DNA from: Lentilactobacillus sp. SPB1-3
GTDB lineage: Bacteria; Bacillota; Bacilli; Lactobacillales; Lactobacillaceae
Length of the DNA stretch: 64,000 bases
NCBI RefSeq assembly: GCF_026913205.2
Contig: NZ_CP168151.1
Location: 930,001 to 994,000 of the forward strand
Direction: 5' to 3'
Part shown: in pieces, positions 1 to 64,000 of the stretch
Numbering within the stretch: the stretch's first letter is position 1
Layout: each line of letters begins with the position of its first letter
The notes under the pieces: model-generated
The model's database searches: none
What the model saw: only the letters and a program-made list of their open reading frames with translations
What the model was told of the DNA's origin: nothing
Position numbers and translations under genes: made by a program

Positions 1-2086
1 TGATTTAGATAATGCGACAGTAAATGCTCAATCTGGGCAAGTTGTCGTTGAAGAGGAACCGGTTGTTAGAGAAAGTGATTCTGATAATGCACCGTTGCCT
101 AATGATCAATGGCTCGATAATTCAAATTCAGCAACTGAAGTATCATCACAAGATGATCAAGATGTCGAGGATGAAGAGGTGGCAGATAGTTCGGCGAATG
201 AAGAATTTAATGAACCTGATTCTGAACCAGATATTTATGATCAAACGGACAATCAATTGGATTCTATTGATGATACTGATACCGCTGAATCAATGAACGA
301 CTATCAAGAGAGTAATTTTGAAACTTCAATGACTACTGTTGAGGATCCTTCGAAGATGGATGAAGATGATTCGTCTGTTGAAGAATCACTAACTCAACCA
401 AGTCTAAGGGCCGCGAAGAAAGTTAAGGTTCGCAAAGGACTTGGCAAATCATTCAAAGCGATGCTGCATCAAAGATCTAATAAGTTAAACGATACTGACC
501 GCCATTCTAAAGAAACTGGTTCTTATGATAATCGGGTGGATACTTTTAATGAACCTGAAAATGATCAGGTAGATTTACAATCGTCAGTCGCATTTACCAG
601 CCATAACGAAGCAAGTGAAGTTTCAGATGCTCGGGCCGATCAAGAAAATTCAGTGGATGATGCGCCAGTTGAATTCAATGAACATTGGCGACCATCAATC
701 ACTCTGCTGGACAAAGAGCCAACCGATAACATTCAGTTGAACGATTCATTTGTGACGGAGCAAATTACGAAGTTGAACCAAACTTTGTCGGCATTTAAAG
801 TCAATGCTGAAGTGGTTAACTATACTGTCGGACCAACCATTACTCAGTTTGAAATCAAGTTAGCTTTGGGTGTTAAAGTTAGTCGGATCACCAATTTAGT
901 TGATGATCTTAAACTTGCATTGGCTGCCAAAGATATTCGAATTGAGGCGCCAATTCCAGGCAAGTCAACAGTCGGAATTGAAGTTCCTAATCCACATTCA
1001 AGACCAGTTAATTTGGCTGAGATTATTGATTCGCCAGAATTTGTTAACGAGCAAGCCTCATTAGTCGCTGCAATTGGTGAAGATATTTCTGGAACCCCAG
1101 TAGTAGGGGACATTTCAAAAATGCCACACGCGTTGATTGCCGGGGCCACCGGTTCTGGTAAAAGTGTGTTTATTAATGGCTTATTAACGTCGTTAATGTA
1201 TAAAGCTAGCCCAGCTGATTTGAAACTGCTTTTGATTGACCCTAAGGCAGTTGAGCTTTCAATGTACAGTGGCATACCTCATTTGTTGGCGCCAGTTATT
1301 TCTGATCCACAAACAGCAACTCAAGCTTTGAAATGGGTTACTAAAGAAATGGATGAACGATACGAAAAACTGGCTGCTGCTTCGGTTCAAAATATTAAAC
1401 AGTTTAACCAAAAAGCTGAGGATTCTGGAGAGTATGGCTTGAAAATGCCTTATATTCTCATTGTAATTGATGAATTAGCTGATTTAATGATGGTTTCTTC
1501 TCAAGATACAGAAATGTATATTGCCAGAATCACGCAAAAGGCACGGGCTGCCGGTATTCACTTGATTGTAGCTACGCAAAGGCCTAGTGTGGATGTTGTT
1601 ACGGGAACCATTAAGAATAATATTCCAACTCGAATCGCTTTTGCTGTTTCTAGTCAGATCGATTCACGAACCATTTTAGATACTTCTGGTGCCGAAAAGT
1701 TACTTGGAAAAGGGGACATGCTTTATTTGCAAAGCGGTTCCTCAAAACCAGTTCGGCTACAAGGAGCGTTTGTTAAGAACGATGAGATTCATCGCGTAAT
1801 CGATTATGTTAGACAGACAGGTAAGCCACATTATCAATTTTCTCCTGAAGCATTGAAAAAATCTTACGAAGAAGCCGAGCAAAGTGACCCAATCATGGGT
1901 GATGTTTTAAATTATATTGCCGAGGAAGACTCTATTTCTACTTCAAAGCTTCAACGAGTCTTTTCAATCGGGTATAATAGAGCTGCAACGATTATTGATG
2001 ATTTGGAAGAGCAACATTATATTTCCGAACAGCACGGTTCCAAGCCGAGAGAAATTTACTATCGGAAGAATAGTGAGCAAGAATAA
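1..2086 (+). CDS. ftsK: DNA translocase FtsK/SpoIIIE family (SftA-type), 5' end outside the window
   Basis: The reading frame is open from base 2, so the gene starts upstream; 694 residues are visible. The first ~220 residues are an acidic, low-complexity linker (many D, E, S, Q). The motor follows: Walker A GATGSGKS near 1141-1165, Walker [12 protein letters not shown] near 1450-1485, and a C-terminal winged-helix gamma domain that reads KOPS-like sites (about 1880-2060). FtsK-family hexamers pump DNA out of the closing septum. In Bacillus the paralogue next to murC is the soluble SftA, and murC follows here by 26 bases, so SftA type is my inference. Whether the missing N-terminus has membrane helices cannot be seen. 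Confidence 0.92.
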
Positions 2087-2112
2087 AAATAACTTTAGTT
2101 AGGAAGAGAGAT

Positions 2113-3444
2113 ATGGATTCAGATACGACTTATCATTTTGTAGGAATTAAGGGAACGGGAATGAGTGCAATGGCACTTATTTTGCATGACCGGGGAATGA
2201 AGGTTCAAGGTTCAGATATTGAACAATACACATTTACCCAACGAGGATTAGAAAAAGCTGGTATTGAAGTAATGCCATTTGATCCTGAAAATATTCATGA
2301 AGGACTTACAATTATTGCTGGTAATTCATTTAATGATGATCATCCAGAAATCAAAAAAGCCCGCGACATGGGACTAACTGTTTACCGCTATCATGATTTC
2401 TTAGGTAAAATGATTGAAGGCAAGACCAGTATTGGAGTGGCCGGTGCGCATGGTAAAACTAGTACCACAGGTTTATTAGCCCACGTGTTATCTGGTATTT
2501 CTCCAACAGATTATTTAATCGGTGATGGTTCAGGTAAGGGTGTTCCTGATGCTCGGTTCTTTGTATACGAAGCAGATGAATATCGCCGACATTTCTTAGC
2601 TACATATCCTGACTACGCAATCATGACAAATATCGATTTCGATCATCCTGATTATTACGAAAGTATTGATGATGTTGTTGATGCATTTACATCATTTGCT
2701 AGTCACGTTAAAAAAGGCATTTTTGCATGGGGCGATGATGAACATCTCCGTCAACTTAAGGCTGACGTACCCGTATATTACTATGGACTAAAGGACACTG
2801 ATGATTTTCAAGCTGTTGATGTGAAGAGAACAACTAGTGGTTCAACATTTACTGTCATGTATCATGGTGAATCATTAGGAGAATTTGAAGTGCCATTGTA
2901 TGGTGAACACAACGTGTTAAACTCACTTGCAGTTATCGCTGTCTCATACTTTGAAAAAGTCGATCTTGATGAAATTCGTCGAGAACTGCTCAGTTTCTCT
3001 GGTGTTAAACGTCGTTTCTCTGAGAGAAAAGTTGCCGACATGACAATTATCGATGACTACGCACATCATCCTTCTGAAATTAAGGCTACATTGGATGCTG
3101 CTAGACAAGAGTATCCTAATAAAGAAATCATCGTAGTCTTCCAACCACATACATTTAGTAGAACCATCGCATTGATGGATGATTTTGCTAAGAGTTTGAA
3201 CTTGGCTGACAAAGTATTCTTGACTGATATTTATAGTTCACCACGTGAAAAATCAGGAAATGTTTCTTCTCAAGATTTGGGTGCCAAGATTACCAAGGGT
3301 GGTCAAATCTTGAAGGTCGAAAACATGTCACCATTACTTGATTACGATAATGATGTTGTTATCTTCATGGGTGCGGGAGATATTCAAAAGTATGAACAAG
3401 CTTATGAAGAATTACTAAGTCACTTAAGCAAAAAAGTAAATTAA
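2113..3444 (+). CDS. murC: UDP-N-acetylmuramate--L-alanine ligase MurC
   Basis: Cytoplasmic ATP-dependent ligase that adds L-alanine to UDP-MurNAc, the first amino acid of the peptidoglycan stem peptide. The 443-residue length is normal for the family. It shows the N-terminal dinucleotide-like loop [10 protein letters not shown] (residues 11-20), the ATP loop GAHGKTS (111-117), the EADEY motif and the DDYAHHP motif typical of MurC rather than MurD/E/F. An AGGAAGAGAG ribosome site lies just before the ATG. It follows the translocase by 26 bases with no terminator, so the two are probably co-transcribed; a hairpin at 3461 ends the unit. Confidence 0.97.
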
Positions 3445-3460
3445 TTAATTTTCCTTTATG

Positions 3461-3506
3461 AAGACCATTAATTGGGTATAATTGCTTGATTAATGGTCTT
3501 TGTTTG
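3461..3506 (+). terminator. Rho-independent terminator after murC
   Basis: A perfect 12-bp inverted repeat (3461-3472 with 3489-3500, reading AAGACCATTAAT and its complement) followed by a T-rich tract. It closes the ftsK-murC unit. Confidence 0.8.
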
Positions 3507-3544
3507 CTAAAATTACTTAAAACAATAAAAAAGGAGCGATTTAA

Positions 3545-4264
3545 TTGGATAACTTTTCAAATCAAGATGCTCGTCGAGTGGTTAACGCGGACTCTGGTTT
3601 AAATAAATTTTTAACCAAGATGTATGGTTGGATGTCACTTGCCGTACTAGTTTCAGCCATTACCGCATACGTGGTTGTCGAAACTGGTGGTGGAACCATT
3701 GCAATGGCAATAGCTGCCAATCCTTTGCTTAGATGGGGTTCATTGATTGCTTGGATCATTATTCCAATGGTTATTTCAGTTCAGTCAATGAAACGGCCGA
3801 CAGCTAGTTTTGTGATGTTGATGATCTATTCTGTGTTAACTGGTTTAGTCTTCTCATCATTGCTGTTAGTTTATACAGGTAAGTCAATCTTCTCAGCATT
3901 TCTAAGCGCTGCAGCAATCTTTGTGACAATGACTATTATGGGTGTCGTTACAAAACGGAACCTTAATCGTTTGGGTACTCAGATTACTGGTGCATTGATT
4001 GCTTTGATCGTGGCAATGGTAATTAACATCTTCTTAAGAAGTTCAGCGATTGGCTTCTTCTTATCATTAGCTGCCGTTGTTATTTTCTCAATTTTAACAA
4101 TGTACGATTCAAATCGTCTTACCAAGATGTACACGCAATATGGCAGTACTGGTCAAGTATCAGTTAATGGTATTGCCGTCTTTGGTGCTTTACAACTATA
4201 TCTAGATTTTGTTAACCTATTCATCCAGTTATTAAATATTTTGGGTGTAACTGATAATAAATAA
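3545..4264 (+). CDS. Bax inhibitor-1 (BI-1)/YccA family membrane protein
   Basis: Integral membrane protein of 239 residues with about seven hydrophobic segments between residues 25 and 235, the BI-1/YccA (TMBIM) architecture. Family members act as pH-sensitive calcium leak channels or modulators of membrane proteolysis; the role in lactobacilli is not established. The start is a TTG at 3545, chosen because AAGGAG lies seven bases upstream and the next in-frame ATG is inside the first membrane-proximal segment. It is a single-gene unit between two terminators. Confidence 0.88.
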   Translation: MDNFSNQDARRVVNADSGLNKFLTKMYGWMSLAVLVSAITAYVVVETGGGTIAMAIAANPLLRWGSLIAWIIIPMVISVQSMKRPTASFVMLMIYSVLTGLVFSSLLLVYTGKSIFSAFLSAAAIFVTMTIMGVVTKRNLNRLGTQITGALIALIVAMVINIFLRSSAIGFFLSLAAVVIFSILTMYDSNRLTKMYTQYGSTGQVSVNGIAVFGALQLYLDFVNLFIQLLNILGVTDNK

Positions 4265-4286
4265 TTTCTGTAAGTTTAAGTTATAT

Positions 4287-4332
4287 AAGGTGTGTGAGGA
4301 ATTTGTAGTCAAATTCTTCATATACCTTTTTT
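4287..4332 (+). terminator. Rho-independent terminator after the BI-1 gene
   Basis: A 19-bp stem with several G-T wobble pairs (AAGGTGTGTGAGGAATTTG against its near complement), a TAGT loop and a run of six T. Confidence 0.8.
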
Positions 4333-4409
4333 ACATATTTGAGTTTTATCCGTGATTTGAATTAGTTAGAATTATTATTAGCTGAGTAAGGTAATAATTG
4401 CTCTCTTCG

Positions 4410-4418
4410 TGGTAAAAT
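4410..4418 (+). promoter_or_regulatory. Probable extended -10 promoter of polA
   Basis: TGGTAAAAT matches the extended -10 form TGN-TAAAAT, 46 bases before the polA start. There is no good -35. The same TGN arrangement appears before several other genes in this window. Confidence 0.4.
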
Positions 4419-4463
4419 TAAATGAGAAGAATTACGCACAATACAAATTGTTAGGAGATTCTA

Positions 4464-7115
4464 ATGCCAAAAAAATTATTATTAATTGACGGAAATAGTG
4501 TCGCGTTCAAGGCTTTCTATGCACTTTATACATCTATGGAAAGATTTGTTAACTCCGAAGGATTGCATACTAGTGCAATGTACGGTTTTAACTTAATGTT
4601 GAACAAGGTATTAGAAGATGAACAACCAACGGATGTGTTGGTTGCTTTTGACGCTGGCAAGACAACTTTTAGAACTAAGATGTTTGATGAATATAAAGGT
4701 GGTAGAAGTAAGACACCTAGTGAATTGTCAGAACAGTTTCCTTTTTTACGAGAAATGTTAGCAGATCGTGGTATTAAAACTTATGAGCTTGCTGATTACG
4801 AAGCTGATGATATTATTGGAACTTTGGCTAAACAAGCTGATGAATCTGGTGATTATCAAACAGTCATCGTGACTGGTGATAGAGATTTAACGCAATTAAC
4901 CTCGAATACCACCACTGTTCAAGTCTCTAAAAAAGGGGTTACTGACTTAGAATCATATACTCCCGCTTACGTTGAAGAAAAATTGGGTGTTAAGCCAGAA
5001 CAAATTATTGAAATTAAAGGTCTTCGTGGTGATACTTCTGATAATTATCCAGGAGTCGAAAAAGTCGGTGAAAAGACTGCCGTTAAACTGATTCAACAGT
5101 TTGGAACCATCGATAATATTTATGCCAACATCGATGATGTTTCTGGTAAGAAACTTAAAGAACATTTGATCAATGATCAAGAAAAAGCGTTGATGGCTAG
5201 AACTTTAGCAACTATTAATCGGGATGCTCCTTTAACCATCGGATTAGATGATTTAGTTTACCAAGGAGACAATTCTGAAACTTTGCCAGCATTCTACGAG
5301 AAGATGGGCTTCAAATCTTTTCTCGATAAGTTAGCTCCTAGTGAAGAAGTTGACCAAAGCACAGAAATTGAATATCAAGTGTTGACGAAGGATAATCTTC
5401 AAGATGTTCAGGACTCCATTAATGATGAGTTTTCACTTCAAGTGGAATTAAGTGATGAGAATTATCATTTAGCTGATATTGTTGGCTTTGCTTTAGGTAG
5501 CGGAGAAAAATGGTTTGCTAGTAATCAAATAGACTTATTAAGTAGCCCCGTTATTAAGAAGTTGCTAGAATCAGACAAAATTAAGGTTAATGTTTTTGAT
5601 GCTAAGCGGACATATGTAGCTTTAAATCGTTTGGGAATCACGTTGAAAAACGTTGATTTTGATATGCTATTGGTTTCTTATTTATTGGATACCAGCAACA
5701 ACAGTAACGACGTGGCAACAATTGCTAGAAGTCAGGGATATCGTAATATTCAAACTGATGAGGATGTTTATGGTAAAGGTGCTAAACGCTCGATACCAGT
5801 TGATCAACCAGAATTCTTGGATCATCTGATTCATAAAGCCTGTGCCATTGATCAGCTTCACGAAAAGATGTTTGTCGAATTAGATGAACATGATCAAACA
5901 GATTTGTATCGCGACATGGAAATTAAAATTGCCTTTGTTCTTTCACGGATGGAAATTGCTGGGATTAAGGTCTTACCCCAAACGTTGGAAGAAATGGGCA
6001 GCAAGTTTAAAGAACGCCAGAGCGAAATTGAACAACAAATATTCAATCAAGCCGGTGAAGAATTCAATATTGGTTCACCTAAACAATTAGGGAAAATATT
6101 ATTTGAAAAACTAAAACTACCAGTAATTAAAAAGACCAAGACTGGCTATTCAACTGCCGTCGATGTTTTGGAAAAGTTAGCTCCAGATGCTCCTATCGTG
6201 CAAAACATATTGGATTATCGACAAATCAGTAAGTTATTGTCGACGTATATTGAAGGGCTACTCAAGGTTATTCATCCCGATGACTCAAAAGTTCATACTC
6301 GTTATTTGCAAACATTGACCGCCACTGGTCGATTATCATCAGTTGATCCTAATCTGCAAAATATACCCATCAGATCAGAAGATGGTAAAAGAATTCGCGA
6401 AGCCTTTGTTCCTAGTCATGAAGGCTGGCAGATCTTCTCGTCAGATTATTCTCAAATTGAATTACGAGTTCTTGCATCTTTATCTGGTGATAAAAATATG
6501 CAGGCCGCATTTAAGTCTGGTGAAGATATTCATGCGGAAACTGCCCGGAGAATTTTCGGCTTGGAGTCCAATGCGGATGTTACTCCTAATTTAAGAAGAC
6601 AAGCCAAAGCGGTTAACTTTGGAATCGTCTACGGAATTTCTGATTATGGTCTGGCAAATAACACTGGGATCACAAGAAAACAAGCTCGGGAATTCATCGA
6701 TAGATACTTTGAAGAATATCCAGGTGTGAAAAAGTATACTGAAGATATTGTTAAATTTGCTCGAGAGCACGGGTATGTCGAAACAATTGCTCATCGGAGA
6801 AGATATTTACCAGACATTAATTCTAAGAGCTTTAATCTGCGTTCATTTGCCGAAAGAACGGCTATGAATACACCAATTCAAGGAAGCGCAGCAGATATCA
6901 TCAAAATTGCGATGATTAAAATGGATGAAGCATTAGAAAAAATGGATACGAAGATGTTGCTACAAGTCCATGATGAATTGATTTTTGAAGTTCCTGAAGA
7001 GGAATTAGACGAAATTAAAACATTGATTCCTAAGGTAATGGATGAAGCAATCGATTTGGCAGTTCCATTAAAAGTAGAAAGTCATTATGGCAAGAATTGG
7101 TACGAAGCAAAATAA
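4464..7115 (+). CDS. polA: DNA polymerase I
   Basis: 883 residues. The N-terminal 5'-3' exonuclease/flap nuclease (about 1-290) keeps the acidic cluster around YEADDIIGTLA and the GVTDRDLTQL-like region. A middle segment (about 300-470) sits where the proofreading exonuclease lies in E. coli. The polymerase domain has motif A (SSDYSQIELRVLASLSGD), motif B (RRQAKAVNFGIVYGISDYG) and motif C (LQVHDELIFEV). The middle domain reads LQVEL where E. coli has the FDTET catalytic motif, so proofreading is probably lost, as in Bacillus Pol I. The protein fills Okazaki gaps and repairs DNA. mutM follows 25 bases later in a repair/replication operon. Confidence 0.98.
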   Translation: MPKKLLLIDGNSVAFKAFYALYTSMERFVNSEGLHTSAMYGFNLMLNKVLEDEQPTDVLVAFDAGKTTFRTKMFDEYKGGRSKTPSELSEQFPFLREMLADRGIKTYELADYEADDIIGTLAKQADESGDYQTVIVTGDRDLTQLTSNTTTVQVSKKGVTDLESYTPAYVEEKLGVKPEQIIEIKGLRGDTSDNYPGVEKVGEKTAVKLIQQFGTIDNIYANIDDVSGKKLKEHLINDQEKALMARTLATINRDAPLTIGLDDLVYQGDNSETLPAFYEKMGFKSFLDKLAPSEEVDQSTEIEYQVLTKDNLQDVQDSINDEFSLQVELSDENYHLADIVGFALGSGEKWFASNQIDLLSSPVIKKLLESDKIKVNVFDAKRTYVALNRLGITLKNVDFDMLLVSYLLDTSNNSNDVATIARSQGYRNIQTDEDVYGKGAKRSIPVDQPEFLDHLIHKACAIDQLHEKMFVELDEHDQTDLYRDMEIKIAFVLSRMEIAGIKVLPQTLEEMGSKFKERQSEIEQQIFNQAGEEFNIGSPKQLGKILFEKLKLPVIKKTKTGYSTAVDVLEKLAPDAPIVQNILDYRQISKLLSTYIEGLLKVIHPDDSKVHTRYLQTLTATGRLSSVDPNLQNIPIRSEDGKRIREAFVPSHEGWQIFSSDYSQIELRVLASLSGDKNMQAAFKSGEDIHAETARRIFGLESNADVTPNLRRQAKAVNFGIVYGISDYGLANNTGITRKQAREFIDRYFEEYPGVKKYTEDIVKFAREHGYVETIAHRRRYLPDINSKSFNLRSFAERTAMNTPIQGSAADIIKIAMIKMDEALEKMDTKMLLQVHDELIFEVPEEELDEIKTLIPKVMDEAIDLAVPLKVESHYGKNWYEAK

Positions 7116-7140
7116 TTATTTATGTTAGTGAGGGGTTTAG

Positions 7141-7980
7141 ATGCCAGAATTACCTGAAGTTGAAACAGTAAAACGAGGATTAAATGAATTAGTTGCAGGC
7201 AGTACTATTAAGGATATTGAAGTTCTGTATCCAAAAATGATCAGTAATGTCACTGCAGATCAATTTATTGCTACGCTAAAAAATCGCAAGTTAGAAAAAG
7301 TTGATCGCCGTGGCAAGTATTTGTTGATTCGCTTGTCAGATGGGCTGACGATTGTTTCTCATTTGAGAATGGAAGGTAATTATGATGTGGTGCCTGATGG
7401 TACGGAACCTAACAAACATACACATATTATTTTTCACTTAACCGATGGTCGTGAATTAAGATATAATGACACTCGTAAGTTTGGCCGGATGTCAGTGGTT
7501 AATACCGGTGACGAATACACGGTGGCGGGATTGAAGACGATTGGTCCTGAACCAACCGAAGACACCTTAGACATTGATTATATGGTGAAAATTTTTGGTA
7601 AAAGTCGAAAAGTGGTCAAACCATTCTTATTGGATCAAAGTAATATTGCCGGTTTGGGAAATATTTATGCTGACGAAGTATTATGGATGAGCAAAATTCA
7701 CCCTGAAAGACCCGCTAATTCACTAACCAAACCAGAATTAGTTGAATTAAGGAAAAATATTATTTTAGAACTTCAAAAGGCCATTGCTGGTCATGGAACC
7801 ACTGTTCATTCTTATTCAAATGCGTATGGTGAAGCAGGTAGTTTCCAGAATCAACTCAATGTTTATGGGCGTGAAGGTCAACCATGTTTGCGCTGTGGGA
7901 CACCTATCGTTAAAATCAAATTAGCTCAACGAGGAACTCATTTCTGTCCTCATTGTCAGGTTTTACCTGAGGAGGGTTAG
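7141..7980 (+). CDS. mutM: Formamidopyrimidine-DNA glycosylase (Fpg/MutM)
   Basis: Base-excision repair enzyme that removes 8-oxoguanine and formamidopyrimidines and cuts the abasic strand. The sequence begins MPELPEVETV, giving the catalytic Pro2 and Glu3 after loss of Met. The C-terminus has a four-cysteine zinc finger (CLRC...CPHC, about residues 247-270). The 279-residue length is standard. It lies between polA and coaE, the usual order in lactobacilli, and its stop is one base before the coaE start. Confidence 0.97.
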   Translation: MPELPEVETVKRGLNELVAGSTIKDIEVLYPKMISNVTADQFIATLKNRKLEKVDRRGKYLLIRLSDGLTIVSHLRMEGNYDVVPDGTEPNKHTHIIFHLTDGRELRYNDTRKFGRMSVVNTGDEYTVAGLKTIGPEPTEDTLDIDYMVKIFGKSRKVVKPFLLDQSNIAGLGNIYADEVLWMSKIHPERPANSLTKPELVELRKNIILELQKAIAGHGTTVHSYSNAYGEAGSFQNQLNVYGREGQPCLRCGTPIVKIKLAQRGTHFCPHCQVLPEEG

Positions 7981-7981
7981 C

Positions 7982-8578
7982 ATGCCTAAGATTATTGGTT
8001 TAACTGGTGGAATTGCCACTGGTAAGACCCAGGTATCTAATTACTTGAAGTCATTAGGCATCTCAGTTATCGATGCAGATATAGTGACTCGACAAGTAGA
8101 ATCAAAGGGTCAACCAGGTTTGGCGGCCATTATTGACAATTTTGGGGATGAGTTTTTGAATGAAGATGGTGAGCTAGATCGGCAACGGTTTGGTAACATG
8201 GTTTTTAGTTCAAAGCGGTCGTTAACTAAGCTCATTCGAGTCATCAATCCGTTTATTGAGCAGGAAATATATCATCAAATCGAATTGCATTCATCAGAAA
8301 ATGTGATTGTTCTGGACGCCCCAACGTTGTTTGAAAATGGGTACAATAGTATAGTTGATGAGATAGTATTGGTTTATGCGGATCCAACAACGCAACTTAC
8401 TAGATTAATGAATAGAAATCAGTTGGCGACTGCTGATGCAATGAAGCGAATTGCCAGCCAGTGGTCATTAACAATTAAACAAGAGCTCGCCGATGTAGTT
8501 TTTTATAATTCAGGTGAGTTTAACTTAACTAAACAACAGATAGATAATTGGATAAAAAAAGAGAATTTTAAGGAGTGA
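7982..8578 (+). CDS. coaE: Dephospho-CoA kinase
   Basis: Last step of coenzyme A synthesis: phosphorylates the 3'-hydroxyl of dephospho-CoA. The P-loop GGIATGKT is at residues 8-15, and the DADIVTR segment matches the family's catalytic Asp region. The length of 198 residues is normal. Its GAGGAG ribosome site lies inside the end of mutM, which suggests translational coupling. Confidence 0.96.
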   Translation: MPKIIGLTGGIATGKTQVSNYLKSLGISVIDADIVTRQVESKGQPGLAAIIDNFGDEFLNEDGELDRQRFGNMVFSSKRSLTKLIRVINPFIEQEIYHQIELHSSENVIVLDAPTLFENGYNSIVDEIVLVYADPTTQLTRLMNRNQLATADAMKRIASQWSLTIKQELADVVFYNSGEFNLTKQQIDNWIKKENFKE

Positions 8579-8584
8579 TCGTTC

Positions 8585-9073
8585 ATGCAGTGTCCTCATT
8601 GTGGTCACAATAGTTCCAAAGTTATTGACAGTCGACCAACTGATGATGGTCGGGTTATTCGACGCAGACGTGAATGCGAAAATTGTGGCTTCAGATTTAC
8701 CACTTTTGAACGAGTTGAAGTTACCCCGTTATTAGTAATCAAAAAGAATGGTAATCGTGAAGAATTCAATCGTGAAAAGTTGATGAAGGGAATTGTTAGG
8801 TCAGCTGAAAAACGTCCAGTATCAATGAACGCGATTACTGACCTGGTTGATCGGGTCGAAAACCGTCTTCGCTCAAGTGGAGATAGTGAGGTTACCAGTA
8901 ATGAAATTGGTGAATATGTGATGGAAGATCTTGCATCTTTAGATCAAATTGCCTACATCAGATTCGCATCGGTTTACCGTCAATTCAAGGATATGTCAGT
9001 CTTTTATAAAGAATTAAAAGAAATGATGGAAAAAAATGATAACAGTTCAACGGATAATAGTGGTGATAAATAA
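8585..9073 (+). CDS. nrdR: Transcriptional repressor NrdR
   Basis: Nucleotide-sensing repressor of ribonucleotide reductase genes. It has an N-terminal zinc ribbon (C3, C6, then CENCGFRF near residue 31) with a basic RRRRE stretch, then an ATP-cone domain (about 49-139). 162 residues, as expected. It sits directly upstream of dnaB (stop TAA and start ATG are adjacent), the classic Firmicutes nrdR-dnaB-dnaI arrangement. Confidence 0.97.
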   Translation: MQCPHCGHNSSKVIDSRPTDDGRVIRRRRECENCGFRFTTFERVEVTPLLVIKKNGNREEFNREKLMKGIVRSAEKRPVSMNAITDLVDRVENRLRSSGDSEVTSNEIGEYVMEDLASLDQIAYIRFASVYRQFKDMSVFYKELKEMMEKNDNSSTDNSGDK

Positions 9074-10447
9074 ATGGTAAATGAGGAAAGACTGTCGCCA
9101 GATAGTCGATTCGCAACAACAGCTCGTAATAGTAATCAGGAACCGAATCTTAGCGTATTAACCGATCTATATTTACCATTGATTGGTTCAAACGCTTTTT
9201 CGTTGTACATGCTATTATTTGGAATTGCTAGAGAAGATAAGTATCAATTCAAAGCACATTCATTCTACGAACTGCAATCTATTCTTAATTTATCACTTTC
9301 AGATATCGAAACGGCTCAGCATAAACTCGAAGCTGTTGACTTGTTATCAACGTCTATCGGTAATGAAAAAGTTTATCGATTTGCGATGCATTTACCTCTG
9401 TCATCTGCAGAATTTTTGCGAACCGATTTATTAACCACCTTACTATTAGGGAGAGTTGGTAGTGTAACTTTCAAACAATTGGTTCAAAGAGTCGATCAGC
9501 CACAGAATGATTCAAAAGAGACGCAAGATATCTCTGCTTCTTTATTGGATGTCTTCACTGTTACCAAGACAGCGGTGCAAAATCCACCCAAAGAAGTCGT
9601 TGAATTACAACAGAGAAAAGCTGATCACTCAAGACTATCTGTAAACCAACAGGCTCTAAAACAAAATCCGTTTGATTTTAATTTGTTGATTGAAGTTTTG
9701 TCGAATTCATTTATTGATATCGAAAGTGTAAAGACTGCATATAACGCCATAATTGCGGAACATTTACTGTATGATATTGATGAAGTTACGATGAGCAAGC
9801 TGATTTTAAAAGCCGTTGATTTAAAGAACAATCAATTAGATACTGACCGTTTAAGTCAGGTAATTGCCAATGATTATCAGAATGCTACTACAGGCCAAAT
9901 GAAGAAGACAGTTGTGCAGGCCACTAAACCAGTTGCTAAGGCTAGTCAGTCTTCGTTTGACACGCAAACTAAGCAAATTATCTTGATTGCCCAAAAGACT
10001 GCTCCACTAGCTTTCTTGAATCAGGTCAAAAAACAAAAGGGCGGTTTTGTTTCTAGTAACGAGCAACGAGCAATTAGAGACTTGGTAGCTAAAGACATAC
10101 TGCCAATTCAAGTCATTAACATCATGACTTACTATGTTCTGGTCAGCATGGGGAATGCCACAGTGAATAAGGGTCTGCTTGAAGCAATCGCTAATGATTG
10201 GGCACAGAAGAAAGTGGCTACTGCTGAGGATGCGATTGTTGCAATCAAGAAAAGACAAGAAGAGCAATCACAACCAAAAAAGAATACCAGAAGGCAGTCT
10301 AATGGTCGTCACACAGTCAAAGAAACATTGCCAGATTGGGCGAAGAGAGAGAATAGAAATAAGGACTTGTCAAGCAGTACGATGACTCCTGAAAAGGCAA
10401 AAAAGTTAAAAGAAAAGTTGGATAGACTAAATATAAAGAAAAAGTAG
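9074..10447 (+). CDS. dnaB: Replication initiation and membrane attachment protein DnaB (helicase loader)
   Basis: Firmicutes primosome protein that works with DnaD and DnaI to load the replicative helicase at oriC and at restarted forks. 457 residues, containing two DnaB/DnaD-type helical domains (DDBH1 near 15-115 and DDBH2 near 310-390, including the YxxxN-like IMTYYVLVSMGN part) and a basic C-terminal tail. The identification rests on gene order (nrdR-dnaB-dnaI) and this layout. The start codon directly abuts the nrdR stop. Confidence 0.9.
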   Translation: MVNEERLSPDSRFATTARNSNQEPNLSVLTDLYLPLIGSNAFSLYMLLFGIAREDKYQFKAHSFYELQSILNLSLSDIETAQHKLEAVDLLSTSIGNEKVYRFAMHLPLSSAEFLRTDLLTTLLLGRVGSVTFKQLVQRVDQPQNDSKETQDISASLLDVFTVTKTAVQNPPKEVVELQQRKADHSRLSVNQQALKQNPFDFNLLIEVLSNSFIDIESVKTAYNAIIAEHLLYDIDEVTMSKLILKAVDLKNNQLDTDRLSQVIANDYQNATTGQMKKTVVQATKPVAKASQSSFDTQTKQIILIAQKTAPLAFLNQVKKQKGGFVSSNEQRAIRDLVAKDILPIQVINIMTYYVLVSMGNATVNKGLLEAIANDWAQKKVATAEDAIVAIKKRQEEQSQPKKNTRRQSNGRHTVKETLPDWAKRENRNKDLSSSTMTPEKAKKLKEKLDRLNIKKK

Positions 10448-10456
10448 GTGAATTGA

Positions 10457-11386
10457 GTGGAAAATGTCTCTGAATCGATGAAGAAAATTTTGGCTAGTAA
10501 GCATTTGAATGATAATTTTGATAAATTGGTTACGGCTGTGAAGCAAGACCCTGAAATCACTGATTTTGTGAAAGAACACCAATCCGAATTAGCTAGTGAT
10601 GCGGTCGAACGGTCGATTGCTAAATTGTATGAATTTTATAATGTGAAGCAAAAAAATGCACACCAGGAGAAAACGTTTGCTCCAGGATATTTACCTCATT
10701 TGGTGGTAAACGACCGTTTAATTGATATCATCTACAGTGCCTCTCCTGAAGTGCAGGCAAGACAGAAAGAGCTGGCACAAAAACGATTGATTACGACTGT
10801 TCTCATGCCAAAGGATGTTCAAGATGCTAATCTTGAAAATTTCTTTTCTGATGATGGTAATAAATCAGATGTTCTTGATGCAGCCATTGATTTTATAGAT
10901 GAGTTCAATGCGAGTCCCGATACTTTCCATCAGGGGTTATATTTATATGGACATTACGGTGTTGGAAAGACGTATTTACTTGGTGCAATCGCTAATAAGC
11001 TATCAGAATGGGGGGTTCAAACTACACTAGTTCATTTTCCAAGTTTGGCGGTGGAGATGAAAGCAGCTATTTCTGATAATTCAGTAGCTAGTAAAATTGA
11101 TTCAATAAAAAAATCGTCAGTTTTGATGATTGATGATATTGGTGCTGATTCGATGTCTAGTTGGGTGAGAGACGATATTTTAGGAGTAATTCTAGAGTAT
11201 CGAATGCAACAACAATTACCAACATTCTTCTCCTCCAATTTTTCAATGGAGAAACTAGAGGATGAGCATTTGCGAGTCACTCAACATGGAGATAACGAGC
11301 CGTTAAAGGCAGGTCGCTTGATGGAAAGAATTAGATTTTTATCACGACCAGTTGAAATGGATGGTCCCAATCGAAGATTGCATTAA
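10457..11386 (+). CDS. dnaI: Primosomal protein DnaI (helicase loader ATPase)
   Basis: AAA+ ATPase that loads the replicative helicase. 309 residues, GTG start. The C-terminal ATPase has Walker A GHYGVGKT (near residue 169) and Walker B LMIDDIGAD (near 226). The N-terminal domain has the SKLYEFYN and GYLPHLVVNDRLIDIIY-like segments that bind helicase. Oddly, the whole protein has no cysteine, whereas Bacillus subtilis DnaI uses cysteines to hold zinc in the N-terminal domain. It is co-transcribed with dnaB; the thrS promoter starts nine bases after the stop. Confidence 0.95.
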   Translation: MENVSESMKKILASKHLNDNFDKLVTAVKQDPEITDFVKEHQSELASDAVERSIAKLYEFYNVKQKNAHQEKTFAPGYLPHLVVNDRLIDIIYSASPEVQARQKELAQKRLITTVLMPKDVQDANLENFFSDDGNKSDVLDAAIDFIDEFNASPDTFHQGLYLYGHYGVGKTYLLGAIANKLSEWGVQTTLVHFPSLAVEMKAAISDNSVASKIDSIKKSSVLMIDDIGADSMSSWVRDDILGVILEYRMQQQLPTFFSSNFSMEKLEDEHLRVTQHGDNEPLKAGRLMERIRFLSRPVEMDGPNRRLH

Positions 11387-11394
11387 AATTTTAT

Positions 11395-11423
11395 TTGACA
11401 ATAATTGTTGGTAATCATATACT
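11395..11423 (+). promoter_or_regulatory. Strong sigma-A promoter of thrS
   Basis: TTGACA at 11395-11400, a 17-base spacer and TATACT at 11418-11423. Transcription should start near 11430, at the 5' end of the T-box leader. Confidence 0.85.
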
Positions 11424-11429
11424 CTAATC

Positions 11430-11667
11430 ATTGATGGAAAGACATGACTATCGTGACTCATCCCAGGGAGGGTTTTCATATACTGAAAGAAAACCTGTTA
11501 AGATCACTATAGTTACCACTTTTCAGCTTCGGATTGCGGACAATGCTATCCCGGTAGGTAACCGTTAGCAACCACTTGAGAGCTTTAATTTATTTAAAGT
11601 AATATGGGTGGAACCGCGCTAAATGCGTCCCTGGTGTATATATTTGTACACCAGGGACTTTTTTTGT
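11430..11667 (+). promoter_or_regulatory. T-box leader (tRNA-Thr responsive) with intrinsic terminator
   Basis: The T-box core GGGTGGAACCGCG lies at 11606-11618. A terminator hairpin follows (CCCTGGTGTA pairing with TACACCAGGG, then seven T). Stem I is visible as GACTATCGTGA (near 11445) pairing with TCACTATAGTT, and the codon just after that 3' strand is ACC (11515-11517), a threonine specifier. Uncharged tRNA-Thr should favour the antiterminator and switch on thrS. Confidence 0.88.
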
Positions 11668-11700
11668 GGTTTCAGTTCAATAAAAAAGGGAGATAATAAT

Positions 11701-13647
11701 ATGGCAGATCTATCATTTGAATTTCCAGATGGCAGTATTAAAGAATTTGCTGACGCAGTTGTTGGTGAAGAGATTGCAAAGTCAATTTCAATTAGTTTAG
11801 CTAAAAAAGCCGTTGCTGCTAAAGTTGATGGCAAACTACATTCAATTAATGAACCTTTACATAAGGGTGGCAAGTTAGAAATTATTACTAAGGACAGCGT
11901 TGAAGGTTTAACAGTTCTTAGACAAACTGCTGCTCAAATCTTAAAAATGGCTATCACTCAAGATTTTGATAACGTTCAATTTGGTGAAAGCGTTGCTGAT
12001 GTTGATGGTTTCTACGTTGACACTGACAAAGCCGGAACTCAAATTACTGTTGATGAACTTGACGGTTTAGCTAACTCAATGAAAAAAATCGTTTCAGATA
12101 ACTTAGAAATTAGTTCTTTAGAATTATCAGTTGCTGATGCTAAAAAATTAGCTGGCGATGATCAATATCAATTGTCATTGATCGACAAGTTAGCAGTTGA
12201 TGGTCAAGTGCTATATAACCAAATTGGCGATTTCAAAGGAATTTCAGAAGGCGCTGTATTACCAAAGACTGGTGCTGTTAAGATCTTCAAGTTACTTTCA
12301 GTTGCTGGAGCATACTGGGAAGGTAAGTCATCAAACCCAATGCTACAAAGAATTTACGCAACTGCCTTCAACAAGCAAGCTGAACTTGATGAAGATTTGA
12401 AACAACGTCAAGAAGCTCGTGACCGTGATCACCGTGTAATCGGTAACCAACTTGATTTATTCTTCGTTGATCCTAAGGTCGGCGCCGGATTACCATACTG
12501 GATGCCAAATGGTGCTACTATCAGAAGAACCATTGAACGATACATTATCGACCGTGAAGTGGCTAATGGTTACCAACATGTTTACACTCCAGTGCTTGCC
12601 AACCTTGATCTATACAAGCAATCTGGACACTGGGATCACTATCGTGAAGACATGTTCCCACCAATGGACATGGGTGATGGCGAAATGCTTGAGTTACGTC
12701 CTATGAACTGTCCTTCACATATCCAAGTTTACAAGCATCACATTCGCTCATACCGTGAATTACCACTTAGAATCGCTGAATTAGGTATGATGCACCGTTA
12801 TGAAAAATCAGGAGCCCTTTCAGGATTACAACGTGTTCGTGAAATGACTTTGAATGATGGTCACACTTTTGTAACTCTTGACCAAATCCAAGAAGAATTC
12901 CAAAAGATTCTTAAGTTAATGGTTTCTGTATATCATGACTTCGATATTAACGATTACACATTCCGTTTGAGTTATCGTGATCCAAAGAATACTGAAAAGT
13001 ACTTTGATGATGATGAAATGTGGAACCGTGCTCAAGGTATGTTGAAGGGTGCCATGGATGAATTAGGCTTAGACTACGTTGAAGCTGAAGGTGAAGCTGC
13101 ATTCTACGGTCCTAAGCTTGATGTTCAAACTAAGACTGCCCTAGGTAACGAAGAAACTCTATCAACTATCCAATTAGACTTCATGTTGCCAGAACGATTT
13201 GACCTTCATTATGTTGGTGAAGATGGTCAAGAACATCGTCCAGTTATGATTCACCGTGGTTTGGTTTCAACTATGGAACGATTCACTGCTTACTTAACTG
13301 AAATTTATAAGGGTGCTTTCCCAACTTGGTTAGCTCCTCATCAAGTTCGTGTTATTCCAGTTAGTGAAGAAAAACATGGTGCCTTTGCACAAGAAGTTAG
13401 CGAGAAATTAAGAGAATTTAACATTCGTGCTGACGTTGATGATCGTCCAGAAAAGATGGGTTACTTAATTCGGGATGCTCAAACTCACAAGATTCCTTAT
13501 ACCTTAGTTGTTGGGGATGACGAAGTGAACTCAAACGCCGTTTCAGTTCGTAAGTATGGTGAAGATGATTCTAAATCTGAATCAGTCGATGCATTCGTTG
13601 ATGAAATCAGAAACGATATCGATACTTACTCAAGAAACGAAGAATAA
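11701..13647 (+). CDS. thrS: Threonine--tRNA ligase
   Basis: Class II aminoacyl-tRNA synthetase, 648 residues from the ATG at 11701. An open frame runs further upstream, but it lies inside the T-box terminator; AAGGGAG precedes 11701 and MADLSFEF is a natural N-terminus. Domains: TGS (1-65), editing-type second domain (65-240), catalytic core with LRPMNCPSH (zinc Cys) and [13 protein letters not shown], and a C-terminal anticodon-binding domain (about 545-640). The editing domain lacks an obvious HxxxH motif, so proofreading may be weak or absent. Regulated by the T-box. Confidence 0.97.
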
Positions 13648-13657
13648 GGACAAAACC

Positions 13658-13686
13658 TTGACACCTAATTTGATAGATGATATTCT
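13658..13686 (+). promoter_or_regulatory. Strong sigma-A promoter of infC-rpmI-rplT
   Basis: TTGACA at 13658-13663, a 17-base spacer and TATTCT at 13681-13686, starting ten bases after the thrS stop. No terminator separates thrS from it, so some read-through is likely. Confidence 0.85.
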
Positions 13687-13692
13687 ATTAAA

Positions 13693-13831
13693 GTTGACAA
13701 GAAAGTAAAGCAGAAGCGACCCGCTTCTCGCCTGAGTAAAAATGTTTACTGGGCACGATATCGAGTCAGGACTAATCACTATGTGATTCAGTCTTGTAAT
13801 TGAGCGGGCGCAAATATTGCGCTCGCTTTTA
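13693..13831 (+). promoter_or_regulatory. L20-type ribosomal protein leader with terminator
   Basis: A 5' leader with several hairpins: AGAAGCG/CGCTTCT near 13712-13730, CCTGAGTAAA/TTTACTGGG near 13732-13753, and GACTAATCAC/GTGATTCAGTC near 13770-13793. A terminator follows at 13803-13831 (AGCGGGCGCAA/TTGCGCTCGCT plus T tract). In Firmicutes, L20 binds this leader and promotes termination when in excess. The assignment rests on position and architecture. Confidence 0.75.
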
Positions 13832-13864
13832 TTCTGCTTTTATCAATTTCGGAGGTGAAGTACC

Positions 13865-14386
13865 ATAGCAAAAGATATGATGGTTAATGACGGAATTCGC
13901 GCTCGTGAGGTACGTCTGATTGGTGCAAATGGTGATCAACTTGGTGTTAAGTCAAAGGATGAAGCTTTAAAGCTTGCCGAAGACGCAGAGTTAGATTTAG
14001 TTTTAGTTGCTCCTAAAGCAAAGCCGCCAGTAGCAAAGATTCTGGATTACGGGAAGTACCGCTTTGAACTTCAAAAGAAGGAAAGAGAATCTCGTAAGAA
14101 GCAAAAAGTCATCAGTGTCAAAGAAGTTCGCTTAAGTCCTACGATTGATGTTAATGATTTCAACACTAAGTTAAAGAACGCTAAAAAGTTCTTAGCTAAG
14201 GGTGAAAAAGTTAGAGTTTCAATTAGATTCAAGGGACGAGCAATAACACATAAGGATATTGGTCGTGAAGTTCTTGACCGTATGGCAAAGGAAACTGCTG
14301 ATGTTGCCAATGTCGAACAAAAGGCAAAGATGGACGGCCGAAGCATGTTCTTAGTGTTGTCACCAAAAGATTCAGATAAAAATTAG
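13865..14386 (+). CDS. infC: Translation initiation factor IF-3, probable ATA start
   Basis: IF-3 checks start-codon pairing in the 30S P site. N-terminal domain (about 1-80), basic linker ([11 protein letters not shown]) and C-terminal domain are complete. I place the start at the ATA at 13865 because GGAGGTG at 13851-13857 ends seven bases before it; the in-frame ATG at 13877 is 19 bases away, too far. The result, (M)[14 protein letters not shown], matches the usual IF-3 N-terminus of the group. A rare start codon would let IF-3 repress its own translation, as with AUU in E. coli and Bacillus. The alternative start is 13877 (169 residues). Confidence 0.93.
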
Positions 14387-14411
14387 TTAAAATTTTTGAG
14401 GAGGAAACATA

Positions 14412-14606
14412 ATGCCTAAACAAAAAACAAACCGCGCTGCTGCTAAGCGTTTTAAGAAGACTGCTAACGGTGGTTTCAAGAGTGGAGCCGCTTATACTAG
14501 TCACCGTTTCCACGGTAAGACAAAGAAGCAACGTCGCCAACTTCGTGGCACTCACATGATGGACAGCACTAATGTGAAGACATACAAGAAGTTATTAGCA
14601 CACTAA
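14412..14606 (+). CDS. rpmI: 50S ribosomal protein L35
   Basis: 64 very basic residues beginning [17 protein letters not shown], the L35 signature. A GAGGAGG ribosome site is placed well. Middle gene of the infC-rpmI-rplT operon under the L20-type leader. Confidence 0.98.
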
Positions 14607-14648
14607 TACATTAAAAAATTAATCGCCAATAATTAGGAGGAATTCGAT

Positions 14649-15005
14649 ATGCCACGAGTAAAAGGTGGAACAGTCACACGCGCACGTCGTAAACGTGTTT
14701 TAAAATTAGCTAAGGGTTACCGTGGTGCTAAGCACCGTTTGTTCAAGACCGCTAAAGATCAAGTAATGAAGTCACAAACTTATGCATTCCGTGATCGTCG
14801 CGCTAACAAAGGTAACTTCCGTAAATTATGGATTGCCCGTATTAACGCTGCATCAAGAATCAATGGTTTGAGCTACAGTCAATTTATGCACGGTTTGAAG
14901 CTTGCTAACATTGACATGAACAGAAAGATGCTTGCTGATCTTGCAGTTAACGATGCAGATGCATTCAAAGCACTTACAGATGAAGCCAAGAAGGCTCTCA
15001 AGTAA
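14649..15005 (+). CDS. rplT: 50S ribosomal protein L20
   Basis: 118 residues beginning [24 protein letters not shown], with the [15 protein letters not shown] core of L20. It binds 23S rRNA early in 50S assembly and is the likely regulator of its own operon through the upstream leader. Preceded by TAGGAGG and followed by a terminator. Confidence 0.98.
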
Positions 15006-15019
15006 TTTTTGACTTAAAC

Positions 15020-15054
15020 AAGACTTTCACTGGTTAACGGTGAAAGTCTTTTTA
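15020..15054 (+). terminator. Rho-independent terminator after rplT
   Basis: Stem AGACTTTCAC/GTGAAAGTCT with a nine-base loop, followed by TTTTTAAA. Confidence 0.8.
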
Positions 15055-15082
15055 AATAATTTATTAAAAAGGGAGTTTCCCA

Positions 15083-15598
15083 ATGATTTCTATGTTTAAA
15101 CCAAGCTGGATGTTTCGGGATATTTATCATGTATCTCCAGAATTTTTGGCAGGAAATCACATAAAGTATGTTTTAACTGACCTTGATAATACATTGATTC
15201 CGTGGAACCAAATTGCCGGTGATGAGAAACTGGCAGAATGGTTAAAGGAAATGAAAAAATATGGCATTAAGGTCATTGTCGTTTCAAATAACAGTTATTC
15301 ACGGATAGAGCATGCACTCGTTGATTATGACGTGAATTTCGTTTCTAGAGCATTAAAACCACTAACGTTTGGTATTGATCGCGCAATTCGCAAGTATTCA
15401 CTTAATCGCAAAGAAACAGTAATGATTGGCGACCAGTTGATGACTGACGTGTTCTCGGCTAACAACAGTCGTATTAATAGCATTTTGGTAAAACCGTTAG
15501 TAAATAATGATAGTTGGACGACATGGTTTAATAGATTTATTGAACGTTTTGTGTTTCAATTACTAAAGAAAAAATATTCTGATATCCATTGGCAATAG
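15083..15598 (+). CDS. yqeG: YqeG family HAD-IIIA phosphatase
   Basis: 171-residue haloacid-dehalogenase-type phosphatase. Motif I is DLDNTLIPWN (near residue 34), the Thr/Ser motif is VVSNNS, and the acidic motif is MIGDQLMTDVFSANN. The substrate is unknown in general; yeast relatives dephosphorylate phosphatidylglycerophosphate, so such a role is possible but unproven. First gene of the conserved yqeG-yqeH-yhbY-nadD-yqeK-rsfS cluster. Confidence 0.93.
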   Translation: MISMFKPSWMFRDIYHVSPEFLAGNHIKYVLTDLDNTLIPWNQIAGDEKLAEWLKEMKKYGIKVIVVSNNSYSRIEHALVDYDVNFVSRALKPLTFGIDRAIRKYSLNRKETVMIGDQLMTDVFSANNSRINSILVKPLVNNDSWTTWFNRFIERFVFQLLKKKYSDIHWQ

Positions 15599-15608
15599 GA
15601 GGAAATAT

Positions 15609-16745
15609 ATGGCTGAAAGCGAAGTTATAATTGATGGAGAAGTTCTTCACTGTATTGGTTGCGGAGCAGCAATTCAAACTGAGGATAAGACTAAACCGGG
15701 CTACACCCCTGAATCGGCTTTAAATAAGGGCTTGGAATCTGGTGAGGTGTATTGTCAGCGATGCTTTAGATTACGGCACTATAATGAAATTGTTCCAGTT
15801 GGCCTAACTGATGATGACTTTTTGAAATTATTATCAAGTATTTCGGCTACTGATTCTTTAATTGTCTATGTCGTTGATATTTTCGATGTTAACGGTAGTT
15901 TAATTCCAGGTCTTCACCGATTAGTAGGTGACAACAAGGTATTATTGGTTGGAAATAAGGTTGATATTTTACCAACTTCTTTCAAACATAAGAAAGTTGC
16001 TGATTGGTTGAGACAACAAGCCAATGGTGCAGGAATTAGACCAATTGGCGTACAACTTGTTTCAGGAAAAACGAATGAAGATGTCGACCGTTTACTTGCT
16101 AGTATAGATAAATATCGTAAGGGCAAGGATGTTTATGTCGTCGGCGTTACTAATGTAGGTAAATCTACATTAATTAACCAAATCATTCGTCAATCTACCG
16201 GAGTTAAGGACTTGATTACTACATCACGGTTCCCAGGAACTACGTTGGATAAAATCGAGATTCCATTAGCTGATGGTCAAACATTGACTGATACTCCAGG
16301 AATTATTCAACCAGAACAGATGGCGCATTTGCTAAATGGGGAAGAACTAAAGTTAGTTACTCCACAAAAGACAATTAAGCCAAAAGTTTATCAATTGAAC
16401 CCAGAACAGACATTGTTTATGGGTGGCTTAGGTCGATTTGATTACGTTTCTGGTGATAAGAAGCACGGTTTTACAGTTTATGCTGAAAATGGGTTGTACT
16501 TGCATCGTACTAAGCTAGCGAATGCTGATGAATTTTACGAAGGCCATCTAGGTGGATTGTTAACGCCACCTACAGCGGATAATGCTGCCCAATTTGATAA
16601 ATTAGTTCCGCATGAATTTAAAACTACTGTCAAGAGCGATATTGTAATTGAAGGACTAGGTTGGATTACTGTTCCTGCTGGAATCGTTGTCCGTGGATGG
16701 GCACCAAAACAAGTTGCGGTCTTAATTAGACCAGCCATGATTTAA
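15609..16745 (+). CDS. yqeH: Ribosome biogenesis GTPase YqeH
   Basis: Circularly permuted GTPase needed for 30S assembly. An N-terminal treble-clef zinc finger (CIGCG at 15-19 and CQRC near 49-52) is followed by the G-motifs in permuted order: G4 NKVD (near 115), then G1 GVTNVGKST (near 179) and G3 DTPG (near 225). The C-terminal domain resembles the RNA-binding part of the family. 378 residues, the normal length. It lies ten bases after yqeG. Confidence 0.97.
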   Translation: MAESEVIIDGEVLHCIGCGAAIQTEDKTKPGYTPESALNKGLESGEVYCQRCFRLRHYNEIVPVGLTDDDFLKLLSSISATDSLIVYVVDIFDVNGSLIPGLHRLVGDNKVLLVGNKVDILPTSFKHKKVADWLRQQANGAGIRPIGVQLVSGKTNEDVDRLLASIDKYRKGKDVYVVGVTNVGKSTLINQIIRQSTGVKDLITTSRFPGTTLDKIEIPLADGQTLTDTPGIIQPEQMAHLLNGEELKLVTPQKTIKPKVYQLNPEQTLFMGGLGRFDYVSGDKKHGFTVYAENGLYLHRTKLANADEFYEGHLGGLLTPPTADNAAQFDKLVPHEFKTTVKSDIVIEGLGWITVPAGIVVRGWAPKQVAVLIRPAMI

Positions 16746-16755
16746 GGGGTATACA

Positions 16756-17067
16756 ATGGAATTAAAAGGAAAACAAAGAAGATTATTAAAATCAAAAGCC
16801 AACAGAATGAAGCCAATTTTTTCAGTTGGGAAGAATGGCTTGTCACCTGTTTGGTTAACAGAAGTCAACACGGCTATTGAAAAGCGTGAACTTATGAAGA
16901 TCAACATCTTACAAAATGCAGACGTTTCAACTGATGATGTAAGAAAATATATCGAAGAAAATTCTGATATTATGGTTATTCAAGTTATTGGCCACAGTTT
17001 ATTATTATTTAAAGAAGCCGGTGACCCTGATAACCGTGACGTATCAGTTGAAGTAACATCAATCTAG
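16756..17067 (+). CDS. yhbY: RNA-binding protein YhbY (CRM domain)
   Basis: 103 residues forming one CRM domain (KGKQRRLLKSKANRMKPIF...GKNGLS), a fold that binds pre-ribosomal particles in 50S maturation. Found between yqeH and nadD as in other Firmicutes (YqeI in Bacillus). Confidence 0.95.
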   Translation: MELKGKQRRLLKSKANRMKPIFSVGKNGLSPVWLTEVNTAIEKRELMKINILQNADVSTDDVRKYIEENSDIMVIQVIGHSLLLFKEAGDPDNRDVSVEVTSI

Positions 17068-17079
17068 GAGTGTTAAATC

Positions 17080-17712
17080 ATGACGAAGGTTGCTAGTACC
17101 GTACAAACTTATGCGAAGACACAATTAAATACTGATGACCATCATAAAAAAATTGGTCTATTAGGTGGGACATTTAATCCCATTCATAATGGTCATTTAA
17201 TAATTGCAGAACAGGTAATAGACCAGTTAGGTTTAGACGAAATCAGGTTCATGCCTGATTTCATGCCACCTCATGTCGATAAGAAGCTGGCCATTGATGC
17301 CAAAGATCGTGTCACCATGATCAATGGTTCAATCAGAGATAATCCTCATTTTGCAATTGAAATGGAAGAAATTGCTCGTGGTGGAACTAGTTATTCATAT
17401 GATACGTTGGTGGCTTTAAAACGCAGAAACCCAAATTATGAATACTACTTTATCATCGGTGGTGATATGGTTGAATATTTACCTAAGTGGCATAAAATTG
17501 ATGAATTAGCTAAGTTGGTAACGTTTGTCGGAGTTAAACGATCGGGATATAAGACGACTTCAAAATACCCAATTATTTGGGTTGACGTTCCATTCATTGA
17601 TATATCATCAACACTTATAAGATCTAAGGTAAGAGCTAATCATTCAATTAGATACCTTGTACCAACCCGTGTTGAAAAATATATTAGGGAGAATGGTCTA
17701 TATGCAAACTAA
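17080..17712 (+). CDS. nadD: Nicotinate-nucleotide adenylyltransferase
   Basis: Transfers AMP to nicotinate mononucleotide to make deamido-NAD, a step shared by de novo and salvage NAD synthesis. It has the GGTFNPIHNGH nucleotidyltransferase signature (near 28-38) and the C-terminal ISSTLIR motif (near 169). 210 residues, about 20 more than many homologues, because of an N-terminal extension before GLLGGTF. Its end overlaps the next gene by 11 bases. Confidence 0.96.
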   Translation: MTKVASTVQTYAKTQLNTDDHHKKIGLLGGTFNPIHNGHLIIAEQVIDQLGLDEIRFMPDFMPPHVDKKLAIDAKDRVTMINGSIRDNPHFAIEMEEIARGGTSYSYDTLVALKRRNPNYEYYFIIGGDMVEYLPKWHKIDELAKLVTFVGVKRSGYKTTSKYPIIWVDVPFIDISSTLIRSKVRANHSIRYLVPTRVEKYIRENGLYAN

Positions 17713-18313
17713 AGAATTAACGTATCAACATCATTACACGTCGTTAACTCGACCCGAGTTAGTGGCAAAGTTAAAAACTACATTAACTGATGATCGCTTT
17801 CAACATGTTTTGCGTGTTGAGCAGACTGCAGTTGATTTGGCCGAACGCTATGGTGTTGATCCTGAAAAGGCCAGTATAGCTGGATTGGTCCATGATTATG
17901 CTAAGCAACGTTCTGATAAAGACTTTGTTGATGCGATTCATGAATATCATTTGGACCCTGATTTGTTGAATTATGGCAATGCCATTTGGCATGGAGTAGT
18001 TGGCTGGATTTTTGTCAAAAATGAATTAGGTATCAACGATATAGAAATTTTAAATGCTGTTGAATACCATACAGTTGGACACGAAGTGATGACTGTATTG
18101 GCGCAAATTGTTTATATGGCTGACTACATTGAACCAAATCGGAATTTTCCAGGAGTGGAAAAAGCCCGTCAGTTGACCAATACAGATTTAGTGCTTGCGG
18201 TGGCTTATCAAACTAAGCAGACATTGGCTTACTTAGTGGCAAATAACCGCCCAGTATTTCCCCAGACGGTTGTTACTTACAATAGTTGGGTACCCAAAAG
18301 TGGACTTAATTAA
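17702..18313 (+). CDS. yqeK: HD-domain hydrolase YqeK (probable symmetric Ap4A hydrolase)
   Basis: 203-residue HD-superfamily phosphohydrolase with H...HD...D ligands, visible in FQHVLRVEQTA, GLVHDYAK and the WHGVVGW and EYHTVGH segments. YqeK enzymes split diadenosine tetraphosphate symmetrically to two ADP. The start at 17702 is chosen because TAGGGAG is about ten bases upstream; two in-frame ATGs further 5' lie too close to or before that site. The 11-base overlap with nadD implies translational coupling. Confidence 0.9.
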   Translation: MQTKELTYQHHYTSLTRPELVAKLKTTLTDDRFQHVLRVEQTAVDLAERYGVDPEKASIAGLVHDYAKQRSDKDFVDAIHEYHLDPDLLNYGNAIWHGVVGWIFVKNELGINDIEILNAVEYHTVGHEVMTVLAQIVYMADYIEPNRNFPGVEKARQLTNTDLVLAVAYQTKQTLAYLVANNRPVFPQTVVTYNSWVPKSGLN

Positions 18314-18324
18314 TAGGAGGATTT

Positions 18325-18681
18325 ATGGATAGTAAAGATATTGCTCAAATCGCGGTGCGAGCTGCAGATAGTAAACGGGCAAATGACATTGTTGTATTAG
18401 ATATGCAAAACGTTAGTTTGATGGCAGATTATTTTGTCATTGCTGATGCTAATTCAAATCGTCAAGTTAAGGCGATTGCTGATGAAATTGCTGACCAAAT
18501 GTCAGCATCAAAAATTGAAATTTACCAAGTATCTGGAAGAGACACTGCTAAGTGGATCTTGATTGATCTTGGTGAAGTAATCGTTCATGTTTTCCAAACA
18601 GATGAACGTGATTTCTATAATTTGGAAAAATTGTGGTCAGACGCACCATTCTTGGATACACGGGATTGGCTTGAAGTATGA
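18325..18681 (+). CDS. rsfS: Ribosomal silencing factor RsfS
   Basis: 118 residues, with the core MADYFVIADANSNRQVKAIADEI and WILIDLGEVIVHVFQ typical of RsfS/Iojap. It binds L14 on 50S subunits and blocks subunit joining in starvation. TAGGAGG precedes it, and its stop overlaps the next start (ATGA). Confidence 0.96.
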   Translation: MDSKDIAQIAVRAADSKRANDIVVLDMQNVSLMADYFVIADANSNRQVKAIADEIADQMSASKIEIYQVSGRDTAKWILIDLGEVIVHVFQTDERDFYNLEKLWSDAPFLDTRDWLEV

Positions 18682-19415
18682 TCTACGAAAAGTTTGCTAA
18701 ATTTTACGACGAACTATTTGATGATGAGTTGTATACCAAGTGGGGCAACTACTTTGAACAGAGAGTCTCTAAATCAGCAAGCATTATGGATTTAGCGTGT
18801 GGGACTGGTAAGTTAGCGATTGAATTGATTCGACGTGGTTATAATGTGACCGGATCTGATATTTCAGAAGACATGCTTAAGTTGGCTAGCGAGCATGCTC
18901 AAGTAGCTAACGTAAATCTTCCCTTGATTCAAATGGACATGTTAGAAATGGATGGCTTGACGACATTTGATGCAATTTCTTGTTTTGATGATTCCTTATG
19001 CTATTTAATTGAAGATGGCCAGTTATTAAGAGCCTTTCAGCAGGTTAATGCTCATTTAAATCCTGGAGGGACCTTTTTATTTGATGTGATTACACCATAT
19101 CAAACTGATGAGGTGTATCCAGGATATATGTTCAATGATCGAACTGAGGATTCCGCTTTTATGTGGTCATCGTATTCAACTGATGATTCTGAACATGCTA
19201 TTGAACATGATTTAGTTTTCTTTTTATTCAATGAAGAAAAGAATGCATACGATGCTTATAATGAAATTCATGATGAACGTTCCTTTGAATTTGCTGTCTA
19301 CCAACATATGTTGAATGATGCTGGTTTTAAAGATATTAAAGTAACCACTGATTTTGGTAATCAACCATATCAAGAAAAGGTTAAACGTTGGTTTATTGAA
19401 TGTACAAAGGGGTGA
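18678..19415 (+). CDS. Class I SAM-dependent methyltransferase
   Basis: 245 residues with SAM motif I MDLACGTGKLA (near residue 39), the acidic motif GSDISEDML and the LDPGGTFLFD-like strand (LNPGGTFLFDV). The substrate is unknown. This gene is conserved between rsfS and tmcAL in lactobacilli, which suggests an RNA or translation-linked role (inference). It overlaps rsfS by four bases. Confidence 0.9.
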   Translation: MIYEKFAKFYDELFDDELYTKWGNYFEQRVSKSASIMDLACGTGKLAIELIRRGYNVTGSDISEDMLKLASEHAQVANVNLPLIQMDMLEMDGLTTFDAISCFDDSLCYLIEDGQLLRAFQQVNAHLNPGGTFLFDVITPYQTDEVYPGYMFNDRTEDSAFMWSSYSTDDSEHAIEHDLVFFLFNEEKNAYDAYNEIHDERSFEFAVYQHMLNDAGFKDIKVTTDFGNQPYQEKVKRWFIECTKG

Positions 19416-19419
19416 TTTG

Positions 19420-20553
19420 ATGGAGACGGCTGTAGGGATTATTGCAGAATTTAATCCATTTCACAACGGACATCAATATTTACTAGATCAGGCCCGCAAA
19501 CAGTCAGGAGCGACAACTGTGGTCGCTATTATGAGCGGTAATTGGATGCAGCGGGGAGAACCAGCCATTTTTGATAAATGGAAAAGGGCTCAAGCTGCCG
19601 TTGCCGCGGGTGTCGACTTGGTAATTGAATTACCATTTTCAGGTGCCGTTCAACCAGCACATTTATTTGCTAAGAGTGCTGTGAAAATCGCATCTGAAAT
19701 GGGGATTGAATCGTTAGCTTTCGGCGCAGAGCACCCAGATATGGATTATGATTTGTTAATTCATAATCAACCTGAAAAAGACGATTCATTTAAAAAATTT
19801 AACGAACCCTATGCTTCAACTTTTCAAAATTATTTGAAAGAAAAAACAGGGATAAATTTACGTGAACCTAATGACATTTTGGCATTTAGCTATGCAAATG
19901 CTAATTTTGATTTAGGAAATCCGTTAAAATTATTGCCAATTCAAAGAATCGACGCTGACCATAACGAACCAGAATTGAGTAAGGGTTCTTTGATCAGCAG
20001 TGCTTCTGCAATTAGAAATAGTATTTTCGGAAATTCAACTGAATTTAGTAAATTTGTTCCTGAATCAAGTTTACACATGATCTATAGTGGTTTTAAGTAC
20101 GACTGGGAACAGTTTTGGCCAATGTTACGTTATGAGCTAGTAAAGACGCCTATCGAAGAATTACAGCGAATTTATCAGATGACTGAGGGTATTGAGCATC
20201 GGTTAAAAGATGCAGCCAGAAAGTCTAGATCGTTCACTGATTTTTTGGAGACGGTGAAGACTAAACGATACACGTATACCAGAATTCAAAGGTTATGTGT
20301 ATATGTATTAGTGCATGCATTCACCGACAACATGTTAGTGGATCCTAGCTATTTGAGACCACTGGCATTTAACGAGCAAGGCCAAAGGTATTTGAATCAA
20401 ATAAAACACGACACGGAATGGCCTATTATTACCAAAGTAACCGATGAAGTGGTCGATGAGTTTGTAGGTTTAGACTATCGATCATCAATGATGCAAGAGT
20501 TGGTTAGTGGTGAAGCACAAGACATTCATCGACATCCATTTATGGAGATATAA
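19420..20553 (+). CDS. tmcAL: tRNA(Met) cytidine acetate ligase TmcAL (YlbM family)
   Basis: Uses ATP and acetate to make N4-acetylcytidine at the wobble base of elongator tRNA-Met. 377 residues starting METAVGIIAEFNPFHNGH, which contains the HxGH nucleotidyltransferase motif; ISSASAIRNSI is the second nucleotide-binding motif (near 190-200). The start at 19420 follows AAAGGGGTG at the end of the methyltransferase gene. An open frame extends upstream but lies inside that gene. Confidence 0.94.
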   Translation: METAVGIIAEFNPFHNGHQYLLDQARKQSGATTVVAIMSGNWMQRGEPAIFDKWKRAQAAVAAGVDLVIELPFSGAVQPAHLFAKSAVKIASEMGIESLAFGAEHPDMDYDLLIHNQPEKDDSFKKFNEPYASTFQNYLKEKTGINLREPNDILAFSYANANFDLGNPLKLLPIQRIDADHNEPELSKGSLISSASAIRNSIFGNSTEFSKFVPESSLHMIYSGFKYDWEQFWPMLRYELVKTPIEELQRIYQMTEGIEHRLKDAARKSRSFTDFLETVKTKRYTYTRIQRLCVYVLVHAFTDNMLVDPSYLRPLAFNEQGQRYLNQIKHDTEWPIITKVTDEVVDEFVGLDYRSSMMQELVSGEAQDIHRHPFMEI

Positions 20554-20579
20554 ATGCGGTTGCTATCAAGGAATTAGCC

Positions 20580-20608
20580 TTGACAAGGTATTTTGATGCC
20601 GGTATAAT
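20580..20608 (+). promoter_or_regulatory. Consensus sigma-A promoter of yceD-rpmF
   Basis: TTGACA at 20580-20585, a 17-base spacer and TATAAT at 20603-20608: a perfect match in both boxes. Confidence 0.9.
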
Positions 20609-20634
20609 AAGTCGTGTTGCATTGGAGGAATAAC

Positions 20635-21195
20635 ATGGAAATGTTTTTTAGGGAACTTCAAAAGTATCCCGAAAATGCACCTTTTAAATTTGAAGAAACT
20701 CTTGATATAAAAAAAGAGCTTCTTGATAGGTATGCTGATCAAGTAATTGATGCAGATAAGTTTACCGTTTCTGGAACAGCTTATGCTGATTTAGGAGACG
20801 TAATTGTGAATTATCACGTTACTGGTAATCTTGTGGTGCCATCATCCAGATCATTAATGCCTGTCAATCTGCCTATGGAATTCGACGTTGAAGAATTTTA
20901 CGTCCCATCTAAGGCCGCTGAGTCTCGGTACCCTAAAGATGCAGTTGTCTTCGTTCTTGATGAGGATGCAAAAGTTGAAATCACTGATTCAGTAATTGAT
21001 AACGTCATATTAAATATTCCAATGCAGGTTCTTGCTGAATCTGAAATCGACGGAGAAGACGATATGCCCAGCGGAAACGACTGGGAAGTTATGACCGCCG
21101 ATGATTTCGACAAGAACAAGGCAGAGTTAGAAACTGTTGATCCACGTTTAGCTAAACTAAAGGATTTATTCCCTGAGGATAATCAAGAAGATTAG
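20635..21195 (+). CDS. YceD family protein (DUF177)
   Basis: 186 residues, acidic, with the DUF177 layout ending in DPRLAKLKDLFPED. It is almost always found just before rpmF, and plant and E. coli relatives affect 23S rRNA accumulation. The start at 20635 follows GGAGG by six bases. It has its own consensus promoter. Confidence 0.92.
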   Translation: MEMFFRELQKYPENAPFKFEETLDIKKELLDRYADQVIDADKFTVSGTAYADLGDVIVNYHVTGNLVVPSSRSLMPVNLPMEFDVEEFYVPSKAAESRYPKDAVVFVLDEDAKVEITDSVIDNVILNIPMQVLAESEIDGEDDMPSGNDWEVMTADDFDKNKAELETVDPRLAKLKDLFPEDNQED

Positions 21196-21249
21196 TTAGG
21201 CATTAATAATTTCACTAGTGGATATTTTAAAGTAGAGGAGGGATTTTTA

Positions 21250-21420
21250 ATGGCTACACCAGCACGTAGAACCTCTAAGGCGAAAAAAGGTATGCGCCGT
21301 GGTCACATCAAGTTACAAACACCAAATCTTAGTTTTGATCCTAAGACTGGCGAGTACAGAATGCCACACCACGTGTCACCATCAGGCTACTACAATGGCC
21401 GTAAGGTTATCGACAAGTAA
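21250..21420 (+). CDS. rpmF: 50S ribosomal protein L32 (cysteine-free form)
   Basis: 56 residues, [19 protein letters not shown]... ending [10 protein letters not shown]. The preceding GAGGAGG fits the ATG at 21250. The positions that hold two CxxC zinc pairs in the zinc form are here SxxD-like and VSPS, so this is a C-minus L32 that needs no zinc. Co-transcribed with yceD. Confidence 0.96.
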
Positions 21421-21466
21421 TTGTCTTTAAACTATTAAGAACGCCATGGATTCTTAACGGTTTGTT

Positions 21467-21500
21467 AAAACGCTCTAAGCAAATGCTTAGGGCGTTTTAT
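21467..21500 (+). terminator. Rho-independent terminator after rpmF
   Basis: AAAACGCTCTAAGC pairs with GCTTAGGGCGTTTT around an AAAT loop, followed by ATTAT. Confidence 0.85.
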
Positions 21501-21529
21501 TATGGAGTGGAGTAATCTGAGAGATTAGA

Positions 21530-21568
21530 TAAAAAAGAACTAACGAATAGTTATGCTATTCGTTAGTT
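21530..21568 (-). terminator. Rho-independent terminator of the alcohol dehydrogenase gene
   Basis: Read on the minus strand: a 13-bp stem (AACTAACGAATAG and its complement) around a CATAA loop, followed by CTTTTTTAT. It lies 28 bases past the adh stop. Confidence 0.82.
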
Positions 21569-21595
21569 CGATTATTAAAGGATTAAACTGTAAGA

Positions 21596-22612
21596 TTATT
21601 TAGTAAAGTCAACAACCATACGACCAACAATTTTTCCGGCTTTCATTTCGTCAATGATATCATTGATTTCTTCAAGCTTTCTAGTGTGAACGATAGGTTT
21701 AACTTTACCTTCAGCACCGAATTGGAAAGTTTCAGCTAAGTCTTGACGAGTACCAACAAGTGAACCAGCAACTTGGATACCATCTAAAACAGTCTTGTCG
21801 ATGTTAAGAGCCATGTCACCTTTAGGAAGGGCAACGGCAACTAATTTACCATCTGGACGAAGAGCGTTAACTGAAGTAGTGAAAGCAGCAGCGTTAACGG
21901 CAGTAACTTGGGCGTTGTGAACACCACCAACTTTTGCTTGAATTTGTTCAGCAACATCTGGATCATGACGGTCAATACCAATTTCAGCACCATTGTCTTT
22001 AGCAGCTTGTAACTTTTGTTCGTTACCATCAACTGCAACAACGTGAGCACCAAAAACATTGTGAGCAAATTGTACGGCAAGGTTACCAAGACCACCGGCA
22101 CCAACAACTTCAACCCATTGACCTGGGCGAGTGTCACCAACTTTTAATGCTTTGTACATAGTAACGCCGGCACAAGTTAATGATGTTGCTTCGATGGGGT
22201 CAAGTTCTTCAGGAACCTTAACGGCATAGTTAGCATCAACGATTACTTCTTCTGCCATGGCACCATCAACAGTGAAACCAGAGTTTTTAACGTTACGGCA
22301 AAGAGTTTCACGACCAGTGTTACAGAATTCACAATGACCACAGCCCTTGAAGAACCAAGCGATTGATACTCGGTCACCAATCTTTAAGTTGTCAACATCG
22401 TCAGCAACTTGAATGACTCTACCAACACCTTCGTGACCGATGATTCTTCCTGGAACTGCACCAAAGTCTCCGGCAGCAACGTGGAGGTCTGTGTGACAAA
22501 GACCACAATATTCCACTTTAACTAAAGCTTCACCATGTTCGATTGGGCGAAGAGTAACATCTTTAATGTCAACGTATCCGTCAACAGAATCGCGTACAAC
22601 AGCTGCTTTCAT
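21596..22612 (-). CDS. Zinc-dependent alcohol dehydrogenase (AdhP type)
   Basis: 338-residue NAD-dependent medium-chain dehydrogenase. Catalytic zinc ligands are in CGLCHTDLH and GHEGVG; structural zinc cysteines are in [16 protein letters not shown] (near 88-103); the NAD fold motif is GAGGLG (near 168). It resembles AdhP/AdhA acetaldehyde-ethanol dehydrogenases used for NADH reoxidation. Monocistronic, with its own promoter and terminator, and divergent from the two-component system. Confidence 0.92.
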
Positions 22613-22654
22613 ATAATACCATCCTTTTGAAATTTATTTTCTTAAACAAAGTTA

Positions 22655-22682
22655 ATTATAAATCAAACAAGTCTTTTATCAA
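22655..22682 (-). promoter_or_regulatory. Promoter of the alcohol dehydrogenase gene
   Basis: On the minus strand TTGATA (22682-22677), a 16-base spacer and TATAAT (22660-22655), about 43 bases before the start codon. Confidence 0.72.
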
Positions 22683-22768
22683 GTGAAAAAAGACACAAAT
22701 TGATGAAAAATGAAAATTATTTCCATATATACCTTAAATGAGAAAATATCTCTTATTTCACTTAAGTA

Positions 22769-22777
22769 TGTTAGAAT
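22769..22777 (+). promoter_or_regulatory. Possible extended -10 promoter of the two-component operon
   Basis: TGTTAGAAT fits the extended -10 form TGN-TAGAAT, 54 bases before the response-regulator start. The -35 is poor. Confidence 0.4.
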
Positions 22778-22830
22778 TAGAATAATATTTAAAAAGAACC
22801 TTAATTAGGATTACGTAGGAGAATTGTAAA

Positions 22831-23517
22831 ATGAGTCGAGTTTTAATAATTGAAGATGAAAAAAATCTTTCCCGGTTTGTCGAGCTTGAGCTACAGCATG
22901 AGGGTTATGAAACCCAAGTAGAGCTAGACGGTCGCAAGGGATTAGATGCTGCATTAAATGATAATTTTGACGTAATTTTACTAGATTTGATGCTTCCTGA
23001 ACTTAATGGTATGGAAGTTGCTCGTAGATTACGAGAAAAGAAAAATACGCCAATTATAATGATGACCGCAAGGGATTCTGTGATCGATCGAGTATCAGGA
23101 TTTGATCATGGAGCAGATGACTATATTGTTAAACCATTTGCAATCGAAGAATTATTGGCAAGAATTCGGGCATTGTTGAGACGAATTCAAATCGAAAACG
23201 ATCAACAAAAGGGCAACAAGAAGACAGTTGTCTTTAAGGATTTGACTATCGAAAAAGAGAGCCGAATCGTTCGTCGTGGCGATGAAGTTATCAACTTAAC
23301 CAAGCGTGAGTATGAATTGTTGTTGGCATTGATGGAAAATGTTGACGTTGTTTTAGCTAGAGATGTGTTATTAACCAAAGTCTGGGGTTATGATTCTGAA
23401 GTTGAAACTAACGTCGTTGATGTCTACATCAGATACTTACGAAACAAGATTGACCGTCCTGGTGAGAATAGTTACATTCAAACTGTTAGAGGTACGGGTT
23501 ACGTGATGCGCTCATGA
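22831..23517 (+). CDS. OmpR-family response regulator (CsrR/ArlR-like)
   Basis: 228 residues. The receiver domain has acidic residues E8-D9, phospho-acceptor Asp52 (VILLDLMLPE), the Thr in MMTARD and Lys in VKPF. The C-terminal winged helix (about 130-228) ends VRGTGYVMRS. Closest to the CsrR/CovR-ArlR group by sequence feel; the regulon is not known. It overlaps the kinase gene by four bases. Confidence 0.93.
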   Translation: MSRVLIIEDEKNLSRFVELELQHEGYETQVELDGRKGLDAALNDNFDVILLDLMLPELNGMEVARRLREKKNTPIIMMTARDSVIDRVSGFDHGADDYIVKPFAIEELLARIRALLRRIQIENDQQKGNKKTVVFKDLTIEKESRIVRRGDEVINLTKREYELLLALMENVDVVLARDVLLTKVWGYDSEVETNVVDVYIRYLRNKIDRPGENSYIQTVRGTGYVMRS

Positions 23518-25070
23518 GCGAAGAAATTAGTCCCAAAAAAAGAAGGATCTCTTTAACATTTAAGTGGTCCTTTTTTACATCTATTGGTGTATTTGTGATT
23601 GTCTTAGTATTTTCAATGTTGATTTTTAATCGGTTCACTAATGTTTTAGTCCAACAAGAAAGAGGCTATATTAATGACACCTTGATGACTGTCTCGGGTC
23701 GGCTGGCCAATTTTGATTCACCGATTACTAAAAACAACGTTAATTCAGTTTTGAGACCAGACATCGATAATGAAAATAATAACAATGTACCAATTGATAA
23801 ACAGACGCACCAAAGCATTTACTCTGATTCTCTGATTATTAATCTATCAAGAGACAGTATGGTCGTGAATGTTTACAACAATGATAAGCAATTATTGTTT
23901 GAATCTAGAGAATCTAACTTTAAGTTAAGGCCAGCTAATTCCAAAAAAATCTCCATTTCCAGTGTCGATGGCAAAGAAATGTTGATTGGTAGAATGCCAG
24001 TCTTATCCAAAAGAAATGGCTCCTTGGTTGGTTACATTCAGGTGGTCGACACCTTGGCTAATTACCATCAAACCGTCAGAAAATTATTGGCGATCATGGG
24101 TATCTTATTAATTTTGGCAGTGTTGATTTCGGTAGTGGTTGCATATGTTCTTGCTACAGAACTCTTAAAGCCCATGAAGGAAATCCAAAAGACCATATCT
24201 GAAATCAAAGAAAATCCTGATTCAGATGAACGGGTTCCTGAATTACAGACTAATGATGAAATCTCTGATTTAGGTAACTTATTTAATGGTATGTTAGATC
24301 AAACGCAACGCTATATGAACCAACAAAGTCAATTCGTTGAGGATGTTTCTCATGAGTTAAGAACTCCAGTAGCTGTCATTCAAGGCCACATGGAAATGCT
24401 GCTTAGATGGGGTAAGGATGATCCTCAAGTCCTAGATGAGTCCTTGAAGGCGTCCTTACAAGAAACCAAGCGGATGCAGAGTTTGGTTGCAGAAATGCTC
24501 GATCTTTCCAGAGCCGAGCAAATTGAAATCAATTACGGTGATGAAATCACCAACGCCAATGAGGTCTTTGACCAAGTTAATAATGACTTCAAGATGATTC
24601 ATCCAGAATTTAACTTCATTGTTGATAATGATACGTACAATGATGTGTACGTGAAAATTTATCGAAACCATTTGGAGCAGATTTTAGTTATCTTAATCGA
24701 CAATGCCATTAAGTACTCCAAGGATCGTAAGGAAATTCATACTTCTATTTCTAGTACAGATTCTACCGTTAATATTGCGGTCCAAGACTTTGGTGAGGGA
24801 ATTGCTAGTGAAGATGTAGATAAAGTCTTTAACAGATTCTACCGAGTCGATAAGGCTCGTTCTCGAGATAAAGGTGGGAATGGTTTAGGATTGTCCATTG
24901 CTCAGCGATTAGTTGAGGCTTACCATGGTGATATTTCAATTGAAAGTTCATTAGGATATGGTTCAATTTTTCAAATAAAATTTCCGATTTTAAGAAATGG
25001 TAGCAATGACGATTCAACACAACCAGATGAAGAACCTAATGCAGAAGAGCACAGTGATGCTGATGAATAA
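23514..25070 (+). CDS. Sensor histidine kinase (CsrS/ArlS-like)
   Basis: 518 residues: transmembrane helix near 20-42, extracytoplasmic sensor (about 43-190), second helix near 192-217, HAMP linker, then the phospho-acceptor box FVEDVSHELRTPVAVIQGH and an ATPase domain with N box (ILIDNAIKYS), G1 (VQDFGEGIA) and G2 (GGNGLGLSIAQ). An acidic C-terminal tail is unusual but short. Translationally coupled to the regulator (ATGA overlap); a terminator follows. Confidence 0.94.
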   Translation: MSEEISPKKRRISLTFKWSFFTSIGVFVIVLVFSMLIFNRFTNVLVQQERGYINDTLMTVSGRLANFDSPITKNNVNSVLRPDIDNENNNNVPIDKQTHQSIYSDSLIINLSRDSMVVNVYNNDKQLLFESRESNFKLRPANSKKISISSVDGKEMLIGRMPVLSKRNGSLVGYIQVVDTLANYHQTVRKLLAIMGILLILAVLISVVVAYVLATELLKPMKEIQKTISEIKENPDSDERVPELQTNDEISDLGNLFNGMLDQTQRYMNQQSQFVEDVSHELRTPVAVIQGHMEMLLRWGKDDPQVLDESLKASLQETKRMQSLVAEMLDLSRAEQIEINYGDEITNANEVFDQVNNDFKMIHPEFNFIVDNDTYNDVYVKIYRNHLEQILVILIDNAIKYSKDRKEIHTSISSTDSTVNIAVQDFGEGIASEDVDKVFNRFYRVDKARSRDKGGNGLGLSIAQRLVEAYHGDISIESSLGYGSIFQIKFPILRNGSNDDSTQPDEEPNAEEHSDADE

Positions 25071-25096
25071 AATGTGCTTAACAGAATAATTTATAA

Positions 25097-25147
25097 AAAT
25101 AACCTCATGAGTGTGGATGTAATATCGCACTCATGGGGTTATTTTTG
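25097..25147 (+). terminator. Rho-independent terminator after the histidine kinase
   Basis: AATAACCTCATGAGTG pairs with CACTCATGGGGTTATT, followed by TTTTTG. Confidence 0.8.
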
Positions 25148-25152
25148 ATTAG

Positions 25153-25186
25153 ATAAAAAAACCACCCAAATAAAATTTGAGTGGTC
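25153..25186 (-). terminator. Rho-independent terminator after yidC
   Basis: On the minus strand ACCACTCAAA/TTGGGTGGT around TTTTAT, then seven T. It lies just past the yidC stop. Confidence 0.8.
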
Positions 25187-25192
25187 TAAAGA

Positions 25193-26134
25193 TTAATCTT
25201 TATGGTTTCGGTTTTGCTTACCGGCATTGCGTTGTCTATTATTACCGCTACTTGGGCGTTTGTTGGTATTTGAATCGTTAGAATTAGTATCTTCATTAGA
25301 AGGTGCGGGTTGCTTTGGAATGAGATCGTCAACGTTTACTGTTTTGACATTCTTCATTTCAGCTGCAACATCTTTTCTGATTCTTGGACGATACAAGTTA
25401 ATGATCAAGGTTTGCAAACAAGCGAACAATCCACCGATGAAGAAGTAGATTCCTAAACCGGCTGGTGAGTTAATTGTGAATAACAGAATCATAATTGGAC
25501 TCATCAATAACATGGCACCAGTTTGCTTCTTTTGATCCTTAGGAATACCTATTAGTGAAAGGTAGCTTTGTAATAGGTAAGTTAGGAATGAAAGAACAGC
25601 TAGAACCCAACTTGCTTGACCAAGCTTAATGCCCATGAACACTTCATGAGATAACTCAGGAGAGTAACGAATGGCGGCGTATAAAGCAGCAAAGATCGGC
25701 ATTTGAATCAAAAGTGGTAAACAGCCGATTCCACCTGTCATCGAGATATTGTTTTCCTTGTAGACTGCCATCATTGCTTGGCTGACTGCTGCTTGTTCTT
25801 CAGGAGTCTTCGCTTCTTTTTGACGTTTTTGAATTTCGCTTAGTTGTGGGCGAATAAGTTGCATTTTTTCCTGTTGAATAGTGGAGCTCTTCATCTGTCT
25901 AACCATCATTGGTAGTAAGAACATTCTGACAATAACGGTCAAAACGATAATGGCCCAGCCGTATGAACCTGTGAAACCAGCTATCCATTCCATAACCGCC
26001 TGAGCGGGTCTAGCAAGATAGTCATAGACAAACCCATATGGGTGTCCTGATTTGGTAGTTCGGACACAACCACTCAGCAAAATTGCCATCATGGAAATGA
26101 GTCCAAACACCGTCAGTGATTTAGTTTTTTTCAT
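25193..26134 (-). CDS. yidC: Membrane protein insertase YidC (lipoprotein form)
   Basis: 313 residues. A lipoprotein signal ends in LLSGC with the lipidated Cys23, as in Gram-positive SpoIIIJ/YidC1-2. Five membrane segments follow, with the cytoplasmic hairpin rich in charged residues (MKSSTIQQEKMQLIRPQLSEI...). The C-terminal ~40 residues are Asn/Arg/Lys-rich, a tail that in YidC2-type proteins helps bind ribosomes. It inserts membrane proteins alone or with SecYEG. Downstream of acyP, but with its own promoter. Confidence 0.95.
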   Translation of the reverse strand: MKKTKSLTVFGLISMMAILLSGCVRTTKSGHPYGFVYDYLARPAQAVMEWIAGFTGSYGWAIIVLTVIVRMFLLPMMVRQMKSSTIQQEKMQLIRPQLSEIQKRQKEAKTPEEQAAVSQAMMAVYKENNISMTGGIGCLPLLIQMPIFAALYAAIRYSPELSHEVFMGIKLGQASWVLAVLSFLTYLLQSYLSLIGIPKDQKKQTGAMLLMSPIMILLFTINSPAGLGIYFFIGGLFACLQTLIINLYRPRIRKDVAAEMKNVKTVNVDDLIPKQPAPSNEDTNSNDSNTNKRPSSGNNRQRNAGKQNRNHKD

Positions 26135-26176
26135 TAATTGAGACCCTTTCTGATCTTTAATAACATAACAGGTTAA

Positions 26177-26205
26177 ATATTACTAGATTTATTTGATGTT
26201 TTCAA
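26177..26205 (-). promoter_or_regulatory. Promoter of yidC
   Basis: Minus strand TTGAAA (26205-26200), a 17-base spacer and TAATAT (26182-26177), about 43 bases before the yidC start. Confidence 0.65.
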
Positions 26206-26206
26206 T

Positions 26207-26482
26207 TTAATATTTAACATAAAACCCATTCGCTTCCTTTAAGGTTGTATAATTGAGTTTGATATTAGTAACTTTGCCATATGGGCTAGGAGATGTTTTA
26301 ACTTTTTGAATGAATTTATCAAGTTGTGATACCTCTCCGGTAGCAACGATATGAACGGTGTTGTCTGGTAAATTCTCAACGAATCCACGGATATTCAGTG
26401 TTTTAGCTAAATTAGTGGTGCTATAACGGAAGCCAACACCTTGAACTAAACCTGATACTACTATGTCGACAGTTTTTTGCAT
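26207..26482 (-). CDS. acyP: Acylphosphatase
   Basis: 91 residues. Hydrolyses acyl phosphates such as acetyl or carbamoyl phosphate. The signature GLVQGVGFRY carries catalytic Arg19, and Asn37 in GFVENLPDN is the second catalytic residue. It lies upstream of yidC and divergent from the SpoU gene, with only 46 bases between the two starts; this arrangement is common in lactobacilli. Confidence 0.95.
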   Translation of the reverse strand: MQKTVDIVVSGLVQGVGFRYSTTNLAKTLNIRGFVENLPDNTVHIVATGEVSQLDKFIQKVKTSPSPYGKVTNIKLNYTTLKEANGFYVKY

Positions 26483-26528
26483 TAAAATAACCCCAAATCA
26501 TATTTAAGATATTTGAAAGGAAACCAAA

Positions 26529-27296
26529 ATGGAATTCTTAACTTCAAACCAAAATCAACGAGTCAAAGACTGGAAAAAATTACAAACTAAAAAACAACGT
26601 ATTCGTGCCAATTCTTACATTATTGAAGGCTGGCATCTAATCGATGAAGCCATCAAAAGTGGTAAGCAATTTAAGGAACTTATGGTGGTTGACCCAGAGG
26701 ATTTAGATGGTCTTAATCTTAATTCAGAAACCGAGTTGTTTCAAATTACTCCTGAAATTGCTGCTCATATTTCAGATACTAAGACTCCTCAAGGAATTTT
26801 TGCTGTCTTGCCACTGGATTCTTATCATGAAGAAATTCCGGAAGAATTATCAGGTCATTGGTTATTATTAGATAACGTTCAAGATCCTGGTAATCTTGGT
26901 ACCATTGTTCGAACAGCGGATGCTGCCGGCCTTAATGGAGTTGTTTTAGGCGGTAGTAGTGTCGATATTTACAATCCGAAGTTAATTCGTTCTATGCAAG
27001 GCAGTCATTTTCATATTTCACTGTATTCAGGTGACCTTAATGATTGGATAACTTCATTCAAGCAACAACAAATCCCTGTATTTGGTACCGAATTAAATGA
27101 AGACGCTAAGTCTTATAAAGAAGTTGGGCAACCTGAAAACTTCGCTTTAGTTATGGGTAACGAAGGCAATGGGATGAGCGAAGACACTCTTGAACAAACT
27201 GATCAGAATCTTTATATTCCAATGCGTGGCAATGCTGAGTCATTAAATGTTGCGGTTGCTGCTGGAATTGTAATGTTTCAACTTATAAAAAGTTAG
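26529..27296 (+). CDS. TrmH/SpoU family RNA 2'-O-methyltransferase
   Basis: 255 residues. An N-terminal substrate-binding domain is followed by the knotted SPOUT fold with motif 1 (DNVQDPGNLGTIVRTADAAG), motif 2 (LVMGNEGNGMS) and motif 3 (IPMRGNAESLNVAVAAGI). It methylates ribose in rRNA or tRNA; the exact target (RlmB-like or TsnR-like) cannot be told from sequence alone. Confidence 0.92.
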   Translation: MEFLTSNQNQRVKDWKKLQTKKQRIRANSYIIEGWHLIDEAIKSGKQFKELMVVDPEDLDGLNLNSETELFQITPEIAAHISDTKTPQGIFAVLPLDSYHEEIPEELSGHWLLLDNVQDPGNLGTIVRTADAAGLNGVVLGGSSVDIYNPKLIRSMQGSHFHISLYSGDLNDWITSFKQQQIPVFGTELNEDAKSYKEVGQPENFALVMGNEGNGMSEDTLEQTDQNLYIPMRGNAESLNVAVAAGIVMFQLIKS

Positions 27297-27314
27297 TCAT
27301 TTTAATTGATTATT

Positions 27315-27323
27315 TGGTATAAT
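27315..27323 (+). promoter_or_regulatory. Extended -10 promoter of the HD-domain gene
   Basis: TGGTATAAT is a perfect extended -10, 42 bases before the start codon. No good -35 is seen. Confidence 0.55.
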
Positions 27324-27364
27324 GCTAGTATTCTCTGAATAGAAACTAAGAAAAGGGGTATTGC

Positions 27365-27847
27365 ATGCAAAGAGATGAGTGGAAGAATGACGAGTTATAT
27401 GTTTCCATTGTTAAGGATTTATTAGATACCGATTTGGTCCAGAGTTTGGCTAATTACACTCAACATCATAATTCTACCCGCTTAGAGCATTCTTTATCTG
27501 TTTCTTACGATAGCTATAAGATTGCTAAACGGGCGGACTTAGATTATCGTTCTGTTGCCAGAGCTGGATTGCTTCATGATCTGTTTTTCTACGATTGGCG
27601 GACTACTAAGTTTGACCTTGGGTCTCATGCATACATTCATCCTCGAGTTGCATTGAGAAATGCCGAAAAAATTACTGATTTAAATGATATGGAAAAAGAC
27701 ATTATTCTAAAACATATGTGGGGAGTTACACTTGCGAGACCCAAATATCGTGAGAGTGTCATTGTTTCTTTAGTCGATGACTATGAAGCAGTTAATGAAT
27801 TCATTCAACCATTTAAAAAACGAATTACCGCAAGACTAAAAGTATAG
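27365..27847 (+). CDS. HD-domain phosphohydrolase
   Basis: 160 residues with the HD metal site: HHNSTRLEHSLSVS gives the first His, GLLHDLFFYDWR the His-Asp pair, and a later HMWG/D region completes it. Such proteins hydrolyse nucleotides or phosphate esters; the substrate is unknown. Often seen beside SpoU/acyP in lactobacilli. A 15-base gap separates it from the HxlR regulator. Confidence 0.88.
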   Translation: MQRDEWKNDELYVSIVKDLLDTDLVQSLANYTQHHNSTRLEHSLSVSYDSYKIAKRADLDYRSVARAGLLHDLFFYDWRTTKFDLGSHAYIHPRVALRNAEKITDLNDMEKDIILKHMWGVTLARPKYRESVIVSLVDDYEAVNEFIQPFKKRITARLKV

Positions 27848-27862
27848 AAAGGAGCATCCGAT

Positions 27863-28213
27863 ATGAGAACTAGTTTTTCTGTAAAAGAACCAATCAATTA
27901 TTATCTTTGTCCCCGATTTGAAAAAACTTTTTCATTCTTAGGCAAAAAATGGAACGGTCTAATTATCGACGTTTTGTTGCAAGAAGGTAAACTTCGATTC
28001 CGCGAAATCGCCAGACAAATTCCTAAGTGCTCCGATAGAGTACTTGTAGAACGTTTACGAGAATTGGAAAATGATGGTGTGATCGTTAGAAATGATTATG
28101 CTGATTCTTCATTGATCGAATATTGCTTGACTGATCAAGGACGTGAATTAGCTCCAATTATGACTCAATTGCATGATTGGTCTGAAAAATGGTATCCAGT
28201 TGACGAAGGTTAA
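27863..28213 (+). CDS. HxlR-family winged-helix transcriptional regulator
   Basis: 116 residues matching the HxlR fold: LGKKWNGLIIDVLLQEGKLRF (helix and wing entry), then ISDRVL-like CSDRVLVERLRELENDGVI and the C-terminal SSLIEYCLTDQGRELAP helix. Members often respond to electrophiles or redox changes through a Cys; Cys13 and Cys56 (approximately) are present. The target is unknown. Probably co-transcribed with the HD gene. Confidence 0.88.
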   Translation: MRTSFSVKEPINYYLCPRFEKTFSFLGKKWNGLIIDVLLQEGKLRFREIARQIPKCSDRVLVERLRELENDGVIVRNDYADSSLIEYCLTDQGRELAPIMTQLHDWSEKWYPVDEG

Positions 28214-28214
28214 C

Positions 28215-28243
28215 TTGACCATTTTTTTGTTTTAGCTTATTAT
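28215..28243 (+). promoter_or_regulatory. Promoter of the pheST T-box operon
   Basis: TTGACC (28215-28220), a 17-base spacer and TATTAT (28238-28243), immediately after the HxlR stop codon. Confidence 0.75.
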
Positions 28244-28249
28244 TTTAGA

Positions 28250-28498
28250 GTAAATGCGTTGTAAAAAGAAGTAGTAGGTTAATCTAATTGGCCAGAGACT
28301 TTTGGGATAGTGGGACCAAAGGAATTAGATTAATTGAATTCATCTTTTGAGCTGAAATTGGGAGTTTTAATAAACGAAAAATTTTCCGGTTATCGCCGTT
28401 ATCGATTTGAGTGTTCATCTGACCCAATGCTTGGGTAGATGTAAACTAGGGTGGTACCGCGAGAAACCTCGTCCCTTTTATGGGATGGGGCTTTTTTT
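28250..28498 (+). promoter_or_regulatory. T-box leader (tRNA-Phe responsive) with intrinsic terminator
   Basis: The exact T-box core AGGGTGGTACCGCG lies at 28448-28461. A terminator follows (CCTCGTCCC/GGGATGGGG, then seven T, 28467-28498). A stem I helix is visible: GGTTAATCTAATT (near 28275) pairs with AATTAGATTAAT (near 28323). Directly after its 3' strand is TTC at 28339-28341, the Phe specifier. It controls pheS-pheT by charging of tRNA-Phe. Confidence 0.88.
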
Positions 28499-28523
28499 GT
28501 GCCTAAAATATTGGAGGGATTCT

Positions 28524-29573
28524 ATGTCTTTAAGAGAAGACTTAACTAACATTAGAACCAAGAACTTAGAGATTATCCAGCAAACAGATAATCTGAAAGA
28601 ATTAAATGATATTCGTGTCAACTTGCTTGGTAAAAAAGGCCCAATTACCACAGCTTTAAGATCTATCAAGGATTTGCCAGTTGAACAACGTCCCGAGGTT
28701 GGTAGTTATGCCAATGAGATCAGGGATGACCTAACAACTGCTATCGCGGCTCAAAAAGAGAATTTGGAGACCGCTCAAATGAATGCGCGTCTTGCTAATG
28801 AATCGATCGATGTTACCTTACCAGGTACTGATTTACCTCAAGGCCAACCGCATGTTATCCAACAAATTATCGATCAAATCGAGGATCTGTTTTTAGGAAT
28901 GGGATACGAAGTTTTAACTGGTCCAGAAGTTGAAGAAGAAAAATATAATTTCGAAATGATGAACCTTCCTAAGGATCATCCTGCACGTGATATGCAAGAT
29001 ACGTTCTATTTGACGAACGACATTCTTATGAGAACTCAAACTTCACCAATGCAAGCTAGAACTCTAGAAAAGCATGACTTTAGTCAAGGACCATTAAAAA
29101 TGATTTCACCAGGTATCGTTTATCGTCGTGATACTGATGATCCTACTCACTCTCACCAATTCCACCAAGTTGAAGGATTAGTCATTGATGAACATATTAC
29201 AATGGCTGATTTGAAGGGTACTTTAATCACCATGACTCATGAAATTTTTGGTGACAAATTTGATATTCGACTCAGACCAAGTTACTTCCCATTTACTGAA
29301 CCTTCAGTTGAAGTGGATGTTACTTGTTTTAACTGTATGGGTAAAGGCTGTGATGTCTGCAAACATACAGGTTGGATCGAAGTTCTTGGTGCTGGAATGG
29401 TTCATCCAAATGTCTTAAAAATGGCTGGTGTTGACCCTGATGTTTACGGTGGTTTCGCCTTTGGTCTTGGACCAGATAGATTCGCAATGCTTCAATATGG
29501 GGTAACTGATATTCGTGATTTCTATTTAAACGATGTTAGATTCCTAAATCAATTCGACAAGAGGAGTAATTAA
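28524..29573 (+). CDS. pheS: Phenylalanine--tRNA ligase alpha subunit
   Basis: 349 residues from the ATG at 28524, which follows GGAGGG. An open frame runs further upstream into the T-box and is not real. An N-terminal coiled-coil arm (about 1-90) is followed by the class II catalytic core with [32 protein letters not shown] (motif 2) and [13 protein letters not shown] (motif 3). Forms the alpha2beta2 enzyme with PheT. Confidence 0.98.
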
Positions 29574-29574
29574 A

Positions 29575-31986
29575 TTGAAACTTTCATACAAATGGGTAAA
29601 AGAATATTTAGATTTAAACATTCCAGCCAAAGAGCTTGCCGAAAAAATTGAAAGAACTGCTGTGGAAGTAGATTCAGTTAGCCGGTTAGATGATGGCTTG
29701 AAAAAAATCGTCACTGGAAAAGTATTAAGTATGGAGAATCACCCAGATTCTGACCACTTGCATATTTGCCAGGTTGATGTTGGTGAGGAAGAACCATTAC
29801 AAATCGTCTGTGGAGCACCGAATGTTGCTGCCGGACAAACTGTTATCGTGGCTCTTCCTGGTTCAAGAATCGGTGGCAACGTCAAAATTAAGAAATCAAA
29901 GATGCGTGGTGTTCAATCGAACGGAATGATCTGTGCGCTTGACGAAATTGGTTTTTCAAGAGATGTTGTTCCTAAGGAATGGGAAGACGGAATTTACGTA
30001 TTTGATGATTCGGTTCCAGTTGGCGAAGATGTCTACAGTTATTTAGGCATGGATGACGACGTCATCGACTTAGACGTGACTCCTAATCGTGGTGACATGT
30101 TAAGCGTTTTGGGAACAGTTCATGAATTAGCTGCTATTTATAATCAAAATCCAGAAATCAAAGAACCTGAAATTACTGAAAATGCTGATGTTAAGGCCAA
30201 TGATGAAGTAACTGCAGAAGCTGATCCTGAACTCGCACCAACTTATAAGTTGAGATTAGTTAAGGGTGTTAAAATCGCTCCAAGTCCAACTTGGTTACAG
30301 ATTAGATTATGGACTGCTGGTATTCGACCAATTAACAACGTAGTCGATGTGACCAATTACATCCTAGTTAAATATGGTCAACCATTGCATGCTTTTGATA
30401 GTAACCAAATTGACGGTGGTATTCATGTACGAGCTGCCAAAGATGGTGAATTATTCACTACTTTGGATGGCGAAGAAAGAGAACTAGTATCTACTGATAC
30501 TTTGATCGCTGACGATTCTAAACCAGTTGCTTTGGCCGGAATCATGGGCGGATTGAACTCTGAAATTACTGATAAGACAACTGATGTCTTAATTGAATCA
30601 GCTATCTTTAATCCAAGTCGGATTAGAAAAACAGCTCGCAGATTGGTATTACATTCTGAAGCTTCACAACGTTTTGAACGAGGAATCAACTATGATACAG
30701 TAGAAACTGCTTTGAATGAAGCAGCTCAGATGATTGCTGAATTAGCAAATGGACAAGTTGCCCAAGGAATAATTTCAGCAACTGATACTCCACGAGAATT
30801 GCCAACCATTCATGTTTCAGAACAAAGTGTTAACAAGGTATTAGGTACTGATTTAAGCACTGAAACTATTAAAGATATTTTTGATCGTCTTGGATTTACT
30901 ACTGTCAATATTAATGACGGCTTAGATGTAACCATCCCCGCACGTCGTTGGGATATTGAAATTCCTGCTGACTTGAATGAAGAAGTTGCTAGAATTTACG
31001 GTTACGACAATTTGCCAGTTTCATTACCAACCGGTCGAATGGGTGTCGGAGCCTTAACTGCTAATCAAAAAAATGAACGCGCAATTCGCCAAGTCCTTGA
31101 AGGATTAGGATTAACACAAGCTATTTCATATTCGTTAACAACGGATGAAAAAGCCAAAATGTTCTTAACTAGGGAATCTGTGGAGACTAAACTTAGTTTC
31201 CCAATGACTAAAGATCATTCAGTTCTAAGAATGAATTTATTATCTGGGTTACTCGATGATGTTGCTTATAATCAAGCTCGTCGAGTATCAGACATTGCTT
31301 TGTATGAATATGGCCGTGTGTTCTTCAAGGATAATGCAGAACAAGTTCGTCCAACTGAGGTCAGTCACGTTGCTGGAGTTGTCACTGGCAACTTTGTTAA
31401 CAAGAGCTGGAGTCATGGTGCAGTCAAGGCTGATTTCTTCCTTGTAAAGGGAATGGTTGAACAAGTTATTCGTAACTTTGCTACTAATGGTGAAGTTGAA
31501 TTTGTTGCTGATGATAGCATCAAAGAAATGCATCCCGGTCGAACAGCCAAAGTTTTAGTTCATGGCAAAGAGGTTGGTTTTGTCGGTCAGATTCATCCTG
31601 CAATTGAAAAACAATTTAAGATCAAGGATACTTACGCATTTGAATTAGATTTTGCTCTTCTTGACTCAATGCCAAAGAATGCTGATCAATTTACTCCAAT
31701 TTCTAAGTTCCCAAGTGTTCAAAGAGATATTGCCTTACTAGTTGACGAAAACGTTTCAAATGACGATGTTGTCAACATCATTGCTAAACGTGGTGGTGCA
31801 TACTTAGTTAAGACCGAGCTTTTCGATCTTTATACAGGTGAAAATGTTGTCGATGGCAAGAAGTCACTTGCTTATTCACTGACATTTGCTAACCAACACG
31901 ACACATTGAAAGATGATGAAGTCAATGCGATAATGGAAAAAATTAAAAAACACTTAACAGATGAGTTAAATGCAGAAATTAGGTAG
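29575..31986 (+). CDS. pheT: Phenylalanine--tRNA ligase beta subunit
   Basis: 803 residues, starting at a TTG one base after the pheS stop and preceded by GAGGAG. Domains: tRNA-binding/EMAP-like B2 domain (about 40-150, CGAPNVAAGQ), B3/B4 editing domain (about 210-390), B5 (405-475), the inactive synthetase-like core, and the C-terminal ferredoxin-like anticodon-binding domain (about 705-800). Completes the heterotetramer and edits Tyr-tRNA-Phe. Confidence 0.98.
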   Translation: MKLSYKWVKEYLDLNIPAKELAEKIERTAVEVDSVSRLDDGLKKIVTGKVLSMENHPDSDHLHICQVDVGEEEPLQIVCGAPNVAAGQTVIVALPGSRIGGNVKIKKSKMRGVQSNGMICALDEIGFSRDVVPKEWEDGIYVFDDSVPVGEDVYSYLGMDDDVIDLDVTPNRGDMLSVLGTVHELAAIYNQNPEIKEPEITENADVKANDEVTAEADPELAPTYKLRLVKGVKIAPSPTWLQIRLWTAGIRPINNVVDVTNYILVKYGQPLHAFDSNQIDGGIHVRAAKDGELFTTLDGEERELVSTDTLIADDSKPVALAGIMGGLNSEITDKTTDVLIESAIFNPSRIRKTARRLVLHSEASQRFERGINYDTVETALNEAAQMIAELANGQVAQGIISATDTPRELPTIHVSEQSVNKVLGTDLSTETIKDIFDRLGFTTVNINDGLDVTIPARRWDIEIPADLNEEVARIYGYDNLPVSLPTGRMGVGALTANQKNERAIRQVLEGLGLTQAISYSLTTDEKAKMFLTRESVETKLSFPMTKDHSVLRMNLLSGLLDDVAYNQARRVSDIALYEYGRVFFKDNAEQVRPTEVSHVAGVVTGNFVNKSWSHGAVKADFFLVKGMVEQVIRNFATNGEVEFVADDSIKEMHPGRTAKVLVHGKEVGFVGQIHPAIEKQFKIKDTYAFELDFALLDSMPKNADQFTPISKFPSVQRDIALLVDENVSNDDVVNIIAKRGGAYLVKTELFDLYTGENVVDGKKSLAYSLTFANQHDTLKDDEVNAIMEKIKKHLTDELNAEIR

Positions 31987-32032
31987 TTTCATCTCTATAA
32001 TGAACTTTAAGAAATAATAGGAGGAGCTGCTG

Positions 32033-33151
32033 ATGAATAACGAGCCAACCACCCCGACACCAAAACCAAATAAGGGGTTAGGTAAAAAAATAATTATTAC
32101 TGTGGTTACTATCTTAGTGATCTTACTTGCAACGCTTGGTCTGCTAGGATATAACTACTTTCAAAAATCTCTAAAGCCACTTGATCCAAATAATGAAAAG
32201 GTCAGTCAAGTTCATATTCCTCTTGGGGTGTCTAATAAACAAATTGGTTCGATCTTACAAAACCAAAAAATCGTTCGAAGTGGAATGGTATTTGATTATT
32301 ATGTAAAATCTAATAACTTAACTAACTTTCGGGCTGGTTACTATCAATTAAAGCCTTCAATGAGTCTTAAAACGATTGCTAAAGAACTGCAAAAAGGTGG
32401 AAGTGCTGAACCTATTCAAAGTTCTCAAAGTAAGATTTTAGTCATGGAAGGGGCCAACATTAAGGACGTTTCTTATCGAATTGGCTCAACAACTGACTTT
32501 TCAAGTAAGGATTTCCTTAATTTGATGAAAGATAAGAAGTTTATCAATTCACTTTACGCGAAATACCCTCAATTACTTGGTTCAGCCATGAAGGCAAAGG
32601 ATGTCAGATATCGTCTTGAAGGTTATCTATATCCAGCCACTTACCCAGTGAAGAAGAAGATGTCACTTGAAGATTTAGTTACTCAAATGGTGGCTAAAAC
32701 TAATCAAGTTTTGACGCCATACTATTCATCGATTAAAAAAGAAAAGCTAACTGTTCAACAATTCTTAACGTTGGCTTCACTTGCTGAAAAAGAAGGCGTG
32801 AGTCAATCGGATCGTCGTAAGATTGCTGGTGTATTTATGAACCGGATTAAGATCAATATGCCAATTCAGTCAGATATTTCAGTGTTGTATTCACTGGGAG
32901 TTCGCGACAAGGAATTAACCACTAAAGATTTACAAAATGATTCGCCATATAACTTGTATGTAAATACTGGTTATGGACCGGGACCATTTGATAGTCCAAG
33001 TTTAAGCTCGATTCAAGCTGTGTTAAAACCACTTGATCGATCAAAGAATTATTTGTATTTTGTTGCTGACACTAAAACTGGAAAGGTGTATTATTCAAAG
33101 ACGTATGCAGAACACCAAGCCAAGAGTGCCAAATACTTGCACAATAACTAG
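32033..33151 (+). CDS. mltG: Endolytic murein transglycosylase MltG
   Basis: 372 residues. A cytoplasmic N-terminus rich in Pro and Lys, one membrane helix (about 20-42), a LysM-like subdomain, then the YceG catalytic domain with SLAEKEGVSQSDRRKIAGVFMNRI holding the catalytic Glu (near residue 247) and NTGYGPGPFDSPSLSSIQAVL. It cuts nascent glycan strands and probably sets peptidoglycan strand length. It begins a mltG-udk-greA unit common in lactobacilli. Confidence 0.95.
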   Translation: MNNEPTTPTPKPNKGLGKKIIITVVTILVILLATLGLLGYNYFQKSLKPLDPNNEKVSQVHIPLGVSNKQIGSILQNQKIVRSGMVFDYYVKSNNLTNFRAGYYQLKPSMSLKTIAKELQKGGSAEPIQSSQSKILVMEGANIKDVSYRIGSTTDFSSKDFLNLMKDKKFINSLYAKYPQLLGSAMKAKDVRYRLEGYLYPATYPVKKKMSLEDLVTQMVAKTNQVLTPYYSSIKKEKLTVQQFLTLASLAEKEGVSQSDRRKIAGVFMNRIKINMPIQSDISVLYSLGVRDKELTTKDLQNDSPYNLYVNTGYGPGPFDSPSLSSIQAVLKPLDRSKNYLYFVADTKTGKVYYSKTYAEHQAKSAKYLHNN

Positions 33152-33169
33152 AATCTGAGGAGCATTAAG

Positions 33170-33841
33170 ATGAGCGCAGAAAAAAGACCTGTAGTCATTG
33201 GGGTCACTGGTGGTTCAGGTAGTGGAAAAACCACTGTTAGTCGAAAAATATTTAACGAGCTTGCTGACAATTCAATTATGATTTTACAGCAGGATTCTTA
33301 CTATAATGATCAAAGCGATATGTCCATGGAAGAGCGTAAGGCGGTCAATTATGATCACCCGTTAGCTTTTGATACTGATTTATTGATTGATCAATTAAAA
33401 GATTTGTTGGAATATAAGGCTATTGAAAAACCAGTTTATGATTATTCTCAATTTACTCGGAGTCAAGAAACCATTCATCAAGAACCACGCGAAGTAATCA
33501 TCATTGAAGGTATTTTGATTTTAGATGATAAACGACTTCGTGATTTGATGGATATTAAAGTTTATGTGGATACTGATGACGATATTCGCATCATTCGTCG
33601 AATTGAACGTGATAACGGTGAGCGTGGTCGAGACCTTGAGGGTATCATCAAACAATATTTAAGTACCGTTAAACCCATGTACCATCAATTCGTGGAACCC
33701 ACTAAACGATACGCGGACATCATTGTTCCCGAGGGTGGCGAAAACCAGGTTGCAATTGACTTATTGACAACTAAAATTCGTTCAATTCTGTTAAAACGTG
33801 GTAACGAACATGTTGCAAATAATCAAGATTCAACAATCTAA
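33170..33841 (+). CDS. udk: Uridine kinase
   Basis: Phosphorylates uridine and cytidine in pyrimidine salvage. P-loop [13 protein letters not shown] (11-23) and the QQDSYYND and NYDHPLAFD substrate motifs. 223 residues, somewhat longer than E. coli Udk because of a polar C-terminal tail. Confidence 0.96.
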
Positions 33842-33857
33842 TTAAGGAGACTTTTTA

Positions 33858-34331
33858 ATGGCTGAAGATAGTTATCCAATGACGGCTGAAGGCCGCCAAA
33901 AATTACAAGAAGAACTTGAGGACTTGAAACTAGTTCAACGTCCTAAAGTGGTCGAAAGAATCAAAATTGCTCGTTCATATGGTGATTTATCAGAAAATTC
34001 TGAATATGAATCAGCTAAGGACGAACAAAGTATGTTGGAAGGCCGTATTCAAACTGTTGAACACATGCTTCAATATGCAGAAATCATTGATGCAAACGGT
34101 ACAGATAAGAACGAAGTTACAGTTGGTAAGACTGTGACATTCCAAGAACTTCCGGATGAAGAACCAGAAAGTTATCAAATCGTCGGAGCCGCTGAAGCAG
34201 ATCCGATGTCAGGTAAGATTTCTAACGAATCACCAATCGCTAAAGGACTTTTAGGTCACAAGCTTGATGAAGTAGTTACAATTGAAATTCCTGCCGGTAA
34301 CATGGAAGTTAAGATTACTAAAATTGAATAA
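33858..34331 (+). CDS. greA: Transcription elongation factor GreA
   Basis: 157 residues: N-terminal antiparallel coiled coil (about 8-78, with acidic tip [11 protein letters not shown]) and a C-terminal FKBP-like domain. Rescues backtracked RNA polymerase by stimulating transcript cleavage. Ends its operon at the terminator that follows. Confidence 0.97.
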
Positions 34332-34346
34332 TCAAATGATTTAACT

Positions 34347-34384
34347 GAGGCTCTCGTCATAATTTGATGGGAGCCTTTAGTTTA
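34347..34384 (+). terminator. Rho-independent terminator after greA
   Basis: GGCTCTCGTCA pairs with TTGATGGGAGCC (wobble in the middle), followed by TTTAGTTT. Confidence 0.7.
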
Positions 34385-34386
34385 CT

Positions 34387-34414
34387 TTGTGAAAAAAATT
34401 AATGATGTTATAAT
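34387..34414 (+). promoter_or_regulatory. Promoter of the HesB-like gene
   Basis: TTGTGA (34387-34392), a 16-base spacer and TATAAT (34409-34414). Confidence 0.6.
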
Positions 34415-34450
34415 GATGTAAGCGAATACAATGATTTGGTGGTGGTAAAT

Positions 34451-34762
34451 GTGAAAATTACAGTAACTGACGCTGCAAGTAAGTGGTTTGAGGACGAAAT
34501 GGGCTTAAGTAGTGGTAACGGAGTTCGTTTCTATGGCAAGGTATATGGTAAGACACCGGTTCATGATGGCTTTTCATTGGCACTAACTCGAGATGATCAT
34601 CCCAATAAAGTGTATTCTGAGACCGAAAAGGATGGCATCAAATTCTTTGTTGATCAGGGCGACGAATGGTTCTTTAAGGGTTATGATCTCACAGTCGATT
34701 TTGATCCTGAATTAGGTGACAATGTCACATATCGCTATGAAGAAAATGGCGAATTGGGATAA
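34451..34762 (+). CDS. HesB/YadR/YfhF-like protein (iron-sulfur biosynthesis fold)
   Basis: 103 residues from the GTG at 34451 (MKITVTDAASKWFEDEMGL). Upstream in-frame TTG and GTG codons (34436-34444) are also possible but overlap the GTGGTGG that I read as the ribosome site. It has the HesB-like beta fold seen in A-type Fe-S carriers but lacks their conserved cysteines, as is usual for this Lactobacillus subfamily. The function is unknown. Single gene between a promoter and a bidirectional terminator. Confidence 0.85.
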   Translation: MKITVTDAASKWFEDEMGLSSGNGVRFYGKVYGKTPVHDGFSLALTRDDHPNKVYSETEKDGIKFFVDQGDEWFFKGYDLTVDFDPELGDNVTYRYEENGELG

Positions 34763-34773
34763 ATCAATTCAAT

Positions 34774-34818
34774 AAAAAATCCGATTCACACGTACCAACG
34801 TGTAAATCGGATTTTTTA
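34774..34818. terminator. Bidirectional terminator between the HesB-like gene and yfhO
   Basis: AAAAATCCGATTCACACG pairs with CGTGTAAATCGGATTTTTT, with A and T runs on both sides, so it serves both convergent genes. It overlaps the yfhO stop by three bases. Confidence 0.85.
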
Positions 34819-37431
34819 TTTGCGGCGACGTACGATTGCTGTGCTAGTTAGTGTGATAATTAATGTGATGCACGAAATCACGATTCCTAAAAGTAAACCT
34901 TGTGGACGATAACTGAATTTAACTGTCTTAGCACCACCAGGGTTATTAACATAGATAAATGTGTTTGCCCATTTATGAATTGGGACTGTCTTGTTTTTGA
35001 TTTCAGCATGCCATCCTGAATCATAGGGGATGGAAGTGACGATAGTCTTATTATCTTGATGTTTAAAATTAGCGACAATGTGGGTACTGTTAGTTTGATT
35101 AATCTTAACGGAGTCTTGTTTGATTTTCGCTGCCCAATTGGCTAATTTTTGTTGATTTAATTGATAGAACTTAATTGATGAAAGCCAAATATTCTGTTTG
35201 GTAGTACTAATATTCATATCAAATATTTTGGTGTGATTACTAGAATTACCAATATTTACGATCACTGAGTGCTTAAACGGTGTGAATTGTTTGATTTTAA
35301 CGCCGTTGGTAGTGATTGAAATGTCTCTCACAGGAGTCTGTTCGTTGATGGTCATATACAATGAACTATGAGCTTTAATTTTGATTTTGGCGCCGATATA
35401 TGCCTTTTTTAATAGCAATTTTTTATTGATGATGGCATTGTTAAGACTATTTACGGGAGTGGCATTTTCAGCCGTGAAATCGTAAGGGCTGATTTCAGTC
35501 AATAAGTTACCAGTCATGCCAAAACTGTTGGCTAATTCATTTTGATAGGTGATTGGGTCATCATTTTGATATTTTGGATGTGTATTTTTTAGGTTGCTTC
35601 TAAAAACGAGCGGTAGTGCGTTTTGATTTTGATAGGTGTCGAGATAGGCATTTCGGTCAATTAAATTGTAAGCCGATAATTCAGGCCGGTTAGTATTTAA
35701 ATTGGTAAGGGTATTAAAAATCGTATTAGAACTCTTAGTTGCAAATGGATTTTCAGTGATCAAATATTTGAACCCAAGTAATGAATCAGTGAAAAGTGTT
35801 GGATTAGTATAAACGACAAATGCATCACCATTTGGATTACCCATATCACCATAAAACTTTGAAACGTTATTTTCTAAAGTTGATGAAAAATTAGAACCGC
35901 CATTATAGCCGGCAGTCAAAGCATCATTTTTAGAACGTTGAAAAGTTTTACCAACTCGATAAAAATTGTGATCGCGTTGCTTAAGTATATCCGTGGACTG
36001 TTCAGTCATCTGAGCAAATTTTGTGTAATCGCTGGAACTTAAATACGATATGTTGTTCAGCGAATTGACTAGATTTAAACTCATTTCGCCACTAACTAAA
36101 ATCAATAGTCCGAGCTGAAGAATTCGCACTGTGGGAATAATATCTTGAATTGAGATCAAAGCAATCGTGGCAACCACATAAATGACGCCAAAGGTAAATG
36201 CGTCAGTGCTGAGATACTCAAATTTGGATAGGTTAACTAAAATATAGAGCAATCCCAAAGCAATGATTCCACTGGAAATGATCAGAGCACGTCGATTCAA
36301 TCCTTCGTGAACTATCGATAAATAGGCCTTATAAGCAATGACTATCATCCAGAAAGAGAAAATATATGCAAACCGGTATGAGTACCAGACTGGCAGTTGA
36401 AAAGCGTGCCAAAAAATATCTAATGGATTAAAGCACATTGATAAGATGAAAAATGCGGTTAATCCTAAACTCAAAATTTTATCGATTTTTGAAGTTCTTG
36501 GTGAGACGAAGAAATAAATAAATGCAAAAATAACTAAACTGGCTACGAATAAATTGGGTGTTCCATTTGGCATCTGTTTAAAATCGAATGATCCATTAAT
36601 GAATTTACCAATCATTAATAGCGGGTTGTATTCAAACTTGAATTTTAATTCGTTACTGGAGTAAGCAACTTTACTATTTTGCAGTGCAATGAAGGTCGGC
36701 ACTGTGATCCAAGCCGATAACAAAACAGCAATTAGAAAATTGCCAATATATCTCATCATGTGTTTTAAGTATTCAGTAAATGATTTAACCAACGGAATCG
36801 TGAATAAGAGCAAGTACAATGTGGTAAAGATAGCAATCATGTAAGCCATGTAATAATTGATCATTAACATTGCTGCCATGGAAATGATAAATAATGGTGA
36901 CCATTTTTTATGCATCAATTTTTCTAGGCCTAAGAAAATTAGTGGCAATAAGATCACTGCATCTAACCACAATAGGTTTAATTGATTGGCGACCATCCAA
37001 CCCATTAACGCGTATGAAACTGAAAATGTAATCACTGATAAAGATTTTTCCTTAAATCGATGAACTAAGAAAATACTGAAGGTCAATCCTGACAGTGAGT
37101 ATTTTAAAATTGTGACGATGCCAATTGCTGCAGGTAACAGTTTCATTGGAAATAACAAGAATATTAAGTTGAGCGGGCTCATTAAGTAATAGCTCCAAGT
37201 TCCCAACATGTTGCCACCTAACGCCTTTTGAAAGCTGTAAAGAATAGACGAGGGGTCATTAAGCATTGCGTGCTTATAGAATGCAAAAAAATCAACATAT
37301 TGCTGTCCCAAATCGACTGTTAATACGGACGAACTGCCAAATGGTGCAAAAGATCTGAAGATGAAATATCCAGAGACGATTAACAGTGGAATCAGGAAGC
37401 TGAGAAAATAAACTAGTTTTTTTGATTTCAT
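34816..37431 (-). CDS. YfhO family membrane protein (lipoteichoic-acid glycosylation type)
   Basis: About 871 residues with some 12 N-terminal transmembrane helices, a large extracytoplasmic C-terminal region (about 460-840) and a last helix near 845-868: a GT-C-like layout. YfhO proteins are linked to glycosylation of lipoteichoic or wall teichoic acids. The start at 37431 (MKSKKLVYFL) is chosen because AAAGG lies nine bases before it; an ATG nine bases further upstream directly abuts that AAAGG. Confidence 0.9.
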   Translation of the reverse strand: MKSKKLVYFLSFLIPLLIVSGYFIFRSFAPFGSSSVLTVDLGQQYVDFFAFYKHAMLNDPSSILYSFQKALGGNMLGTWSYYLMSPLNLIFLLFPMKLLPAAIGIVTILKYSLSGLTFSIFLVHRFKEKSLSVITFSVSYALMGWMVANQLNLLWLDAVILLPLIFLGLEKLMHKKWSPLFIISMAAMLMINYYMAYMIAIFTTLYLLLFTIPLVKSFTEYLKHMMRYIGNFLIAVLLSAWITVPTFIALQNSKVAYSSNELKFKFEYNPLLMIGKFINGSFDFKQMPNGTPNLFVASLVIFAFIYFFVSPRTSKIDKILSLGLTAFFILSMCFNPLDIFWHAFQLPVWYSYRFAYIFSFWMIVIAYKAYLSIVHEGLNRRALIISSGIIALGLLYILVNLSKFEYLSTDAFTFGVIYVVATIALISIQDIIPTVRILQLGLLILVSGEMSLNLVNSLNNISYLSSSDYTKFAQMTEQSTDILKQRDHNFYRVGKTFQRSKNDALTAGYNGGSNFSSTLENNVSKFYGDMGNPNGDAFVVYTNPTLFTDSLLGFKYLITENPFATKSSNTIFNTLTNLNTNRPELSAYNLIDRNAYLDTYQNQNALPLVFRSNLKNTHPKYQNDDPITYQNELANSFGMTGNLLTEISPYDFTAENATPVNSLNNAIINKKLLLKKAYIGAKIKIKAHSSLYMTINEQTPVRDISITTNGVKIKQFTPFKHSVIVNIGNSSNHTKIFDMNISTTKQNIWLSSIKFYQLNQQKLANWAAKIKQDSVKINQTNSTHIVANFKHQDNKTIVTSIPYDSGWHAEIKNKTVPIHKWANTFIYVNNPGGAKTVKFSYRPQGLLLGIVISCITLIITLTSTAIVRRRK

Positions 37432-37465
37432 AGGTGCCATCCTTTATTACTTATTAACATTTGCT

Positions 37466-37474
37466 AGAATAGCA
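37466..37474 (-). promoter_or_regulatory. Possible extended -10 promoter of yfhO
   Basis: On the minus strand TGCTATTCT, an extended -10 form, 35 bases before the yfhO start. No clear -35. Confidence 0.4.
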
Positions 37475-37523
37475 TAAATTAGTTAAAGATTGTGTAAGCA
37501 TTCTAGTTTTTAAGCAGTAATTC

Positions 37524-37532
37524 TGATAGAAT
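37524..37532 (+). promoter_or_regulatory. Possible extended -10 promoter of the PBP gene
   Basis: TGATAGAAT, an extended -10 form, 27 bases before the TTG start and 10 bases before the ribosome site. Confidence 0.4.
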
Positions 37533-37558
37533 TAAGCCTATGCAAGGAGTTAAGAAAA

Positions 37559-39607
37559 TTGAAATTATTTAATCGTAAGTCTTCAAAAAATAAGAGTTCC
37601 AAAACGGCTTCACTACCGTTTCGAATCAATGTGATTTTTGCGATAGTTGGAGTCTTGTTTATTGCTTTATTGACTCAATTAGCGTACTTACAGGTTGTAA
37701 GTGGAACTAAGTTTAAGGCAGAAGTAAATCGAAATGATTCCACAGTTGTTACAGGTAATGTTCAACGGGGGATGATTTACGATTCTACTGGTAAGGTTTT
37801 GGTTGGTAATTCAGCCCACCAAGCAATCACTTATACTAAGAGTGTGAACGAACTCTCTAGTGATATTTATCAAACGGCTTCCAATCTTGGAAAGTATGTC
37901 AAGGTTCCCACCGGAACTTTGACACCTCGTCAGTTAGCTGATTATTACTTGGCTAATAATGATAATTTGAAAGCTGTCTTAGCTAAAATTCCTAACAGCG
38001 AACAATACAGTGCCGATGCTAAATACAATAAGGCTTTGGATTATGTCCAAAATCATAATGTTAAATTCACAGCGGCTGAAAAAAATGCTGCTGAAATTTA
38101 CGCCAAGATGAGCGGTGCATATCAATTATCTACTACTAATATCAAGAACAGTGGCGTTACCAGTGGTGAAATTGCTCAAGTTGGAGAACATTTGGGTGAA
38201 CTTCAAGGTGTTAATATCGGAACCAGCTGGAGCCGAAATTATCCTGATGGTCAGTCAATTCAAGGACTAACAGGCACGGTTTCAAGTGAAAAAGCTGGTT
38301 TGCCTGCCGATGAGGTTAATCAATTACTTGCTGAAGGATACTCTAGAAATGACCAAGTTGGTCAAAGTTACCTGGAACAGAAGTATGAACCAGTTCTAAG
38401 TGGTTCTAAATCTCAAACACAAGTTTTCTTGAATAGTCAAAACAAGATTACTAAAGAGGTTACCAAGTATGGTGGTCAAAAGGGTGATAACCTTCAATTG
38501 ACGATTAACGCCAACTTCCAGAAAAAATTATCTTCATTGGTCAAATCTGCTGAAGAAGGTGCTGGGGGATATTCGACTGGAACATATGCAGTTGTTATGA
38601 ATCCTCATAATGGTGCAATTTATGGAATGGCCGGGGTTGATAGAGATCCTGCAACTCAAAAGATCAGAAGTAATGATTTGGGTAATATTAACAGTTCCAT
38701 TGTTATGGGTTCTGTTGTTAAGGGAGCCATGGTTTCTGGAGCTCTTCAGGATGGAGTGATCACACCAAATAATAGTGTGTTAGTTGATAAACCTATTAAC
38801 ATTGGTGGAGTTACTAAGTCTTCATGGTTTAACAAGAAGGGTGCCGCTGATATCTCTGTTGATGCCGCAGGAGCACTAGAAGTTTCTTCTAACTCGTACA
38901 TGATGCAGTTAGCCATGAAGGAAGCCAAATTTAATTATGTTCCTGGTGGTGCGCTTACCATGAACCCATCTATCTTTACTAAGATGAGAGATAACTTTGC
39001 ACAATTTGGATTAGGTATTAAAACTGGGATTGATATTCCTGGTGAAACAACTGGTTTGAAAGGTAAAAGTGATTTTGCTCATATTGGTTCTGCCCTTGAT
39101 TTATCATTTGGTAACTACGATGCTTATACTACAATGCAAGTTGCTCAGTATATGTCAACAATTGCCAATGGTGGTTATCGAATTCAACCACATATCGTAG
39201 CCGCAGTTAGAGGAACCCAAAAGAACGGAAAAATGGGTGCAATCAAGGATACAGTGACTCCTAATGTTATGAATTATGTCAGCATGACTCCTGCCCAACG
39301 TGCATTGGTTAAACGTGGATTGTATCAAGTGGTCCATGGTAGTAATCAATACAAAACAGGTGGTCAGTTGGATACTATCAAACCTGAAATTTCAGCTAAG
39401 ACTGGTACTGCTCAAACATTTTATAATGGTACAGAAACAGTTACTTTGAGTTTGGCATCATTTGCTCCATCTAAGGATCCTCAAGTGGTAGTTGCATTGG
39501 CAATGCCTAACTTAGGAGTAAACGCTGAAAGTAACAATATGCAGTTAGCTAAGCAAATTTACTCAGCTTACTGGTCAACGGTACAGTCAAAATCAACTGT
39601 TAAGTAA
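37559..39607 (+). CDS. Class B penicillin-binding protein (PBP2B-type transpeptidase)
   Basis: 682 residues, TTG start after CAAGGAG. A short basic cytoplasmic tail, one membrane helix (about 23-45), the pedestal/dimerisation domain (about 55-320), then the transpeptidase: active-site Ser in GSVVKG (SxxK), SSNSYM (SxN) and AKTGTAQTF (KTG). No PASTA repeats at the C-terminus, so it resembles PBP2b rather than PBP2x. It crosslinks peptidoglycan, probably in elongation or septation (inference). Single gene. Confidence 0.92.
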
Positions 39608-39655
39608 ATTTACTTAACATTTATCTAGATAATGCTAGTAATTTTTCTTCTTTGA

Positions 39656-39664
39656 TGTTAGAAT
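39656..39664 (+). promoter_or_regulatory. Possible extended -10 promoter of rpmG
   Basis: TGTTAGAAT, the same extended -10 form as before the two-component operon, 54 bases before the L33 start. Confidence 0.38.
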
Positions 39665-39717
39665 ATCAAGAGTTAAGGTTATTATTAGCCATATTAAAAG
39701 TTTGGAGGTTATATTCC

Positions 39718-39867
39718 ATGCGAGTACACATTACTATGGAATGTACTGAATGCCACGAACGCACATACTTATCAAGCAAGAACCGTCGTAACAACCCAGA
39801 CCGTTTGGAGCTTAACAAGTATTGCCCTCGTGACCGTAAAGTTACATTACATCGCGAAACTAAGTAA
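39718..39867 (+). CDS. rpmG: 50S ribosomal protein L33
   Basis: 49 residues, [17 protein letters not shown]... ending KVTLHRETK. The start at 39718 has GGAGG ten bases upstream; the frame continues further 5' but without a ribosome site. The first zinc pair CTEC is kept, but the second is CPRD, so the four-Cys zinc knuckle is incomplete. A terminator overlaps the stop. Confidence 0.96.
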
Positions 39868-39898
39868 GGTTTGGGTGGTTACCCAAACCTTTTTATTT
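39866..39898 (+). terminator. Rho-independent terminator after rpmG
   Basis: AAGGTTTGGGT/ACCCAAACCTT around GGTT, followed by TTTATTTT. Confidence 0.88.
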
Positions 39899-39954
39899 TG
39901 CTCAATTATATTAATAAGTGGAATGAATACTAATTAGTTAGGGTAGGTGGTTAA

Positions 39955-40494
39955 ATGAACAAGAAAGACATTCGCGCAGAAGTTATCCCGATCCTAACAG
40001 AGTATCTAAAAACTGATGATGGGCAGAAGAATGCACATAATCTATATCTGCAGTTGTTTTCTTCGCCTCTATTCAAAAGTAGTCAAACAATCGGAGTGAC
40101 TTTAAGCATGGCGGGTGAACTTGACACTCAACCAATTATTGATCAAGGCAATGCCACGGGAAAACGGATGGTAATTCCAAGGACTCTGCCCAATTTTAAA
40201 ATGGAATTTGTTGAACTTAATAGTGAAACAAGCCTTGAGAAGACCAAATTTGGCGTTTCTGAGCCAATAAATGGTTCTGTGATCAATGCAAGCGATATTG
40301 ATTTAATCGTTGTTCCTGGACTTGCATTCGCTCCTGATGGAGCCCGTGTCGGGTTTGGTGCTGGATTTTATGATCGATATCTGAGAAATTATGTCGGTGA
40401 GACAGTTTCGTTAGCTTTAAAACCACAATATTTTCCGGTTGCAAAGTGGGACGTCACCGACTATGATGTTTTGATAAAAAATATATACCATTAA
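39955..40494 (+). CDS. 5-formyltetrahydrofolate cyclo-ligase
   Basis: 179 residues. Converts 5-formyl-THF to 5,10-methenyl-THF with ATP. Signature VPGLAFAPDGARVGFGAGFYDRYL near the C-terminus, and an R/K-rich N-terminal ATP site. It starts the yqgN-rhomboid-yqgQ-glcK-rhodanese unit, with gaps of 11 to 44 bases and no terminator. Confidence 0.94.
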   Translation: MNKKDIRAEVIPILTEYLKTDDGQKNAHNLYLQLFSSPLFKSSQTIGVTLSMAGELDTQPIIDQGNATGKRMVIPRTLPNFKMEFVELNSETSLEKTKFGVSEPINGSVINASDIDLIVVPGLAFAPDGARVGFGAGFYDRYLRNYVGETVSLALKPQYFPVAKWDVTDYDVLIKNIYH

Positions 40495-40505
40495 GGAGAA
40501 CAATC

Positions 40506-41162
40506 TTGATTAGACAAAAACCGTTTGTGACTTATTCTTTATTAGCGATTATGGTTGTAGTATTCGGAATCATGACGCTTAGTGGTGGCACAGAAAACCC
40601 AGCTGTGTTAGTGGAGTTTGGTGCTAAATATAATCCGTTGATCGTGGAAGGCCAATATTGGCGATTTATTACCCCGATTTTTATTCACATCGGATTCATG
40701 CATATATTGATGAACGGAATCACATTGTACTTTATCGGTCAATATGTGGAAAATATTTTCGGACACGCCCGGTTTTTTGCGATTTTTATGATTTCTGGAA
40801 TTATCGGGAACTTTGCTAGCTTCGCATTTAATGATGGCATATCAGCAGGTGCTAGTACCGCGATATTTGGGCTGTTTGGAGCGTTCTTAATGTTAGGTGA
40901 AAGCTTCCAAGATAATCCGATGATCGTGTCGTTAGCACGGACATTTTTGCTGTTTGTTGCGCTTAATATTGGTATGGATTTGTTCGTATCCGGCATCGAT
41001 ATTGCTGGACACATCGGAGGCTTAATTGCCGGCTTCTTAAGCGCATACATTGTTGGCGTGAATTTCGACAAAATTCCCAGAATTAAACGAATTATTTCGT
41101 CAATCATGTTATTATTTGTTGCGGGAGCAATTTTATACCTCGGTTTTCGAAAAAACATGTAA
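40506..41162 (+). CDS. Rhomboid family intramembrane serine protease
   Basis: 218 residues, TTG start with AAGGAG upstream. Six membrane helices. Catalytic Ser in GASTAIFGLFG (near residue 118) and His in AGHIGG (near 165); the HxxMN motif is HIGFMHILMNG. It cleaves membrane proteins within the bilayer; the Bacillus relative in this gene order is GluP. It lacks the long soluble N-terminal and TPR parts of GluP. Confidence 0.94.
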   Translation: MIRQKPFVTYSLLAIMVVVFGIMTLSGGTENPAVLVEFGAKYNPLIVEGQYWRFITPIFIHIGFMHILMNGITLYFIGQYVENIFGHARFFAIFMISGIIGNFASFAFNDGISAGASTAIFGLFGAFLMLGESFQDNPMIVSLARTFLLFVALNIGMDLFVSGIDIAGHIGGLIAGFLSAYIVGVNFDKIPRIKRIISSIMLLFVAGAILYLGFRKNM

Positions 41163-41206
41163 AAAATTTTCGAAATTGAAAGAAATTTTTATTAGGATGT
41201 GAGATA

Positions 41207-41419
41207 ATGAAAACGCTATATGATGTTCAACAGCTTCTAAAAAAGTTCGATATTTACGTTTACGTTGGAAAAAGAATTTGGGATATTGAAGTTATGGCGT
41301 TAGAACTCGACCATCTGCATGAAGCCAAACTTATTTCTCAAAATGATTTTTTGCACGCCAAAATGGTTTTAACTCGAGAACATCGTGTGGAGGAGCAAAA
41401 ACAAGATAAAGATATCTAG
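41207..41419 (+). CDS. YqgQ family protein
   Basis: 70 residues, mostly helical, with the family core YDVQQLLKKFDIYVYVGKRIWDIEVMALEL. Function unknown. It always sits between the rhomboid gene and glcK in this group, as here, and the next gene starts 12 bases later. Confidence 0.9.
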   Translation: MKTLYDVQQLLKKFDIYVYVGKRIWDIEVMALELDHLHEAKLISQNDFLHAKMVLTREHRVEEQKQDKDI

Positions 41420-41431
41420 GAGGAAGTAAGC

Positions 41432-42400
41432 ATGGCAAAGAAATTGATTGGAATCGATTTAGGGGGAACCACAACAAAATTTGCTTTTCTTGATGAACAG
41501 GGGAATGTTCTTTCTAAGTGGAGAATCATTACGGACATTACCGATGAAGGGTCACACATTGTTCCAAATATGATCAAATCCATTGAAGATCAAATGAGAA
41601 GAGAAGATTATAATTCTGATGATTTCATTGGAATCGGAATGGGTACTCCAGGGACGGTAAATCGTGACGAAGGAACTGTAGTTGGTGCTTACAACCTCAA
41701 CTGGAAAGAAGTGCAACCGGTTCGTCAGCAAATTAGTGGAGCACTAAAATTGCCAATCTTTATCGACAACGATGCTAACTGTGCAGCTCTTGGTGAATTT
41801 TGGAAGGGTGCCGGAAACGACGCGGATGACGTGGTCTTCGTTACTCTTGGTACTGGTGTTGGTGGTGGTGTCGTTGTTGACGGTCACTTAGCCCACGGTA
41901 TTAATGGTAGTGCCGGAGAAATCGGTCACATCTGTGTTGAGAAGAATGGTTTCTTATGTACTTGTGGTAAACGCGGTTGTTTGGAACAATACGCATCAGC
42001 TACTGGTGTTGTAAATGTTGCTAAGGATACTGCTGCTAACTTTACTGGTCATTCACGAATCAAGGAATTGATCGACAATGATGAAGACATTACATCGAAA
42101 TTGATTTTCTTCTTAGCAGACAATGGTGATATCTTGGCTAACCAAATCGTTAACCGTGTATGTTCATACTTAGGTTTGGCACTTTCACATATTGGTAATA
42201 TTTTGAACCCAGAAAACATTATCATCGGTGGTGGAGTTTCAGGTGCTGGTAACACTTTGTTACAACCAACGACAAGATCATTCCAAGAAAATGCCTTTCC
42301 ATCTGTTAGAGATTCAACTAGACTTAAGTTAGCTCAATTAGGTAATGATGCTGGTGTTATTGGTGCCGCATCATTAGCCTTACAAACAAAATCAATGTAA
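41432..42400 (+). CDS. glcK: ROK-family glucokinase
   Basis: 322 residues. Phosphorylates glucose with ATP at the head of glycolysis. ATP site IGIDLGGTTTKFAF (5-18), glucose-binding FIDNDANCAALGE, and the ROK zinc cluster CTCGKRGCLEQYAS (near 174-187). AGGAGG ribosome site. It may also feed carbon catabolite control, since glucokinase supplies glucose 6-phosphate (inference). Confidence 0.96.
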   Translation: MAKKLIGIDLGGTTTKFAFLDEQGNVLSKWRIITDITDEGSHIVPNMIKSIEDQMRREDYNSDDFIGIGMGTPGTVNRDEGTVVGAYNLNWKEVQPVRQQISGALKLPIFIDNDANCAALGEFWKGAGNDADDVVFVTLGTGVGGGVVVDGHLAHGINGSAGEIGHICVEKNGFLCTCGKRGCLEQYASATGVVNVAKDTAANFTGHSRIKELIDNDEDITSKLIFFLADNGDILANQIVNRVCSYLGLALSHIGNILNPENIIIGGGVSGAGNTLLQPTTRSFQENAFPSVRDSTRLKLAQLGNDAGVIGAASLALQTKSM

Positions 42401-42424
42401 GAATTTAAAGGAGTGAAGTAACAA

Positions 42425-42838
42425 GTGAATGTTGCTGCAATTAGTGGAAGTTTAATATCGTGGATTGTGTTGGTAATTTTATTATTAGCTTGGTTTGGTT
42501 ATTATACTTTTCAAAATTATCAGGTTCGACAAGTAGCTACATATTTATCGAATGAAGAGTTCAGAAAGGGTATGCGTCGAGCTCAAGTTATTGATCTACG
42601 AGAAAAAAGCAACTTTAAAAGTGGCCATATTCTTGGGGCTAGAAGCCTACCATATTCAACACTTCGTAGTTTTTATGCTCAAATCAGAGCTGATTTACCA
42701 GTTTACTTATATGACCAAGGAAGAACGGTTAGTAAGCGAGCTGCAGTTCTCCTAGGTAAAAAAGGTTATAAGAACATTTACATCTTGAAGACTGGTTATC
42801 AAAACTGGGACGGTAAAGAGAAAAAAGACGAAATCTAA
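42425..42838 (+). CDS. Membrane-anchored rhodanese-like protein lacking the catalytic Cys
   Basis: 137 residues, GTG start with AAAGGAG upstream. One N-terminal membrane helix (about 10-30) and a rhodanese domain (about 45-132). The active-site loop reads YLYDQGRTVSKRA, with Asp where sulfurtransferases have Cys, so it is probably non-catalytic and may bind a partner or phosphate ion. It is conserved after glcK in lactobacilli. A terminator follows directly. Confidence 0.9.
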   Translation: MNVAAISGSLISWIVLVILLLAWFGYYTFQNYQVRQVATYLSNEEFRKGMRRAQVIDLREKSNFKSGHILGARSLPYSTLRSFYAQIRADLPVYLYDQGRTVSKRAAVLLGKKGYKNIYILKTGYQNWDGKEKKDEI

Positions 42839-42884
42839 AAAAAGTTGGTATAAAACAATTGCATGTTTTATACCAACTTTTTTA
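42839..42884. terminator. Bidirectional terminator after the rhodanese gene
   Basis: AAAAGTTGGTATAAAACA pairs with TGTTTTATACCAACTTTT, flanked by A and T runs on the two sides. It also ends the convergent DUF3042 gene. Confidence 0.88.
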
Positions 42885-42898
42885 TTTCGAATTGCTGA

Positions 42899-43075
42899 TT
42901 ATCCTTGGTGAGAAGAACGACTTTTACGCATTGCTTTTCTGCGATTATCGTCGAAACGTTCCTCTTCTTCTTCGATTGGATCTACGACAGTCTTTTTAAA
43001 AGTAAACAGATCACTGAATAGTGCAGCTAATGTGGCAAGGATTCCTACGAATAAACCACCTGTGAATTTCTTCAT
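42899..43075 (-). CDS. DUF3042 family protein
   Basis: 58 residues, below common length cut-offs. MKKFTGGLFVGILATLAALFSD gives one N-terminal membrane segment; FKKTVVDPIEEEEERFDDNRRKAMRKSR is the charged family tail. AAGGGGG lies upstream of the ATG on the minus strand. DUF3042 is a Lactobacillales family of unknown function. Divergent from miaA. Confidence 0.85.
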   Translation of the reverse strand: MKKFTGGLFVGILATLAALFSDLFTFKKTVVDPIEEEEERFDDNRRKAMRKSRSSHQG

Positions 43076-43142
43076 ATTAAATGCCCCCTTTTCTTAGTTT
43101 ATAATTATATTATGCTTGATTTACAGTGAATTATCTAGTTAA

Positions 43143-43171
43143 TTGTCCTAATTCTTATGATAGGATATAGA
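43143..43171 (+). promoter_or_regulatory. Promoter of miaA
   Basis: TTGTCC (43143-43148), a 17-base spacer and TATAGA (43166-43171), 27 bases before the start codon. Confidence 0.55.
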
Positions 43172-43198
43172 AAGCAATTATAGAAATGGAGAGAAAAA

Positions 43199-44119
43199 AT
43201 GCACAAAGTTTTGGCAATCGTTGGACCAACTGCAGTTGGTAAAACTCAACTATCGATAGAGTTAGCAAAACAACTGAATGGTGAAATTATTTCAGGTGAT
43301 TCAATGCAGGTTTATCGTGGCTTAGATATTGGAACTGCCAAAATAAAACCTGAAGAGATGCAGGGCATCCCTCATCATTTGATTGATATTTGCGATGTCA
43401 ATGAACGCTATACCGTTGCTAGATTTGTAGAAGATGCAATTGAGGCTATCAAAGAAATCGAAGCTGCTGGTAAGTTGCCAATCATTGTTGGCGGTACTGG
43501 ATTTTATTTGCAAGCACTTGAACAGGGATTGAACTTAGGTGGCAATCAAGATGTCAGTGAATCACCAGTTCGACAAGAATTACTTGCTAAAGCGACCGAG
43601 ATGGGTTATCAAGCAATGCATGACTGGCTGCTTAAAGTCGATCCTAAAGCTGCCGAAAAAATACCGGCAACTAATCAAAGACGAGTTATTCGGGCTTTAG
43701 AAGTGTATTTGCAGACGGGTGAGAGGTTCTCAGAACAAATTAACAACGAATCCAATCTGGATTTTAAATACGTTACGCTAACTGCTGATAGAGAATTACT
43801 ATATGACCGCATTAATCGTCGAGTAGATATTATGGTCGAAGAAGGTTTGTTTAAAGAAGCTCGGTGGCTATATGATCAAGGCGGTAGAAGTTTATCAGCT
43901 AGTCAGGGGATTGGCTATCACGAATTATTCGATTATTTTGATAACCAAACTTCTAAAGAAAATGCGATTGCCAAAGTTAAACAAGACTCTCGTCATTATG
44001 CTAAACGCCAATTAACATGGTTTAGACATAAGGTGAAATCAAATTGGTATAACTTGATTCAACACGAAAATACGGTTGATGAAATCATTGAAGATGCGCG
44101 TGAATGGCTGAAAAACTAG
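43199..44119 (+). CDS. miaA: tRNA dimethylallyltransferase
   Basis: 306 residues. Adds dimethylallyl to A37 of tRNAs that read U-starting codons. P-loop GPTAVGKTQLS (8-18), DSMQVYRGLDIGTAK, and QRRVIRALEVY. Placed directly before glnRA, a common order in Firmicutes. Confidence 0.97.
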   Translation: MHKVLAIVGPTAVGKTQLSIELAKQLNGEIISGDSMQVYRGLDIGTAKIKPEEMQGIPHHLIDICDVNERYTVARFVEDAIEAIKEIEAAGKLPIIVGGTGFYLQALEQGLNLGGNQDVSESPVRQELLAKATEMGYQAMHDWLLKVDPKAAEKIPATNQRRVIRALEVYLQTGERFSEQINNESNLDFKYVTLTADRELLYDRINRRVDIMVEEGLFKEARWLYDQGGRSLSASQGIGYHELFDYFDNQTSKENAIAKVKQDSRHYAKRQLTWFRHKVKSNWYNLIQHENTVDEIIEDAREWLKN

Positions 44120-44131
44120 GATTTTATTAAA

Positions 44132-44148
44132 TGTTATATTTTATGACA
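44132..44148 (+). promoter_or_regulatory. GlnR operator
   Basis: TGTTATATTTTATGACA matches the GlnR/TnrA consensus TGTNA-N7-TNACA at every fixed base. It ends seven bases upstream of the glnR -35 box, as expected for autoregulation by GlnR with glutamine-bound glutamine synthetase. Confidence 0.85.
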
Positions 44149-44155
44149 TATGAAG

Positions 44156-44183
44156 TTGACTATTGACTGGTAAATGATATTAT
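44156..44183 (+). promoter_or_regulatory. Promoter of glnRA
   Basis: TTGACT (44156-44161), a 16-base spacer and TATTAT (44178-44183). Confidence 0.7.
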
Positions 44184-44210
44184 TAAATTATGTTTTGGTG
44201 GAGGTGAAAA

Positions 44211-44594
44211 ATGTCTGAGAAGGAATTACGGCGTTCGCTATCGGTGCTGCCAATCGGAACAGTAATGAAGCTGACTGATTTATCAGCCAGGCAAATTCGT
44301 TACTATGAAGAGCAAGGGTTAGTGATGCCCGAGCGAAACGACGGTAACCGGCGAATGTATTCATTAAATGATATTGATCGGATCCTTGAAATTAAGGATT
44401 ATCTTGACGATGGATTAAACATTTCTGGAATCAAGGAAGTTTACAAAAAGCAACAACAGCTTGAGGACGAAAAGAAAAATCATCAAGATACACAATTGAC
44501 CGACAGCGATGTTCGGCGAATTTTGGAAGATGAATTTCTACATATTAGTGGACTAATGCCACCTTCTTCCACATTTAATAACCAAAAACTATAA
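44211..44594 (+). CDS. glnR: MerR-family nitrogen regulator GlnR
   Basis: 127 residues. MerR winged helix-turn-helix (LTDLSARQIRYYEEQGLVMPERNDGNRRMYS) near 20-50, a dimerisation helix, and a C-terminal tail ending MPPSSTFNNQKL that in GlnR senses glutamine synthetase. Represses glnRA and ammonium/glutamine uptake genes when nitrogen is plentiful. A matching operator lies upstream. Confidence 0.96.
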   Translation: MSEKELRRSLSVLPIGTVMKLTDLSARQIRYYEEQGLVMPERNDGNRRMYSLNDIDRILEIKDYLDDGLNISGIKEVYKKQQQLEDEKKNHQDTQLTDSDVRRILEDEFLHISGLMPPSSTFNNQKL

Positions 44595-44618
44595 ATCATA
44601 GATAGGGGATTGATCAGG

Positions 44619-45962
44619 ATGGCAACAAGGCATGATTATACTAAAGACGATATTCGACAAATGGTTGAGGATGAAAACGTTAAGTTTCTTCGACTAATGT
44701 TTACAGATTTATTCGGAACGATTAAGAACGTTGAAGTACCGATAACTCAATTGGAAAAACTTTTGGACAACAAATTAATGTTTGATGGTTCTTCAATTGA
44801 AGGATTTGTCCGCATTGAAGAAAGTGATATGTACCTATATCCTGATCTTTCAACTTGGATGATTTTCCCATGGAGTTCAGAACGAGGCAAAATTGCTCGT
44901 GTTATTTGTGAAGTTTATACTCCAGATGGCAAGCCATTCGCTGGTGATCCAAGAAATAACTTGATCCGAGTTCTTGAAGATATGAAGAAAGCTGGTTTTA
45001 CAAGCTTCAATATTGGACCAGAACCAGAATTCTTCTTGTTCAAGATGAACGAAAACGGTGAACCAACCCTTAACTTGAATGATAAGGGTAGTTACTTCGA
45101 TATGGCACCAATGGATCTTGGTGAAAATTGTCGTCGTGAAATTGTTTTAACTCTTGAAGAAATGGGCTTTGATGTCGAAGCTGCCCATCATGAAGTTGCC
45201 CCTGGTCAACACGAAATTGACTTTAAGTATGCTGATGCCTTAACAGCTGCTGATAACATTCAAACATTCAAATTGGTTGTTAAAACTATTGCTAGAAAAT
45301 ATGGTTTGTATGCAACCTTTATGCCAAAACCACTTAGCGGTATCAATGGTTCAGGTATGCATTTAAACATGTCATTATTCACTGATAAGGGTAATGCCTT
45401 CTACAATGAATCAGGAGATTTAGAGTTATCTAAAGATGCTTACAACTTCTTAGGTGGACTTTTGAAGCATGCTAGAGCATTTACAGCCATTTGTAACCCA
45501 ATCGTTAACTCATACAAGCGTTTGGTTCCTGGTTACGAAGCTCCTGTATATGTTGCGTGGTCAGGTTCTAACCGTTCACCATTGATCAGAATTCCTAATG
45601 CCCGTGGTAATTCTACACGACTAGAAGTTAGGAGTGTGGATCCTGCTGCTAACCCATACTTAGCAATTGCTTGTGTTCTTGAAGCTGGCTTAGACGGTCT
45701 TAAGAATGAAATTGAACCTGAAGATAGTGTTGACCGTAACATTTATCGAATGGATGCTGAAGAACGCCAAGAAAGTCATATTAAGAACTTACCTGACACA
45801 TTGCATAATGCACTTAAAGACTTAGCAACTGATGATGTCATGAAGAATGCTTTGGGGACTAAACTTTACCAAAGTTTCTACGAAGCTAAGAATTTGGAAT
45901 ATGATTCATATCGTACCCAAGTTTCTGAGTGGGAAAGAGATCAATATCTCGAATTATACTAA
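44619..45962 (+). CDS. glnA: Type I glutamine synthetase
   Basis: 447 residues from the ATG at 44619; a TTG nine bases upstream is too close to TAGGGG to be used. Makes glutamine from glutamate and ammonia with ATP. Signatures: FDGSSIEGF, the ATP-binding [17 protein letters not shown], and NRSPLIRIP. No adenylylation-site loop, as in the Firmicutes GSI-alpha type, which is feedback-inhibited and partners GlnR. A strong terminator ends the operon. Confidence 0.98.
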
Positions 45963-45982
45963 GCTTAAATGGCTAAGAAGGG

Positions 45983-46012
45983 GACCTGAATTAATAATTC
46001 AGGTCTTTTTTT
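45983..46012 (+). terminator. Rho-independent terminator after glnA
   Basis: GACCTGAATT/AATTCAGGTC with a three-base loop and a run of seven T. Confidence 0.88.
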
Positions 46013-46131
46013 ATACTTTTTTACCAAAATTAGTAAATTTATGAAAAAAATCAAAGAAATGTCTTTATTTATAGTGATTAGTTAGATAACATTAATTAAG
46101 AATATAAATAAAAAAGTGATGAGGATACGTT

Positions 46132-47010
46132 ATGGATATGAACGAACAAAATGATCAATTTAGTCAAAATGATTCAATTTTGTCTTCAGCAATTGACCAT
46201 AAATTGGATTATTTAAATCAATTAAATGAATCAATCAAAAGTGGGGATGATTTAAAGTTATATGAATTGATTGATACTAACCGGTACAATCAAGAATTCA
46301 AGGGTGAAGAAGGCACAGAACAAGCCAACGATTTTAATTTAGTTGCTAATTTAGATTCTGAATTAAGTCATCATCTTAGTAATCAATTAATTAACTATCT
46401 TGGAAAGACGTATCCATTCTTTTATTATCATGAGTTTGATCTTGGAAGATTTAACATTTACTTTGGTAACTGGTGGGACCACCGTTTATTTGGGGAATTA
46501 GATGTGCTAAACGTCCAATTCCATTTTGCCGAAGATGAATATAATAAGTTATCTCAATCGTTTGAACTTGAATTACAAAACAAACGGGTCAACGATGACG
46601 AAATGAAGAGCTTGGCTGATGAAAATGAGCGCCTTGGCCAGTTAATGGATAGCCAAAGTGAACGTGATCAACAAAAGGATAGCTTGCGTGCCCAAATCAA
46701 GGAGAACGAAGAAAAATCGCCAATGCCTTGGGAAGCCGCAAAGGTTCGTGAAGAGCGTGAACAATTAAATCAATCAATGTTAGAGTTAACACAAATTGAT
46801 GAGGAAGCAAACGGCGCTCGTCAAACAATCAAAGACAATGAAGCTAAAATTCTTTCACTTTCAAAAGACGAAACTATTTTAAATCTTGAAAAACAAAATA
46901 TCAGAGCAACATTTGGTTCATTTGAAGAATTCAATCAAAATAACCAACAATTATATACAAAATATCTTACATTCTTATCAGATGGATTGAAGGTGAACGT
47001 AGATGAGTAA
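46132..47010 (+). CDS. Unrecognised coiled-coil protein
   Basis: 292 residues, acidic, no signal peptide or membrane helix. Residues 1-140 are mixed, with an aromatic-rich patch (YPFFYYHEFDLGRFNIYFGNWWDH). Residues about 145-255 form a long charged coiled coil (repeated NERL, REEREQL, NLEKQNI patterns) like the arms of SbcC/SMC proteins, but there is no ATPase motif. I do not recognise a function. It overlaps the next gene by eight bases, so the two are likely made together, possibly as a complex. Confidence 0.75.
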   Translation: MDMNEQNDQFSQNDSILSSAIDHKLDYLNQLNESIKSGDDLKLYELIDTNRYNQEFKGEEGTEQANDFNLVANLDSELSHHLSNQLINYLGKTYPFFYYHEFDLGRFNIYFGNWWDHRLFGELDVLNVQFHFAEDEYNKLSQSFELELQNKRVNDDEMKSLADENERLGQLMDSQSERDQQKDSLRAQIKENEEKSPMPWEAAKVREEREQLNQSMLELTQIDEEANGARQTIKDNEAKILSLSKDETILNLEKQNIRATFGSFEEFNQNNQQLYTKYLTFLSDGLKVNVDE

Positions 47011-47941
47011 CGATAACGATATGCAAGAAGCAGAAATTACCGTACAAGACACCTTCTCTTCATACACTGAATCAATCAAGACCGGCTTGGATAACGGTTT
47101 GAATTATGTTTTGCTATTCAATACCTTAGTTAACACTAATGATTTTGAAGAATTATTGAATGCTGCAGAACAACTTGCTGACTTTTCATTAGATTCTGAA
47201 TACTTGGAATTTCCACATCAATTCACTGGTGAGGATGTCCAAAGTATCTTCTTATCCCGGGTCTTAGAATTAGGTGGTGTTAGCGACCAGTTCAAACTTA
47301 AAGATACTAGCCGAATTCAAAAATTATTGGGTAACTTTAATGGTCTAGATGATCAACCATTTACTTTCAAAAAATCACCTAAATCAGAAGCCGGTTATTA
47401 CTTTGTGGCTACTAATGATGGTCAATCATTGATGTATCTTAATCTTAAGACCAAAGAATTAATGTTTAATGGTCGTGCACTGATTAACTTCTTTGTGGTA
47501 GTTCTTGAAGGCAAAGATATTGCAAGTATTAAGAACATGCTTAATACTTTGAAAAAATTTGGCAAGATTTTGAAGGAAACTTCTGGATTTACTGTTGAAT
47601 TTAACGTTCTAGATAGTTTCAATAATCAATTCTTTGAATTTGCCGGTGGTAATGTTGCCGAAGAAATCATGGATGAGTTATTTGTTAAGTCAGCAGAGAA
47701 TGAATACATCTTGATGGCAAACGAATCTGGTGACGCTATTTTGGACTTGAATGCCGACACAACTCTTGTCATTTCAAATAAGGGTACAGTTGATCATCCA
47801 AAATACGGTGCATACATTCAAGATAAGGATCAAGAAGAAAACTGGATCTACTTATTGTTAGATTACGACTTCTTGCAAAAGTGGTACTTGGATAACGAAA
47901 AGCAACTTGAGATTTTATCAAATCGAGTTGTGTTTGGTTAG
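47003..47941 (+). CDS. Unrecognised cytoplasmic protein, partner of the coiled-coil protein
   Basis: 312 residues, acidic, no membrane segment. Its start lies within the last codons of the gene before it (eight-base overlap), showing coupling. Secondary structure looks alpha then alpha/beta, with a FVVVLEGKDIASIKNML stretch in the middle. No motif I can name. The dUTPase gene follows 15 bases later. A joint role in DNA or nucleotide metabolism is only a guess from that neighbour and the SMC-like arm of the partner. Confidence 0.75.
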   Translation: MSNDNDMQEAEITVQDTFSSYTESIKTGLDNGLNYVLLFNTLVNTNDFEELLNAAEQLADFSLDSEYLEFPHQFTGEDVQSIFLSRVLELGGVSDQFKLKDTSRIQKLLGNFNGLDDQPFTFKKSPKSEAGYYFVATNDGQSLMYLNLKTKELMFNGRALINFFVVVLEGKDIASIKNMLNTLKKFGKILKETSGFTVEFNVLDSFNNQFFEFAGGNVAEEIMDELFVKSAENEYILMANESGDAILDLNADTTLVISNKGTVDHPKYGAYIQDKDQEENWIYLLLDYDFLQKWYLDNEKQLEILSNRVVFG

Positions 47942-47956
47942 AAACGGAGTTTAGTA

Positions 47957-48496
47957 ATGGATCTACAACAGATGCTAAGTGCTTCAGTGTACTTAAATCG
48001 CTTGATCGATAATAAAAAGAAATTGCACTGGGCTCCTGAAGCCAGAGTTCAAAATGCTTTTGTTGCTTTGGATGTTGAATTGTCTGAAGTGGCTAATACT
48101 TCTGAATGGTTCAAGGTTTGGAAGACTCATCGGGGTAAACATGATGAGAATCAAACTCCGGAAGAAACTTTGCTGTTTGAGTACGTTGATGCAATGGATT
48201 TCTTCTTGTTGATCTCTAATTTAAAGAACTGGAATCACGTGATTTTAAATACGCAACCGGATTTGGCAAAGATTGCTACTTATAAGCGTGAACAAAATCT
48301 AGACAAACAGTATTTAATTATCAAAAAGATGTTATTTAATGCATTCTTTGATCGCAGCGAGTCGGCCTTTAGTCATTGCTTTAGACTATTCATTAAAATG
48401 GGATTGGTTGATTTTGGCTTTTCTGAAGATCAGATTGAAAAAGCATTTATGGAAAAGAATGAATTAAATCAACAGCGTCAAGCTGAAGATTACTAA
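47957..48496 (+). CDS. Dimeric (all-alpha) dUTP diphosphatase
   Basis: 179 residues of the MazG-like dUTPase_2 superfamily. Metal/substrate motifs: LHWAPEARVQNAFVALDVELSEVANTSEWFK (the ExxxE-type site in VELSEVAN) and EYVDAMDFFLLIS (the ExxD site). It hydrolyses dUTP to dUMP to keep uracil out of DNA. Last gene of the three-gene unit after glnA. Confidence 0.82.
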   Translation: MDLQQMLSASVYLNRLIDNKKKLHWAPEARVQNAFVALDVELSEVANTSEWFKVWKTHRGKHDENQTPEETLLFEYVDAMDFFLLISNLKNWNHVILNTQPDLAKIATYKREQNLDKQYLIIKKMLFNAFFDRSESAFSHCFRLFIKMGLVDFGFSEDQIEKAFMEKNELNQQRQAEDY

Positions 48497-48528
48497 AAAA
48501 GGAAGTCCATTATGGACTTCCTTTTTGT
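48496..48528. terminator. Bidirectional terminator after the dUTPase gene
   Basis: AAGGAAGTCCA/TGGACTTCCTT around a three-base loop, with A6 and T5 runs on the two sides. It serves the convergent gene at 48538 too. Confidence 0.85.
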
Positions 48529-48537
48529 TTAGGATTA

Positions 48538-48969
48538 CTAATTTTCAATGGAGATGTAGATTGCGTTGTTATCCCAGCAATCCCAGATACCAATTTGAAT
48601 CGTATCATTGTCAGTGAAGCGCTTCTGAGAATCAATATCCTTAATTTGAGATTTAAAGCCGGACCATTGATCAATAAAGATATTTGCTGAACGGGTGGTG
48701 GCTTCAGAAGAGAGAAACTCTCGTTTTAGTTTTGAATCTGATTTTAAAGGAATACCAGACATCTCATCATTCAAAGTTTCAATAAAACTGGGTGCAGTGT
48801 ATTCATCACCATCATCTGCAAAAGCTTTTAAATTACCAAAATCAGTTTCTGTAGTGGAACTAGGTAGCTGATCTTTAACCAAAGCAATTTCATAACCGTA
48901 TTCAATTTGTTTTTCCTGACCAGCAAGTTTATTAATAATTGCAAGGATTGAATCAACTTCTTCCGCCAT
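48538..48969 (-). CDS. Hypothetical protein
   Basis: 143 residues, acidic, no membrane segment. TAGGAGG precedes the ATG on the minus strand. Ends IGIWDCWDNNAIYISIEN. I do not recognise a family. Single gene at the border between core and accessory sequence. Confidence 0.65.
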   Translation of the reverse strand: MAEEVDSILAIINKLAGQEKQIEYGYEIALVKDQLPSSTTETDFGNLKAFADDGDEYTAPSFIETLNDEMSGIPLKSDSKLKREFLSSEATTRSANIFIDQWSGFKSQIKDIDSQKRFTDNDTIQIGIWDCWDNNAIYISIEN

Positions 48970-49174
48970 ACGAAAACCTCCTAATATTAATCTTAAATCA
49001 AATATAAAATTACTGGTTTAAAAAGGCAAATGATTGGGTTGAAAAGAAGATGCAGACCAATATTTTATAATTTAATATCTAATATTAAACAAGTTACGCG
49101 CAATGTAATCTTCATTTTTGCAACTCACGTTCAGAATGTGAAAAAATGTAGTTAAAGAAATGTGAGGTGATCCA

Positions 49175-49651
49175 ATGAACGATAGAGTAAAGATTAATTA
49201 TTTAAAAATGATTGGCTTCATCATTGGCGTTGAAATATTAGGATTTTGTTCCTCTTTATTGTCTGGTAACATTCGCGAAATATACAATGGATTGGCTTTA
49301 CCGCCATTTTCTCCGCCTGGTCCTTTGTTTGGCATCGTATGGCCAATACTATATGTGTTACTTGGAATTTCTGGGTACTTATTTTGGATACATCGAAATA
49401 TCAGTCCCACTGATAATTGGTTGTTTTGGATTCAACTAGTATTGAACTTACTGTGGACTATCATATTCTTTAACTTCGCTTGGTTTTGGATAGGAGTATT
49501 AATAATTCTAACGATGGACGGTTTAACAATTAAAATAATCATCCAGTTAAACCGTGGTAAGTTAGTTTTAGCTAAATGGTTGATGGTGCCATACTTACTA
49601 TGGATTTTGTTTGCGACATACTTAGCAATTGGAGTGGCAATATTAAACTAA
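49175..49651 (+). CDS. tspO: TspO/MBR family membrane protein
   Basis: 158 residues with five membrane helices and the tryptophan-rich TspO signature: LPPFSPPGPLFGIVWPILYVLLGISGY, then LNLLWTIIFFN. Family members bind porphyrins and steroids and are linked to tetrapyrrole stress and redox sensing. GAGGTG ribosome site. Single gene with a terminator. Confidence 0.93.
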   Translation: MNDRVKINYLKMIGFIIGVEILGFCSSLLSGNIREIYNGLALPPFSPPGPLFGIVWPILYVLLGISGYLFWIHRNISPTDNWLFWIQLVLNLLWTIIFFNFAWFWIGVLIILTMDGLTIKIIIQLNRGKLVLAKWLMVPYLLWILFATYLAIGVAILN

Positions 49652-49654
49652 AAA

Positions 49655-49680
49655 AGCAGCCATGTTGGCTGTTTTTTTAT
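49655..49680 (+). terminator. Rho-independent terminator after tspO
   Basis: CAGCCA/TGGCTG with a three-base loop, A run before and seven T after. Confidence 0.75.
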
Positions 49681-49732
49681 ATTCAATTTAAATTTTCTAA
49701 ACGTCTAATTATTAGACACGGGACACATAAAT

Positions 49733-50104
49733 TTATGGCTGACTCCAACGATTTGGTTTAGAAGGTAATAAGGTCAAAATAAAGAACCAAAGATTTCCAA
49801 TTAGTGGAACTATCGTAATTAAAATCCACCACCCAGAACGATCAGTATCGTGTAATCTGCGAACCTTCAAAGACAGAACACCAAGCCATACAATAAAAAT
49901 GACAATGTCTGAGAAAATAGTAAAGTCAAAACCTGGAGAATTTTGAGTATCCATAAAGTGATGACCCGTGGACATTTCAATAATAGCAACAATGATACCA
50001 CCCAAAATATAATTAATAATAATTGGCCACCAATAGTCGGGACGATCTGCTGTTCCAGAAAAATTGGTGATGTTATGCCAGAACTTCTTGTATGAATCAA
50101 CCAT
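49733..50104 (-). CDS. DUF805 family membrane protein (copy 1)
   Basis: 123 residues with the DUF805 layout: aromatic N-terminus (FWHNITNFSGTADRPDYWWP), three to four membrane helices, and the KVRRLHDTDRSGWWIL motif before the last helix. Function unknown. A close paralogue of the same length lies at 52251-52622, which suggests duplication within this island. Confidence 0.88.
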   Translation of the reverse strand: MVDSYKKFWHNITNFSGTADRPDYWWPIIINYILGGIIVAIIEMSTGHHFMDTQNSPGFDFTIFSDIVIFIVWLGVLSLKVRRLHDTDRSGWWILITIVPLIGNLWFFILTLLPSKPNRWSQP

Positions 50105-50213
50105 TTATATCATCTCCTTGAGGTAGTTATACCATAGACACGGAGAAATGGGGCGGATTTAGTTGCTTAGATGATTATGTATAATTTAACCTATTAATTT
50201 AGTGAAATTCATT

Positions 50214-50248
50214 AAAAAAATGCCAGACAAGATTGTCGGCATTTTTGT
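50214..50248 (-). terminator. Rho-independent terminator of the XRE gene
   Basis: On the minus strand AAAATGCCGACAA pairs with TTGTCTGGCATTTT, followed by further T. It lies 15 bases past the XRE gene stop. Confidence 0.8.
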
Positions 50249-50262
50249 TTTATATGAAATTA

Positions 50263-50583
50263 TTATCTTAGATATGAGATCATCCAAACAATAAAACCAG
50301 CGATTGCAAAGAGTAGCCACCAGTAACGTGCGGCGAAATCCCAGAAGTTCATTTTGCCGTAGTAGGGATGTTCATCTTCTTTATTTCCTAAAACTAATTC
50401 ATCGAGTGAGCAATTTAATAGTTTCGATAATTTAACAAGATTATCTAAGTCAGGCGTTGATTCTCCTGACTCCCAACGATTAACCGCATCACGAGGTACA
50501 AATAATTTTTGCGCAATATCATCTTGTGAGAGATTCTTAGCAATTCTCAGTTTATTCAATTGTTCCGAAAATAAAATATTCAT
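50263..50583 (-). CDS. XRE-family regulator with C-terminal membrane helix
   Basis: 106 residues. N-terminal helix-turn-helix (LRIAKNLSQDDIAQKLFVPRDAVNRWESGESTPDLDNLVKLSKLL, about 12-55), a short linker, and one membrane helix near 85-104 (YWWLLFAIAGFIVWMISYL). TAGGAGGTG ribosome site. A membrane-tethered regulator could read envelope state; target unknown. Confidence 0.85.
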   Translation of the reverse strand: MNILFSEQLNKLRIAKNLSQDDIAQKLFVPRDAVNRWESGESTPDLDNLVKLSKLLNCSLDELVLGNKEDEHPYYGKMNFWDFAARYWWLLFAIAGFIVWMISYLR

Positions 50584-50705
50584 GAGCGCACCTCCTAACT
50601 ACCTTAATTATCAGGGAATAATGCGTTCGGGGTAAAGTATAATGCACGGGAATTTATAATTATTAATACTTTAATTATTTGGAATTTATGATTAATGTGT
50701 TAATT

Positions 50706-51065
50706 CTAATCATTAGAAACGATTTTTTTCATTGAGAACTTATGAAATAGAGCTGATTTAACTTTAAGAGTAATTCCATAAAAATTCTTAGAGCGGTTAA
50801 TACGAGCTGTAAAATAGGCGACGTTACCTGACCCCTGATTATCTGATGATGAACTTATAGTAATTTTACTAGATTTACTCAAAAGCCTAAATATTTTTTG
50901 GTTTCCAGATATATTAGACAATGCCTTATAGTGTCCTGATTGAATTTGCTGATTTAAGTAGTTTTCGGTATACAAATCCATATCACGAGTTTCGTTCCAC
51001 TGCCAATGAAAAATACATACTATCAAAATTATAAACATCGAGATTAATTGTTTGTAGATCGACAA
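50706..51065 (-). CDS. Small membrane-anchored protein (paralogue pair, copy 2)
   Basis: About 119 residues. I choose the TTG at 51065 because GGGAG lies nine bases upstream and it makes the N-terminus match the paralogue at 51246-51623 (31 against 33 residues before YTxNY). An in-frame ATG at 51074 overlaps the ribosome site, and the frame opens at 51116. One N-terminal helix (QLISMFIILIVCIF), then an extracytoplasmic part sharing YTENYL, DNQGSG and AYFTARI with its paralogue. Function unknown. Confidence 0.65.
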   Translation of the reverse strand: MSIYKQLISMFIILIVCIFHWQWNETRDMDLYTENYLNQQIQSGHYKALSNISGNQKIFRLLSKSSKITISSSSDNQGSGNVAYFTARINRSKNFYGITLKVKSALFHKFSMKKIVSND

Positions 51066-51245
51066 GATAGTCATCTCCCAAGTGTTATCTAAGATCCAAT
51101 CTATAGTGTAGAACAACTAGTTATAGCAGAAGATAATGCACAAAAAGTTAACCGTTTCTTTAAAGATCATGGTATACAATCAAATTGAAAATCCCTGTAC
51201 AGATTAAATTACAGCATGCATCGTTCATATATGTAATGAACGATT

Positions 51246-51623
51246 CTAACTTGTCATGTTACCTAGATTGGTTATTCTTATTAATTTATATTGGTGTAGC
51301 AGAATTGACTTCATATTAATGTCTACGCCGATATTCCCTTTAAAACCACTCACTTTGGCAGGAAAATATGCAATTCTTCCTGCGCCTTGGTTATCCGCAG
51401 TGAACTTTAGTGTGATTTTCTTCTGTGTTTTTAACTTGTTATATACTTCCTTATCTCGGACTATATTTTTCAATCTGGAGTACTTTTTATCTGTTAGGGC
51501 AGTATTGATATAGTTTTGTGTATAGGTTTCCATACTTTTGTCAGACATTACCCATTGAAAAATTGTTATTAAGACTAATAATCCAATTAAAAATACAAGC
51601 ATGACATTAAATCCATTTTTCAA
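51246..51623 (-). CDS. Small membrane-anchored protein (paralogue pair, copy 1)
   Basis: 125 residues: N-terminal helix (VMLVFLIGLLVLITIFQWV), then an extracytoplasmic domain with YTQNYI, KKITLKFTADNQGAGRIAYFPAKV. Homologous along its length to the protein at 50706-51065. The ATG-like start is TTG at 51623 after AGGAGG if read as MKNGF; the ribosome site spacing is good. No family recognised. Confidence 0.68.
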   Translation of the reverse strand: MKNGFNVMLVFLIGLLVLITIFQWVMSDKSMETYTQNYINTALTDKKYSRLKNIVRDKEVYNKLKTQKKITLKFTADNQGAGRIAYFPAKVSGFKGNIGVDINMKSILLHQYKLIRITNLGNMTS

Positions 51624-51645
51624 TGTAAAGTCCTCCTTTTGAAAT

Positions 51646-51689
51646 TCCCTATGCTTGAATCGGACGGGCGTTGGCCACCACGTAGGGGA
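51646..51689 (-). ncRNA. Degenerate tRNA-like element C
   Basis: On the minus strand: a purine/pyrimidine pair TCCC-TA with TAGGGA (one bulge), a linker with GTGGTGG and CAACGC, and a loop TCCGATT at 51664-51658 whose flanking stem has two mismatches in five. It matches elements A and B in position and linker but is poorly preserved, and it lacks the 33-bp tail. Confidence 0.3.
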
Positions 51690-51740
51690 GGTGATTAATA
51701 TGATATATAACCAATATTATTATAGTGAGTTAATTAATAA

Positions 51741-52139
51741 TTACTTCAAGAAATTTGTGTAAGTTAATTTATTTACTTTTTGAAATGAAAATCCTTGGGT
51801 ATATAGTCGATTGTTAACTTTCTTGAAAGTTGCAGCTTCAGTACCTTGATTTGAATAATAGATCGTAACATATGGTTTAACATAAGTTACTTTTTTAATA
51901 TTAAATGTAGGTGCCTTATCAAGTGAATATTTCTTCATATAATTTGAAGAAATTGCAAATTTGATATGCTTCATACTAATTGCCATTGAGAGAGGCTTTT
52001 TCTTGTTTAAAGAAACGTAATAACCTCTAATGCTTTGCGGAACCGTCTTATACGTTGCAGCGTTGGCATTGACTGCACTGGACATTCCAGTGAATGACAG
52101 AGCAACTAAACCAGCTAGCACATAATGCTTTAAATTCAT
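51741..52139 (-). CDS. Small secreted protein
   Basis: 132 residues from the ATG at 52139 (after CTGGGGA). Signal peptide MNLKHYVLAGLVALSFTGMSSAVNANAA, cut near AxA, then a basic, beta-rich domain with SLNKKKPLSMAISMKHIKFAIS. The frame extends upstream to an ATG at 52178 (MTIKAEYIWGYKI), which would put 13 polar residues before the signal peptide; see the leader-peptide finding. Function unknown; resembles small Lactobacillus proteins with a DUF-type cell-surface fold. Confidence 0.68.
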   Translation of the reverse strand: MNLKHYVLAGLVALSFTGMSSAVNANAATYKTVPQSIRGYYVSLNKKKPLSMAISMKHIKFAISSNYMKKYSLDKAPTFNIKKVTYVKPYVTIYYSNQGTEAATFKKVNNRLYTQGFSFQKVNKLTYTNFLK

Positions 52140-52157
52140 AATCTTGTATCCCCAGAT

Positions 52158-52190
52158 ATATTCAGCTTTTATTGTCATCAGTGTTTGGAC
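52158..52190 (-). repeat. 33-bp tail repeat, copy B
   Basis: Identical at 31 of 33 positions to 52641-52673. On the minus strand it starts GTCCAAACACTGATGAC and ends AAAAGCTGAATAT. It follows tRNA-like element B by three bases. Confidence 0.85.
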
Positions 52191-52193
52191 AAT

Positions 52194-52238
52194 TCTCCTG
52201 GTTCGAATCGAACGAACGCGAGCTCACCAGAGAGGAGA
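52194..52238 (-). ncRNA. tRNA-like element B
   Basis: Minus strand, 5' to 3': TCTCCTC (52238-52232), 14-base linker TCTGGTGAGCTCGC, T-arm GTTCG-TTCGATT-CGAAC (52217-52201), then CAGGAGA (52200-52194). The outer helix has six pairs (TCTCCT/AGGAGA) and the T-arm five perfect pairs with the tRNA loop TTCGATT. No anticodon arm and no CCA. Compared with element A both helices differ in sequence but keep pairing. Confidence 0.5.
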
Positions 52239-52250
52239 CTTAAAAGCTAT

Positions 52251-52622
52251 TTATTTGTTTTCCCAACGGTTTCTACGAGTTGGTAGAACCATCAGAACGA
52301 AGAACCAAATGGTACCAATAAGGGGAATTAAATCAATTAAAATCCACCAACCAACGTGATCAGAATCATGTAGTCGTCTAATTTTAACTGAAATTGTTCC
52401 AATCCAAACGATTAGTGAAACAATGCGAGCAACAGTGTTAACTGATAAATCGTTCAGATTATAGATATCATTGATGGGGTGACCTAGTAAAGTATTGATA
52501 ATAGCAATAATTAATCCACCTAATACATAATTAATAATTACAGGCCACCAATAATCAGCTCTACCTGATGTTCCAGAAAAGTTTAAAATATTTTCCCAGA
52601 ATCTTTTATAAGAATTTACCAT
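52251..52622 (-). CDS. DUF805 family membrane protein (copy 2)
   Basis: 123 residues, paralogous to the protein at 49733-50104: FWENILNFSGTSGRADYWWP at the N-terminus, three or four membrane helices, and KIRRLHDSDHVGWWIL before the last one. Function unknown. Its start is three bases after the stop of a possible 11-codon leader peptide whose 3' part holds the GGGAGG ribosome site. Confidence 0.88.
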   Translation of the reverse strand: MVNSYKRFWENILNFSGTSGRADYWWPVIINYVLGGLIIAIINTLLGHPINDIYNLNDLSVNTVARIVSLIVWIGTISVKIRRLHDSDHVGWWILIDLIPLIGTIWFFVLMVLPTRRNRWENK

Positions 52623-52625
52623 TTC

Positions 52626-52661
52626 CTAATCCTCCCATACATATTCAGCTTTTAACGTCAT
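52626..52661 (-). CDS. Possible leader peptide (11 codons)
   Basis: ATG at 52661 to TAG at 52626 on the minus strand, reading MTLKAEYVWED. The matching stretch downstream of element B reads MTIKAEYIWG. The changes are conservative (L to I, V to I), which hints at coding. The ribosome site of the DUF805 gene lies inside it and its stop is three bases before that gene, so translation could be coupled. Short and unproven. Confidence 0.3.
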   Translation of the reverse strand: MTLKAEYVWED

Positions 52662-52673
52662 CAGTGTTTGGAC
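52641..52673 (-). repeat. 33-bp tail repeat, copy A
   Basis: Matches 52158-52190 at 31 of 33 positions. It follows tRNA-like element A by four bases on the minus strand. Confidence 0.85.
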
Positions 52674-52677
52674 GTAT

Positions 52678-52719
52678 ACTCACCAGCGGAATCGAACCAC
52701 TGCGAATACCATAGTGAGT
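52678..52719 (-). ncRNA. tRNA-like element A
   Basis: Minus strand, 5' to 3': ACTCACT (52719-52713), 11-base linker ATGGTATTCGC, T-arm AGTGG-TTCGATT-CCGCT (52701-52685), then GGTGAGT (52684-52678) and an A. The acceptor-like helix has seven pairs (one G-U) and the T-arm five (one G-U), with the seven-base tRNA T-loop. The GG of the linker could dock with the T-loop as in a tRNA elbow (inference). It begins two bases after the stop of the PH-like/SHOCT gene. Confidence 0.55.
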
Positions 52720-52721
52720 TA

Positions 52722-53189
52722 TTACATATCTAGAATCTGCTTCTTTTTGTTATTAAATTCTTTTTGAGTGATTGTGCCATCATCCAATAATGCTTTGAAT
52801 TTCTTAAGTTCGTCAGCATCTGACAATTTGTTTTCAGAGTTGTGATTGAGTAGATAATCTTCAACGAAATTTTTTATTTGTTCAATCTCATCGTTATGAA
52901 TTTCTCGGAATACTACGTTATTTGCTTTATTGAAAGCTCCGTTACTAAATCCGGGTAGGGCACCAAAACCATTAGTTTTTTGATTGCCTGCAGCAGTAAC
53001 AAAATTTATTTGACCGGCGATTAATTTTGATCGTTTAAAATTAATTCCAATCACACTTGAAAGTGGGATGACCTGCTCACCATTTTGGCCACGATTAAGA
53101 AAACTTCTAACTCCTAATCGAGTAATGACAATTTTAGCATCATCAACATCAATGATTACATGTTCAGGTATTTTAACTTCTACGTGCAT
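52722..53189 (-). CDS. PH-like domain protein with C-terminal SHOCT motif
   Basis: 155 residues from the ATG at 53189, preceded by AAGGAGG; an upstream extension of the frame lacks a ribosome site. Residues about 1-110 look like a bacterial PH-type beta domain (VIIDVDDAKIVITRLGVRSFLNRG... GINFKRSKLIAGQINFVT). The end, LKKFKALLDDGTITQKEFNNKKKQIL, is a SHOCT motif, usual in proteins that oligomerise or bind membranes. Specific function unknown. Confidence 0.82.
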   Translation of the reverse strand: MHVEVKIPEHVIIDVDDAKIVITRLGVRSFLNRGQNGEQVIPLSSVIGINFKRSKLIAGQINFVTAAGNQKTNGFGALPGFSNGAFNKANNVVFREIHNDEIEQIKNFVEDYLLNHNSENKLSDADELKKFKALLDDGTITQKEFNNKKKQILDM

Positions 53190-53500
53190 TTTATATCCCT
53201 CCTTATTAAAAATTAGTTGTATCTTGCTTTGAAAATGGCACATGTTTAATAACTATTGAGTTTAATACAACATTTTCTATTATTCATTTTTTATTTATCA
53301 ATTCTGTTAGCTTTAATTTCAGTAGAATCAAGATAAATTTAATTTTTGAAAGGTTTTCGAAATAGAAAGGTTAATATGGGAACAACTTTAAAATAACTTC
53401 AGATAAACATTAACTTATTTTACTATATCATTATGTTATGCATAAGTTAATAAAGTACAGTCTATAATATATGATAAAATGAAATCAATAACAATTCTCA
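53190..53500. other. AT-rich intergenic stretch without a gene
   Basis: About 310 bases, strongly AT-rich, with stop codons in all frames. From about 53470 onward it resembles the sequence after the endolysin gene at 58553, so it is probably the relic of a duplicated 3' end plus terminator. No RNA gene recognised. Confidence 0.6.
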
Positions 53501-53538
53501 AAAGGCGCTCACTTCTTCGGAGGTGGGCGCTTTTTTTA
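53501..53538 (+). terminator. Rho-independent terminator before surface protein gene 1
   Basis: AAGGCGCTCACTTC/GAGGTGGGCGCTT around TTCG, followed by seven T. Nearly the same hairpin occurs at 58584, and related ones at 60424 and 62374. There is no gene directly upstream on the plus strand for it to end. Confidence 0.82.
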
Positions 53539-53568
53539 TTGACTTTGAAAATTCATCTTCTGTTTTTG

Positions 53569-53577
53569 TGGTACAAT
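53569..53577 (+). promoter_or_regulatory. Extended -10 promoter of surface protein gene 1
   Basis: TGGTACAAT, identical to that of surface gene 2 (58655) and close to TGGTATTAT of gene 3 (60485). The start codon is 31 bases downstream. Confidence 0.55.
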
Positions 53578-53608
53578 TTTTTATAGTTAAAAAATTGGGA
53601 GAGTTATT

Positions 53609-55183
53609 ATGTCAAAAAATAAAATTAGAAATTTCTTGTATTCGTCGGTCATATCTCTTAGTGTTATTGGAGCGCTTTTCGTTAATGCAAATGCTTCCAA
53701 AATTGCTTATGCTGACTCTGAAACCGGTTCAACGTCCACGTCAACTATCCAAAATGATGGTATTGCAAATGTTATGTACACTTTTGGGACAGAAAACCCA
53801 CATTCTACGTTTACCAGTATGTCAACTAACGATCCTGACGATCCAATAATCGTGCCAAAAAACGTTTCTGCAATCCAAGTCAAAAATCTTTATATCAAAC
53901 CTAATCAGATTCCAGGATCGTGGAATGTTAGTGTTTCAAATCCTGACACTAAGGAACCTGGCGCTAACACAATTGACCCATCATACAAAGTATCAAATAT
54001 ACTAAGTGATGCAGATGGGACGATATTTCACTTTGTATTTACTCCACAGGATAATAACATTGCTCCTTATAATCTTTATTTCAAGTATGTAAACGTTAGG
54101 AATATCACTGCTACGGACGGAGAAATATCTTTGGGTGATAATTTGGACACTAGTATTTTCAATGCTAGTGCCACTTTACAAGATGGTTCTGTCAACGATC
54201 CAATTACTAGCTTTAATATTCCTAATTTGGATTCTTCAAAGGCTGGAACTTATGATGTCACGATAACTTCTAGATCCGGTCAAACTAAAACAGTTAAATT
54301 GACTGTTAACGGTACTAAAAAGTCATTTACCGCTAGTGATGCTACGATCACTGTTGGTGATAAATTTAATATAGACATCTTTAAAGCAAAGGCAACCAAC
54401 TCGGACGGTAGTGACGATCCAATTACGAGCTATAGTCCTGATCCTGTCGATACCAGCAAACTAGGTGATCAACAAATCACACTCATTACTAAATCTGGTC
54501 AACAAAAGACAGTTAAGTTAACCGTTCAGGCGAAGCCAACTGCTGGTGGAGGATCAACGGGGAATAACAATCCTTCAACGGGTAGTGGAACAGTAACTAC
54601 TCCATCACAACCAAGCACACCAGCGCAACCTGTTCAACCATCACAACCAGTATTACCAACACCGAGCGTACCTGGTAATGATTCAACGGGATTACCAAAC
54701 TGGGCTGCTGTAAAGGGACAATCAATTTATGGTATAAAAGGGTTCTACTTGTATAGTGATACTAATTTCTATACAAACGAACGTATCAAGCATTATGCTA
54801 AGACTAGTCGTGTAAACAGACCTCAATTTATCGTTAAGGGTTACAATTACGACGATAATGGTAAGTTAAGATATAAAGTTCAACAATATAATCCATACAA
54901 AGGTAAATATGTCGCCGGAACTAAGGGTTACATTACCGCTAATGAGAAATATGTTGTTAAGGCTTACTACGCTACTACACCAAAGAATAAGCGAATTAAA
55001 GTTATTAACAAAAATGGTGTTAAGTCGTACCGTAATGTTAAATTATCTGATAAAGCAAAGCTCTATAAACAGGGTAGCACTTTAAAAGTTAAATCAATTA
55101 AGAAATACAAGTTGGCTACACGTTACCGATTGACTAATGGTCAATACGTAACAGGAAACAAGAAATTTATTATTTGGAAATAA
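53609..55183 (+). CDS. Secreted surface protein with two Ig-like repeats and a DUF5776-like C-terminal module
   Basis: 524 residues. A signal peptide (MSKNKIRNFLYSSVISLSVIGALFVNANAS), a unique domain (about 45-160), two bacterial Ig-like repeats (about 165-240 and 241-312, each with GDxxDxxIF...DPIT..GQxKTVKLTV), a Gly/Ser then Pro-Ser-Gln linker (315-353), and the shared 171-residue module (354-524). There is no LPxTG sorting signal; the basic C-terminal module probably holds it to the wall non-covalently (inference). Likely adhesion or binding role, ligand unknown. Confidence 0.85.
   Translation: MSKNKIRNFLYSSVISLSVIGALFVNANASKIAYADSETGSTSTSTIQNDGIANVMYTFGTENPHSTFTSMSTNDPDDPIIVPKNVSAIQVKNLYIKPNQIPGSWNVSVSNPDTKEPGANTIDPSYKVSNILSDADGTIFHFVFTPQDNNIAPYNLYFKYVNVRNITATDGEISLGDNLDTSIFNASATLQDGSVNDPITSFNIPNLDSSKAGTYDVTITSRSGQTKTVKLTVNGTKKSFTASDATITVGDKFNIDIFKAKATNSDGSDDPITSYSPDPVDTSKLGDQQITLITKSGQQKTVKLTVQAKPTAGGGSTGNNNPSTGSGTVTTPSQPSTPAQPVQPSQPVLPTPSVPGNDSTGLPNWAAVKGQSIYGIKGFYLYSDTNFYTNERIKHYAKTSRVNRPQFIVKGYNYDDNGKLRYKVQQYNPYKGKYVAGTKGYITANEKYVVKAYYATTPKNKRIKVINKNGVKSYRNVKLSDKAKLYKQGSTLKVKSIKKYKLATRYRLTNGQYVTGNKKFIIWK
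54668..55183 (+). repeat. 516-bp C-terminal module, copy 1
   Basis: Same length and very similar in sequence to 59901-60416 and 61849-62364. It encodes VPGNDSTGLPNWAAVKGQS... to KFIIWK, a Lys/Tyr-rich DUF5776-like domain with the VNRPQFIVKGY and GTKGYITA motifs. Confidence 0.92.
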
Positions 55184-55188
55184 ATATA

Positions 55189-55227
55189 AAAAAGCCACTC
55201 ATCTTATTGCGAGATGAGTGGCTTTTT
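55189..55227 (+). terminator. Rho-independent terminator after surface protein gene 1
   Basis: AAAAGCCACTCATCT/AGATGAGTGGCTTTTT around TATTGCG. Confidence 0.88.
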
Positions 55228-55259
55228 GTGTTAGAATTTATTTGAGGAGATGATGATTA

Positions 55260-55442
55260 ATGATGGGATTACATCGTTCAAGAACTAATCGTGTTTTTGC
55301 GGGTGTTCTTGGAGGAATAGCTGAAAAATTCGGCTGGAATGCAAATGTTTTACGTGCTCTTTGGAGTGTTCTTACATTGACACCTTTTCCGGGATTAATA
55401 ATTTATTTAGTATTATGGTTAGTAGTTCCTGAAGAGGATTAA
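55260..55442 (+). CDS. PspC-domain membrane protein
   Basis: 60 residues forming one PspC domain: LHRSRTNRVFAGVLGGIAEKFGWNANVLRALW, then one membrane helix and VVPEED. Stand-alone PspC proteins belong to envelope-stress systems; no pspA or other partner is nearby. The start could be 55260 or 55263 (ATG ATG), after GAGGAG. Confidence 0.88.
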   Translation: MMGLHRSRTNRVFAGVLGGIAEKFGWNANVLRALWSVLTLTPFPGLIIYLVLWLVVPEED

Positions 55443-55463
55443 TTAACTATTAAATAACAGGCG

Positions 55464-55500
55464 TAAAAAGGTGTCTTTTTAAATAAGACATCTTTTTATT
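55464..55500 (+). terminator. Rho-independent terminator after the PspC gene
   Basis: AAAAGGTGTCTT/AAGACATCTTTT around TTTAAAT, followed by TATT. Confidence 0.75.
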
Positions 55501-55668
55501 AGTGTTTTTAACCAATCCTGAAGTTAAAATGAAATGAATGATATAATTATTTTACACGCTTAATCGTAATTTTTGGTAAATCTGCCCAATTGGGCTTTTA
55601 TTTTTGAACACTAAAGAACATACGTTCGATTATTTTTCAACTATTGAAAAAGAAATATAGAGAAGAGA

Positions 55669-55812
55669 ATGGCAAATATAGCAAAAACTCAGTTCACGAA
55701 TACTAACAAGCAATTCCAAGTACAATTTTTATCACTGCAAAAACAAATCGTAGATTTGCAGAAGGTCATTTCACCTAGCAAACCAGAAGATAATGTAAAG
55801 GAAGGTGCTTAA
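55669..55812 (+). CDS. Small phage-type protein before XkdX-like gene
   Basis: 47 residues, MANIAKTQFTNTNKQFQ... with a predicted helical middle (FLSLQKQIVDLQKVI). It starts after AGAAGAGA, a weak ribosome site, and is followed three bases after its stop by the XkdX-like gene. Such a small gene commonly sits between tail-fibre and XkdX genes in lactobacillus phages; function unknown. Confidence 0.6.
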   Translation: MANIAKTQFTNTNKQFQVQFLSLQKQIVDLQKVISPSKPEDNVKEGA

Positions 55813-55814
55813 TT

Positions 55815-55964
55815 ATGGAAAACACATTATTTACTTTACCAAACATTGAAGTTGCTAAAGTATATGCCTCATGGGGTATGGACATTTCTTTTATGGTTAA
55901 TTGGTCAATCACACCAGAACAGTACAAGGAAATCACAGGAAAAGACTTCAAGCCAGCTGAATAG
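55815..55964 (+). CDS. XkdX-like phage protein
   Basis: 49 residues. The pattern YASWGMDISFMVNWSITPEQYKEITGKDF matches the XkdX family (an aromatic-rich segment, then the ITPEQYKEITG helix). XkdX genes lie between tail-fibre and holin/lysin genes in phages such as PBSX. AAGGAAGG in the end of the preceding gene serves as ribosome site, so the two are coupled. Confidence 0.72.
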   Translation: MENTLFTLPNIEVAKVYASWGMDISFMVNWSITPEQYKEITGKDFKPAE

Positions 55965-55970
55965 AATAAT

Positions 55971-56005
55971 AAAAAGCCGCCTAGATAAAACAAAGCGGCT
56001 TTTTA
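55971..56005. terminator. Bidirectional terminator between XkdX-like and CBM-like genes
   Basis: AAAAAGCCGC/GCGGCTTTTT around a 13-base loop, with A and T runs serving both convergent genes. Confidence 0.78.
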
Positions 56006-56026
56006 CATAAACTATTTTTGGCTTGA

Positions 56027-56644
56027 TTATTTTACTTCGGTTAATTTAACGTTTCTAACTGCCATAGGAGTTTCGCTTGCGGGAGTTCCTTTACTACCGG
56101 TAACAAATCCTAGTTCTAAGACATTCCAACTACCGATGGCGTCATCTGCAGGAACAGAATACGATTGAGTATGTTTAACCCATTTTCCGGATTGGTTTGT
56201 AAGTTTGATAAAAGTGCCTTCACCTGGTAGGTCACCAATTGGGGTATGAACAATTGGTTCAAACAATAATTGGCTTGAGCTAGTACCTTTATACTCGAAA
56301 CTCATTTGATATTTTTTTAATGGAGCAGTTGATATATCTTGTCCTAGAGCTGCACCGGAATCAGGTACAGGATTAGTAAGTTCCGCGTAATTACCATCTT
56401 CATCAGTTTTTACTGAAACGTCACCACCACCAAAGCCTCCTGATATCCATGAATCAAGGCCTTGACTAAAATCACCATTTTGCATCAAATTATCTTCTGA
56501 TTCATTAGCAGTTGATGTTTTTATCTCATGCTTAACCACGGATGATATTTCGGTAGTTGCGGCATTTACTGGGATGGCATTTCCCAATGCAAGACCACCT
56601 AAAATAGCTGCTGTACCTAATACAATATTAAATGATTTTTTCAT
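56027..56644 (-). CDS. Secreted protein with CBM4/9-like carbohydrate-binding domain
   Basis: 205 residues from the ATG at 56644 after AAGGAGG (a longer frame upstream has no ribosome site). Signal peptide MKKSFNIVLGTAAILGGLALGNAIPVNAA, then a jelly-roll type domain: NLMQNGDFSQGLDSWISGG, LGQDIS and KKYQMSFEYKGTSS are typical of CBM4/9-like modules. No catalytic domain. It lies on the opposite strand inside the phage-type lysis block, so it is either a lysogenic-conversion gene or a later insertion. Confidence 0.75.
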   Translation of the reverse strand: MKKSFNIVLGTAAILGGLALGNAIPVNAATTEISSVVKHEIKTSTANESEDNLMQNGDFSQGLDSWISGGFGGGDVSVKTDEDGNYAELTNPVPDSGAALGQDISTAPLKKYQMSFEYKGTSSSQLLFEPIVHTPIGDLPGEGTFIKLTNQSGKWVKHTQSYSVPADDAIGSWNVLELGFVTGSKGTPASETPMAVRNVKLTEVK

Positions 56645-56679
56645 AAGTGAAGCCTCCTTGTGTAATTTGGAACAATATA

Positions 56680-56708
56680 AATTTATCATTCGCTTTTATA
56701 ACGTTCAA
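56680..56708 (-). promoter_or_regulatory. Promoter of the CBM-like gene
   Basis: Minus strand TTGAAC (56708-56703), a 17-base spacer and TAAATT (56685-56680), 36 bases before the start codon. Confidence 0.5.
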
Positions 56709-56889
56709 ATTTAACGCTTGACGAATCATGAATGTTGATTCATATGATTTTTTAATAATTTTCTGTACATTATGACACCATATTTTAGTTGTTCACCATT
56801 GAACTAGATGGATTTTAAAATATTTCATTTACTAAGACACAGAATTAAGTGAATTTGTTTTTACACAAAAATAATATAAAGGGGGTGGA

Positions 56890-57273
56890 ATGACGTTGCT
56901 TTGTAGATTTAAAAAATACGCTGACCACCTCATTATTGGAACTGCCCTGATAGGTATTGGTATTTACTTAATTACTCATGATAATTACTTCCAGTGGCCA
57001 CCAATGGCAACGCCGTTTGCTAATGATGATTTATTCGGCGGCTTGTACGTCATTTGTGGCTTAGCAATTTCCTGGTGGGTTATGTCTAAGCATCACTCGC
57101 CACATTTGAATTCAGTTTTATTAACTATTGCGACTTTGCTTATGGCATTCTTATCAATTTATCAATTCTTGAATTTTATTTTTGCGGGAACTGATTACAT
57201 GCCATGGATTTCGAATTTAGCTCTAACTGCAATGATTTTCACGACCGCTGATCGGAGTGATTCGAGTGAGTAA
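56890..57273 (+). CDS. Phage-type membrane protein of the lysis module
   Basis: 127 residues with about four membrane helices (near 12-30, 52-70, 78-98, 100-118). AAGGGGGTGG precedes the ATG. Genes of this size and layout are common just before the holin in lactobacillus phages; role unknown. Its last eight bases overlap the next gene. Confidence 0.68.
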   Translation: MTLLCRFKKYADHLIIGTALIGIGIYLITHDNYFQWPPMATPFANDDLFGGLYVICGLAISWWVMSKHHSPHLNSVLLTIATLLMAFLSIYQFLNFIFAGTDYMPWISNLALTAMIFTTADRSDSSE

Positions 57274-57493
57274 TAATCTTATCAAACAGCTTTTAACAAT
57301 TATTCCGACAATTTTGGCCGGAGCATATACTTTCTATTTGTCTCGTAAAAAATCAATTCATCAAATTGAACAAGATGATGTTAACTCTCGGAGAACATTG
57401 TATTCAGAGATGAAGATTAGGGCCGAGAAAGCAGAAAATAGAGCGGATAAGTTACAGCTAGAACTAGATAAGATAAGAAAGAAGGAAAACTAA
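57266..57493 (+). CDS. Small membrane protein with coiled-coil tail (phage lysis module)
   Basis: 75 residues from the GTG at 57266, eight bases after GGAG; a GTG at 57257 is inside that site. One N-terminal membrane helix (LLTIIPTILAGAYTFYL) and a charged coiled coil (AEKAENRADKLQLELDKIRKKEN). The topology resembles phage spanin-like or XhlA-like accessory lysis proteins. Ends one base before the holin start. Confidence 0.68.
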   Translation: MSNNLIKQLLTIIPTILAGAYTFYLSRKKSIHQIEQDDVNSRRTLYSEMKIRAEKAENRADKLQLELDKIRKKEN

Positions 57494-57494
57494 A

Positions 57495-57779
57495 ATGGAT
57501 TTAATTCAACAACTTAATCTTGGATCAACGGCCGAACTGATGATAACAGTTTTGGTCGTTTTTTGTATTACACAAGCTTTTAAGACCACTAGTTTGGGTA
57601 ATCATTATTTGCCATGGATTGCTATGTTCGTTGGTGTGGTTGCAGGTATCGTTGCAGTTGCTGCTACTGGAGATAGTAATTATGTAGCAAGTGGAGTTAT
57701 GGGACTATTGGTCGGTGGCTTTACCTGTGGCCTATTTGACGGATTTAAAGGTTTCAAACAAATTGGAGGTATCAAGTAA
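57495..57779 (+). CDS. Phage holin
   Basis: 94 residues with three hydrophobic segments (near 14-32, 38-58, 64-84) and a short basic tail, matching the A118-type holin family. Makes the membrane lesion that releases or activates the endolysin. Its stop overlaps the endolysin start (TAATG), a standard phage arrangement. Confidence 0.8.
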   Translation: MDLIQQLNLGSTAELMITVLVVFCITQAFKTTSLGNHYLPWIAMFVGVVAGIVAVAATGDSNYVASGVMGLLVGGFTCGLFDGFKGFKQIGGIK

Positions 57780-58555
57780 TGGGATATTCAATCAATAAAA
57801 CATTCGCTTTATCAAATAATGAAGGTGACGGACGTATTGCTGTTAAGCGATTTATTATTGCTCATGATACCGGTAACGACAATAATAAAGGCAAGGGTTC
57901 GGCTCATAACGAGGCTAGTTATATGAAGTCACACTTTGAAGTAGCTTACACACACTTTATCGTTGATGACCAAGCAATCTATCAAGTTGGCGAACCTGGT
58001 TACGTTGCTTGGGGAGCGCTTGATGCTAATCCATACGCACCAATGCAAGTTGAGTTAGCTCACGTTGACTCACAAACTCGTTTCAACGAATCTTATAAAA
58101 GATACATCTGGTTGTTAAGATACTATGCGAACAAATATAATATTCCTTTGACGCTAGATGCTGGAGGTCAAGGTACACCAGGGATTAAGTCACATAAGTG
58201 GGTTACTCAAAACTTTGGTGGCGATCACGTGGACCCTTATGGTTATTTATCAAAGTGGGGGATCACTAAGGCACAATTTGCTAAAGACTTGAAGAATGGT
58301 TTAGGTGATAGTGCCGCACTTGCTAAAGCAAAGCCAGAGTACTATAAGACAAAAGCTCTTTATGAGGTTATTGCTCCGAAAGTTTACGCATATAAGGATA
58401 TCAAAGCACAACAAAAGCGTTCTGTCCGCCTTACTAAAGGTAGTCGCTTCTATGCAAAACCTAAGAAGTACGGCAAGATTTATCGTTTCAAAACTGTTGT
58501 TGGTTACATCACGGCCAATAAATCTTACGTAAAGTTGATCAAAAAAATAAAATAG
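57779..58555 (+). CDS. Endolysin: N-acetylmuramoyl-L-alanine amidase with SLAP-like C-terminal domain
   Basis: 258 residues. Amidase_2 domain (about 20-165) with zinc ligands in IIAHDTG and YTHFIVDD and the DHVDPYGYLSKWG end motif. The C-terminal ~85 residues (LYEVIAPKVYAYKD... GYITANKSYVKLIKKIK) form a basic SLAP-like wall-binding domain whose GYITAN motif is shared with the neighbouring surface proteins. No signal peptide, so it needs the holin. Intact by all visible signs. Confidence 0.9.
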   Translation: MGYSINKTFALSNNEGDGRIAVKRFIIAHDTGNDNNKGKGSAHNEASYMKSHFEVAYTHFIVDDQAIYQVGEPGYVAWGALDANPYAPMQVELAHVDSQTRFNESYKRYIWLLRYYANKYNIPLTLDAGGQGTPGIKSHKWVTQNFGGDHVDPYGYLSKWGITKAQFAKDLKNGLGDSAALAKAKPEYYKTKALYEVIAPKVYAYKDIKAQQKRSVRLTKGSRFYAKPKKYGKIYRFKTVVGYITANKSYVKLIKKIK

Positions 58556-58583
58556 TGATAAAATAATATCAACAACGATTCTC

Positions 58584-58622
58584 AAAAGGCGCTCATCTCA
58601 TTACGAGGTGGGCGCTTTTTTA
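58584..58622 (+). terminator. Rho-independent terminator after the endolysin gene
   Basis: AAGGCGCTCATCTC/GAGGTGGGCGCTT around ATTAC, followed by T5. Near-copy of the hairpin at 53501. Confidence 0.85.
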
Positions 58623-58654
58623 CGTTGGTATCTAACAACTTACCTGTTTTTCTA

Positions 58655-58663
58655 TGGTACAAT
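58655..58663 (+). promoter_or_regulatory. Extended -10 promoter of surface protein gene 2
   Basis: TGGTACAAT, 34 bases before the start, identical to the one at 53569. Confidence 0.55.
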
Positions 58664-58697
58664 TTTTATGGAATAGAAAAAGTTGGGGAGAACTTTT

Positions 58698-60416
58698 ATG
58701 TCAAAAAAGAAAATGAAAATTTTATTTTATTCATCGTTGTTGGCCTTAAGCATCGGTGCTTCATTTGGAATGACAAAAGTATCGGCAAAGGCTGAAACTA
58801 GCACTGTGAATACAGCTACATCAGCTATCGTTCAAAATTCTAATTTGGATGTAATGAGATATCTAACCGGTGAACACAAAACGCCAGTAAATGTTGATAA
58901 TGAATTTTCAGTAGAACTTTATTACACCTTTGATGGAAACGATGGTAAGACTTATAAAAGCAACTATGGTCAAAATTTAAATGATGTTATGTCAGGTACT
59001 ACGGACAAATATGATGCATATTCACTTTTAATGAAAGATGAGTTTAAACCGGACAGTTTAAAGGTCAACTTGGTCATTAAAAATATCACGAGGGTTGATC
59101 AGAAATTGGAAGCCGGATTGGGGCTACCTTTGTATTACTTAAGTCAGGTTCCTAATAATTATCCTTCACTGAATAAGTTTCCAGATGTCGTATATGCGGG
59201 CAATGGATCGATTGATTATAATTCTACAGAAGGAAGTAAAATTACCAACTTTAATCAACGGTTTGATGGTCTTAGTTCTGATGAAGATCAATCAGGACTT
59301 GGTCGTAATCCAGAAGATTTACAGGCAATTGTTATTAAAGGAAATGTAACGCCAGGTGGAGAAGTTCAAACTAGTCTGCCGTTGAAATATAAGAATATCG
59401 AATCCTCGTTTAAATTTTCAAAGGATGAACTTGATAAACTTGGAGATTCGTTTTATATGCCAATTAATATTGGCTTCCCATCTCTGTTAGATATCCGGAC
59501 TGGCATTACTGGGTCTCACAATATTTTATACGTGGCTCCATCAGTCGCTAATCCGGCTACTGTCAATGTTGGTCATGTAGATGAGTCAGGTAATCCGATT
59601 GGTACTAATGAGGAATTAAAAGCGTGGGTTGGTGATTCTCTGACTATTCCGCAAGCGAAAATTGATGGGTATGAACTGGATACGTCAAAGGACAATCCAA
59701 CAAGTTATCAAACCACTCAGAATGATACTGAAACACCAGCAAACATTACTTTGCACTACAAGAAAATGACGAATTCTGGTGGGGGATCAACGGGTACTAA
59801 TAATCCATCAACAGGTGGCGGTGCAATAACATCTCCAACACAACCATCACAGCCAAGTACACCTGTGCAACCATCACAACCAGTATTACCAACACCAAAC
59901 GTACCTGGTAATGATTCAACGGGGCTACCAAATTGGGCAGCTGTAAAGGGACAATCAGTTTACGGTATTAAAGGCTTCTACCTATACAAGAATGCTAACT
60001 TTAATCGTGGCCAACATATTAAATACTATTCTAAAACTAGTCGAGTAAACCGTCCGCAGTTCATCGTTAAAGGCTATAAGCATGATAATAATGGCAATTT
60101 GAGATATAAAGTTCAACAATACAATCCATATAAAGGTAAATATGTCGCCGGAACTAAGGGTTACATTACCGCTAGTGAGAAATATGTTGTCAAAGCATAT
60201 TACGCTACTACACCAAAGAATAAGCGAATTAAAGTTATTAACAAAAATGGTGTTAAATCATATCAGAATGTTAAATTATCCGGTAAAGCAAAACTCTATA
60301 AAAAAGGTAGTACTTTAAAAGTTAAATCAATTAAGAAATACAAATTGGCTACTCGTTATCAATTAACTAATGGTCAATACGTAACAGGAAACAAGAAATT
60401 TATTATTTGGAAATAA
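58698..60416 (+). CDS. Secreted surface protein with MucBP domain and DUF5776-like C-terminal module
   Basis: 572 residues from the ATG at 58698, after GGGGAG. Signal peptide MSKKKMKILFYSSLLALSIGASFGMTKVSAKA, a large N-terminal domain (about 40-290; shares a GRNP motif with surface protein 3), a MucBP-type mucin-binding domain (about 292-358: VNVGHVDESGNPIG... ITLHYKK), a Gly/Thr and Pro/Ser/Gln linker (360-401), and the shared 171-residue module (402-572). No LPxTG. Likely adhesin; ligand not known. Confidence 0.85.
   Translation: MSKKKMKILFYSSLLALSIGASFGMTKVSAKAETSTVNTATSAIVQNSNLDVMRYLTGEHKTPVNVDNEFSVELYYTFDGNDGKTYKSNYGQNLNDVMSGTTDKYDAYSLLMKDEFKPDSLKVNLVIKNITRVDQKLEAGLGLPLYYLSQVPNNYPSLNKFPDVVYAGNGSIDYNSTEGSKITNFNQRFDGLSSDEDQSGLGRNPEDLQAIVIKGNVTPGGEVQTSLPLKYKNIESSFKFSKDELDKLGDSFYMPINIGFPSLLDIRTGITGSHNILYVAPSVANPATVNVGHVDESGNPIGTNEELKAWVGDSLTIPQAKIDGYELDTSKDNPTSYQTTQNDTETPANITLHYKKMTNSGGGSTGTNNPSTGGGAITSPTQPSQPSTPVQPSQPVLPTPNVPGNDSTGLPNWAAVKGQSVYGIKGFYLYKNANFNRGQHIKYYSKTSRVNRPQFIVKGYKHDNNGNLRYKVQQYNPYKGKYVAGTKGYITASEKYVVKAYYATTPKNKRIKVINKNGVKSYQNVKLSGKAKLYKKGSTLKVKSIKKYKLATRYQLTNGQYVTGNKKFIIWK
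59901..60416 (+). repeat. 516-bp C-terminal module, copy 2
   Basis: Aligns without gaps to copies 1 and 3. It is the most divergent of the three in its first third (KNANFNRGQHIKYYSK instead of SDTNFYTNERIKHYAK). Confidence 0.9.
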
Positions 60417-60423
60417 TCATAAT

Positions 60424-60462
60424 TAAAGACGCTCATCTCATTACGAGGTGAGTGCCTTTTTT
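60424..60462 (+). terminator. Rho-independent terminator after surface protein gene 2
   Basis: GCTCATCTC/GAGGTGAGT around ATTAC, followed by six T; same family as the hairpins at 58584 and 62374. Confidence 0.8.
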
Positions 60463-60484
60463 CATTACGTAATAACTTTAGAAA

Positions 60485-60493
60485 TGGTATTAT
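60485..60493 (+). promoter_or_regulatory. Extended -10 promoter of surface protein gene 3
   Basis: TGGTATTAT, 38 bases before the start codon, same layout as for genes 1 and 2. Confidence 0.5.
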
Positions 60494-60531
60494 GAAAATA
60501 GTATTCAATTACATAGGGGGAATTATTCAAG

Positions 60532-62364
60532 ATGAAATCAACAATCAAAAAAGTGCTAGTATCACTTAGTTTGTCACTTTCGATATTATCAGTTGTAGCG
60601 ATAAACACATTTGCCGATGATACGAATCCAGCAAATAATCTTGCTACTTCTGAAGATAAGGCGTTGCTTTTTAATAAGAACAAAGATGGTTATAACGATA
60701 CTTCTAATTTCGATAATACGAAGTTTGCAATGCAGTTGCAGAGTAGTGCTAATCCACAAAATATCATTGATGACGGTGTCACAGAAAATGATTTTAATAT
60801 TAATAAATATGATCCAATGGGTACGGCAAATCTTCTAAATATATCCCATACATTAGTCGATCCTAATCGATTCCATGATGGAAAAGGATATTTAAATATT
60901 ATGTTGAAGAGCTATAGTGAAAAAGATGTTGACCGTATTTTAGATATTCAGTTTGGTGGTGATCTATCCTATCTTGTTCCTGGTATAAAAACAAATCCAA
61001 AGATGTTACTCACTAGTGAGTCTGTGGAATATCTACAAAATATAGAAAGAAATAATGATGGAAAAATTTCAATTTATATGACCTCCAAAGATCCATTTGA
61101 TACACAAAATTTCAGTGAAAGTGACCTAAATGATAGTATCAATGTGAATAACATTACAGATTTAGGTGATGCTAGTAAGTTTTCTAATATCATAGTTGTC
61201 ATGCGTGATATTCAAAAAGATGATCCCGTTCAATTGGTTTTACCGATTGATATTACGTTTGATCAAAGTAAGTACTCAAACACTGATTTGTTGAGCCTTT
61301 TGCCAGGAGAAAACCTAGAAGAATTTGAGAATTTAACGAATTATGATACATCGTCAATGGCATTTTTACAGGCCACACTGTTATATTTTAATAATGTAGG
61401 TTATGGTAGAAATCCTGCTGGTAATGACCAGTTTTTTTCAACATTCAACCCAAAAAAATTGTTAGTTAGTCAACCGAAAGTCACTATCAGTGAAGGACAA
61501 TCAAATTTTGATCCTGACAAATCATTCGAAGTTGATCCAGATGATGCAGATTATGTAATCACAAATGATAAAAATGCAATTGTCTTCGATAGTACTAAAC
61601 AAGATAAATCCGACCTGCAAAAACTAACTGGTGGTTCATATACGATAACTTTTTCAAAGCCAGGATATAGTGATGGCACTGGTAACTTGACAATTAAGAC
61701 TAACCAAACAAGCAATCCTGGTAATGGCGGAAATAATAACTCTGGTGGCGGTTCAGCAACAAATCCGACCCAACCAAGTACACCATCACAACCTGTACAG
61801 CCAAGCACACCTGTTCAACCATCACGACCAGTATTACCAACGCCAAGCGTACCTGGTAATAATTCAACTGGTTTACCAAATTGGGCGGCTGTAAAAGGAC
61901 AATCAGTTTACGGTATTAAAGGATTATACTTGTATAGTGATACTAATTTCTATACAAACGAACGTATCAAGCATTATGCCAAAACTAGTCGTGTCAACCG
62001 TCCTCAATTTATCGTTAAGGGTTACAATTACGACGATAATGGTAAGTTAAGATATAAAGTTCAACAATACAATCCTTATAAAGGTAAATATGTGGCTGGA
62101 ACAAAAGGTTACATTACCGCTAATGATAAATATGTTGTTAAGGCTTACTACGCTACTACCCCAAAAAATAAGAGAATTAAAGTTATTAACAAAAATGGTG
62201 TTAAGTCGTACCGGAATGTTAAATTATCCGGTAAAGCAAAACTCTATAAAAAGGGTAGTACTTTAAAAGTTAAATCAATTAAGAAATACAAGTTGGCTAC
62301 TCGTTACCAATTGACTAATGGCCAGTACGTAACAGGCAACAAGAAATTTATTATTTGGAAATAG
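60532..62364 (+). CDS. Secreted surface protein with DUF5776-like C-terminal module
   Basis: 610 residues. Signal peptide MKSTIKKVLVSLSLSLSILSVVAINTFA, a large domain (about 30-310) related in pattern to that of surface protein 2, a beta-type segment (about 315-390, QPKVTISEGQ... GTGNLTIKT), an Asn/Gly then Pro/Ser/Gln linker (392-439) and the shared module (440-610). A clear AGGGGG ribosome site. No sortase signal. Function probably binding at the cell surface. Confidence 0.85.
   Translation: MKSTIKKVLVSLSLSLSILSVVAINTFADDTNPANNLATSEDKALLFNKNKDGYNDTSNFDNTKFAMQLQSSANPQNIIDDGVTENDFNINKYDPMGTANLLNISHTLVDPNRFHDGKGYLNIMLKSYSEKDVDRILDIQFGGDLSYLVPGIKTNPKMLLTSESVEYLQNIERNNDGKISIYMTSKDPFDTQNFSESDLNDSINVNNITDLGDASKFSNIIVVMRDIQKDDPVQLVLPIDITFDQSKYSNTDLLSLLPGENLEEFENLTNYDTSSMAFLQATLLYFNNVGYGRNPAGNDQFFSTFNPKKLLVSQPKVTISEGQSNFDPDKSFEVDPDDADYVITNDKNAIVFDSTKQDKSDLQKLTGGSYTITFSKPGYSDGTGNLTIKTNQTSNPGNGGNNNSGGGSATNPTQPSTPSQPVQPSTPVQPSRPVLPTPSVPGNNSTGLPNWAAVKGQSVYGIKGLYLYSDTNFYTNERIKHYAKTSRVNRPQFIVKGYNYDDNGKLRYKVQQYNPYKGKYVAGTKGYITANDKYVVKAYYATTPKNKRIKVINKNGVKSYRNVKLSGKAKLYKKGSTLKVKSIKKYKLATRYQLTNGQYVTGNKKFIIWK
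61849..62364 (+). repeat. 516-bp C-terminal module, copy 3
   Basis: Very close to copy 1 (54668-55183); for example SDTNFYTNERIKHYAKTS is the same in both. Confidence 0.92.
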
Positions 62365-62373
62365 CATTAATTA

Positions 62374-62413
62374 AAAGACGCTCATCTCATTACGAGGTGA
62401 GCGCTTTTTTTAT
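62374..62413 (+). terminator. Rho-independent terminator after surface protein gene 3
   Basis: GCTCATCTC/GAGGTGAGC around ATTAC, followed by seven T. Confidence 0.85.
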
Positions 62414-62457
62414 TGTTCATTTAGATTTGTACTTTCTTTGATAAAAGGAGGCACGCC

Positions 62458-62598
62458 ATGAGTGATCCAAAATACGAATCTAGATTAATTGCTGGTAAGA
62501 TTAAGCCATTATTCACACTGATGAATGGTGATCACTACCAGTTACAAATAGTAAAAGACGACCAAGCACATCAGTATACTTTCTTTTTCATGCGCTAA
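62458..62598 (+). CDS. Small hypothetical protein
   Basis: 46 residues, MSDPKYESRLIAGKI... ending YTFFFMR. It has a near-perfect AAAGGAGG ribosome site seven bases before the ATG, the main reason to believe it. No family recognised. It lies between the last surface gene and the tRNA, where phage-end genes are often found. Confidence 0.55.
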   Translation: MSDPKYESRLIAGKIKPLFTLMNGDHYQLQIVKDDQAHQYTFFFMR

Positions 62599-62613
62599 TC
62601 AAGAAGGAGTAGC

Positions 62614-62808
62614 ATGCTTATCAAGCCAGTTTATCAAGTTGACGATTACAACTTAAAGTATTTGGAAGCTGTCCTCCATGAACTAAAACAATATTATCAG
62701 TTTACAAATGTCTTCCGTGGCTTTGTTTGCTACCTATGGCCCATCAAATGGCGATCCAATTCAAAAAAACTAAGTATTAGCTATAAACAAATTCTCATCT
62801 TTTTTTGA
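62614..62808 (+). CDS. Small hypothetical protein
   Basis: 64 residues with AAGGAG before the ATG, 15 bases after the preceding small gene. The first 35 residues look like a normal helical protein (YNLKYLEAVLHELKQYY); the end (CYLWPIKWRSNSKKL...) is less natural and could be the result of a frameshift. Function unknown. Confidence 0.45.
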   Translation: MLIKPVYQVDDYNLKYLEAVLHELKQYYQFTNVFRGFVCYLWPIKWRSNSKKLSISYKQILIFF

Positions 62809-62856
62809 CAACTCCGCTTCAATCATATGAAATAATGCGTAAATTTTTGGGAAACA

Positions 62857-62905
62857 AAAAAGCGCCGATATTAACGATAAATTCGCTAATATTGTCGCTT
62901 TTTAA
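62857..62905 (+). terminator. Rho-independent terminator after the small genes
   Basis: AAAAAGCG-CGATATTAACG pairs imperfectly with CGCTAATATTGTCGCTTTTT. T and A runs on both sides make it possible in both directions, including for the tRNA transcript. Confidence 0.6.
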
Positions 62906-62958
62906 ATGATATGCAATTATATGCAACTTTAGGTATAAAACCTTCAAATGGTACCTTA

Positions 62959-63032
62959 TGTCACAGGAGAGATTCGAACCCTCGACCTACGGTTTAGAAG
63001 ACCGTTGCTCTATCCAGCTGAGCTACTGTGAC
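62959..63032 (-). tRNA. tRNA-Arg (anticodon TCT)
   Basis: 74 bases on the minus strand. Acceptor GTCACAG/CTGTGAC, D-arm GCTC...GAGC, anticodon stem ACGGT/ACCGT with loop CTTCTAA (anticodon TCT), and T-arm AGGGTTCGAATCTCT. CCA is not encoded. Its 3' end points toward the phage-type module, the usual geometry for a tRNA attachment site. Confidence 0.95.
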
Positions 63033-63147
63033 AAAATCACAAATCAACGTTTATAAGTATATGTGATTTTTGAAGCTTCGTCAATCTAAAATTGGTCAAA
63101 AATCACAAATTATTGATTTTTATTCAGAATAGATAGTTTAGGGATGA

Positions 63148-63573
63148 TTAATCGTGTAATTCATCTAAAGTTGTCGAAGTTATTTGATCATTTGACCTTA
63201 CTTTGAAAGATATAGTGTCAAATTTTAAAATGACCGGATCATCATAATTTAGATGGTTTTGAAACTTATTTAAATACTGTTGAATGTCATCAGTTATTTC
63301 GTCAATTGGAAACACATGTAAATTACCTTTGAGACAGATAGAAGAGTAATCAACATCTGAGAAAGAAAATACTGATGCCTGACTTTCTGATCTGATGTTC
63401 TTTGCGGTGGATGTGTCCCGATTTGTATAGAATAATATTGATCGGATTGATTTATTAATAGGAAGTGGAGTCAGTGCAACAGTATTCGGAAAATTACTCT
63501 TATCAATAGTCGTGACGGAAAAAACTGATACTGAGTTGATTAGTTTGCTAGCAAGTTTTATAGAATTTGTCAT
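63148..63573 (-). CDS. Pyridoxamine 5'-phosphate oxidase-like flavin-binding protein
   Basis: 141 residues with the split-barrel flavin fold: VSVFSVTTIDKSNFPNTVAL..., then RSILFYTNRDTSTAKNIRSESQASVFSF. CGGAGG precedes the ATG on the minus strand. Such small proteins bind FMN, F420 or haem; the substrate is not known. Single gene. Confidence 0.78.
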   Translation of the reverse strand: MTNSIKLASKLINSVSVFSVTTIDKSNFPNTVALTPLPINKSIRSILFYTNRDTSTAKNIRSESQASVFSFSDVDYSSICLKGNLHVFPIDEITDDIQQYLNKFQNHLNYDDPVILKFDTISFKVRSNDQITSTTLDELHD

Positions 63574-63810
63574 GAAAATCCTCCGATCAGGTTAAAGAAA
63601 TAACTGCGTTCGTAATTTAAATTTAATTATAACAAATTTCTACTATAAAAGATAAATATACAAAAGAGATATTCATGTGAGTAGTTCAGAAGTATCAATA
63701 CTTGATTGTTGAAACGCTGGACTTGCCCACTGAGTTGAGCTAGAAATTTTGATCCTTTCAATATTATGTTACATAGATTAAGCTATCAGTTTTCTACAGT
63801 CAGCGGGCAA
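63574..63810. other. Intergenic stretch without a gene
   Basis: About 240 bases between the flavin-binding protein gene and the terminator at 63811. It should hold the promoter of the minus-strand gene at 63148. I see no open frame with a ribosome site and no RNA gene. Confidence 0.5.
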
Positions 63811-63843
63811 TAAAAAAACCAACTAAGGTTTTTCCTTAGATGG
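63811..63843 (-). terminator. Rho-independent terminator of the gene at the window edge
   Basis: Minus strand CCATCTAAGG/CCTTAGTTGG around AAAAA, then seven T; 20 bases past the stop codon. Confidence 0.82.
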
Positions 63844-63862
63844 CTCATTTAATTCATAAGTA

Positions 63863-64000
63863 TTAATTACCTGGTAACTGACCTCTCAAGACACACAATA
63901 AGCGTTCACCCTTGCTTGAAATCCAAGTAGAGTTGTCAGAATTTACGATATAGTGATCATCTTGAGTTGGTAAATAGGTGATTTTTAATAATTGATCGTG
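63863..64000 (-). CDS. 3' end of an unrecognised gene
   Basis: The last 45 codons, ending STWISSKGERLLCVLRGQLPGN, then TAA and a terminator. The frame is open to the window edge. Too little is visible to name it. Confidence 0.6.
   Translation of the reverse strand, partial: HDQLLKITYLPTQDDHYIVNSDNSTWISSKGERLLCVLRGQLPGN

Follow-up and report, generated by a model that had tools for sequence, protein, structure and literature searches.

The window analysed here is a stretch of 64,000 nucleotides from Lentilactobacillus sp. SPB1-3, in which a run of minus-strand genes is interrupted by gaps that hold three short tRNA-like elements, A, B and C, and, downstream of A and B, a second conserved hairpin motif (Table 1). 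The products of the genes after B and after C matched no family in Pfam or PHROGs, and the former carries a TYKTVPQSIRG stretch that by eye resembles a protein in a prophage region of the same genome (from the open reading frames of L248; L numbers are our handles for loci). Holin and endolysin genes lie at 56.9-58.6 kb of the window, and the region from A to C appears to be a prophage remnant. Two further regions of this genome, read by eye, contain a repressor, an ImmA-like gene, genes for small secreted proteins and an integrase, with elements between the genes. A second DUF805 gene (PHROG 12855) occupies 49733-50104 of the window, also on the minus strand; by eye, the sequence upstream of it contains neither a tRNA-like element nor the hairpin motif.

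Table 1. Genes and RNA features around elements A to C (window coordinates; R1 and R2 are the covariance models described in the text)
Feature	Position	Strand	Evidence and remarks
Gene upstream of A, protein with C-terminal SHOCT domain	52722..53243	minus	Pfam SHOCT 1e-7; PHROGs 888 and 2700
Element A, mini tRNA-like structure	52678..52719	minus	R1 E=2.3e-8; R2 E=1.4e-8 (whole genome; R2 includes A)
Second motif downstream of A, hairpin ACGTC-CAAACACTGAT-GACGT then TAAAAGCTGAA	52644..52675	minus	Shared with B
Gene between A and B, DUF805 membrane protein	52251..52622	minus	Pfam DUF805 1.6e-20; PHROG 12855 (category moron) 2.7e-23
Element B, mini tRNA-like structure	52194..52238	minus	R1 E=2.3e-4; R2 E=1.8e-6 (R2 includes B)
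Second motif downstream of B, TTGTC-CAAACACTGAT-GACAA then TAAAAGCTGAA	52161..52192	minus	Shared with A
Gene after B, product small and probably secreted; likely start at 52139	51741..52139	minus	ORF list
Element C, third copy, partly decayed	51644..51688	minus	R1 E=5e-4; R2 E=5.0e-6 (R2 includes C)
Gene after C, 125-aa protein with hydrophobic N-terminal stretch	51246..51623	minus	ORF list

Element A consists of ACTCACT, an 11-nt linker with TGG, a T-arm AGTGG-TTCGATT-CCGCT and a closing GGTGAGT, which gives 7 + 5 pairs if G-U is counted, and B consists of TCTCCT, a linker with TGG, the T-arm GTTCG-TTCGATT-CGAAC and AGGAGA, with 6 + 5 pairs followed by a C-C mismatch. An initial sequence-only reading had proposed that A and B share one fold on the minus strand, and its helices, loops and pairings are present as described. 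It had also placed each element in the gap after one gene and before the next, where they indeed lie: A begins 2 nt 3' of the stop of the SHOCT gene and 55 nt ahead of the start of the DUF805 gene, B lies 12 nt 3' of the DUF805 stop with the next start 54 nt downstream, and C starts 52 nt past the preceding open reading frame, about 20 nt ahead of the TTG start of the frame at 51246-51623. The same reading referred to an element "C" that it did not list, which is presumably this third copy. Thermodynamic folding does not set A and B apart, so that the pair on its own is weak evidence: the folding energies of the single sequences are unremarkable (z = -1.6 for A, about 0 for B), and hence the case for both rests on their homologues.

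Two covariance models were used. R1 was built from nine elements, none of them from this genome, with L258, a close relative of A, left out; R2 is a wider model of 37 sequences that includes A, B and C. Under R1 the bit scores are 42.0 for A, 25.9 for B and 24.5 for C, while the next-best match in the 64-kb window, with filters off, has E=2.2; in the R1 alignment C shows two mismatches in the T-stem and one in the acceptor helix. A and B are thus members of a family of miniature tRNA-like RNA elements, hereafter minis, which is directly supported by these homologues. The family fold comprises an acceptor-like helix of 6-7 bp, a linker of 11-14 nt with GG and a T-arm with its T-loop, and it has neither an anticodon arm nor CCA. 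In the listed elements both stems of this acceptor/T-arm domain pair, and the T-loop has 7 nt.

Since a subgroup with 6-bp acceptors came out of register in MAFFT and model-based alignments, 35 elements were registered by hand for the pair count; related sequences are counted separately in this list, and most rows had been picked with pairing, T-loop and GG in mind. Standard pairs occupy 378 of the 420 pair cells of this list; in 1000 shuffles in which the 3' letters were dealt anew, the mean was 249 and the highest count 268. All four Watson-Crick types are used at pairs 5-68, 6-67 and 52-62, and G53-C61 is kept in 34 of the 35 elements. The linker GG is found in every one (35/35), although GG guided most of the picks, and this agrees with the tRNA-elbow-like make-up that had been suggested. 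The outer pairs are looser (1-72 is unpaired in 9/35 and 7-66 in 18/35), which counts against a reading of the elements as processing sites between genes. Because most of the 35 rows had been chosen partly for pairing, the pair test was repeated on places in the window and in loci up to L451 that were found by letters only, namely those of the linker, the T-loop and the first base of the 3' T-stem strand. Of these 30 places, 21 form five or more of the 7 acceptor pairs as well as four or more of the 5 T-stem pairs; two of the remainder resemble degenerate copies and seven resemble chance matches. The mean number of acceptor pairs is 5.3, compared with 4.4 in shuffled sequences (maximum 4.9 in 500), and the mean number of T-stem pairs is 3.9, compared with 2.4 (maximum 3.0). 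Covariation in the family is thus directly observed, and the earlier claim of a selected RNA structure is borne out, since homologues in other genomes keep the pairing.

The proposed search of Lactobacillaceae with a covariance model likewise returned structural homologues with covariation. With R2, this genome shows six copies (A, B and C, another two at about 1.34 Mb and a sixth at 1.44 Mb), and 50 of 251 Lactobacillaceae genomes, in 18 of 40 genera, contain a match at E<=0.01, a census that takes weak matches with E between 1e-4 and 0.01 as scored; counted from the same table at the stricter E<=1e-4, there are 28 of 251 genomes in 12 genera. Of 198 genomes in an order-wide sample, 13 have a match, including 4 that belong to other families (best E=4.9e-6); of 200 in a class-wide sample, only one does, the genome under study itself. 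The distribution is a direct result of these searches, in which stricter filters lose weak matches and the E-values of both models are rough. Homologue loci were taken where longer pieces of the motif matched, and further minis turned up in them either beside the second motif or without it. A descriptor scan gave 134 distinct matches, real tRNAs among them, against 61 in one mononucleotide shuffle and served for finding candidates only. A scan of genomes and viral contigs with a 15-base pattern was discarded as evidence for the family, the matches listed being mostly noise.

Placement was assessed on 75 distinct elements, that is, 79 candidates minus four called as tRNA by ARAGORN, after 17 duplicate loci of this genome had been set aside; C, which fails the descriptor, is absent from this set, which still includes near-identical relatives and some matches that are partial or due to chance (e.g. 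L403). Most of them (52/75) start between -1 and 15 nt past the stop of an upstream open frame with 40 or more codons, so that tRNA-like units stand between coding genes and abut coding ends, as in tRNA punctuation. Where both neighbours are near (n=50), 40 elements lie close behind a stop, compared with 13.1 expected for even placement in the gap. For the other 23 of the 75, no stop was detected within 15 nt, which speaks against the same interpretation. A plausible start codon is found 27-144 nt downstream in 54 of the 75, a distance less tight than that to the stop codon. The 3' context is that of an RNase Z substrate: position 74, behind the discriminator, is U in 72 of the 75, and CCA follows in none. 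Both the placement and this RNase-Z-type context are directly supported by these counts. Similarly, the 11 host tRNA genes of the L249 cluster appear to lack an encoded CCA tail, each being followed by T, with the ends judged by eye. An automatic terminator check with 5-nt arms, by which 4-bp hairpins are missed, flagged none of the 79 candidates. By eye, the elements of L002, L453 and L258 lead directly into short terminator-like hairpins of the form CCC(C)..GGGG-TTTT, and at L007 a half-lost copy, whose 5' acceptor strand is gone, also abuts such a hairpin. The L002 and L007 copies, both in this genome, are the last ones ahead of an integrase gene.

Wherever surroundings were read, the elements sit between prophage accessory genes, with L430, a gap between helicase and primase genes, as the exception by which the element is not limited to accessory genes. 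The copy in L430 belongs to a subtype, GCCAAGT..ACTTGGC, seen at L430:9326-9371, L422:1534-1579 and L469:1501-1546 with ATTCAGCGCTGAAAAT next in all three. Members of this subtype follow the stop codon of a large open reading frame at a distance of -1 to 6 nt; in L430 this frame is the helicase gene, with the primase gene next. The region of L363 matches Latilactobacillus phage TMW 1.1365 P3 with 98.6% identity over 93% of the query; in the phage the matching stretch lies between a Peptidase_M78 gene and the integrase.

The second motif starts 4 nt past A and 3 nt past B, and the stretch conserved downstream of both reads TCCAAACACTGATGAC-nn-TAAAAGCTGAA, shortly before the ribosome-binding site. 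Its general form is a hairpin, nGTC-CAAAnnCTGAn-GACn, with a TAAAAGCTGA tail, and it is found shortly before start codons at 156 distinct places in the fetched loci L001-L451. The search pattern dictates the core letters, and a few instances resemble chance matches. Of the 155 that could be counted, 112 have T-A and 38 have A-T as the middle stem pair; the adjoining pair on the outer side varies among A-T, T-A, T-G and C-G and is formed in 127. The conserved stretch is present in 18 of 24 genomes of the genus with up to 2 mismatches; among the matches listed, Companilactobacillus is one of the named records, and the stretch can be followed into viral contigs as well. The exact combination of T-loop and second motif occurs in 7 of 397 genomes of the family, with a chance match in one or more of these (G299). 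A tRNA-like element is missing upstream of many genes that have the second motif, a point against the reading of the minis as processing sites. Among 20 loci, the motif matched no Rfam family at gathering score. It was also compared by inspection with the hammerhead ribozyme, which its CTGATGA..GAAA-like letters recall, and with the kink-turn, and both were rejected: copies in this genome read GTACA where GAAA is needed, and the base after CTGA varies.

The related prophages also carry longer tRNA-like units. tRNA-Met genes lie in gaps of their contigs; those of L363 and L371 and one of two in L360 have a start codon about 28-30 nt downstream, as many minis do, and that of L271 stands 9-10 nt ahead of the second motif. 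In addition, 28 distinct pseudo-tRNAs keep acceptor, D- and T-arms around a free middle of 33-50 nt that replaces the anticodon arm. Their kept ends show 99% and 94% mean identity, most of those letters being required by the search pattern, and their middles 37% in an ungapped count. Many lead directly into the second motif, the two in L312 match RF00005 (46 bits), and Lactobacillus phages Sha1 and PM411 are partly similar named records for the contigs concerned. Pseudo-tRNAs were seen in L291, L294, L297, L312, L361, L386, L405 and others, often two or three per contig, and the middles seem to come from a restricted set that is combined in different ways. By analogy, the pseudo-tRNAs suggest that the processing end of a tRNA is under selection while decoding is not, and to that extent support a processing role for the minis. 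Unlike minis, however, the tRNA-Met genes start 21-88 nt past a detected stop, and only 8 of the 28 pseudo-tRNAs lie within 15 nt of one. Tight placement is thus a property of the minis only, and the reading as punctuation is correspondingly less firm.

The minis match no known RNA family that was compared. ARAGORN calls one tRNA in the window, away from the elements, and at gathering score Rfam 15 reports a T-box, an L20 leader and the same tRNA in it; between 51900 and 53000, thresholds up to E=5 add only three implausible matches, away from A and B. The tRNA model RF00005 is silent at A and B up to E=5, at A, B and C at gathering score, and, also at gathering score, at the minis of 19 related loci. 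Without this match and without an anticodon arm, the minis are not cloverleaf tRNAs. The tRNA-like domain of tmRNA combines acceptor and T-arm with a D-loop that lacks a D-stem. The minis share the acceptor and T-arm but have neither a tag reading frame, at 45 nt, nor CCA, and ARAGORN and Rfam called no tmRNA at the elements examined. A relation to the DUF805 RNA motifs of the literature was considered and dropped: none is among the Rfam matches around A and B up to E=5, and searching for papers on them gave nothing. Among the top matches in the open-licence PMC literature, no paper was recognised that describes such a family. Hence the parts are of known kinds, tRNA-like RNase P substrates and tRNA punctuation, while a widespread prophage mini-tRNA behind stop codons is unmatched in Rfam 15 and in the literature searched. 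The prophage context, the closeness to stop codons, the second hairpin motif and the pseudo-tRNAs of related prophages all go beyond what the sequence-only reading had reported.

Among the roles first suggested for the elements, that of an RNase P/RNase Z processing site is probably the leading one. The element resembles a stripped-down tRNA precursor, with an acceptor helix, a D-loop-like linker and a T-arm but no anticodon arm, and its sequence and covariation provide the acceptor/T-stem-loop helix of an RNase P substrate, with the 5' leader assumed to be unpaired. The elements mostly lie close behind stop codons in what we infer to be one polycistronic prophage message. Host RNase P would cut at the 5' side, a few bases past the stop codon; at the 3' side, host RNase Z would cut behind the discriminator base. 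This would leave the upstream mRNA with a short, defined 3' terminus and give the downstream mRNA a new, short 5' leader that contains its ribosome-binding site and sometimes the second hairpin; the presumed purpose is to uncouple neighbouring genes. On balance we lean towards this view, in which host RNase P and RNase Z cut prophage transcripts at minis and split the messages of neighbouring genes.

Several known systems invite comparison. pATSer is a hairpin derived from tRNA-Ser. Like synthetic minimal RNase P substrates (AT1 and tRNA-Ser-derived hairpins such as pATSer), the minis keep acceptor stem, T-stem and T-loop; unlike these laboratory constructs with a 3' end that pairs with RNase P, they are natural, lack CCA, carry an 11-14-nt GG linker and stand between genes. 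M3 RNA and C4, the antisense RNA of P1/P7, are single RNAs and, in contrast to the minis, not a repeated, covarying intercistronic element. The synthetic substrates are cut by E. coli RNase P RNA (PMC11143913), pATSerUG is used as a control (PMC12710915), and M3 and C4 are phage transcripts that host RNase P cuts at non-tRNA structures (PMC11143913, PMC12710915), both being natural substrates of the enzyme (PMC11143913). The same work reports that E. coli RNase P prefers a CCA end in a T4 precursor (PMC11143913), which counts against cutting of the CCA-less minis. In bacteria, RNase Z cuts CCA-less precursors behind the discriminator, and CCA inhibits it (PMC7479834, PMC8549757). In PMC7479834, however, it is archaeal enzymes that are described as processing precursors without D, T or anticodon arm, with the B. 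subtilis enzyme distinguished from them, and a bacterial RNase Z may for that reason cut a mini-substrate poorly. PMC5474008 describes mitochondrial mRNA maturation as driven by tRNA cleavage, although that punctuation uses real tRNAs, whereas the minis lack an anticodon arm and occur in prophages. The mascRNA and menRNA of the human long noncoding RNAs MALAT1 and NEAT1 differ in their larger cloverleaf and are set beside the minis by description only. RNase P and RNase Z have a role in their generation. According to PMC9777231, such RNAs are tRNA-like transcripts generated enzymatically from longer RNA.

Other explanations must be weighed against this one. The minis might mainly protect or define the 3' end of the upstream mRNA, or work with a terminator, downstream separation being a by-product. 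mascRNA is itself thought to protect or define the 3' end of MALAT1, the minis hug the upstream stop rather than the downstream start, and the elements of L002, L453 and L258 and the half-lost L007 copy abut terminator-like hairpins, with the L002 and L007 copies last before an integrase gene. Yet the terminator check, blind to 4-bp stems, flagged no candidate, and a plausible start codon follows in 54 of the 75 elements, so we regard a purely 3'-end role as unlikely, if well worth keeping in mind. Alternatively, the second hairpin so close behind A and B, both some 55 nt ahead of starts, could point to a leader regulator, akin to a riboswitch or T-box, in which binding of a ligand or protein controls translation of the downstream gene. 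With the pattern used, however, this motif lies within 60 nt downstream in only 15 of the 75 elements, and it is the stop distance, not the start distance, that is tight, which makes such a regulator very improbable.

A role in trans is improbable too, if a little less so: a stable, excised mini-tRNA would bind RNase P, EF-Tu or the CCA enzyme and alter the host in favour of the prophage. The retained T-loop and GG linker, the presence of two or more copies in some prophages (e.g. L363 and L413) and the varied 33-50-nt middles of L291-type pseudo-tRNAs would fit such a small RNA or decoy, but it has no need of placement close behind stop codons. Finally, phages use tRNA genes as attachment sites, and tRNA genes and pseudo-tRNAs are present in the related prophage regions, so that the minis might be remnants of integration or of one decayed host tRNA. 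A fragment left by phage integration keeps only the 3' half of the host tRNA, whereas both acceptor strands are present in the minis, and remnants would not keep a complementary, covarying 5' strand at narrow spacing; in the regions read, moreover, the elements lie between phage genes. Nor are they decayed copies of one ordinary tRNA gene, the outcome that had been named as fatal to the initial proposal, because the stem sequences differ with pairing kept and the Rfam tRNA model is silent at A and B up to E=5 and, at gathering score, at the minis of 19 related loci. Covariation thus largely contradicts an origin as remnants, to which we give the least credence.

Returning to RNase P/RNase Z processing as the preferred role, a broader and more tentative proposal, which we hold possible but would not bet on, is that prophages of lactobacilli evolved modular punctuation, in which minis close behind stop codons, and in relatives pseudo-tRNAs or real tRNA genes in the gaps, let the essential tRNA-maturation enzymes of the host cut operons into single-gene messages. 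If so, newly acquired accessory genes would become self-contained expression cassettes, and the minis would represent in nature what the minimal RNase P substrate is in the laboratory, and in bacterial viruses what tRNA punctuation is in mitochondria. A large, defined family of candidate substrates makes the natural extent of mRNA processing by bacterial RNase P and RNase Z directly testable, and it suggests how accessory genes could join prophage operons without disturbing their neighbours.
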